Assembly: GCA_020052515.1 (NCBI GenBank)
Contig: JAGVOW010000102.1
Span: 1 to 35,664 of the forward strand
Length of the DNA stretch: 35,664 nucleotides
Reading direction: 5' to 3'
Source of the DNA: Brevinematales bacterium
GTDB lineage: Bacteria; Spirochaetota; Brevinematia; Brevinematales; JAOACQ01
Shown one piece after another: positions 1 through 35,664 of this stretch; the stretch's first letter is position 1, and each line of letters starts with the position of its first letter. The notes beneath the pieces are model-generated. The model searched no databases. It was not told the origin of the DNA and saw only the letters and a list, made by a program, of their open reading frames with translations. The position numbers and the translations under genes were made by a program.

Positions 1-91
1 ATGGGAAATACTCCCGTGGAAGGTATGGGAAAAACTCTTATTGAAGGGGTGGAAAATTACCCGAGTACAGATATGGGAAAAACTCTTGACA
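1..91. mobile_element. End of an IS21-like insertion sequence (24-bp repeats)
   Basis: Four units of 24 bp start at positions 1, 25, 49 and 73. Three begin ATGGGAAA and the fourth (49) begins GTGGAAAA; units 2 and 4 share ATGGGAAAAACTCTT. The last unit runs into TTGACA, so read inward the end starts with TG. IS21-family ends typically start TG and carry several internal transposase-binding repeats. The element body would lie left of the window, so no transposase is visible. The boundary at 91 is an inference from the terminal CA. Confidence 0.5.
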
Positions 92-187
92 TTTCCACGC
101 AGCAAAAGCCGTGACAAAGCAAAATGTGGGCGAAGCCCTGAGCACCGCCCGGAGCCGCGCGAGGACGGAGCGGAACGTATAGCCGCT

Positions 188-214
188 GTTGTGCGATGCC
201 GATTCCCGATTTGC
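188..214 (-). repeat. 27-bp inverted repeat, left arm
   Basis: The reverse complement of this stretch matches 4141-4167 at 25 of 27 positions; both begin GCAAATCGGGAATCGG. The two arms face each other across the restriction-modification genes, about 100 bp outside hsdS and about 150 bp outside the methylase gene. They look like boundaries of a cassette. Confidence 0.7.
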
Positions 215-283
215 ATATTATACAAAGAGATAAACGTTTATAAAAAATTATGTTTGATTCATATTCCGGCGCGCCGTCGTTCC

Positions 284-312
284 CCGCCGTAGCACAGGAC
301 GTGCGAAGGCGG
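284..312 (-). terminator. Hairpin just after hsdS
   Basis: CCGCC and GCAC arms pair with GTGC and GGCGG around an AGGAC loop at 296-300. It starts 2 bases past the hsdS stop codon. No clear T-run follows, so a simple intrinsic terminator is uncertain. The AGGAC loop also occurs in the hairpin at 4015-4037. Confidence 0.4.
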
Positions 313-314
313 AT

Positions 315-1823
315 TTATTCAAAATTAAAATTAATATCTACCATTTCATCGTTAACAATATTGTTGATAACTTTATTTAATCTTTCTTTTAAATATTCAG
401 CTGTCTTATCAAGTTCATAAATACCTGCAATTTCATTATATTTGTTATCAAAATTTACAAAATTCTCAATATTGCACTGACTTGTATTATATTCAATACC
501 TGGATGGTGATATAAATTTGCTATATCTTTTTGTTTTTCAGAAGGGAATTCTGGAAATGGAATATAGTCCCAGTATTTTTGAGCTAAACTACCTCCGTTA
601 CCACCAACAGCAAATAGATCAATTAAACCTTTTGATCGTAAAAAGTCTAAACAACATTTTATAAAAATAGATAATGTTAAATTATTATTTTTTTGTTGAA
701 TAGTTATACCATGTATATTAGTAATTGTTTTTATTTCCTCATTAATAATTACAATCGAACGACCTTTTTCAAAACCTTCTGCTCCAAATATTAAATCTCC
801 CCTTTTCAAGGTTTTCAATTGCTTCGCATTACCTAAATATTCAATAGTATCTACCGTTCCATATTTAGATAAGAAATTAGGAAGCATTAAAGTATAAAAC
901 CTTGGATGTTTTTCTGTAACATATAAACTAACCCCTATATTTGAAATCTGTAGGTTTTGACCTCTCGAAAGTGAAAATCCAAAGTCAAATATTGTCCTGT
1001 AACCATTTTTATAATTTTTTATCAGAAAATTTATTTCTTTAAATTCTTTTCTATATAAATTAGTATCTAACCGTTCTATTGTCATTATTTCATTTATTGA
1101 AGGATAATTAAAGTTTAATTCACCTTCTTTTTGATTTGTATTCAGCTCATTTTCAATACTTTTTATTATAGCTTGATGACGATCCTTAATTAAATTCTCC
1201 TTAATTATAATAGCTTTCATTAGTTCTTCAATATAATTAATTACCAATTCTTTGTTTTTATTAGGAATTGGAATTTTACAATCAAGAAATAATGTTTTAG
1301 CATGACGAATAGTTGCACCTTTTGGAACCATATAATCAATTTGTTCCCTAAAAATTTGATGTTTGAGAAATGCCAACAAGTAATACTTATTTTTAGTTAT
1401 TGGTAATTTGTATAAAGCACCAGATAACATAAAATTTGGGTAGTTTTTTTCTAAGATTACAACTTCACCAATGTTACTATCTTTAGATATTATCAAATCA
1501 CCTTCTTTCAAATTGGACTTTTGGAAAGACTTGGGCATTATAGGTAAAGCACTTTCTGAAGTAATATCTAATAAATAAGAATGAGATTGCAACGCTTTTG
1601 TTCGTAGGAAATAATACGGAGATTTATCAATATAATTAATTGAACCAATTTCAATACCTAAATCCGAACGTTTTAATGGACGATCTAAAAAATCTTTTAC
1701 ATAAAGAAAACTTTTATTTGTTATGACAAGACTCATGTATTGAGATGAAGAAAGAGAATAACCTTTAGCATTAATTTCATTGATTGAAATGGAATCGGGT
1801 GTTTTCACATATTTATTTTTCAT
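315..1823 (-). CDS. hsdS: Restriction-modification DNA specificity subunit (HsdS-like)
   Basis: This 502-residue protein should recognise the DNA target for the nuclease-methylase encoded just upstream. It has two target-recognition halves of the HsdS type. The first spans roughly residues 35-215 and includes GDLIISKDSNIGEVVI; the second spans roughly 255-440 and includes KRGDLIFGAEGFEKG. Helical conserved spacers follow each half (around 200-225 and 470-495). The length fits a full two-domain S subunit (usually about 400-500). The ATG start lies 2 bases after the methylase stop, so the genes are translationally coupled. The region is very AT-rich compared with the biotin genes, which suggests acquisition by transfer. 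The recognised sequence cannot be predicted. Confidence 0.85.
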   Translation of the reverse strand: MKNKYVKTPDSISINEINAKGYSLSSSQYMSLVITNKSFLYVKDFLDRPLKRSDLGIEIGSINYIDKSPYYFLRTKALQSHSYLLDITSESALPIMPKSFQKSNLKEGDLIISKDSNIGEVVILEKNYPNFMLSGALYKLPITKNKYYLLAFLKHQIFREQIDYMVPKGATIRHAKTLFLDCKIPIPNKNKELVINYIEELMKAIIIKENLIKDRHQAIIKSIENELNTNQKEGELNFNYPSINEIMTIERLDTNLYRKEFKEINFLIKNYKNGYRTIFDFGFSLSRGQNLQISNIGVSLYVTEKHPRFYTLMLPNFLSKYGTVDTIEYLGNAKQLKTLKRGDLIFGAEGFEKGRSIVIINEEIKTITNIHGITIQQKNNNLTLSIFIKCCLDFLRSKGLIDLFAVGGNGGSLAQKYWDYIPFPEFPSEKQKDIANLYHHPGIEYNTSQCNIENFVNFDNKYNEIAGIYELDKTAEYLKERLNKVINNIVNDEMVDINFNFE

Positions 1824-1825
1824 AA

Positions 1826-3994
1826 TTAATTACCATTTATAAATATATCTTGTAAAGTCTTTTCTTGACTAACACACCAGGTTTTAAAGTTAGTTACAGT
1901 ATCAGTAAATTCCTCATCTAACATAACATTGCCTTCAGAATCAATCACTGTTTCAAAAGTATCGTAGTTAATTTTATATATTGGTTCAAAATATTTTACA
2001 CGCTTTTTAGTTTTTACTTCATATCCTACTTTTTTTATTTCCTTAAAGAAGACTTCATAATTTTGATCTTTTAATTTTTTTAATTCACTATCTTTTGGTT
2101 TATAAGCAACAATAATAGATGTGTTTACACCTGTTTCAGCAAAAACATTTGCGGGTAAGTCAAAAATGGCAACAATGCGCATTTTATCTATCAACCATTT
2201 TCTTGTTTCTTTATGAGTATCTATAGATGCAATTGAATTTGATAATACTATACCGATTCTTCCATTATCTTTTAACAGACGATACGCATTTTCAAGAAAA
2301 ACAACGCCTAAATCTATTTTTTTTCCACCGTATTTTTCCCACAATTCATAACAGGAAATCAATTCTTTTTCTTTTACATCTTTAGGTTCAAAAGCTCTAT
2401 CATCACCAAAAGGTGGGTTTGTGAGAACAACATCAAATTTCTTTAATTTTGTTTGATCTTTCCAATTATCCCAATTTCCATTCTTATGTAACTTTGGATC
2501 AATTTCTATAAGATTATCGCGATCATCGAATTTCCAAACAATTGACCCTTTATCAGGTTTAAATTTTAAAACAGCGTTACCATCGCCGTTTAGTAACATA
2601 TTTAATTGTGCTAACATGACCATTTGTTCGTCATTATCCAGTCCATATATATTTTTATCTTGTAGCGAAGAATTTGAATTAACATAGGAAACAGATAGAA
2701 AGTCTGCAATTCCAGCTGTTGGGTCAATAATTTTTTCTTCATTTCGGGGATTCACAATTTGTACCAAGAAATCTATCAATGGTATTGGGGTTAAAAATTG
2801 CCCTTTTTCTGCTTTAGAGAATTCGCTTGCAAATTTATGAAATACGATTTGATATAAATCTGTCTTATGTGATTTTACAAAGCTATAGTCTTGAAATTGC
2901 TCAACAACCTCAGCAATTATTCTGATATGATCTTCTTTTTTCCAATTGATTGTCTCAGTGTCTTCTCGTTTTAAGATAAACTGATACTCTTGAGATGCTT
3001 CGTTATAAAGTAATCTCATTCGTTCTATAAAGGATTGAACATTTTCATCGGATAAATTAACATAATTCTTTTCTTTTGATGTAACATAAAATAATAAATC
3101 CAGATGCTCTTTTTCTTTATCCGTTTTATACCAATCTAGGAATGATTTGATTCTGGCACTTCTTTTTTCGTCAAATATTTTTAATGCCACAATTTGTATT
3201 AATATTTCATAACCTCTTTGGTTTTTTAAACTAACTTTATCCATTGTTCTTAATATATTTGAAATGCCATCTGTCAGTTGTGTACTATACACACCACTAA
3301 TAATTTCTAAATCATCAATTTTTCTCTTAGTTCTATCAATCTTGGTATTATATATTTTATGAATTAATTGATCAAAAGATGGAATCTTATAATAAGCATC
3401 AGTCAAGTGCAATTGAATCTCTTTAGTTGTACTTAGTTCTTTTTTTAAATTAAAAGCTTCGTCCAAACGTAAGAAATAGTTGCCTATCTTTTTAAATAAA
3501 TAAAGACGCTCTGTATCATAGAGAATGCCTAAACAAAACTCTGTTTCACTTTCTTTAAGAGCAGGCTTGAGTTGTTGGTTCCAAATTGTTTCAATATCTT
3601 TACTGTTTTCCTTTTTAAATTCAATAACGACTATTAAATGTTTCCTTAGCCAATCTAGTGCTGATTGATCTTTATTATTATGATAATCACTATAATATTT
3701 AAACCAATCTGTTGTATCGAATATAGCCGCATCAAATTTTATCGGTGCAGATGATTTATTACCTTTTGGGAAGTGAATTTCTGTGCCAATATAATCTTTT
3801 ATATATAAACCTGAATTTACAAGTGAGTATAAAAACTGCCACTTATAATATTCTTCATTTTGTTTACCAGCTTTATTTTTAATTATAGCTGTTTTAGATA
3901 GAGTTAGATGTTCAGGTAAAAAACAATCAAATTTAGTTTGATTAGAAAATCTATCATCAAATATTAGTTTGTTTTCTGCAAAGTTATTTATCAC
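1826..3994 (-). CDS. Fused restriction endonuclease / N6-adenine DNA methylase
   Basis: This 722-residue protein appears to combine cutting and methylation. The N-terminal 180 residues resemble an HsdR_N/PD-(D/E)XK nuclease: an Asp in FDAAIFD (D88) and VVIEFKK, giving E125-x-K127. A helical HsdM-type region follows. The methylase domain has GQFLTP (398-403), motif I DPTAG (424-428) and catalytic motif IV NPPF (526-529). Motif I reads DPTAGIAD, lacking the usual GxG pattern, so its activity needs confirming. The start is GTG with GGAGG 6 bases upstream. The neighbour is an S subunit and no ATPase/helicase HsdR is present. The layout matches BcgI-like type IIB or split type IIG enzymes rather than classical type I. 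An inactive nuclease fold remains possible. Confidence 0.82.
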   Translation of the reverse strand: MINNFAENKLIFDDRFSNQTKFDCFLPEHLTLSKTAIIKNKAGKQNEEYYKWQFLYSLVNSGLYIKDYIGTEIHFPKGNKSSAPIKFDAAIFDTTDWFKYYSDYHNNKDQSALDWLRKHLIVVIEFKKENSKDIETIWNQQLKPALKESETEFCLGILYDTERLYLFKKIGNYFLRLDEAFNLKKELSTTKEIQLHLTDAYYKIPSFDQLIHKIYNTKIDRTKRKIDDLEIISGVYSTQLTDGISNILRTMDKVSLKNQRGYEILIQIVALKIFDEKRSARIKSFLDWYKTDKEKEHLDLLFYVTSKEKNYVNLSDENVQSFIERMRLLYNEASQEYQFILKREDTETINWKKEDHIRIIAEVVEQFQDYSFVKSHKTDLYQIVFHKFASEFSKAEKGQFLTPIPLIDFLVQIVNPRNEEKIIDPTAGIADFLSVSYVNSNSSLQDKNIYGLDNDEQMVMLAQLNMLLNGDGNAVLKFKPDKGSIVWKFDDRDNLIEIDPKLHKNGNWDNWKDQTKLKKFDVVLTNPPFGDDRAFEPKDVKEKELISCYELWEKYGGKKIDLGVVFLENAYRLLKDNGRIGIVLSNSIASIDTHKETRKWLIDKMRIVAIFDLPANVFAETGVNTSIIVAYKPKDSELKKLKDQNYEVFFKEIKKVGYEVKTKKRVKYFEPIYKINYDTFETVIDSEGNVMLDEEFTDTVTNFKTWCVSQEKTLQDIFINGN

Positions 3995-4014
3995 TATTTT
4001 CCTCCAACCTTTCG

Positions 4015-4037
4015 TTGCCCGCCAGGACGGCGGGCAA
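4015..4037 (-). promoter_or_regulatory. Perfect hairpin in the methylase mRNA leader
   Basis: TTGCCCGCC and GGCGGGCAA pair perfectly over 9 bp around a 5-base loop (AGGAC on the plus strand). It sits about 11 bases upstream of the GGAGG ribosome site of the nuclease-methylase. It could restrain expression of the restriction genes, or be a structural end of the cassette. Confidence 0.5.
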
Positions 4038-4052
4038 TCCCGGCGCGCCTTA

Positions 4053-4061
4053 ATTATAACA
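4053..4061 (-). promoter_or_regulatory. Extended -10 promoter for the RM operon
   Basis: On the minus strand the sequence reads TGTTATAAT, an extended -10 (TGnTATAAT). There is no good -35 box. It lies about 60 bases upstream of the GTG start, so the hairpin at 4015-4037 would be within the transcript. Confidence 0.4.
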
Positions 4062-4140
4062 GATATTTTGAATTTATCATAGATTCAATTCAATCACAAT
4101 TTATACAATTTGAACTAAATAAATGTTTTAATCAAAAGCC

Positions 4141-4167
4141 GCAAATCGGGAATCGGTTTCGCACAAC
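4141..4167 (+). repeat. 27-bp inverted repeat, right arm
   Basis: It matches the reverse complement of 188-214 at 25 of 27 positions, the two differences being adjacent (TT against CA). Together the arms enclose the two restriction-modification genes. Confidence 0.7.
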
Positions 4168-4390
4168 TACTAATAGACGAACTTCGTATATTACCCTAAA
4201 AATCCGGGGATATCCGTACTTCGTATATCACTCCACCAGTTACGGCAAAAGCGAACTATTGCCCTGACGGATATATTTTATCCTCAAATCAAGAATAAAT
4301 CAAAAATTTCTTCCGTCATTATTCTCTCTAAAGGTATTGTGGCAAATCAATAACGTAAGCGAATCATTCCTTTTCGAAAGCGAGCTGGAC

Positions 4391-4459
4391 CGCCTCACCC
4401 CCGCCGCTAACGCGGAAAACCCCTCTCCAAATTTGGAGAGGGGGACGGGGGGTGAGGCG
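4391..4459. repeat. Nested GC-rich palindromic repeat after bioA
   Basis: The core CCCCTCTCCAAATTTGGAGAGGGG... is a perfect 24-bp palindrome at 4420-4443. It is enclosed by CGCCTCACCCCC (4391-4402) and its complement (4447-4459), with a small hairpin (CCGC/GCGG) between. It lies 16 bases past the bioA stop and could act as a terminator. A diverged copy sits at 12978-13019, at the other end of the biotin genes. Confidence 0.65.
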
Positions 4460-4475
4460 TCACTATATCACTGCC

Positions 4476-5834
4476 TTACCGGCGAGGTGTTCCTCCAAAG
4501 TATTCATCGATAGCCGCAAATGCCGTTTGAACCATAAATTCCAACTCTTTTTTCCCTACCACATAAGGAGGCATAAAGTAAAGTACATTGCCCAGAGGGC
4601 GAAGCAGCAAGCCTTTCTGCAGGGCAATACGGCAGATAGAGTAGCCGACACGGTGCTTCCAATCGAATGGTTTTTTAGTTTTTTGATCCTCGACCAGTTC
4701 TATCGCTCCGACCATGCCGAGTTGGCGGTATTCTCCGATATAAGGATGCCCTTTTGATCGTTCCTCTGTGAGTTCCTTCATACAGGCTGATTTTATCCTG
4801 TTTTTTTCTAAAACATTTTCTTCCTCAAAAATAGAAAGAGATTCGCAGGCAACCCTGCAGGACAGGGGATTGCCGCTATAGCTATGGCTGTGAAGAAAGG
4901 CTTTTTCTTCGGCATAGTCGCTGTAAAAGGCTTGATAGATTTCCTCAGCGGCTAATGTCAGGGATAACGGCATATAGCCCGCTGTAAGGCCTTTGGAAAG
5001 GCACATAATATCAGGGCTGATATTGGCCTGTTCGCAGGCAAAGAGTGTTCCTGTTCTGCCGAATCCTACCGCGATTTCATCCGCGATCAGATGAATGTGA
5101 TAAGCGGTGCAAAATTCCCTTAATTTCTTCAGATAAATCGCGGGGTAAATTTTCATTCCTGCTGCAGCCTGAATGAGCGGTTCAATAATGATGCCGCAAA
5201 CTTCTTTGTGTTGGGGAACCAGGGTTTTTTCTAATTTTTCAAAGCATTCAGCCTGGCAGGTGTTTCGTTCTTTGCCGTATGGACAGCGGAAGCAGTCCGG
5301 CCCGCTTACCTTGATCGTATTCAAAAGAAGCGGTTTATATATTTTGCTGTAAAGATCAATGTCTCCAACCGATAGCGCTCCCAGGGTTTCTCCATGGTAA
5401 GCGTCTGAAAGCGCCGCAAAACGTGTTTTCTGCGGGTTGCCGGTTTGCTGGTGGTACTGAAAGCTCATTTTGAGCGCGACTTCCACTGCCGATGAACCAT
5501 TGTCGGCAAAAAAGGCTTTGGTAAGGCCTGGGGGGGCGAGTTTAATAATCCGCTCGGCCAATTCAATCGCGGGCTCGTGGCTGAAATTGGCAAAGATCAC
5601 ATGCTCCAGTCTGGATGCCTGATCCCGCAAAGCCTTATTAATGCGGGGATTTGAGTGGCCAAAAAGATTGACCCACCAGGAGGAAACAGCGTCCAGGTAA
5701 CGCTTGCCTTCGATATCAAAAAGATACGGGCCTTTTCCCCTTTTAATCACAATCGAAGGGAAATCCTCGTAGTCTTTCATCTGGGAACATGGATGCCAGA
5801 TGTACTGGAGGTCTTTTTGCTGTAAGGAGCTCAT
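4476..5834 (-). CDS. bioA: Adenosylmethionine-8-amino-7-oxononanoate aminotransferase
   Basis: BioA converts 7-keto-8-aminopelargonate to 7,8-diaminopelargonate with S-adenosylmethionine as amino donor, the third of the four ring-forming biotin steps, using PLP in the cytoplasm. The 452 residues match a class III aminotransferase throughout: HPCSQM near residue 14, [10 protein letters not shown] (113-122), [11 protein letters not shown] with the PLP Asp at 252, and LSKGLT with the Schiff-base lysine K281. Four cysteines at 181, 184, 193 and 197 form a CxxC/CxxxC insert whose role is unclear. The ATG follows an AAGGAAAAAGG ribosome site. It starts 24 bases after the cyclase stop, so the two are probably co-transcribed. 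It is separated from the other bio genes. Confidence 0.95.
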
Positions 5835-5858
5835 AACCTTTTTCCTTTATATTCAAGC

Positions 5859-7484
5859 CTATTTATCTGCAAATTCGTAAACACCTTTCCATTCTTTGAG
5901 CTGGTTGTTTGCTTGAAGTTCTATTAGCTTTCTGCAGCGCTTTATGTAAAAATTTATCAGCGGATCAACGCATAATTCCGGGTGATAAGTATGGGAAGGC
6001 AAATTCCGCAGAAGAGTTTCGTATATCGACAAGGAACCCGAAAACATTGATTTTTCATAATACTCATAAGCTTTTTGCAAATCGCCGGCTATTTGCTTTT
6101 TGATGTCAATATACTTTTTGCCCTCGAAGTCATATACTTCATATAAGCGAATAGGGGTTGTTTTTCCCTTTGCCAGCACTTTGTCGATAAAACGGATACA
6201 ATATTGTTTTTTTAGATTCAGCAGTAATGCCTCTGATATTATAATGGAAACTCCATAATGTTTTGTCAGCGATTCAAGGCGGCTGGCCGAATTGACAATG
6301 TCGCCGATAACGGTGTAATCCATTTTTGATATGGAGCCGATATTGCCCAGGACTACTTCGCCATAGTTTATACCGATGCCGTTGTTGAGCTGCATGGGTA
6401 AGTTGTTAGCCTGGTTGAAGATATTCAATTGCCTGCGCATAGCGATCGCCGCTTCTACTGAATTGTCCGGCGAATCAAATATGGCCATAATACAGTCGCC
6501 TATCAGCTTGTCAATTTCCCCATTGTTTTCAGCGATAAACCGGTTCATTTCATCGAAGTACTTGTTCAGAATATTGACAGTTTGAAATGGATCCAGGCCT
6601 TCCGACAGAGTTGTGAAATTTCGAATATCCGAGAATAAAACCGAAATATCTTTGGCTTTAGGCTGAAAAGAAGTTGGATCTTCGCCTTTTTTTATGTGCT
6701 CAACAATAGACGTTCTGGTATAAATTTCCGTAATTTTCAAACGGTGTTCAGCTTCTTTATATTGAATTTCAAGGTCTTTTGAGAACTTTATCAGGTCCAG
6801 GTGGTTTTTCTGCTCTTCCTTTAAAAAATGAAAAAATAAGTAACCGATATAAATAAAAAAGACAAAGACGCCCACCATAGGATAATTAGAAAGGCCGTGA
6901 GAAGTAAAATTGTCGTTAATACCGGCTAAAACGCCCATAGAAAATACCGAGAAACAGATAATTTTGTCCTTTATTTTTTTCAGCATAATAAAACTGAAAA
7001 AAATGGAGAAAATGAACATGATAACCATTGAAATGGCAAAGAGGTTATAAAAAAGCCCTCCTGTGGGAAAGCAATAATGAAAACGAATTCCCATATGGAT
7101 TATGTCTATAAAACGAACCGGCAAGGAGGTAAAAATATTGAACGGAAGCGTTAAGAAAACGGCGGCGGAAAAAAACAGGTATACTTTTGGGATAATCCTG
7201 TATCTGGGTAAAAAGATGTCGTACATGCTGTAGAGCCAGAAGGGAATCGTAATAATCAGTCCCGCGTGCCGTATTTTATGAATGATAAGCGCGGTCGGAG
7301 CGTCGGCCGTAATGGAAAGAAGGAATTCAGAAAAAGAAAAGAGAAAGCCGCCAAAAGCGGCAAGCGTGAAAAAGAGGTGGACATCTACTTTCTTAAATAC
7401 CGCTAAAGTCCGGGATAAATAATAAATAGAAAAAATAAAAAGAATAGTATAAACAACCGTGAGGATAATTTGATAGGCCCCCAT
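5859..7484 (-). CDS. Seven-helix membrane adenylate cyclase (class III)
   Basis: This 541-residue protein probably makes cAMP from ATP. About seven hydrophobic segments fill residues 5-220, followed by a short coiled-coil linker (225-255). A class III catalytic domain spans about 277-440. Metal-binding aspartates are D286 (FSDIRNFT) and D330 (DKLIGD). The purine-selecting pair is K326 and D389 (MDYTVIGD), which favours ATP over GTP. The transition-state residues are N398 and R402 (VNSASR). About 100 residues follow with no clear domain. All key residues are present in one chain, so a homodimer would have two sites. It has its own promoter (7515-7542) and precedes bioA closely. The signal it senses is unknown. 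Confidence 0.9.
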   Translation of the reverse strand: MGAYQIILTVVYTILFIFSIYYLSRTLAVFKKVDVHLFFTLAAFGGFLFSFSEFLLSITADAPTALIIHKIRHAGLIITIPFWLYSMYDIFLPRYRIIPKVYLFFSAAVFLTLPFNIFTSLPVRFIDIIHMGIRFHYCFPTGGLFYNLFAISMVIMFIFSIFFSFIMLKKIKDKIICFSVFSMGVLAGINDNFTSHGLSNYPMVGVFVFFIYIGYLFFHFLKEEQKNHLDLIKFSKDLEIQYKEAEHRLKITEIYTRTSIVEHIKKGEDPTSFQPKAKDISVLFSDIRNFTTLSEGLDPFQTVNILNKYFDEMNRFIAENNGEIDKLIGDCIMAIFDSPDNSVEAAIAMRRQLNIFNQANNLPMQLNNGIGINYGEVVLGNIGSISKMDYTVIGDIVNSASRLESLTKHYGVSIIISEALLLNLKKQYCIRFIDKVLAKGKTTPIRLYEVYDFEGKKYIDIKKQIAGDLQKAYEYYEKSMFSGSLSIYETLLRNLPSHTYHPELCVDPLINFYIKRCRKLIELQANNQLKEWKGVYEFADK

Positions 7485-7514
7485 AAATCCCCCTGGAAAC
7501 CACTTCTGTTACAT

Positions 7515-7542
7515 ATTATAAAATAAAAAAGGAAGAAGTCAA
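7515..7542 (-). promoter_or_regulatory. Sigma70-type promoter for the cyclase (and bioA)
   Basis: On the minus strand there is TTGACT (7537-7542), a 16-base spacer and TATAAT (7515-7520). The cyclase ATG is about 31 bases downstream of the -10 box, with GGGGGA just before it. Confidence 0.7.
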
Positions 7543-7569
7543 TGCAGCCAAGGTTAATCAACCACGCCT

Positions 7570-8271
7570 TTAATGATTCTTCAAAACCGCTTCCATCAGA
7601 CGGATGAGGATTTGATGGTCTTCAAGGGGAAGAAAATGGTCCGTTAAGAGAATGGCCTGGCCGAAATCTTTGTCATCAAAATCAAAGATAAGTTTTTCGC
7701 CTGTTGAAAGAGCATGAACGGAAATATTGAAAACTTCGGAGAGTTTAATCATTTTATCAAGCGAAGGCACTGATTTTTTTTCATAGTGTGCTATTTGACC
7801 TTGAGTGACATTTAATATACCTGCCATCTCTTTCTGAGAAATATTGTTTTTTTCTCTTAACCATGTGAAGTTTAATTGAAAAGTGCTGTTAAGCTGGATT
7901 TTGATGTCCTGTTTAATATCTTTAGAATTAAAACCCTGAGGAAAAAATGAACGTGCTGTTGCGGTTATTCGATTTCTTTCATCTGGCTGACAGATTGATT
8001 CACATTTTTTAGCGAGATTAAGCAATTTTAAGTTTTTAGGATAACCAGTTTGATCCCATAAAATTAAAAAATCCAAAGAAATTTGAAAATATTGTGAAAT
8101 ATTTATCAAGACATTTAAAGATGGTACAATGTTCCTTGCTTCATAATTTCTGGCTGTTTTAAAATTTATACCTGAATCCGAGGTCAATTTATTTAAGCTG
8201 ACACCTGCATAAGCTCGTAATTTCTTAATATTCAGGCCAATTGAAAAAATATTTTCGTTATGTATTGACAA
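7570..8271 (-). CDS. Transcriptional regulator with two XRE-type HTH domains
   Basis: This 233-residue protein carries two helix-turn-helix domains of the Cro/CI (HTH_3) type, at about residues 12-70 and 133-190. The first includes SLNKLTSDSGINFKTARNYE; the second includes ISQKEMAGILNVTQGQIAHYE. The linker and C-terminus show no ligand domain. Tandem HTH domains suggest binding to long or paired operator sites. The start is TTG with GGGGGAG only 2 bases upstream, which is tight; no better in-frame start is seen. It lies between the biotin operon and the cyclase-bioA pair. A role in controlling either, or itself, is only inferred from position. Confidence 0.8.
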   Translation of the reverse strand: MSIHNENIFSIGLNIKKLRAYAGVSLNKLTSDSGINFKTARNYEARNIVPSLNVLINISQYFQISLDFLILWDQTGYPKNLKLLNLAKKCESICQPDERNRITATARSFFPQGFNSKDIKQDIKIQLNSTFQLNFTWLREKNNISQKEMAGILNVTQGQIAHYEKKSVPSLDKMIKLSEVFNISVHALSTGEKLIFDFDDKDFGQAILLTDHFLPLEDHQILIRLMEAVLKNH

Positions 8272-8300
8272 AACTCCCCCGTTATATTATAATAATGAAT

Positions 8301-8310
8301 ATACATGTAT
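8301..8310. promoter_or_regulatory. Palindrome upstream of the HTH regulator, possible operator
   Basis: ATACATGTAT is a perfect 10-bp palindrome about 30 bases upstream of the regulator start. It sits just upstream of a TATAAT box (8286-8291, minus strand). A site in this position would suit autoregulation by the HTH protein. No second copy was found elsewhere in the window. Confidence 0.3.
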
Positions 8311-8427
8311 CATATTAATAATATACTCTGATTATTAGACTCGTACATTTCTAAAAAAACGCATGCGCCCTCGCAATTTAAAAACCCTGGGGAGGGAAAT
8401 GAAAAAAGCGAAGCGCGCACTAAAATC

Positions 8428-8469
8428 GGGATGTCCCGGATTGTGTTTACGCGATCCGGGATACATCCC
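8428..8469 (-). terminator. Hairpin downstream of the biotin operon
   Basis: GGGATGTCCCGGAT (8428-8441) pairs with ATCCGGGATACATCCC (8454-8469) apart from a 2-base bulge, around a 12-base loop. It lies 130 bases past the bioC stop. There is no strong T-run, so termination is uncertain; it may be a palindromic repeat. Confidence 0.4.
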
Positions 8470-8537
8470 ATATTCTAGCTTATTGCCTGGAAAAACTCAA
8501 AAAAGTACCGGGGTTTCTATCTCAAATTCGCGTATTT

Positions 8538-8586
8538 ACCACCGAGCGCCAAGAACGCTCCGTTCCTTCTTGGTGTCCTTCGTGGT
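8538..8586. repeat. Palindromic repeat just after bioC
   Basis: ACCACCGAGCGCCAAGAA (8538-8555) pairs imperfectly with TTCTTGGTGTCCTTCGTGGT (8567-8586). The bioC stop is 12 bases away. The words CTTGGTG and CTTCGTGGT look like a dispersed palindromic (REP-like) element rather than a gene part. Confidence 0.5.
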
Positions 8587-8597
8587 GAATCAAGTAT

Positions 8598-9383
8598 TCA
8601 TGTTTTTAAAACGACATAAACGCAATGATAACTCGCTTTTATTTTTCCCTCTTCCTTAAATTCTTGATCGTATATTTTCATAGCTTCCTTCAAGAGTAAA
8701 ATATTCTGTGAGGCAACATTATTCCCAGCGCCGATTTTCTTGATCGCGCGCAGAAAATCCAATGCGGAGCCATAATATTCTGTTTCGATGCTTTCCTCAA
8801 CGCGGATTCGCGATTCCGGGAACAAACTTTTAAAGTCTTCCTGAAGGGGAAAAGATTCTATCGCCAGAAGCGGTTTTTTCAGTCCAAGCCTATCCGCGGC
8901 TTTTTTGTAGGAAAATCTTAGCTCTGGAAAGGTTTGCCTTCCAAAAACAGAGAAGGCTAAAACTCCTCCAGTGCTTAATGCGGAATATAGTTTTGTCAGG
9001 GTTTGAGAAAGGTTGTTCAGCCACTGAAAAGCGGCATTGGAAACAATAAGGCCATATTTTTTTTTAAGAGGAATTTCCTCAATATCGCCGCAAACGAGCT
9101 GAAGATTATCCAGCTTGAATTTATTCCGGCAAACTTCGAGCATTTTGGGTGCGAGGTCAACCGCCGTTATAGAAGAAGCAGGGTAATTTTTGATCAGGTC
9201 CAGAAGCATAAAACCGGTGCCGCATCCAATGTCCAGAATATTTTTTTCGTTAAGAGAGAGATTTTCTTCTGGTTTTGTAAGAGCCGAAAGTCTCTCGGCC
9301 ATTTTTTTCTGTATTTTCGCGTAGCGGTCATAATACAAAGCCCCGTGGTTGAAATGATCCCTGACTAAATTCTTATTGATCAT
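8598..9383 (-). CDS. bioC: Malonyl-ACP O-methyltransferase
   Basis: BioC methylates the free carboxyl of malonyl-ACP so that fatty acid synthesis can build a pimeloyl chain. The 261 residues match the family's usual length (about 250). The SAM-binding motif I is NILDIGCGTGFMLLDL near residues 48-63, followed by an acidic residue in TAVDLAPKML and motif II/III regions (LQLVCGDIEEIPL and VSNAAFQWLN). The ATG overlaps the end of the upstream esterase gene by 11 bases, so the two are translationally coupled. It is the last gene of the biotin operon. Its placement beside a BioH-type esterase shows that this organism uses the BioC-BioH route to pimelate. Confidence 0.93.
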   Translation of the reverse strand: MINKNLVRDHFNHGALYYDRYAKIQKKMAERLSALTKPEENLSLNEKNILDIGCGTGFMLLDLIKNYPASSITAVDLAPKMLEVCRNKFKLDNLQLVCGDIEEIPLKKKYGLIVSNAAFQWLNNLSQTLTKLYSALSTGGVLAFSVFGRQTFPELRFSYKKAADRLGLKKPLLAIESFPLQEDFKSLFPESRIRVEESIETEYYGSALDFLRAIKKIGAGNNVASQNILLLKEAMKIYDQEFKEEGKIKASYHCVYVVLKT

Positions 9384-10101
9384 AACTTTTTTCCAGATTC
9401 CAGAATTGTTTGAAAGAGGCGAGAAAAGGTTCTACCTGGGTCAAAAAAGGCATGTGGCCTGCACCGTTGAATTTTATTATATGAGAATGTCCTCGCCAGT
9501 GCTTGCGGATCCAGTCAGCAGCACCGATAGAGCAGATTTTATCTTCTTCGCCATGCATCAAAAGAACAGGCATCTCTAATTCGCCTATTCGGCTTCGAAG
9601 GTCTGTTTGAATCAGATAATCCAGTCCAATGGCCAGAACTTTTGGGTCCACCGTCCTGTGGATGGGGGAGGGTTTTTCTTCACTGGAAAACAAAAGGGAA
9701 TCAAATTCAGAAAGGACTTTTTCAGGCTGAGTAATCAAATTGCTTTTCATTCTTTCCGAAATTCTGGAGGGCCAGCCTGAAATATAGCCTTCTGCTTTTT
9801 TCTGGATAAAACAAGAGGTGCCGGAAACAAGCGTCAGGTTCTGGATTTTATCGGGAAAAGCAAGTGCCGTCTCCAGCGCGGCAAGGGCGCCCATGGAATG
9901 TCCCAAAATGCAGCATGGCCCTTTTGTTTTCCCTACGGCTTCAGAGACGAGCTCAGGAATATCAGATGCTTTTTGAACCTTTTCGCATTGAATAAAAGTG
10001 AGGTCAAAGAAAGCGCCTAATTTTTCGCTCATATTTTCCCATATTCTCTGGTCCATGCTCCAGCCGGGAATTAAAATCAATTCAGTTTTTTCTTTCATCA
10101 A
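9373..10101 (-). CDS. bioH: Pimeloyl-ACP methyl ester carboxylesterase (BioH-like)
   Basis: This alpha/beta hydrolase should remove the methyl ester from pimeloyl-ACP methyl ester, ending the BioC-started chain. In 242 residues it has LIPGW near the N-terminus (the oxyanion region), a nucleophile elbow GHSMG near residue 88, an acid in MHGEEDKI near 197-203, and a catalytic His in GAGHMPF near 223-229. The ribosome site is GAAGGATTTG before the ATG, 30 bases after the bioF stop; its end overlaps bioC. Several unrelated hydrolases (BioG, BioK, BioJ and others) can fill this step. The PGW motif, length and position favour BioH, but the exact family is inferred. Confidence 0.85.
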   Translation of the reverse strand: MMKEKTELILIPGWSMDQRIWENMSEKLGAFFDLTFIQCEKVQKASDIPELVSEAVGKTKGPCCILGHSMGALAALETALAFPDKIQNLTLVSGTSCFIQKKAEGYISGWPSRISERMKSNLITQPEKVLSEFDSLLFSSEEKPSPIHRTVDPKVLAIGLDYLIQTDLRSRIGELEMPVLLMHGEEDKICSIGAADWIRKHWRGHSHIIKFNGAGHMPFLTQVEPFLASFKQFWNLEKSYDQ

Positions 10102-10131
10102 ATCCTTCTAACTATTAGCCTCATCCCCCGG

Positions 10132-11301
10132 CTACAAAAACATTGTCTTTTTTATTTTCTCAAAAGCAAATTCCAAATCTTCCACACTGTGTGTCGCCAT
10201 GAGAGAAATCCTCAGCCGGCTCTTTCCTTCTTTTACTGTCGGCGGCCGGATAGCCGGAATAAAAACCCCTTCCTCAAAAAGCATCCGGCTGTACAGAGCG
10301 GCTTTTGAGGATTCTCCAACCATGACTGGAATAATGGGAGTTTTGCTCTCTTGCACAGAAAACCCCGCTTGAAAAAGCTTTGACGAAAACCATGCCGCGT
10401 TTTCCAGCAGTCTTTTTCTCGGCAAGCTATCCTCCCGGATAATTTCCAGTGCTTTCAGAGAAACCGCGATGGTTTGTGGCGCGAGCGCCGTAGAATAAAC
10501 AAAGCTTCTTGCACGGTGCTTCAGAAAATCGATCAGCACTTCCGGCCCGGCTACATAGCCGCCTTCGCTTGCGAAGGCTTTGCTCAAAGTGCCCATCTGG
10601 ACATCCACTTTATCTTTCAGGCCAAAATATTCCGCGGTGCCCGAACCATTTTCTCCAAGGATTCCCGCGGCATGGGCATCGTCCACCATCGAAATTAAAC
10701 CATAATGTTTCGCGATAGAAGTAATTTCCGGAAGAGGGGCAATGTCGCCGTCCATACTGAAAACCCCATCGGTCACAATCAGGCCGGGCTTGTTTTTATT
10801 TTTCTCGACTTTTTTGAGCAAGTCAGATGTATCGCAATGTTTATACACAATGAGTTCCGCACCGGAAAGCCTGATCCCATCGATGATGCTGGCGTGATTG
10901 AGTTTGTCGCAGTAAACGGCCCAGCCCGGCCCAGCGAGGGCGGTAATAGTTCCAAGATTCGCCATATAACCCGTGTTAAAAACAAGGCATGCGGGCGTCT
11001 TTTTGAATAAAGCCAATTGTTTTTCCAATTCCAGGTGCAGAATGGATGTCCCGGTGGTCAAACGGGATCCGCCCGCGCCGGTGCCATAATGTTCAATAGC
11101 TTCCTTAGCGGCTATTTTTAAGCGCTCATCATCGCATAATCCTAGGTAATTGTTAGAAGACAGAAGCAAAATTCTTTTTCCTTCTACGATTGAAAAAGGC
11201 GCCTGAGGAGCGCTGAAGGCTTTGAACTGCCGATATAGGCCTTTCGTTTTTATCTCCTCTAATTGGCCTTCCATAAACCGCAGAGGGTTTTGAGTTAACA
11301 T
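10132..11301 (-). CDS. bioF: 8-amino-7-oxononanoate synthase
   Basis: BioF condenses pimeloyl-ACP (or -CoA) with L-alanine, releasing CO2, to form 7-keto-8-aminopelargonate; it is a PLP alpha-oxoamine synthase. The 389 residues are full length. Visible features are SSNNYLGL near 48-55, GAGGSRLTTG (75-84), the PLP-stacking His H136 (LNHASIIDG), the ring-nitrogen Asp in VDDAH (207) and the Schiff-base lysine K241 in GTLSKAFASEGG. The ATG overlaps the end of bioD by 7 bases. It sits third in the biotin operon. Confidence 0.95.
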   Translation of the reverse strand: MLTQNPLRFMEGQLEEIKTKGLYRQFKAFSAPQAPFSIVEGKRILLLSSNNYLGLCDDERLKIAAKEAIEHYGTGAGGSRLTTGTSILHLELEKQLALFKKTPACLVFNTGYMANLGTITALAGPGWAVYCDKLNHASIIDGIRLSGAELIVYKHCDTSDLLKKVEKNKNKPGLIVTDGVFSMDGDIAPLPEITSIAKHYGLISMVDDAHAAGILGENGSGTAEYFGLKDKVDVQMGTLSKAFASEGGYVAGPEVLIDFLKHRARSFVYSTALAPQTIAVSLKALEIIREDSLPRKRLLENAAWFSSKLFQAGFSVQESKTPIIPVMVGESSKAALYSRMLFEEGVFIPAIRPPTVKEGKSRLRISLMATHSVEDLEFAFEKIKKTMFL

Positions 11302-11999
11302 AAATCTTCCAGCCAGTTTTTTACAAATAACTCCATAAAAGCCTTTTTATTTTTCCTGATAGAAAAATTCTCTCCCATCCAGGGAATGGTTCCCAAAATC
11401 GGCAAATTGGTTAATTTTTCAATACTATTCAAATTATCCTTTTCTATATCAGTTCCGGTAAAGCCATTCAAAATGATTCCCTTCACAGCAATGCCAAACT
11501 GGCGGGCAAACTCAACTGTGAGGAGGGTGTGATTCAAAGTGCCCAATCCGGCGCGCGCTGTAATGATACAGGGTAGGCCAGAATCCCGAATAAAATCGGC
11601 GATCAGGTAGCCTTCATCGTTGAGCGGGACGGCTATGCCGCCGCATCCTTCCGCGAGAATAAATTCGTATTTTTCCTGAAGTTTTTGAAAAGCTTGAAGA
11701 AGGCTGTTTTTTTTTATAGGCCTATTTTCCAATCGAGCGGCAAAATGAGGAGATGCAGCGCGCTCAAAGATAAAGGGGGTTATGTTTTCGTTCTTTTCAT
11801 CAAGGCCCGCGATTGCTTTGACCAGCTCAGTGTCCTCTGGAAAAAGCTCTCCGTTTATTCTTTCCGCTCCGGTAAGCGCCGGCTTAAAATAGCAGGCGTT
11901 TATCCCTCTAGAGCGCAGTAAAGTTAAAATGCCCGCTGACACAATCGTTTTACCGACGCCGGTGTCTGTCCCGGTAATAAACAAGCCTTTTCCGGTCAT
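11295..11999 (-). CDS. bioD: ATP-dependent dethiobiotin synthetase
   Basis: BioD closes the ureido ring of dethiobiotin from 7,8-diaminopelargonate, CO2 and ATP. The 234 residues match the family length. The P-loop is GTDTGVGKT at about residues 10-18, followed by a conserved CYFKPALTG region and EGCGGIAVPL near 116-125. The ATG overlaps the bioB stop by 4 bases (ATGA), and the end overlaps bioF, so translation is coupled through bioB-bioD-bioF. Confidence 0.95.
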   Translation of the reverse strand: MTGKGLFITGTDTGVGKTIVSAGILTLLRSRGINACYFKPALTGAERINGELFPEDTELVKAIAGLDEKNENITPFIFERAASPHFAARLENRPIKKNSLLQAFQKLQEKYEFILAEGCGGIAVPLNDEGYLIADFIRDSGLPCIITARAGLGTLNHTLLTVEFARQFGIAVKGIILNGFTGTDIEKDNLNSIEKLTNLPILGTIPWMGENFSIRKNKKAFMELFVKNWLEDLC

Positions 12000-12961
12000 T
12001 GTACTTCCAATCCCTGTTCTGAAATCAAGCGCTTGTCTTCCGCGATGGTGTTGCCCGCCGTCGTGAGAAAATTTCCCACAAGCGCGGCATTGATCCCGGC
12101 GCGGTAGCCTTTTGACTGTTCAGAACCCAGTGCCTTTCTACCGCCGGCATAGCGGATAAAAGCTGTCGGGTGGATAAAGCGAAAAACAGCTATAGTGCGG
12201 AAAACCTCTTCCGGGCTAAGCGAAGGCTGTTTTTCCAGAGGCGTTCCGGGGATGGGAGTTAAAATATTAATAGGGATGGATTTTATTCCAAGGTGCTTGA
12301 GTTCAAAAGCCATTTCCAGGCGGTCCCGCATGGTTTCCCCCATACCGATAATGCCGCCTGAGCAGACCGGAAGGCCAGCTTTCTGGATATTCTGAATGCT
12401 TTGGATCCGGTCCTCATAAGAATGAGTTGTGCAGATTTTGGGGTAGAAATTCCTGCTGGTCTCAATGTTGTGATGGTACATCGTGATCCCTTTATTCTTC
12501 AAAAGGACTGATTGTTCAAAAGAAAGTTTCCCCAGCGAAGCGCATAAATCAAGCTTTGTTTTTTTTCTCAATTCCTGGTAAATAGAAATAATTTGCTCAA
12601 AATCTTCAGGGCTCAATGTGTTGCCGCTGGTGATCAAAGAAAATCTTTTGACACCGGCAGACTCGTTTTCCAGGGCAAGTTTCAGCACTTCTTTTCTATT
12701 GACCAGCGGGTACTCCTTTACTCCTGTTTGATAATGCGCTGATTGTGCGCAGTATCTGCAGTTTTCGGAGCAGGCCCCCGATTTTGCGTTCATAATCGAA
12801 CAAAGGTCAGCCTTGCTGCCATTCAACTGTTCTCGAATTTGGTTGGCGGCTGAGTATAATGCTTCCGCGTCTTTCGTTTGAGAAAGCATTTCGGCTTCTT
12901 CGAAAGAAATAGAAAATCCTGACAGCACTTTCTTTTCCATAGCCAAGATAAAGGAATCCAT
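11996..12961 (-). CDS. bioB: Biotin synthase
   Basis: BioB is the radical SAM enzyme that inserts sulfur into dethiobiotin. It has the [4Fe-4S] motif CSENCRYC (CxxxCxxC) and the [2Fe-2S] ligands: the cysteines in LDLCASLG and VCSGGIIGMGE, and the Arg in FIRYAGGR. I place the start at the ATG at 12961, with GGAG 5 bases upstream, giving 321 residues, typical for BioB. A longer frame to 13003 would run into the palindromic repeat and adds 14 residues with no family match. It is the first gene of the biotin operon. Confidence 0.95.
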   Translation of the reverse strand: MDSFILAMEKKVLSGFSISFEEAEMLSQTKDAEALYSAANQIREQLNGSKADLCSIMNAKSGACSENCRYCAQSAHYQTGVKEYPLVNRKEVLKLALENESAGVKRFSLITSGNTLSPEDFEQIISIYQELRKKTKLDLCASLGKLSFEQSVLLKNKGITMYHHNIETSRNFYPKICTTHSYEDRIQSIQNIQKAGLPVCSGGIIGMGETMRDRLEMAFELKHLGIKSIPINILTPIPGTPLEKQPSLSPEEVFRTIAVFRFIHPTAFIRYAGGRKALGSEQSKGYRAGINAALVGNFLTTAGNTIAEDKRLISEQGLEVQ

Positions 12962-12977
12962 AAGAGCTCCAAAAAAA

Positions 12978-13019
12978 CGCCTCACCCACAACCCCCTCTC
13001 CAAACTTTGGAGAAGGGGG
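12978..13019. repeat. GC-rich palindromic repeat before bioB
   Basis: CGCCTCACCC (12978-12987) is followed by an imperfect palindrome, CCCCCTCTCCAAA then TTTGGAGAAGGGGG (12992-13019). It resembles the element at 4391-4459, but the outer complementary arm is lost. It lies in the bioB mRNA leader, just upstream of the ribosome site. Confidence 0.6.
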
Positions 13020-13054
13020 AGTCGAGCTGACGAGGCAGAGGTAAAACTGTATAA

Positions 13055-13083
13055 ATTATAAAAAGACTAAAGGTTTGTGTCAA
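13055..13083 (-). promoter_or_regulatory. Consensus sigma70 promoter of the biotin operon
   Basis: On the minus strand there is TTGACA (13078-13083), a 17-base spacer and TATAAT (13055-13060): both boxes perfect, at the ideal distance. The bioB start is about 95 bases downstream, so the palindrome at 12992-13019 is in the leader. Confidence 0.85.
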
Positions 13084-13105
13084 CCATTTTAAAAAGTTGG
13101 TTTAC
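13079..13105. promoter_or_regulatory. Dyad over the biotin promoter -35 box, candidate operator
   Basis: GTAAACC and GGTTGAC (minus-strand reading) form an inverted repeat with a 13-base gap, covering the -35 box. BirA operators in many bacteria have arms like TGTAAACC and GGTTTACA, but with longer gaps of about 14-16. The arms agree except at one base, and the gap is short. A BirA-type biotin repressor site is plausible; no birA is in the window. Confidence 0.4.
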
Positions 13106-13124
13106 TTATTTTTAGATAGCATTT

Positions 13125-13153
13125 TTGCTTTTTCCTTTCCTGTAGTTTAAAAT
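13125..13153 (+). promoter_or_regulatory. Sigma70-type promoter of the cation ATPase
   Basis: TTGCTT (13125-13130), a 17-base spacer and TAAAAT (13148-13153). It diverges from the biotin promoter, and the two -35 boxes are about 40 bases apart. Confidence 0.6.
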
Positions 13154-13187
13154 AAAGCAGTTGAGATAACGCAAAAAGGCGACAAAT

Positions 13188-13219
13188 CCATAGGTGACAA
13201 TAATTATTGTCGCCTATGG
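13188..13219 (+). promoter_or_regulatory. 32-bp palindrome in the cation ATPase leader
   Basis: The arms CCATAGGTGACAATAA (13188-13203) and TTATTGTCGCCTATGG (13204-13219) are complementary at 15 of 16 positions. The element lies between the promoter and the ribosome site (AAAGGAG), 19 bases before the ATG. It could be an operator downstream of the transcription start, or an RNA hairpin over the leader. A further GGCGACAA at 13179-13186 repeats part of the arm. Confidence 0.6.
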
Positions 13220-13238
13220 TGAGTTGAAAGGAGCACTT

Positions 13239-15971
13239 ATGCATTCTTTAGAGACCTATTATTCTTTACCCGTAGAAGAGGGGCTTTTAAAAATGGGGTC
13301 ATCCCAGAACGGACTGGCCGAAGGGCGGGCTAAGGAATCCCTCAAGCAATTTGGTTTTAATGAATTGACCGCGGCGAGGAAAAAGAATTTATTGGAAAAA
13401 ATATTGGATTCCATTCTGGAGCCGATGATTCTGATTTTGATCGCGGCCTCATTGTTTTCTTTTCTAATCCATGATGTAATAGAAGGATGCGCGATATTGG
13501 GCGTGGTGGTCATTAATACCATCATCGGCCTCATTCAGGAAGGCAAGGCGGAAAAAGCGGTAGAAGCTCTGAAAAAGATGCTTTCGCCGCAATCGAAGGT
13601 CATTCGGGATGGAGAATTGCAGGTCATTGCTTCCCGCTTTCTGGTGCCCGGTGATGTGATTGTTTTTGAAGCGGGAGATATTGTTCCGGCGGACGCGAGA
13701 ATCATAGAAGCGAGAAATCTTTTGATTGATGAGGCGCACCTTACCGGCGAAAGCGAGCCTATTGCGAAAAAAAGCATCACATTGACGGAGCCCAATCTGA
13801 AGCTTTACGAAATGAGCAACATGGTTTTTACAGGGAGTAAAGTGCTGGACGGAACGGGCAGGGCTTTTGTGGTCAAAACCGGCAATCTCACCGAAATGGG
13901 AGCGATTGCCCGGAACGTGCAGGAATCGGAGGAAGAAAAATCGCCGCTTCAAAGAAAGTTGAACCGGGAAATGAAGTTTCTCGTGATCCTGGCTTTTGTA
14001 TCGGCTATTTTTGTCTTTGCCGTTTCGCTTGGAAAAAATCTGGATATCTCACTTTTTAAGAATCTGGATTGGAATATTTTGATAAAGCAATTGGAAATCC
14101 CTATTCTCCTTTCCATCAGCGTGATGGTGGCGATTTTCCCGGAAGGATTGCCCGCCGCTATTACCATTGGCCTATCGCTGGCTGTGGAGCGGCTGGCAAA
14201 GAACTCAGTGATCGTCAAAAAGCTTTCCTCCGTGGAAACGCTGGGCAATGTGGATTACATCTGCACGGATAAAACCGGCACAATCACCCAGCACAATATG
14301 ACAGCTAAAGAGTTTTTTTTAAGCCCTTCTTTTTATAATAATTCTGACGTGTTTAAAATGATCGCGGAAGGGGAGAGCCAGGCTTTTCATGACATCTTCC
14401 TGATCGCCAATAAATGCTCCACGGCGCAGGTAGTGGAAGAGGACGGCAACATTGTCAGGGAAATGGGCGATCCTACGGAAACGGCTTTGATAAAGGCGGG
14501 AATGATCAGCGGCTTTAAGCCGGAACTTTATCAGGGTTATCAGCTTGTGGATAATATACCCTTTTCTTCTGATTTAATGTACTCCGCGGCCCTGGTGGAA
14601 GAAACGAATCAGAAGAAGGCGATGCTTATAAAAGGGGCGCCTGAGAAGATTTTAGAAATGAGCTCTTTTTTATGGAAAGAAAACCGCGAAGTCTCTTTAA
14701 CTGCCGCTGAAAAGAACTTCATTTTGAAAGAACTTTCCCAGAAGGCGGAGAAGGGTTTTCGCTTGATCGCGTTTGCCCGGAAGGCAGATTCCTCCTCTGA
14801 GAAGAAAATGGACGTGAACCGGATGGGAGGTTTTACTTTTCTGGCGACTGCCGTGCTGTATGATCCGCCGAAGGATGAAGTAAAGGGTGTGATCCGGGAA
14901 GCAAGGTCTGCGGGCATTAACCTTGTTATGATTACCGGGGATTCCAAGAAGACAGGCTTTTCCATCGCCCAGAGTGTCGGAATTGCTGAAGATGAAGATC
15001 AAGCCATTGAGGGAAAAGAACTGGAAAAACTGAGTGAAAGTGATTTTGCTTCGGAAGTGGAAAGACTTCGGGTTTATTCTCGTGTGGCGCCGCTGGATAA
15101 GCTTAAAATTGTGCAGAAACTCAAGGAAAAAGGCCACATTGTGGCAATGACAGGGGATGGTGTCAATGACGCGCCGGCGCTAAAAAAAGCGGACGTCGGC
15201 ATCGCGATGGGGCGTGCAGGCACACAGGTATCCCAGGAAGCGGCTGAAATGATCCTCACCGATGACAATTTTTCCACGATCGTAGACGCCATTAAGGAAG
15301 GAAGGACCATCTATCAGAATTTGAAAAAACTGATTCGGTATTTAATCAGCAACAATGTCGGCAAACTGATCGCCGTATTGGCCGCGCCGATTCTGGGTTA
15401 TGCCTCTCCGCTTACGGCTATCCAGCTGCTCTGGTCCAATGTGGTGATGGAATCCTTTCCGGGAGTGGGCATCAGCATCGATTCTGGAGGCAAAAACATT
15501 ATGCGGCAGAAACCGGCCAAAATAGATGAGCCTATTATTAGTAAAAGGGAAAGATTGCAGCTGATATTGGATGGGTTCTTGTTTGGAATCTTTATTCTTG
15601 CCGGCTACATTCTTACTTTTGAGCTTTTCAAGCAGAATGGCAAAGAGATCGCGGAAAAAATGGCCCGGACAGTTTCCTTTTCTATCACGCTCTTGTCGCC
15701 GCAGATTTATGTTTTTGTTTTACGGGAAGGCGGTTTTGTAGAAAAAATAGCCGCTCCGAACAAGCTTTTAAAATCCCTCTTTTTCATTACGCTTGTCATG
15801 ATTTTGTGCATTATTTATCTGCCGCCATTGAATGCTTTGTTTTTAACTGTCCCTATAACCGATTGGAAAATAGGGCTTTTGATTCTGGGGCTTTCATTGC
15901 TTACTTCCCTCATTCGGCTCTTCGTTTTCCTTCTCTCTCGCGATCATAAGGGAAAGCTTTCTCCGGCTTAA
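13239..15971 (+). CDS. P2-type cation-transporting ATPase
   Basis: This inner-membrane pump of about 910 residues exports or imports a cation using ATP. It has the N-terminal cation-ATPase domain, the actuator motif LTGES (about 168-172), PEGLP in M4 (about 301-305), the phosphorylated Asp in DKTGT (about 344) and the hinge GDGVNDAP. Ten membrane helices are expected. The start at 13239 has AAAGGAG 6 bases upstream; the GTG at 13194 lies inside the palindrome and is rejected. It resembles Ca2+ ATPases, but the SERCA site-I glutamate of M5 (SNVGE) is Lys here (NNVGK). In M6, NLVTD becomes NVVME. The ion is therefore uncertain. Its 3' end overlaps the convergent comEC by 78 bases. Confidence 0.92.
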   Translation: MHSLETYYSLPVEEGLLKMGSSQNGLAEGRAKESLKQFGFNELTAARKKNLLEKILDSILEPMILILIAASLFSFLIHDVIEGCAILGVVVINTIIGLIQEGKAEKAVEALKKMLSPQSKVIRDGELQVIASRFLVPGDVIVFEAGDIVPADARIIEARNLLIDEAHLTGESEPIAKKSITLTEPNLKLYEMSNMVFTGSKVLDGTGRAFVVKTGNLTEMGAIARNVQESEEEKSPLQRKLNREMKFLVILAFVSAIFVFAVSLGKNLDISLFKNLDWNILIKQLEIPILLSISVMVAIFPEGLPAAITIGLSLAVERLAKNSVIVKKLSSVETLGNVDYICTDKTGTITQHNMTAKEFFLSPSFYNNSDVFKMIAEGESQAFHDIFLIANKCSTAQVVEEDGNIVREMGDPTETALIKAGMISGFKPELYQGYQLVDNIPFSSDLMYSAALVEETNQKKAMLIKGAPEKILEMSSFLWKENREVSLTAAEKNFILKELSQKAEKGFRLIAFARKADSSSEKKMDVNRMGGFTFLATAVLYDPPKDEVKGVIREARSAGINLVMITGDSKKTGFSIAQSVGIAEDEDQAIEGKELEKLSESDFASEVERLRVYSRVAPLDKLKIVQKLKEKGHIVAMTGDGVNDAPALKKADVGIAMGRAGTQVSQEAAEMILTDDNFSTIVDAIKEGRTIYQNLKKLIRYLISNNVGKLIAVLAAPILGYASPLTAIQLLWSNVVMESFPGVGISIDSGGKNIMRQKPAKIDEPIISKRERLQLILDGFLFGIFILAGYILTFELFKQNGKEIAEKMARTVSFSITLLSPQIYVFVLREGGFVEKIAAPNKLLKSLFFITLVMILCIIYLPPLNALFLTVPITDWKIGLLILGLSLLTSLIRLFVFLLSRDHKGKLSPA

Positions 15972-17213
15972 GTAATAGGAAAGCCCTGGAATGCCGAAAA
16001 ACAACGCGGTGAGTACAGCGTAGCTTGAGAAAAGGGCCCATTCTGAAAAAGCGGGAATAGTTTGATAGGCAAAAGGAATCTGGGAAAGACTGTCGGCAGC
16101 CAGGAGTGAAAATTTCCAGAGCATAATAATGCACCATTCAATTGGCTTTGCTATAAAGGAAAGGCCTGAAATAACCAGAAGGAATTCAATAAAAAGCCCG
16201 AAGGTAATGAAGTTGAAAGGCCAGATAACTAAGAGGTTGGCCAATGGGGAAACAATGCTTGTGCTTTTAAAGTAATAAAGCAGTATCGGCAGAGTGGCAA
16301 TGCTTGCCGCCAATGTGGCCGACAATATTTCAGAGGCAATTTTCCCGGTGAATAAAAAAAGTTTTTTAAAAATTTCAGCAAAGAAATAAAGCCCCAGAAC
16401 CGCTGTATAGCTCAGCCAGAAACCCGCGTTGCCGATCAGAGGCGGCGAGAAGAGCAGGACTATCAAGGCGGAAACTAGCACTACGTCAACAAACTCAACA
16501 TTTCTTCCGGTCATTCTTAAGCCGTTGTAAATCAGAAACATAATGCCGGCCCTTAAAATAGAAGCGCCAAAGCCCGCCAGCGCGACATAAGACAGCACTA
16601 CGATGAATGCCGCTCCATAAGCCCACCGCTCAGGTATGATCTTTTTTAAGAGGAACACAACGCAGAGGCTGATAATAGCCACATTGAGTCCTGAAATCGC
16701 GAGCAGATGAGTCAGGCCGGTCATTTTAAAAGATTCACTGGCGGCGTAAGGCATAAAATTTGTGTTAGCCAGAATCATGGCAAAAAGCAGATTTCGGGTG
16801 TCGGCATTTTTAACAGATAAAATTTTGTCATTGACCCATTTTCTCAAGAGTGAGACTGTCTTGAAAAAAGGCCACCCTTCTTTTTTGGAAATGATTTCGT
16901 TTGCGTAGAAATGGGCGTATTTTCTGTTTCCAAAAGAAAAAGAAGAAATAAAGCCGGTTAATTCAACAGACTCGGTTTTGTAAAAAAGTGAAGAGTTTGT
17001 AAAAATAATTTTGATATTTCCGGAACGGACCTGATATTGGCCGTCCGGCCTGAGTTCTGGAAAATCAGTAATAGGGAAATAAGCGCGGACAAAACCTTTT
17101 TCAGGCAGAACCGCATTACTTTTTTGAAAAAAGCCTTGAAGCCAGTAATCGGCAATAAAAATAGGCAAGAACAGCAGAAAAAGGAATATTACATTATTTT
17201 TTAGCAGTTTCAT
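15894..17213 (-). CDS. comEC: ComEC/Rec2-type competence membrane protein, short form
   Basis: ComEC forms the inner-membrane channel for single-stranded DNA uptake. This protein of about 439 residues has an N-terminal membrane anchor and a small soluble (DUF4131/OB-like) part to about residue 130. The Competence domain follows, with LTHLLAISGLNVAII and many membrane helices. It lacks the C-terminal metallo-beta-lactamase-like domain of full ComEC (usually 700-800 residues). Such short forms occur naturally, so it may be complete. I choose the ATG at 17213; the TTG at 17228 is weaker. The start overlaps the H-NOX-like gene by 20 bases, implying coupling. Its end overlaps the convergent ATPase gene. 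No other competence gene is present. Confidence 0.85.
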   Translation of the reverse strand: MKLLKNNVIFLFLLFLPIFIADYWLQGFFQKSNAVLPEKGFVRAYFPITDFPELRPDGQYQVRSGNIKIIFTNSSLFYKTESVELTGFISSFSFGNRKYAHFYANEIISKKEGWPFFKTVSLLRKWVNDKILSVKNADTRNLLFAMILANTNFMPYAASESFKMTGLTHLLAISGLNVAIISLCVVFLLKKIIPERWAYGAAFIVVLSYVALAGFGASILRAGIMFLIYNGLRMTGRNVEFVDVVLVSALIVLLFSPPLIGNAGFWLSYTAVLGLYFFAEIFKKLFLFTGKIASEILSATLAASIATLPILLYYFKSTSIVSPLANLLVIWPFNFITFGLFIEFLLVISGLSFIAKPIEWCIIMLWKFSLLAADSLSQIPFAYQTIPAFSEWALFSSYAVLTALFFGIPGLSYYLSRRKLSLMIAREKENEEPNEGSKQ

Positions 17214-17736
17214 TAAAATTAATTTCAATATAATTGGGACTCAATTTTTTTATAGAAAAAGTATCTTTAAAGAAGGAACTGGCTCCTCTTAATACACTGA
17301 CAATATCCACCAGGCTGTTTTCCTTGTCGTAATGAGCATGGATCAGGTGGTCAGTGACCTCTTGAATTTCAAATTTAGGGATAACGTTATTTTTTGGAAA
17401 GATACTGAAAAGCTGTCTATTAAGCTGAGCGATATGAATCAAGAAGGTTTTTGTATTTTTTGCTTGCCTTGCCATATTCTGATAAAGCCGTGGTGCAAAA
17501 TCGGTCAGCCAATATTCGAGAAAATCATTCTCCAGTTTTTCTTCTGAAACATTTAATTTGTCATATAAAACAACCAATAATTTCCCAAAACGTTCCAGAG
17601 AACAGAGATTATCTTGATTGTAAAATTTATCGACACCAAACCCCAAGGATTCGGCCGATTCTTTCCAGATTGCATCTCCAAATTTAAATTTATGAGATAC
17701 CCAATCTTTAATGGCCGATAAAATAATCACTTTCAT
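17194..17736 (-). CDS. H-NOX (heme NO-binding)-fold protein lacking the heme ligand
   Basis: This 180-residue soluble protein has the length and layout of an H-NOX domain. It starts MKVIILSAIKDWVSHKFG-like, and near residues 97-122 matches the segment that normally reads LxxLHxxL..FP...P.F, followed by a C-terminal region like the one ending GLxxGaaxxF. The proximal heme His is replaced by Asn (QLNRQLF, N106), and the heme-propionate motif YxSxR reads Y136-D-K-E-N. Heme binding in the usual way is therefore unlikely. It sits between the lipoprotein gene and comEC, overlapping the latter. Its ATG has AGGA 6 bases upstream. Family assignment is by pattern only. A diverged sensor or a scaffold protein are both possible. 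Confidence 0.6.
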   Translation of the reverse strand: MKVIILSAIKDWVSHKFKFGDAIWKESAESLGFGVDKFYNQDNLCSLERFGKLLVVLYDKLNVSEEKLENDFLEYWLTDFAPRLYQNMARQAKNTKTFLIHIAQLNRQLFSIFPKNNVIPKFEIQEVTDHLIHAHYDKENSLVDIVSVLRGASSFFKDTFSIKKLSPNYIEINFNETAKK

Positions 17737-17779
17737 AGCTGTTCCTAAAATTAATTTATGGGTAATTATAAGTTAAACT

Positions 17780-19309
17780 TTATTTTATTACTATTTTTTT
17801 AAGAACTTCTTCTTCCACCCCGGCTAAAGCCTGGTCTGTGTTCATACCCGATGAAGAAGCTTTTATGTTCTGGCCGTCCTGTACTTTCATCGTCTGTACA
17901 TCGATAAGAGACAGAGTAAAACGCATTTCCATACTTTCCATAGATTGTCCTTCCAGAATGCTTCCGGCAATCGGATTGAAAACGCCGGCTATCTGTCCCA
18001 GAGCTAACCTTACGGAAGGATTTGTGTTGGCAAAGCCAAAATAGACTATTTTCACTTGCGGGCATTTTTCCTTGATATAACTGATGATTTTCTGTTGAAC
18101 CACGCTTTCATCGCTGCTGTTTGGAATAATAGAGGCTGGAATTTCCACGGTTACCATATTATATTTCTGCTCTACCATTTTTACAGAAAGAGCCTGCCGA
18201 AGCTTTTCCAATGGCCGCAGTGTGTTGTTATAAACGTTAAACGCGGCTACAGTGGAAGGAATAATTTTCACTCCGCTTCTAACCAGTAAAGTAAAACTTA
18301 ATGCCTGATTTTTCTGCATCGACTTTAATTTTTCATAGAGTTCTTCATCATTTTCCTTTAGTGGTTCAAATTTTTCCAAAGAAAAAGAGACAGACTCCTC
18401 GATTTTATCTGCGTTTGTAGTTTTAGTTACTTCATAATAAACCATTCCGCTTGTGTCGCTGTCCACTCCATTCTTCCCTGCCAGGCTGGCCCTAGCTTCT
18501 TTTTCCCAGGAATCTAGCTTGATTCCTGCCGTTCGTCCTTTTACCCTGGAGGAATAAATGCCTATGTTAATAGGTTCACTGCCGCCTTCCTCAAAGGCAA
18601 ATTGGGGTGTGTTTTCCAGCTTAAATGACAAACTGGCTAAAATCAGAATCAATTGATTTCGGGCTTCTTCATAAACATCAGAATTTTCAGCCGCTTTTCC
18701 ACTTACTTCCAGTGCCTGAAGCTCAAAGTCTACTGCCTTTGCTATGCCGCCTTTGTCTAAAACGTTATCAGCCTGTTTTAGATAGGACTTTGCCAGATTT
18801 CTTTGTTGTTCGACCAGCTCTTTTAACCTTTCTCTTTCTTTAGCGATCCATGTTTGAGGGCATTTTATTAAAGTATAAAGGGTATAGGAATTGTCCGAAT
18901 AGAGCTCGTAATAAGTATCTTCCGCTTCCACACTGACATTGGCGCTTCCCTTGCCCTGTACTTTTTCTTCTACTTCTTTCTGAAAGGAAGAAAGGCTATC
19001 GGAATCCACCGATTTCATTTTGCTTTTTACAATAGCGGTAGCGCGAAATCCAATGTATTCAATTAATTGCCTGACAGCGTCACTGGAAGACGCTTTTTTT
19101 GCGTCCAGAATGGAAGCAGCATTTGCCGTTCCGACAAAATAAGCATGCGTTTTTGAAGAAGGGGTTTTCAATATCCATTTGGGCGCTAACTCAGAAGACG
19201 CCTTTATCATTTTCAGCGGCTCTTTGGATTTCTCCGGACGGGTGTTGTTATCGCAGGATAAAATAGAAAAAATAATAAAAACAATAGAAAGCGATTTTAG
19301 GATTTTCAT
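17780..19309 (-). CDS. LPP20-like lipoprotein
   Basis: This 509-residue protein has a lipoprotein signal peptide with lipobox ILSC (acylated Cys at 19), so it is anchored in an envelope membrane. Residues about 40-150 resemble the LPP20/DUF400-type domain: PKWI..., a YFVGTA segment, then an Ala-rich helix. A charged coiled-coil stretch follows (about 165-230). The C-terminal half is a beta-rich region with LVRSGVKIIPSTVAAF and a possible second small domain. It starts with a good GGGAGG site and has its own promoter. It precedes the H-NOX-like and comEC genes by 43 bases. Its function is unknown. Confidence 0.7.
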   Translation of the reverse strand: MKILKSLSIVFIIFSILSCDNNTRPEKSKEPLKMIKASSELAPKWILKTPSSKTHAYFVGTANAASILDAKKASSSDAVRQLIEYIGFRATAIVKSKMKSVDSDSLSSFQKEVEEKVQGKGSANVSVEAEDTYYELYSDNSYTLYTLIKCPQTWIAKERERLKELVEQQRNLAKSYLKQADNVLDKGGIAKAVDFELQALEVSGKAAENSDVYEEARNQLILILASLSFKLENTPQFAFEEGGSEPINIGIYSSRVKGRTAGIKLDSWEKEARASLAGKNGVDSDTSGMVYYEVTKTTNADKIEESVSFSLEKFEPLKENDEELYEKLKSMQKNQALSFTLLVRSGVKIIPSTVAAFNVYNNTLRPLEKLRQALSVKMVEQKYNMVTVEIPASIIPNSSDESVVQQKIISYIKEKCPQVKIVYFGFANTNPSVRLALGQIAGVFNPIAGSILEGQSMESMEMRFTLSLIDVQTMKVQDGQNIKASSSGMNTDQALAGVEEEVLKKIVIK

Positions 19310-19336
19310 AAAAGCCTCCCGATTTTCAACTCATAC

Positions 19337-19366
19337 ATTTTATCCTAAATAAAATAATAACTCCAA
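19337..19366 (-). promoter_or_regulatory. Promoter of the lipoprotein gene
   Basis: On the minus strand there is TTGGAG (19361-19366), an 18-base spacer and TAAAAT (19337-19342), about 27 bases before the ATG. Confidence 0.5.
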
Positions 19367-19371
19367 TTGTT

Positions 19372-19415
19372 TAAAAAACAAAGGTTTGCCGGAAGAAAAG
19401 CTTTCGGAAAACCTT
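19372..19415 (-). terminator. Rho-independent terminator
   Basis: On the minus strand AAGGTTTTCCGAAAG pairs with CTTCCGGCAAACCTT and is followed by TGTTTTTT. It ends the polyamine enzyme / J-domain transcript and separates it from the lipoprotein promoter. Confidence 0.7.
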
Positions 19416-19416
19416 C

Positions 19417-19608
19417 TTACGTGAAAGAATTCAAGACTTCAAAATTTTCACGGAATTCTTTAACCTTCTGAATTGCGTCTTTGATAGACAAAGGATTTTT
19501 AAGGTATTTCTTATTTGTTGAAACGGAATATTTGGCGGGCTCAAAATCATCCAGAGAAGCGTAGATCAGTATGTTTGTATCAATAAAAAGCTTAGATTCC
19601 CGGTTCAT
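19417..19608 (-). pseudogene. Decayed VapC-type PIN toxin
   Basis: From an ATG at 19608 (weak site GAGAAG) the sequence gives MNRESKLFIDTNILIYA, the N-terminus of a PIN ribonuclease with its first catalytic Asp. It then jumps to a segment (KNPLSIKDAIQKVKEF) normally found near the middle of the domain and stops after 63 residues; full VapC proteins have about 130-140. The other acidic catalytic residues are gone. This is an internal-deletion remnant. Confidence 0.55.
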
Positions 19609-19836
19609 AAATATCTTCTCTGGTGAAATCTCGAACCTTACCGCCGCATTTGTAAACGGTCCAGTGGAATTTAGTTTTTTTGCTATTTTGGTTTCCTCTT
19701 TGCCAAGAATAACAACCTCAGCACGGTGTTTTAATAAAAGTAATTTTTCTTTTTCTGCTTCTTCATATTCTTCACGGAGGCTGATAAACTCTCCTCCTGA
19801 ACTTTTATTCAAATCCGGATGAGTCTTTTTGCACAA
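19417..19836 (-). CDS. J-domain reading frame run into a VapC remnant (chimera)
   Basis: The first part is J-domain-like: HPD at residues 7-9 followed by a charged helix (REEYEEAEKEK). The frame stays open upstream to 19929 and there encodes a helix (KRLKQIYRQL) expected before HPD, but no ATG, GTG or TTG occurs before the TTG at 19836. The true start is thus unclear. After a run of seven A (19675-19681) this frame continues into a PIN-domain remnant. One more A at that run would instead give a tail (HWTVYKCGGKVRDF and onward) ending at a stop at 19592-19594, overlapping the PIN start. A single-base loss, a sequencing error or slippage would each explain this. Confidence 0.5.
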   Translation of the reverse strand: MCKKTHPDLNKSSGGEFISLREEYEEAEKEKLLLLKHRAEVVILGKEETKIAKKLNSTGPFTNAAVRFEISPEKIFMNRESKLFIDTNILIYASLDDFEPAKYSVSTNKKYLKNPLSIKDAIQKVKEFRENFEVLNSFT

Positions 19837-19904
19837 TTGCCTGTAAATTTGCTTCAGCCTCTTGATTGTCAGCTTATTCTCAGCTCTTAAAAAATATAAT
19901 AATC

Positions 19905-21695
19905 TTATTCCAGATCTTTTTTCACCACCTCAAAGATCAGAGTTTTATCGGCAATCTGCTTCAAGGTCTTGTTTTGAGCGCCGCGGGGAATGATCCAGCA
20001 GACGGCCCTTTCGCCTTTGAAGTACTTCATCGTTGAAACAAGCGCCTTGCGTATGGAATAAGGCTTTGTAGAAACAAGATTGATCACGATCATCAGCCAG
20101 TTGACAGAATAATGGCTGATATTGGAACCCTGCTTTAATAGCTGAGTAACAGAAGGTCCGGATGTTTTTTTCTTCGCGTGGCCGAAGTCGGGGGCATCCG
20201 CTTTACCAATGGGGTCCAACCCTGTTGCTTTACAGAATTCGGAAGAAGCCCACTTCGCGACTGCTTCCGAAGAGGAAATTTTGGAGTAATCGCAATCATA
20301 AACGTCCATGATTAATTCAAAAGCGGATGAAAACCCCTCTTCTACCGGGAGTTTAAAGTCTTTTGAAAACACTTTTGAACAATCAACCATTTTTGGTTTA
20401 TAGGATTCATTGACAGGAGATAATTTTTTGCCGCCTTTCCCAAGATCGGCTTTATAGATCAAACTGTTCTGGCGGATCTGGCGGATATCCGTAAAAGAAC
20501 CCCGCAGAATATAATGGCACATGGCGGAACTGGCCCCATAATAGCCGATCGAATAGGCCGCGGCGTCATCCACCGGCAGGCTAGCGCATGTAAAAACATT
20601 GGCGCATCCGGTCGTGCCATATTGACGGTAATTAATAGCGCTGGTTTCAATATACTGAACCAGCGTGTCGCCTTCTTTGAAATCTTTATTCGAAACCATA
20701 GGCGTTCCAAACGCTACCATCTTGATGGCTTCGCAGGTTTCCTTGCTCCATTTTGCCACTTTGGTAACTGAAGGGATGGTTTTATTTTTCAGTTCAATAT
20801 CCATTACGATTTCTTCCCCGTATTTATCCTGCTCTAAGCGCCTCTGAAACTCAGGATACGCAACAGCGGAAATTTGCGGGGAATACCAATTGCACTTTAT
20901 TCCGGCTTCTTTAAATGCCTTTTTAGAGTTTTGAGAGGCTTTCGGGAAAACTTTGCGGCCTTTGGAACCGGCGGTTAAGCTGAAAGGACCGCCCATATAG
21001 CTGATATTGGTAAATTGAACCACCCGGACATCGTCAAAAGAACGTTCTATCTGGCGCCAGCTTGCCGGACATTCCGAAGGCTGTAAAATAAGCGAGCCGG
21101 TCTGATGGATAGTGATTCCGCCATCGACTAACGCGTCATAGACGCTCTGGTAAAAATTGGTGTTAAAGAGGCTTTTTGCAGGGCCGATCGGGTCAGTGGA
21201 ATCGATCATCACCACATCGCACTTTCCCTTCATAGACTTGATCACTTCCGCGCCGTCTCCGACAATCAAATGAAAGCGCTTGTCATCCCAGATTCCCTCA
21301 GAGATCGAGGGCATGTGCTTCCTGCAAGAGTCGATTACCATTCTATCTATTTCTACCATCGTGACGGATTTAATCGATTTGTGCCTGAGCACCTCACGGG
21401 CTACTCCGCCATCCCCTCCGCCGATAATGAGAACATTTTTCGGCGGCTGAAGAAGGGAAAACATCGGCCAATGCGTGATCCACTCGTGGTAAATGCCTTC
21501 ATCCTCTTCCGTCAGCTGGACAATGCCGTCCAGGACAAGAACGCGTCCCAGGCGCTCCGTTTCGAGAATCATCAATTTCTGGAAGCCGGTGTCTATTTCC
21601 GGTACCAGCACTTTCGATACCTTGAAACCATAGGTAATATCTGTGTAAAGGCCTTCATAAAACCAGAGCCCGTCTTTTTGCTTGACTAAAGCCAT
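19905..21695 (-). CDS. speE: Spermidine synthase fused to two SpeD-like domains
   Basis: Residue numbers here count from the ATG at 21695. The first ~280 residues are a spermidine synthase (aminopropyltransferase): VLIIGGGDGG binds the nucleotide, with MVEID, the catalytic Asp region VVMIDSTDP, and HQTGS. Two S-adenosylmethionine-decarboxylase-like repeats follow. The first (about 295-400) has an ETSAI segment and NVFTC; the second (about 458-575) has GSNISH. Key pyruvoyl-enzyme residues are split: the first repeat keeps the Cys and lacks the His, the second keeps the His and lacks the Cys. The fusion could supply decarboxylated SAM to its own synthase, or the SpeD parts may have another role. 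The start at 21695 is chosen because GGAGG lies 7 bases upstream. Confidence 0.85.
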   Translation of the reverse strand: MALVKQKDGLWFYEGLYTDITYGFKVSKVLVPEIDTGFQKLMILETERLGRVLVLDGIVQLTEEDEGIYHEWITHWPMFSLLQPPKNVLIIGGGDGGVAREVLRHKSIKSVTMVEIDRMVIDSCRKHMPSISEGIWDDKRFHLIVGDGAEVIKSMKGKCDVVMIDSTDPIGPAKSLFNTNFYQSVYDALVDGGITIHQTGSLILQPSECPASWRQIERSFDDVRVVQFTNISYMGGPFSLTAGSKGRKVFPKASQNSKKAFKEAGIKCNWYSPQISAVAYPEFQRRLEQDKYGEEIVMDIELKNKTIPSVTKVAKWSKETCEAIKMVAFGTPMVSNKDFKEGDTLVQYIETSAINYRQYGTTGCANVFTCASLPVDDAAAYSIGYYGASSAMCHYILRGSFTDIRQIRQNSLIYKADLGKGGKKLSPVNESYKPKMVDCSKVFSKDFKLPVEEGFSSAFELIMDVYDCDYSKISSSEAVAKWASSEFCKATGLDPIGKADAPDFGHAKKKTSGPSVTQLLKQGSNISHYSVNWLMIVINLVSTKPYSIRKALVSTMKYFKGERAVCWIIPRGAQNKTLKQIADKTLIFEVVKKDLE

Positions 21696-21696
21696 T

Positions 21697-21900
21697 TTAA
21701 TCCTCCGATAATAATCGTTCATATTCTTTTTTCTTAAGTTTTTGCTCTTTTGCGTAGTTCGAAGTTTCATGTAAAAGTTCTTTTTTAAAGAAATCAGCCA
21801 TAACTCTTTTCAATTTCAAAAGTTCATTATCTGGAATGTTTTTAGAATATATTTTCAAGAGCTCCTGTTGAACATTTGAGAGGTGAACAGCAACAGCCAT
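21697..21900 (-). CDS. Small antitoxin-like protein
   Basis: This is a 67-residue charged helical protein. Its pattern (QQELLKIYSKNIPDNELLK followed by a VMADFFKKEL helix) resembles small antitoxins encoded next to PIN-domain toxins, though I cannot name the family. I use the second ATG (21900), which has GGAG at 7 bases; the first (21906) touches GGAG. Its stop codon abuts the speE start. No intact toxin follows; a VapC remnant lies beyond speE. Confidence 0.5.
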   Translation of the reverse strand: MAVAVHLSNVQQELLKIYSKNIPDNELLKLKRVMADFFKKELLHETSNYAKEQKLKKKEYERLLSED

Positions 21901-21940
21901 AAACATCTCCTTTTAAAGTTTTAGAGAAATTAATTGAAAA

Positions 21941-22013
21941 AGCCACCGAGCGGGATTGAACCGCTGGCCTATTGATTACGAATCAATTGCTCTACCAACT
22001 GAGCTACGGTGGC
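21941..22013 (-). tRNA. tRNA-Thr (anticodon CGT)
   Basis: The minus strand folds into a cloverleaf. The acceptor arms are GCCACCG and CGGTGGC, the D arm is GCTC/GAGC, the anticodon stem is ATTGA/TCAAT with loop TTCGTAA, and the T arm is AGCGG/CCGCT with TTCAATC. Anticodon CGT reads the threonine codon ACG. The 3' CCA is not encoded. Confidence 0.95.
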
Positions 22014-22024
22014 AATTCGACATT

Positions 22025-22053
22025 ATTTTATCATAGATTTGATTGTTTGGCAA
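22025..22053 (-). promoter_or_regulatory. Promoter of tRNA-Thr
   Basis: TTGCCA (22048-22053), a 17-base spacer and TAAAAT (22025-22030) on the minus strand. The -10 box ends 11 bases before the tRNA 5' end. Transcription may continue into the antitoxin-like and speE genes. Confidence 0.65.
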
Positions 22054-22080
22054 AATTCCATCCATATCTATAAGTCTGAC

Positions 22081-22803
22081 CTATTTGGATATTTGATGGA
22101 AAATTTCCAGTTGATCAAGCGAAATTACGAATATATTCAATTGCTTATTTCGGTTGCTTAGATAGTCCTCATATTTTTCAATCAATTCTCTGTCGTCTCT
22201 TTCTTGAATAGAATCCATATCATACTGAAAAAGCAAATTTGTTTTAATAATAAAATAAGTAATCATCGCATTACTATTCTTTCTTTTGATTCTTTCTTTA
22301 GCTGATAAATATTTTTTGGTTAAAATTGGATTTAAGGCCATAAAACTCAGCATTGTATACGAATTCCCATTTTCTCTATTTACTTCATGCTTAATTTTGC
22401 TGACGGTTTTACCGTCCATATCTTTATACATTTCTTGCAGCAATTGAAGTTTTCTATTGTACTCTTGAAAATTTGTAATGTCCGATTCAAGATATTCGAT
22501 GCTTTTATTCACAAATGAGGCCGTGTTTTTGTTATTAAATAAATTGTCATTATTTATTCCCTCCCCCAATTTTTTAAGTTCTTCATATTTAAAGTCAGTT
22601 TTTACCCTTTTTAATATATTTTCCTTATCTTGATCTGTGCCGATACTGTTAACAAAATGGACTTGAATACTATTTTCGCTGATCGGGCCGATCGGATTGA
22701 TTTTTTTAATTGAGAATGAAAAAACAAAAATTAACGCAATAAGGATTACGTGGATGCACAAGGAAATTAAAATAAATATCTTAAAATTGCTTTTCATCTT
22801 CAT
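22081..22803 (-). CDS. Membrane-anchored protein of unknown function
   Basis: I do not recognise this 240-residue protein. A single hydrophobic helix at residues 8-30 would anchor it in the inner membrane, with the rest probably periplasmic. The N-terminus (HVILIALIFVFSF after a short basic lead) recalls TonB-like anchors, but there is no Pro-rich linker or TonB C-terminal domain. The remainder is charged and mostly helical. It is the last gene of the envelope/acyl cluster, 51 bases after the ketosynthase. Confidence 0.6.
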   Translation of the reverse strand: MKMKSNFKIFILISLCIHVILIALIFVFSFSIKKINPIGPISENSIQVHFVNSIGTDQDKENILKRVKTDFKYEELKKLGEGINNDNLFNNKNTASFVNKSIEYLESDITNFQEYNRKLQLLQEMYKDMDGKTVSKIKHEVNRENGNSYTMLSFMALNPILTKKYLSAKERIKRKNSNAMITYFIIKTNLLFQYDMDSIQERDDRELIEKYEDYLSNRNKQLNIFVISLDQLEIFHQISK

Positions 22804-22854
22804 AATTTTTACTCAATGTTCTTAAAATAATTGGTGGTTATCTATAAAAATATC

Positions 22855-24069
22855 TTAATCTGTTTTATGGAGTAAAATACTTGAAAAACTACCACCGAAC
22901 GCAAACGCGTTCACTAAGGCAGCCTGAATATTCCAGTCTTCACTTATCTGTTTTACGTAATTTAAATCACATCCAGAGTAGGGTTCTTTCAGATTAAGCG
23001 TTGGGTGTACTTTCTTGCCGTTCATTTGAATGACTGTAGTGATGGCTGATATAATGCCGCTTCCACCAATCAAATGCCCGGTCATAGATTTGATTGAGTT
23101 TACTTTAATATTTTCCGCGGCTTTGCCAAATATCATCTTTATGGCTTTTGATTCCTCAATATCATTAACTTGCGTTCCTGTACCGTGCGCCTGGATATAA
23201 TTAATTGATCCCATTAATTCATGATGTTCCGAAAACGCTCTGGCTATAGACTTTGCCATATAATCTGCGTTTGATTTAGTAATATGCGTAGGATCATTAG
23301 AAAATCCATATCCCGCTATTTCTGCCAAGGGAGTAAATTTCGCTTTTTTCATCGCTTTTTCACTGAATAGAATGATAACTCCCGCCCCTTCACCCAGGAC
23401 TATTCCTTTACTATTTTTATCAAATGGGGATGATGCCTCTTCAGGATTAATTTCATTATTCGCGAGGATTCTAAGGCGGCTCCACACCAACAAACTGAGG
23501 GGAGATAAAGGAATGTCCGCTCCGCCAACGATAGCCACATCTAATAATCCATTTTTAATCATCAGATAAGCATTACCTAAAGCATGAAGAGATGCTGAAC
23601 AAGCAGTATCATAGGTTAATGACAAACCTTCGATTTTGTATTTTCTGGCCAGATTACTGGCCCCAAAGTAGCGCATACTTTTTATGACAGTCATGGGTGC
23701 GATTTTATTTTCCTGATTATTATAGAAATATTTACAATTTTCCTCTATACAACCTATTCCTGAATAAGAAGTACCAATAAACACTCCAATTCTATCCGGT
23801 TCTAATTGATGAATTTTCTCGTTAATATCCTTAAGCGCTTCAGCGGCGGCAATATCTAATAATAGACTGGATCTTTCTTCGTTCAAATTTATAGAATTTA
23901 GAAGACCCTCATTCTTAATCTCACCGCCGATTTTAACTGGAATCTTCGAATAATCCAGGTTGGATAATACCGTTATTCCAGATTTACCTGCAAATATGCT
24001 GTCGCTGAATTCCGCTATGTTTTTCCCATTCGAAACAATGATCCCCATGTCGCCAACATAAACCTTCAT
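22855..24069 (-). CDS. Beta-ketoacyl-ACP synthase (KAS I/II-like)
   Basis: This 404-residue condensing enzyme joins an acyl group to malonyl-ACP. The Cys-His-His triad is complete: C157 in DTACSAS, H295 in AHGTGTQ and H332 in TGHLIG, with the conserved lysine K327 and NAFAFGGSF near the end. The length and these motifs place it with FabF/type II polyketide ketosynthases. It follows an acyl carrier protein gene by 12 bases and ends a cluster of export genes. No ketoreductase or dehydratase of the fatty-acid type is nearby apart from an SDR. It could elongate a host fatty acyl chain, or make a dedicated acyl group. Confidence 0.92.
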   Translation of the reverse strand: MKVYVGDMGIIVSNGKNIAEFSDSIFAGKSGITVLSNLDYSKIPVKIGGEIKNEGLLNSINLNEERSSLLLDIAAAEALKDINEKIHQLEPDRIGVFIGTSYSGIGCIEENCKYFYNNQENKIAPMTVIKSMRYFGASNLARKYKIEGLSLTYDTACSASLHALGNAYLMIKNGLLDVAIVGGADIPLSPLSLLVWSRLRILANNEINPEEASSPFDKNSKGIVLGEGAGVIILFSEKAMKKAKFTPLAEIAGYGFSNDPTHITKSNADYMAKSIARAFSEHHELMGSINYIQAHGTGTQVNDIEESKAIKMIFGKAAENIKVNSIKSMTGHLIGGSGIISAITTVIQMNGKKVHPTLNLKEPYSGCDLNYVKQISEDWNIQAALVNAFAFGGSFSSILLHKTD

Positions 24070-24081
24070 GATATTTATCCT

Positions 24082-24321
24082 CTAATTGTTTATTATAAAA
24101 TTCTTTATTTTTGCCATTGTAGTCAACTCTGTCGCATCCGCGTTTGAAATTTGAATAGGATATTTTGATTCAATTTCAAATAAAATATCAATCAAATCCA
24201 GCGAATCTTTTGCCAGATCCGCAACAAAATCGGTATCGTCTTTTAGGTCTTTTAATTCAACCTTTAATTTCTTAGCAATCAAAGCTTTTAATTCAAGAAA
24301 ATCCTGTTCACTAAAATTCAT
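24082..24321 (-). CDS. Acyl carrier protein
   Basis: This is a 79-residue acidic helical protein with the phosphopantetheine site DSLDLIDIL (Ser40). It probably carries the substrate of the neighbouring ketosynthase. A GGAG site lies 6 bases before the ATG, and the gene begins 22 bases after the upstream gene. Confidence 0.93.
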   Translation of the reverse strand: MNFSEQDFLELKALIAKKLKVELKDLKDDTDFVADLAKDSLDLIDILFEIESKYPIQISNADATELTTMAKIKNFIINN

Positions 24322-24343
24322 GGTATTCTCCTCTTATCGTATT

Positions 24344-25051
24344 TCAAGTCAGATTTATATTCATAAACACTTTACCCAATGTTGTAATATTGAATAGTTC
24401 CGGACATTCCTTTAATCCGGACATTTTACAGAATGTTTCAATCGCTTTGCTTTCTTCCCGGGTTTCACCAATTCTGCCAGGATTAATACCATCTTTAAAA
24501 TCAGCCAATTTAATCTTATTGCGCTGTTGTATGCTGTTATCGAATTTAGTTAAGCCGCTACATTCTATAAAAATTAGTAACCCCGATAATTTCAGAAGAT
24601 GCCGAATGGTTTTAATTAGATGCAATATTCCTTCGTATTTATGAATCTGATCTATCGCATCGGAAGATTTGATGTAGCCAAATGTCAGTACGTTCCGGAT
24701 ATTATTTTGATGAATCAGATAGTCAATATTGATTTGATTTAATTCATTATTTCCCCTGTCATAACGCCAGAAGTTCAAATAAGCATAATTATCCGGATTG
24801 TACAGAATTATGCTGAAACAAAACAATACTTCTCCGGTCTTTTTATCAATCAAACCAAAAGAAATGCTGGAATCTTTAAATTGGGGCAGATCAATTCGAT
24901 AATCACTCCCAAATTTCCGGTGTTTATTTTTTAAATCCTCATTATCAAGAAATGTAATGTCATATCTATCTCTATATTTTGAAAAAGGAACAAACACATC
25001 CTTTTTGATGCACTCTTCTAGATAATTTTTGAAATCAGAAATAACTTCCAT
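24344..25051 (-). CDS. Conserved cluster protein of unknown function
   Basis: I do not recognise this protein of 235 residues. It is soluble, without signal peptide or membrane helix. Alternating strands and helices (EVLFCFSIILYNPDNYAYL, then LLIFIECSG) vaguely suggest an acyltransferase-like (GNAT) fold, and its position directly before an ACP gene would suit an enzyme using acyl-ACP; this is a guess. I place the start at 25051, with GAGG 7 bases upstream; the ATG at 25099 lies in the end of the ABC gene and has no ribosome site. Confidence 0.6.
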   Translation of the reverse strand: MEVISDFKNYLEECIKKDVFVPFSKYRDRYDITFLDNEDLKNKHRKFGSDYRIDLPQFKDSSISFGLIDKKTGEVLFCFSIILYNPDNYAYLNFWRYDRGNNELNQINIDYLIHQNNIRNVLTFGYIKSSDAIDQIHKYEGILHLIKTIRHLLKLSGLLIFIECSGLTKFDNSIQQRNKIKLADFKDGINPGRIGETREESKAIETFCKMSGLKECPELFNITTLGKVFMNINLT

Positions 25052-25076
25052 AAAAATGCCTCGGTAATATTCAGGA

Positions 25077-25748
25077 TTAATTTTTAATTTGCCCGTCATG
25101 CAATTCCAATACCTTATCCGCGTAGCTCATAATATTCGCGTCATGTGTAGAGAAAATAAAAGTTGTTTTGTATTCTTTATTTATTCTTCGCATCAGTTCA
25201 ATAATCAGTTTGCCGGTCACCGAATCAAGATTTGCTGTCGGTTCGTCGGCCAAAACAATTTGCGGGTTCGTAACTAATGCCCTGGCGATGGCCACTCTCT
25301 GTCTTTGCCCTCCTGACAATTCATCAGGTTTATGTTTAATAACAGAATCCAGTTCTACATGATTGATTAATTCCATGATTCGTGCTTCTTTCTCTTTTTT
25401 TACTGCGTATTTATTGATATTATTCAACGGCAATTCAATGTTTTCATAAATATTCAAAACCGGAATGAGATTGAAGGACTGGAAAATAAAACCTATTTTA
25501 TTTGCCCGGATATCCGCAAGTCTGTTCGCGGACAAATTGGCAATATTTTCATTATCAATGACCACTTCTCCTTTATCCGGTTTGTCCAGACAGCCCACTA
25601 TGTTTAATAAGGTTGATTTTCCACTTCCGGAAGGGCCAACAATGGATATAAAATCCCCTTTATTAATCGAAATATTTATACCTTTCAAAGCCTCAATTCT
25701 TGACTGCCCCAGGTAATAGTTTTTTTCAACTCCTGTAAGCTGGATCAT
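25077..25748 (-). CDS. ABC transporter ATPase (LolD/MacB type)
   Basis: This 223-residue ATPase should power the two FtsX-type permeases of the same operon. It has the Walker A GPSGSGKST near residues 38-46, the Q-loop region FQSFNLIPVL, signature LSGGQRQR, Walker B VLADEPTANLD and the H-loop STHD. The LolD/MacB subfamily works by extracting or moving substrates in the periplasm (mechanotransmission), not by pulling them through the inner membrane. An AGGAGG site precedes the ATG, which lies 10 bases after the barrel protein stop. Confidence 0.93.
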   Translation of the reverse strand: MIQLTGVEKNYYLGQSRIEALKGINISINKGDFISIVGPSGSGKSTLLNIVGCLDKPDKGEVVIDNENIANLSANRLADIRANKIGFIFQSFNLIPVLNIYENIELPLNNINKYAVKKEKEARIMELINHVELDSVIKHKPDELSGGQRQRVAIARALVTNPQIVLADEPTANLDSVTGKLIIELMRRINKEYKTTFIFSTHDANIMSYADKVLELHDGQIKN

Positions 25749-25758
25749 TCATCTCCTC

Positions 25759-26979
25759 CTAAAAATAAATACTTAATGAGCAATTAAAAAGATTCTTCTG
25801 TGTTAGATTGCCGAATTCACTACTATTGTTACCCAGATAAAACTGCGCATTTAATTGAGCGCTTGTATTGCTATTGATTTTGTAATCCAGAGAAGAAGAT
25901 AAAACGGAACTGAAATCTTCAACATTCAATACACATCCACATGTTAAATTCAAATCTTTGACAAACAACCCCGTCAAGTTACCGGCTAAATAAAGATAGG
26001 TTTTGGAATTCTTAAAAGTTTCAAAATATCCGATGGAATTATTATAATTATCCAGGGATAATTGACCTAAATAGGATAAATAATCCTGGAAGTTTTGCTT
26101 GTTCCAGTTCTCATCATTATAATAAAGCTCAAACAAGAAAGTTATCCCATCTATAAAAGTCGTGGAATTGAAAGAATAAGACGCGCTTCCTCCGATCACG
26201 CCGGTGAAAAAAATGTTGTTGGTCATAGTATCCAGTGTATAAGCGCCGTTGGTCATGATGATCATTTGACGTCCCGTATCCCATTTTAAACCCAATTCCG
26301 AGTAAGTCTTAAAGGACCAATTATCTCCCAATGAAAAAGTATAATCCAGATCCATTCCATAGATGGGCCGGTAGTTTTGCTGATATTCAGAAAACAGGAA
26401 CATATCAAATTCGTTTAAGAACAATGAAAATTTCGCGATGATTGGAAGATCGGTAATATTTGTGGTTCTCAAACTGTCAACAACACTGATAAACGACAGG
26501 GAACAAAAATCCTGGATCGGAATAGATAAATCAATTGACGGCTTACCTTCATCAAAGCCGGTGTATGACAAAGGGTCTTTCCTTATATTGACAACGTCAA
26601 TAGGATAAAAGAAAACGCTGCTTCCCCATTTAATAAATTGCTTGCCAAGTCGAAGCGAAAAAACGTCATTCATTACATCAATATAAACATCTTTTATCAT
26701 CAAGGTTTCCTGCGGCGTGTTCGTGGTAAATGTCTTGGGATAATAGATGTCAACCAGGTTGATAAAACCTTTGCAATTACCCCCAAAGTCGCTTTTTACA
26801 ACCAGACTTGAAATGATGTAAAAATCAAACCCTTCCGATTTATAAAAATTAGTTGGAAAAAGTTGTGAGCTATTGTTGATGGTTTGCACATCAAACCCTG
26901 AACTGACAGAAGCCTTTAAATCAACTGAAAATAAGCGTATAGGTATCAAGACTAGCAGCAAAAACAAACCTTTCTTCAT
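25759..26979 (-). CDS. Outer-membrane beta-barrel protein
   Basis: This 406-residue protein has a signal peptide (about residues 1-18, MKKGLFLLLVLIPIRLFS). The rest is rich in alternating hydrophobic/polar strands ending in an aromatic C-terminal strand (LSIYF), as in outer-membrane barrels. A segment LRLGKQFIKWGSSVFF followed by DVVNIRKDP recalls DUF1302-like or related porin families. It follows the LolA-like gene by 3 bases and precedes the LolD-like ATPase gene. It could be the outer-membrane exit or receptor for the transported product. Confidence 0.75.
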   Translation of the reverse strand: MKKGLFLLLVLIPIRLFSVDLKASVSSGFDVQTINNSSQLFPTNFYKSEGFDFYIISSLVVKSDFGGNCKGFINLVDIYYPKTFTTNTPQETLMIKDVYIDVMNDVFSLRLGKQFIKWGSSVFFYPIDVVNIRKDPLSYTGFDEGKPSIDLSIPIQDFCSLSFISVVDSLRTTNITDLPIIAKFSLFLNEFDMFLFSEYQQNYRPIYGMDLDYTFSLGDNWSFKTYSELGLKWDTGRQMIIMTNGAYTLDTMTNNIFFTGVIGGSASYSFNSTTFIDGITFLFELYYNDENWNKQNFQDYLSYLGQLSLDNYNNSIGYFETFKNSKTYLYLAGNLTGLFVKDLNLTCGCVLNVEDFSSVLSSSLDYKINSNTSAQLNAQFYLGNNSSEFGNLTQKNLFNCSLSIYF

Positions 26980-26982
26980 TCT

Positions 26983-27708
26983 TTATTCTCCGGCAAAGAA
27001 CTTTAAGTTTATCGGATTGAATATTCTATCCGCGATGTTATCCAGTTTGATCACTTTATTAAATTTAACAATGGTTTTCCTCTTTTTTAAGGGTTCATAA
27101 AACTCTTCACTAATTTCCGAGATGTTTTTCTGCTCATCATAAGAAATATTCTTGAATTCACAGGTTTTCATAATAATTCCGGACAATGAATAATATTCCC
27201 TTCTTACTGGTAGATAATTTGTTTTATTGATCCAGACCAAAATTTTCGCGTAACCTGACTGGCCTTCCTTTGGCGTCAAAGTCAACTGGTAGAATTCATT
27301 GGTCTCTGCCATAGATTTCACTTCATAATCTTTTGACAGTTCCAGTGATAAAATATCGCCATAACTTAAAACAGTGCCCATAAATATTGCCCGGTAACTG
27401 ACTTTTATGCTTTGATGGATGGTCGGATAATAACTCCATAAAACATCCCTGTTTTTTAAATAAACCTGCCCTTCAATTCTTTTGGGCTTCTTCACGATGA
27501 GAAGGTTATTCAGAAGCTTTTTTTTACCTTCATACTCAGTAACATCTTCCTTTCCGTCCGATGAAATGGTGGTCAATGTCAAAAAATAGGTACAAATATC
27601 AGGAATATACTGTTGGTCGGACTTCTCTAATATTTGCAGTGGTTCCATTCCAAAAGTTAAATTGGCGAATAAAAGGCAGAGAACCCCGCTGAATAAAATG
27701 AATTTCAT
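26983..27708 (-). CDS. LolA-like periplasmic carrier (lipoprotein-sorting type)
   Basis: This 241-residue protein has a signal peptide (MKFILFSGVLCLLFANLTFG) and a LolA_like domain of the kind described in Treponema TP0789 and in operons with FtsX-type permeases. Features include YFLTLTTISSDGKE near the start, KKPKRIEGQVYLKNRDVLWSY in the middle and NYLPVRREYYSLSG. Such proteins shuttle lipids or lipoproteins across the periplasm. Its GGAGG site is 4 bases before the ATG, and it sits between the permeases and the barrel protein. Confidence 0.8.
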   Translation of the reverse strand: MKFILFSGVLCLLFANLTFGMEPLQILEKSDQQYIPDICTYFLTLTTISSDGKEDVTEYEGKKKLLNNLLIVKKPKRIEGQVYLKNRDVLWSYYPTIHQSIKVSYRAIFMGTVLSYGDILSLELSKDYEVKSMAETNEFYQLTLTPKEGQSGYAKILVWINKTNYLPVRREYYSLSGIIMKTCEFKNISYDEQKNISEISEEFYEPLKKRKTIVKFNKVIKLDNIADRIFNPINLKFFAGE

Positions 27709-27719
27709 AACACCTCCGC

Positions 27720-28913
27720 TTATTGATCCTGGCCCCTTAATATTCTGGCGGGCACTCTGGAAACGATCCCTTTTATGATCGGTACAGTCCAGACTATGAT
27801 CAATGCCAGCATGAATAACAGGATATAAAAATAATCGATGAAATACAGATGAATCATAATCGGTCCTGAGACAAAGTTTGAAAAATTGATGTATATTCTG
27901 TTATATTCTACAATAATCTTTGAAAGAATTCCCAAAATTATTCCTAAACCATAACCAGCTAAAGCAATCATGATTATTTCCCATACAAAATATTTAATAA
28001 TCTTGAAACTCCTGAATCCTAAAGCAATATAGGTCGCGAATTCTCCTGTACGTTTAATGGCAAGCATTCGGATAGTTACCGCAAGGATTGCTCCAATTAA
28101 AGGGAAAAACAATAATATTGCAAGTATATTTATACCGGAAAAAATCTGATCAATAAATTTATTATTACTCTTAAACATAATAATACTTTCCTGCCAATGC
28201 GACTGAAACTCTTTTTTCTTAAAATCTTTCAAGATATTGGTAGCCAGAGATTCAATTTTATTTTTCATTTCTTGTTCCATTAAGCGGTTCTCTGTAACAA
28301 AATCATAAATAGTTACAGCATTATAACTATTTGAATCATTTATAAGTTGATTCATACTATCTTCAGTTATTAAGAAAGAACTCATTCCTTTTAATCCCGC
28401 CATTTTCATTATACCGACAACCCGGTAATGTAAAGTATTCAGTATTTTTTCCCTTGGAGTATAAGCAGAGAGATAAAGAGCATCGCCGACTTTAATTGTT
28501 TTTCGATAAATAATTTCTGGAACAACTACTTCGTCCGCAGCACTCGGAAGCCTTCCCTCGCTTAAATAAAACCATTTTTTTAACCTAACCCTGTTTTCAG
28601 GAGTCAATTCAAAAATATTTGCACTATCACTTATTTTCTCATTGTCTACAAACCCTGAAATTTGCCTTTCATAAACTACTTTTTCCAACTGATAGGGTTT
28701 AAAGACCTCATCTAAAGATGATTTTTGGTGAAATTTATTTAAATAAAAAGTAATATCTCCTTTACTGTCTCGAAACATGTGATATTGAATAAGGCTGATA
28801 GAACGGGATATGCCCATACTCCAGAACAAAGCGACGGTTGTTAATGTAAAAAGAACCAGCATAATGAATGATGTCCACTTATGCTTAAAAATATTTCGAA
28901 GGGGAATTTTCAT
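27720..28913 (-). CDS. FtsX-like ABC permease, second of pair
   Basis: This permease of about 397 residues has the MacB/LolC-E layout. There is one helix near the N-terminus (WTSFIMLVLFTLTTVALF), a large periplasmic domain (about 45-255), then three helices near 260-290, 315-345 and 355-380. I choose the ATG at 28913, with GGAG 6 bases upstream; a longer frame to 28961 would overlap the other permease. The two permeases differ in sequence and probably pair as a heterodimer with the LolD-like ATPase. Confidence 0.88.
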   Translation of the reverse strand: MKIPLRNIFKHKWTSFIMLVLFTLTTVALFWSMGISRSISLIQYHMFRDSKGDITFYLNKFHQKSSLDEVFKPYQLEKVVYERQISGFVDNEKISDSANIFELTPENRVRLKKWFYLSEGRLPSAADEVVVPEIIYRKTIKVGDALYLSAYTPREKILNTLHYRVVGIMKMAGLKGMSSFLITEDSMNQLINDSNSYNAVTIYDFVTENRLMEQEMKNKIESLATNILKDFKKKEFQSHWQESIIMFKSNNKFIDQIFSGINILAILLFFPLIGAILAVTIRMLAIKRTGEFATYIALGFRSFKIIKYFVWEIIMIALAGYGLGIILGILSKIIVEYNRIYINFSNFVSGPIMIHLYFIDYFYILLFMLALIIVWTVPIIKGIVSRVPARILRGQDQ

Positions 28914-28926
28914 GCTTTGCTCCTCA

Positions 28927-30165
28927 TTAATTCTCAGCCCGAAATACTTGAACAGGGTCAATTTTTCTCACCAGAAAAACAGGATATGCCATGGACAGTA
29001 AAACTGTCAGAACTACAGTCGAAAAAGCTGTCATAGCGGAAATAAAATCGATACCGGGAATAAAATTTTGATTCGCAAGAGCTGTTCCGATAAAAGGGAG
29101 ACTCACACCTCGAGAAAAGAATAAAGTAATAAGAATAAAAAAGAAATACGCCGCCAGAAAAGAAATTATTGAAAATAGCGCCGTTTCCAGAAGCAGAATC
29201 ATCTCTATTTTATAAGGCTTAAAGCCCATGGCCAGCATAGCCGCCAATTCTTTTTTTCTTTCAAAAAAGGACAATAGATTCAGGTTCACGGTAGAAATCA
29301 AAAAGATAATAATGATAAATATCTCAATGATGATCTCTATGAACCTTACAAACTCAACGATCCCCCTCGTGTTTCCTATAGCTTCCTCCGAATTCATAAA
29401 CTTTAAACCGTACCGCCTGGCCAGTTTTGAAAGCGCGCTTTTATATTGACCCTTTTTGTCCCAGACCACGACATCCGTAAAATCGTCTGGATTCAAACCA
29501 AGGACAGAGGAAAGAAAAGAAGATTTGACCAGAAAGTATTGATAATTAAAAACATTGTAATTGAAATTATCCTTCAGATTAAAAAGGCCGGACAACTGAA
29601 ACAAATAAGGAATTTTGTTTCCAGAAACGTCCCTGATAAATAGTGTCCAATTAACTCCGATCTTTGAAAAATATCCTTCCCAGTCCGGATACTTATAAGC
29701 AAGTATTCCATTTTCCTTTAAAGGATTAAACACGCCTTTGATCAAATTAATATTTGAGAGATAATTTTTCTCCCGCTCAAAATCCATTCCAATTAAATTA
29801 ATAAAACCGCCGAATTGTTCCTCTTTTTTATTATAAAACAAAGCGCCAACCCGGATTCTCTTCGTGTAAGGTATTCTGTTTTTATCCAGATAGTCCAGCA
29901 TTTCTTTAGGAATAAATCTTTCGCTAATGACAGGATTGAAGAAATTATAATCATCGCCCAGATTTTGAATCGACGTGATATAATAATCACCAGCAATTGT
30001 TTTTGAATAATATGCCTTCCAATTATTCCTGACATTTTTCTCAAACGAAGAGGCAATAAAAAACAGGAAACAGCCGATCATAATGGTGAGTATCATTAGT
30101 ATGTTTTTGGATTTATGCCGCAACAGATTTCTGAAAGAAAGTTTTATTAGCATAGTAATTTTCAT
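28927..30165 (-). CDS. FtsX-like ABC permease, first of pair
   Basis: This 412-residue permease has the LolC/LolE-type layout. There is an N-terminal helix (ILMILTIMIGCFLFFIASSF, about 22-41), a periplasmic domain (about 45-270) and three C-terminal helices around 275-300, 320-350 and 370-395. The motif LAAMLAMGFKPYKIEM between C-terminal helices 1 and 2 is the cytoplasmic coupling segment that meets the ATPase. GGGAG lies 7 bases before the ATG. It is followed 13 bases later by the second permease. Confidence 0.9.
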   Translation of the reverse strand: MKITMLIKLSFRNLLRHKSKNILMILTIMIGCFLFFIASSFEKNVRNNWKAYYSKTIAGDYYITSIQNLGDDYNFFNPVISERFIPKEMLDYLDKNRIPYTKRIRVGALFYNKKEEQFGGFINLIGMDFEREKNYLSNINLIKGVFNPLKENGILAYKYPDWEGYFSKIGVNWTLFIRDVSGNKIPYLFQLSGLFNLKDNFNYNVFNYQYFLVKSSFLSSVLGLNPDDFTDVVVWDKKGQYKSALSKLARRYGLKFMNSEEAIGNTRGIVEFVRFIEIIIEIFIIIIFLISTVNLNLLSFFERKKELAAMLAMGFKPYKIEMILLLETALFSIISFLAAYFFFILITLFFSRGVSLPFIGTALANQNFIPGIDFISAMTAFSTVVLTVLLSMAYPVFLVRKIDPVQVFRAEN

Positions 30166-30203
30166 TCAATCACTCCCGGTAATCCTGTGGTCTTTTCAAC
30201 AAG

Positions 30204-31100
30204 CTAGAACTTTACATATTCATTATATTGTTCAATCAATTCTTCTAATGTCTGAAAGGGTTTGAATCTTGTTAATTTATAAAACTTAGAAATATCCATT
30301 AATGAAATAGACTGGGGCATTCTGCATTCACCTTTTTCGGCAAAACATTCGGCTTTAATTTTATAGTTTGGTTTTTTATTTAGTTTTTTGCATATTAATT
30401 CAATCAGTTCTTTCCATGTACAAAAACCACTGGCTATGTTGTATCCTCCGGATTGTTCGAGTTCTAGAGATTTACAAATAAATGAAGCACAGTCTCTTTC
30501 TCCTAAAAAAGAAGAGCCATAAGTTTCCAGTCCTTCTTCTGATCTGAAAATAAAAGTACTGTTGTTTATACAATTTCTAAAAACATCATATAAAAATTGC
30601 CTATCTTTGCATCTGGGGCCATTTCCAAATAATAATGCCATTCTTAAACTAATAGCCGCTTTTCTACTTCTATTATTTCCTGAAACGTTCAATTGATATT
30701 CATTACATATTTTACCAATATCATACCAACAAAAAGGTTTTATTGGGGAAGATTCTGTTAAAATTCCGTCTGGAATTCCATATACAACCTGGCTACTCAT
30801 ATAAACAAAATTTCCTTTTTCCCAATTATCAATTATTGATGCTGTACCGAGGATGTCTTCCAAAACAACAATTTCTCTATTAAACGATCGCGGGCTTGCA
30901 AGGTGGATAATACCATCAGTATCAGATATTTCATTAGCGATTTTCCTGTTGATTTTTTTTAAATCACCTTTAACAATTTTACAGGAATCAATTTTAATAT
31001 TTTTACGCACTAAACACACAACATCATGTCCTTCATTAACAAGCATTTTGACCGTCTGGTTGCCCACATTCCCAGTTGCACCAGTTAAAAAAATTCTCAT
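30204..31100 (-). CDS. NAD-dependent epimerase/dehydratase-type SDR
   Basis: This 298-residue extended short-chain dehydrogenase starts with the nucleotide motif GATGNVG (residues 7-13). It has the active-site Ser in VYMSSQVVYG and the YxxxK pair in WYDIGKIC. The family acts on nucleotide sugars, sterols or other carbonyl/hydroxyl substrates; the substrate here is unknown. Its ATG overlaps the stop of the radical SAM gene by 4 bases, so the two are coupled and probably modify the same product. Confidence 0.88.
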   Translation of the reverse strand: MRIFLTGATGNVGNQTVKMLVNEGHDVVCLVRKNIKIDSCKIVKGDLKKINRKIANEISDTDGIIHLASPRSFNREIVVLEDILGTASIIDNWEKGNFVYMSSQVVYGIPDGILTESSPIKPFCWYDIGKICNEYQLNVSGNNRSRKAAISLRMALLFGNGPRCKDRQFLYDVFRNCINNSTFIFRSEEGLETYGSSFLGERDCASFICKSLELEQSGGYNIASGFCTWKELIELICKKLNKKPNYKIKAECFAEKGECRMPQSISLMDISKFYKLTRFKPFQTLEELIEQYNEYVKF

Positions 31101-32836
31101 TTCAACTCCTTCAAAGAATCAAACGGATTTCGGTCGAGATTTTTAATAATAGCACCATGTCCGGAATTTTGATATAATTGAATTGCCGTATCAACTTCGT
31201 TGCTAATCCCATATTTACTCCAACCCAATTTATTATATAATTCTTTATAAGATGCCCTATACAACTGATACAATATTGATTTGTGAAAATAAGGCCCTTC
31301 TCTGTAATTAAAACGATAACGATTTATTATATCTCCCTTTTCAGGAAAAGGTATTATACCATATTTAGCAAAATTGTTAAAAACAAAAGAATCATGAAAC
31401 AAAATAAAACAGTTCAACATATAAGTTGAGTTTGATAGATTTTTCATTACATCAATTGTCCAATTTACGGAGTCAATAACATCTTGTATCATTTCTCCTG
31501 GAAAACCAATTATTAGATTAATATGAACAGAAATCCCGGCTTTATTTATATCCATTATGATTTTTTTTGTTGATTCCTTATCTATATTTCCATTATACTT
31601 GTTCATAAGGGACAACACTTTTTGAGATATGGATTCTAAACCAAATAAAACTTCATAACAACCCGCTTGTTTCATCAATTTAAACAATTCATAAGAAAAG
31701 GGGGTCTCAAGCCTAGCGCGACAGGCCCACTTAATTTTTAGATTGTTTTTTATGAATAGCTTTGAAATATTTTCTAAAAAGACTGGAGAAAGAGCCTCGT
31801 CTATGAATATCATATTTTTATAGCCTGCGGCCGACAAACCTTTAATTCTAAGAAATATCAATTCATAGTTAATAATTTCGTCGCTATGAGAGGAATATTT
31901 TGATTTTTGAACGCAAAAAGTACATTTTTTCCAATAGCATCCATATTTATTTAAATGGACTTGTAAAATTGGTTCGCTGGCAAACGCCTGCATTAAAGAT
32001 ATTTTGTAGTGGTTTTTTTTATCAAAGGAATTCTTTGATTTAAAATTTGATATACCAATTAGGCCTTTTTTTCTTTTCCCTGCGGCGATATCTTGAATTA
32101 ATAACTTAATAACGTCGTCTTTTTCATCTGTATTTTCAATAATACTATCAAATATTTTTATTAATTTCTTTGTTTTACTTAAATTTTCAAAAAACGGTTT
32201 TAATGAAAAGTTCTCATAACTGTGATTTGCTAGGCATATATAGATATCCGGGTGAAGTTTTCTCATTATATTAGTAATTATAATGGCTGAAAGCAAACTC
32301 ATTTCTGAAAACACTTCTAATAACAACACATTAACTGGCAACAAAATACAATTGATTGATTCTTTTATGATATTTGATAAAAAAGTATTTTTTTTTGCAT
32401 ATTTAACTAAACTTTTACTGTTGTTAAAATTTATCTTCTTGATACTGATACCAGTAGATAAATTGAAGTTACACTGCTTTTGATTTGAATTAAGCAAATT
32501 AGTAAAGTCAACAAGTTTAGCTATAGTATTAATGTATGTTTCAGCTTTTTCATATGTTTCCTTTTTAAGCAAATTATTTAAAATGTCATTTATCTGACAG
32601 CTATTTTCCTGAAGTTTTTTTTTCTTGGAATTTAATACAAACCTCTCAATAATATTGGATGAATTACTCAGAATATCCCAAATATTAGAACTAAAGACAT
32701 TATGCCAGAATATCTTACTCAAATTATAAAAACTGAGCGAAATATTGGACTTAGGCAATTCACCAACCCATTTTCCCGGATCATGGACAACTGTTGGCAA
32801 CCTGTCTCCCGGCGAAGTAAGATAAATTACATTCAT
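31097..32836 (-). CDS. Radical SAM protein, B12-binding-type architecture
   Basis: This 579-residue protein has a radical SAM core at about residues 285-510. The cluster cysteines are C300, C305 and C308, spaced CX4CX2C (CYWKKCTFC) rather than the usual CX3CX2C. Later landmarks are FIDEALS, VLFGLES (SAM contact) and IGFPGE. Residues about 160-235 are arranged like the cobalamin-binding domain that precedes the core in B12-dependent members (LHPDIYICLANHS), but the match is weak. The first 150 residues are unrecognised. It lies in the acyl/export cluster and is coupled to the SDR. The substrate is unknown. Confidence 0.85.
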   Translation of the reverse strand: MNVIYLTSPGDRLPTVVHDPGKWVGELPKSNISLSFYNLSKIFWHNVFSSNIWDILSNSSNIIERFVLNSKKKKLQENSCQINDILNNLLKKETYEKAETYINTIAKLVDFTNLLNSNQKQCNFNLSTGISIKKINFNNSKSLVKYAKKNTFLSNIIKESINCILLPVNVLLLEVFSEMSLLSAIIITNIMRKLHPDIYICLANHSYENFSLKPFFENLSKTKKLIKIFDSIIENTDEKDDVIKLLIQDIAAGKRKKGLIGISNFKSKNSFDKKNHYKISLMQAFASEPILQVHLNKYGCYWKKCTFCVQKSKYSSHSDEIINYELIFLRIKGLSAAGYKNMIFIDEALSPVFLENISKLFIKNNLKIKWACRARLETPFSYELFKLMKQAGCYEVLFGLESISQKVLSLMNKYNGNIDKESTKKIIMDINKAGISVHINLIIGFPGEMIQDVIDSVNWTIDVMKNLSNSTYMLNCFILFHDSFVFNNFAKYGIIPFPEKGDIINRYRFNYREGPYFHKSILYQLYRASYKELYNKLGWSKYGISNEVDTAIQLYQNSGHGAIIKNLDRNPFDSLKELK

Positions 32837-32879
32837 AATATTTCCTTTTTTTACTCCTATTCATTAATCGTAGAAAGAA

Positions 32880-33710
32880 TTACTTGGTGTTGAATTTATT
32901 AATTAAATCAATTAAGGTATAGTAAAATAATCTTTGAGCTTTTAACTTTCCGATTTTTGTGTTAAATCTTTCTATATTATTTCCGTCATAACCCAGTATA
33001 ATAATCCTGTTTTTTATTTTATTCTGATCTGCTTTTTTATTCAAAACATCTATTAATGAAAGATAATCTAATTCATCTTTTTTTGGGAGATCATACTTAA
33101 TTTCATTAAATTCGTTAAGAGGAAGGGTTTTATTGTTCAGAGTCAAACTTTTCCCCGATTCAATAGTGGACGGACCATATATAAATTCAAGAACCGCCAG
33201 ATGTAATGATTTAACCACATTGCCTTGAAAATTTTCTATTATAGGGACAAGTTCAAAATTATTTGTTCTAACATCTACAAAACCTATGTCATAGCAATTT
33301 CTAGAAAATACTTCAAGTGGAATCCATCCCCGATCCCCACTAAATATTTTATTACTTTGTCCTTTTATGTTTTTATAAACGTACTTTTTTGGCAGATTGT
33401 TCGGATTTTTCTCGGTATTTATTGTCGCTTGTAAAAATATAGGTATATTAATAAATTCATGAGCTAATAGATCGTCGCCCAAACTTGATTTTGGCAAATC
33501 TAAAAAAAATTTGACAATAATTGCTTTCGGCTTGTACTTTTTTAAAATTTTGATTGTGGCAGCATATATTTTTCTATCATAAGGAAATGCGCCTAACACT
33601 TTTTCGGTTTTTTCATCTACAGATACTAGTTGAATAATTTTGTTCTCTTGCGGAAATACAAATTGAAAAGCAAATAGCAAAATGACCATCAAACACAATG
33701 TTTTCTTCAT
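32880..33710 (-). CDS. Secreted stand-alone CHASE2-like protein
   Basis: This 276-residue protein has a signal peptide (MKKTLCLMVILLFAFQFVFP) and then fits the CHASE2 sensory domain over its whole length. It has VSVDEKTEKVLGAFPYDRK (where CHASE2 reads IDxxTLxxLGxWPWxR), then KPKAIIVKFFLDLP and DDLLAHEF. After a gap come a Y-DLP segment, SLIDVLNKK and IKNRIIILGYDG, which matches the (G)KIVLIG end motif. CHASE2 is normally an extracytoplasmic domain followed by membrane helices and a cyclase, kinase or diguanylate cyclase. Here no membrane helix or output domain follows. It may act in the periplasm as a binding protein for the product or precursor. Confidence 0.7.
   Translation of the reverse strand: MKKTLCLMVILLFAFQFVFPQENKIIQLVSVDEKTEKVLGAFPYDRKIYAATIKILKKYKPKAIIVKFFLDLPKSSLGDDLLAHEFINIPIFLQATINTEKNPNNLPKKYVYKNIKGQSNKIFSGDRGWIPLEVFSRNCYDIGFVDVRTNNFELVPIIENFQGNVVKSLHLAVLEFIYGPSTIESGKSLTLNNKTLPLNEFNEIKYDLPKKDELDYLSLIDVLNKKADQNKIKNRIIILGYDGNNIERFNTKIGKLKAQRLFYYTLIDLINKFNTK

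Positions 33711-35664: not shown

Follow-up and report, generated by a model that had tools for sequence, protein, structure and literature searches.

The window (the whole 35,664-nt stretch of a Brevinematales contig analyzed here) carries on its minus strand a gene for a spermidine synthase (SpeE) domain followed by two repeats, R1 and R2, that resemble the S-adenosylmethionine (AdoMet) decarboxylase SpeD. The features are listed below. Residue numbers are those of the whole protein (P0001); P0002 denotes its C-terminal 304 amino acids, in which the numbers equal those of P0001 minus 292. The corresponding positions in human AdoMet decarboxylase (AdoMetDC) are numbered S68, C82, S229, and H243.

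19905..21695, minus strand: whole gene of the SpeE-R1-R2 fusion, 596 amino acids (open reading frame, start with Shine-Dalgarno sequence, full-length homologs)
21702..21706, minus strand: Shine-Dalgarno sequence GGAGG, preceding ATG 21695
20847..21674, minus strand: SpeE domain, residues 8 to 283 (NF002010 above cut-off, motifs)
20430..20819, minus strand: R1, first predicted SpeD-fold repeat, residues 293 to 422 (PF02675 stretch, structural model, hhalign match to SpeDC-type proteins)
20640..20648, minus strand: E350-T351-S352, predicted self-cleavage site with S352 as the predicted pyruvoyl serine (structural alignment)
20586..20594, minus strand: F368-T369-C370, with C370 at the position of Thermotoga maritima C83 and human C82 (alignment)
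19908..20342, minus strand: R2, second predicted SpeD-fold repeat, residues 452 to 596 (best PF02675 stretch; Z of 10.3 with T. maritima SpeD)
20154..20198, minus strand: R2 loop DAPDFGHAKKKTSGP, residues 500 to 514, preceding S515 (family alignment)
20151..20153, minus strand: S515, at the position of T. maritima S55 and human S229 (spacing to H528)
20112..20129, minus strand: G523-S-N-I-S-H528, with H528 at the position of T. maritima H68 and human H243 and G523 at that of the pyruvoyl serine

The reading frame is open from an in-frame upstream ATG at 21770. On sequence grounds, the start is the ATG at 21695 rather than at 21770, because GGAGG lies just upstream of it and the homologous proteins begin there (10 full-length homologs; 61 to 67% identity). 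The SpeE domain scored 292.5 bits against the curated spermidine synthase model NF002010 (cut-off, 260) and 246.8 against TIGR00417, slightly below the cut-off of 249.55, and its usual motifs (GGGDGG, VEID, GDGAE, and DSTDPIGPA) are intact. A first-pass annotation had placed a spermidine synthase fused to two SpeD-like segments at this locus, and both the intact SpeE and the two PF02675 stretches described below agree with it. In the full-length AF2 model, the SpeE part was poor and the alignment shallow. Family matching of the genes around the fusion gave no link to polyamines. Elsewhere in the window are biotin genes (bioA, bioF, and bioB; 4476 to 13003, minus strand) with unnamed open reading frames interspersed, a stand-alone heme-NO-binding protein (HNOB, PF07700; 17194 to 17736) adjoining a ComEC-like gene, and methyltransferase and specificity-like subunits (315 to 3994) that the MADS models MAD2 and MAD5 match weakly, far below cut-offs.

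The C-terminal 304 amino acids belong to the AdoMet_dc superfamily, matching PF02675 in two stretches (30.7 bits; gathering score, 25; E value, 4e-7), and the same family was matched in 11 of 11 tested homologs. R1 and R2 also align with each other (hhalign probability, 98.6; E value, 1e-15). Both likenesses had been proposed from the bare sequence. A contig scan revealed ten full-length relatives of the fusion in Aminicenantes/Acidobacteria assemblies, one of these ten being labelled Chrysiogenales (51 to 58% identity over the tandem). When 142 genomes from the class Aminicenantia were searched with a profile, 24 matched strongly; of the 392 genomes searched in the window's phylum, that of the window alone has the fusion. 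The family alignment and the residue counts given below are based on these 24 genomes plus that of the window. Because the SpeE-R1-R2 arrangement is common to 25 genomes and its key residues are invariant, chance can be excluded as its origin.

For T. maritima SpeD, we aligned what we take to be its sequence, in which S63, H68, and C83 agree with the published numbering. These are the catalytic residues of that enzyme, S63 being the pyruvoyl residue (PMC10407285). Throughout the 25 fusions, R1 carries E350-T351-S352 and F368-T369-C370 and no His at the H68 position, as first described, and the S352-C370 spacing is indeed shorter than that of S63-C83 in T. maritima SpeD (18 versus 20). R2 has S515 and H528 in all 25, with the same spacing as S55-H68 (13); Gly occupies the S63 position, and the C83 column is unconstrained. 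The Ser-x-x-x-His originally read in R2 (S524 to H528) is one residue off the canonical spacing: in ungapped register from the His, S524 falls at the H64 position and G523 at that of S63. R2 therefore has no pyruvoyl serine, contrary to the earlier suggestion, and its meaningful pair is S515 and H528. Nor is Ser at the cysteine position of R2 a family feature, as this column varies (S/A/V/I/L). Neither R1 (no His) nor R2 (no pyruvoyl Ser and no Cys) has the full residue set of a class 1b AdoMetDC (SpeD), and HTWPE is found in neither.

The two halves of eukaryotic AdoMetDC each contribute to catalysis, the first providing the pyruvoyl serine and Cys and the second the His; the bacterial single-domain enzyme, which holds the union of these residues, dimerizes (PMC1282579). 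The first-pass annotation had suggested predicting the structure of both repeats. An AF2 model of the tandem (pLDDT, 90.9; pTM, 0.91) has them folded as a pair, as in the eukaryotic enzyme, and its best VIA-align match was the human AdoMetDC proenzyme (1jl0; Z, 17.6; 3.4 Å over 233 residues), with model residues 1 to 302 on human residues 11 to 329, i.e., covering both halves. Alignments to the cleaved chains start at model residue 61, against human residue 69 and potato residue 74; in the model, S352 (P0002 S60) would thus lie at the position of human S68 and potato S73. Searching the sequences of solved structures with a profile turned up no match to the tandem, and fold comparison alone yielded its structural relatives.

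With fold and residue placement predicted in this way, we infer self-cleavage, catalysis, the substrate, and any channeling as follows. Face-to-face packing of R1 and R2 would give one alpha-beta-beta-alpha sandwich in which only one active site works. Self-cleavage of R1 between T351 and S352 would create a pyruvoyl group next to C370, with S515 and H528 contributed by R2 from the other side of the sheet interface; R2's own pyruvoyl position, the mirror site, would be dead. A small substrate would be decarboxylated at the pyruvoyl site and the fused SpeE would use the product, making the whole protein a two-step spermidine enzyme within one chain. We put the probability that the tandem forms a single composite pyruvoyl site, whatever its substrate, at about 0.7. 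The composite site raised in the first-pass annotation fits the complementary retention of residues in R1 and R2 in 25 of 25 fusions. Conservation is also lopsided, as a single live site predicts: the R2 loop before S515 has 13 invariant columns out of 15 and its R1 equivalent 1 out of 12, and C370 is invariant whereas its R2 counterpart is the variable column noted above.

The tandem might instead be a structural or regulatory pseudodomain without catalysis, comparable to the trypanosome prozyme or to the N-terminal domain that human spermine synthase derived from SpeD. S63, H68, and C83 have counterparts together in neither half, aminopropyltransferases that carry degenerate SpeD domains are documented (PMC12803844), and the model weakly matches the N-terminal domain of human spermine synthase (Z, 5.6). 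We nevertheless consider this improbable: the residues of exactly one complete site are invariant in all 25 fusions while those of the other drift, and the clade described below that has no separate SpeD would offer a regulator nothing to regulate and leave SpeE without its donor.

The fusion resembles several known systems and differs from each. It shares with the eukaryotic class 2 AdoMetDC (human, potato, and Trypanosoma brucei) two SpeD-fold halves in one chain, with the sandwich as modeled, the predicted pyruvoyl Ser and the Cys in the first half, and Ser and His in the second. In contrast to class 2, the AdoMet-contacting Glu residues are absent (T351 and N532 by alignment), the cleavage motif is E-T-S rather than E-S-S, SpeE is in the chain, and the repeats match SpeDC-type proteins; moreover, the eukaryotic family PF01536 had no match at E values of ≤1 in the fusion or the tested homologs. 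The echo of the eukaryotic enzyme heard in the first-pass annotation thus extends to the predicted fold and the paired halves but not to direct kinship. Because R1 and R2 are nearest to SpeDC-type proteins and PF01536 is not matched, the likeness in fold and division of labor is probably convergence.

Like the bacterial SpeD1-SpeD2 fusions (Desulfotignum, Omnitrophica, and Victivallis; PMC10407285), the tandem consists of SpeD homologs linked to speE. In those proteins, the N-terminal half is reported to be a working AdoMetDC and speE is separate, and the C-terminal half is degraded in that of Victivallis (PMC10407285). Here neither half is complete and SpeE is N-terminal in the same chain, which sets the fusion apart from that group. 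SpeDC (PMC10407285), the closest profile for both repeats, has the VQ..ETS motif in common with the tandem but is a single domain that keeps H68, the diagnostic Tyr, and an acidic loop; by analogy with the SpeD fold, SpeDC would work as homodimers carrying two sites each. A SpeD-fold domain is also joined to an aminopropyltransferase in the AdoMetDC fusions of "Candidatus Pelagibacter" and Krumholzibacteria (PMC11107197, PMC12803844) and in human spermine synthase. There it is one N-terminal domain, working except in spermine synthase; here there are two C-terminal ones, each incomplete. The trypanosome AdoMetDC prozyme likewise lacks catalytic residues (PMC5201418) but is a separate dead partner, whereas the residues missing here are complementary within one chain. 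Published fusions thus already include SpeD-SpeDC beside speE, N-terminal AdoMetDC on aminopropyltransferases, and the degenerate SpeD of human spermine synthase (PMC10407285, PMC11107197, PMC12803844). The literature searched, which did not include Green et al. 2011, describes no SpeE that bears two complementary SpeD domains at its C terminus.

Judged by profile comparison, both repeats are closer to the SpeDC ornithine decarboxylase branch than to true SpeD. R1 matched SpeDC-type proteins with an hhalign probability of 98.7 versus 85 for SpeD (HMM medians, 32.6 versus 10.8 bits), and R2 with 96.4 versus 5 (26.0 versus 4.8 bits). An Asp-to-Asn change near the Cys is common to R1 and R2. SpeDC is a pyruvoyl ornithine decarboxylase with four diagnostic residues, Gln, Thr, Phe, and Tyr (PMC10407285). 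Stand-alone SpeD paralogs in phylum mates of the window's genome carry VQLIETS..SGHFAN....Y.D.FSC, whose residues we take for these four diagnostics, with positions read off our own alignment. Such paralogs adjoin true SpeD and SpeE (L018) or share a chain with a SET-like domain (L014, L015, L021, and L024). Measured against the diagnostics as thus aligned, the fusion keeps Gln and Thr, has Tyr/Phe for Phe, and has lost Tyr, and so is not a canonical SpeDC.

In the phylum mates, the SET domain (HSCEPN...GEEITIDY, by eye) is apparent ahead of the SpeDC-type domain, and these genes adjoin true SpeD. Adjacent SpeE, SpeDC-type, and SpeD genes (L017 to L020) form a separate-gene counterpart of the fusion, and a SpeDC-type protein of this sort shares 61% identity with a Leptospira interrogans protein, a weak pointer to Spirochaetota as the phylum.

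The fusion gene has a G+C content of 46.8% compared with 37.1% for the window and 50 to 62% for the Aminicenantia loci. Given this deviation, the fit of the contig to its own genome, and the Aminicenantia being the main holders, the window's genome probably acquired the fusion horizontally from Aminicenantia. A wrongly binned foreign contig is unlikely, as tetranucleotide correlations were 0.94 to 0.98 to the genome's other contigs and far lower to Aminicenantia. We also rejected a decayed pseudogene (dN/dS of 0.02 to 0.14 for SpeE and 0.13 to 0.23 for the tandem in all pairs tried). No relative of the tandem was found in the viral contigs, plasmids, and phages searched. The Pfam search of genomes retrieved the tandem in only 4 of the 25, even at E values of ≤10; the fusion would thus caution that absence calls for SpeD or ornithine decarboxylase in genomes can err.

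As the substrate of the composite site, AdoMet appears more likely than ornithine, at somewhat less than even odds; it would be converted to decarboxylated AdoMet (dcAdoMet), the aminopropyl donor for the fused SpeE. SpeE needs dcAdoMet, and a separate SpeD accompanies the fusion in nine Aminicenantia and in the window's genome. In the other 15 of the 24 fusion-bearing Aminicenantia, Pfam detected no other SpeD, and a class 1a query search found none in any of the 24. Fourteen of the 15 form one clade (support, 100/99); the fifteenth may reflect an assembly gap. A SpeD hidden in this clade was looked for and not found: Pfam and the class 1a query gave none in the 14 genomes, and when one of the 14 was searched locally with HMMs (2.14 Mb, near-whole genome, all frames; SpeD, SpeDC, R1, and R2 models plus a class 1a protein), the fusion alone came up, with spiked controls recovered. 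Since these 14 genomes have no other SpeD and their SpeE is under strong purifying selection (pairwise dN/dS within the clade, 0.02 to 0.08; tandem, 0.14 to 0.17), AdoMet is favored. The clade tips our judgment because dcAdoMet is an unlikely nutrient and putrescine is importable; it represents a single evolutionary event, though, and retention of SpeD elsewhere points the other way.

Counting against AdoMet are the separate SpeD in ten genomes and the loss of AdoMet-binding residues. The position of human F223, presumably the adenine-stacking Phe, falls on K508-K510 of the fusion. The two glutamates of AdoMetDC that contact the base and ribose of AdoMet (PMC1282579) correspond in the alignment to T351 and N532. 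A SpeDC-like scaffold can nonetheless act on AdoMet, since the SpeD of Sinorhizobium phage phiN3, reported to have AdoMetDC activity (PMC9992855), scored 51 bits on the SpeDC model built here and 23 on that of SpeD and lacks HTWPE. Should the tandem make dcAdoMet, the cell would depend on putrescine import or on an unseen route to putrescine, because a putrescine-forming decarboxylase was found in only 2 of the 25 genomes (G394, PvlArgDC; G400, AAT-fold), stand-alone SpeD proteins being left out of this count.

With L-ornithine as the substrate of the same site, the tandem would supply putrescine to the fused SpeE and the separate SpeD would supply dcAdoMet. The first-pass annotation had raised another amino acid decarboxylation, a possibility that gains support from the proximity of both repeats to the SpeDC branch. 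Three of the four presumed SpeDC diagnostics have counterparts at the composite site (T351, the Gln that follows S515, and the Tyr/Phe that follows H528), and the loss of AdoMet-binding residues points the same way. In the window's genome, which has a separate SpeD of class 1a, SpeE occurs in the fusion only, and PF17810 (SpeA), PF01276 (AAT-fold), and PF01862 (PvlArgDC) are lacking, the sole PF02784 match being LysA; with none of the four searched ODC/ADC families present, ornithine decarboxylation would fill a gap. However, the 14 genomes would then hold a strongly selected SpeE without a source of dcAdoMet, the fourth diagnostic, Tyr, is lost, and the acidic SpeDC loop FGEDERVAG is replaced by the basic FGHAKKKTAG. 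We therefore rank ornithine somewhat below AdoMet. Far less probable still is a different amino acid such as carboxyspermidine, with SpeE transferring aminocarboxypropyl from AdoMet and the tandem decarboxylating the product. Such a route would need neither SpeD nor an adenine pocket, in keeping with the SpeD-less clade and the lost AdoMet-binding residues, and an ornithine decarboxylase-like pocket would already accept cationic alpha-amino acids. Against it, the SpeE domain is ordinary and keeps the Asp of GGGD, and SpeE enzymes are known to use dcAdoMet rather than AdoMet.

With AdoMet as the preferred substrate, we tentatively suggest, as a history with well under even chances, that a SpeDC-type SpeD was duplicated, that the copies decayed complementarily into a composite pyruvoyl site making dcAdoMet beside SpeE, and that one clade then discarded true SpeD. 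The origin of eukaryotic AdoMetDC, two fused SpeD units of which one has no cofactor, has been modeled on bacterial fusions with one complete half (PMC10407285). Neither half of the fusion described here is complete, and the two complement each other as those of eukaryotes do, yet they are nearest to SpeDC-type proteins; the fusion would therefore be an independent run, and a direct test, of that path. It would also add an arrangement for making putrescine or dcAdoMet within a spermidine synthase.

Comparison of members with and without a separate SpeD identified 14 clade-specific columns, which do not clearly point to a change of substrate; of these, I349V, A365L, and T/I517V are located on the catalytic strands. 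By eye, the class 1a (Escherichia coli-type) SpeD gene of the window's genome (L001:1357-2214) lies between sigma-factor-like and HemW-like genes. Likewise by eye, the separate class 1b SpeD of Aminicenantia (L043, L046, L087, L090, and L092) in most of these loci adjoins an Lrp-like regulator and a glutamine-synthetase-like gene, and the fusion in the SpeD-less clade (L005 to L008) lies between urocanate-hydratase-like and DnaK-like genes.
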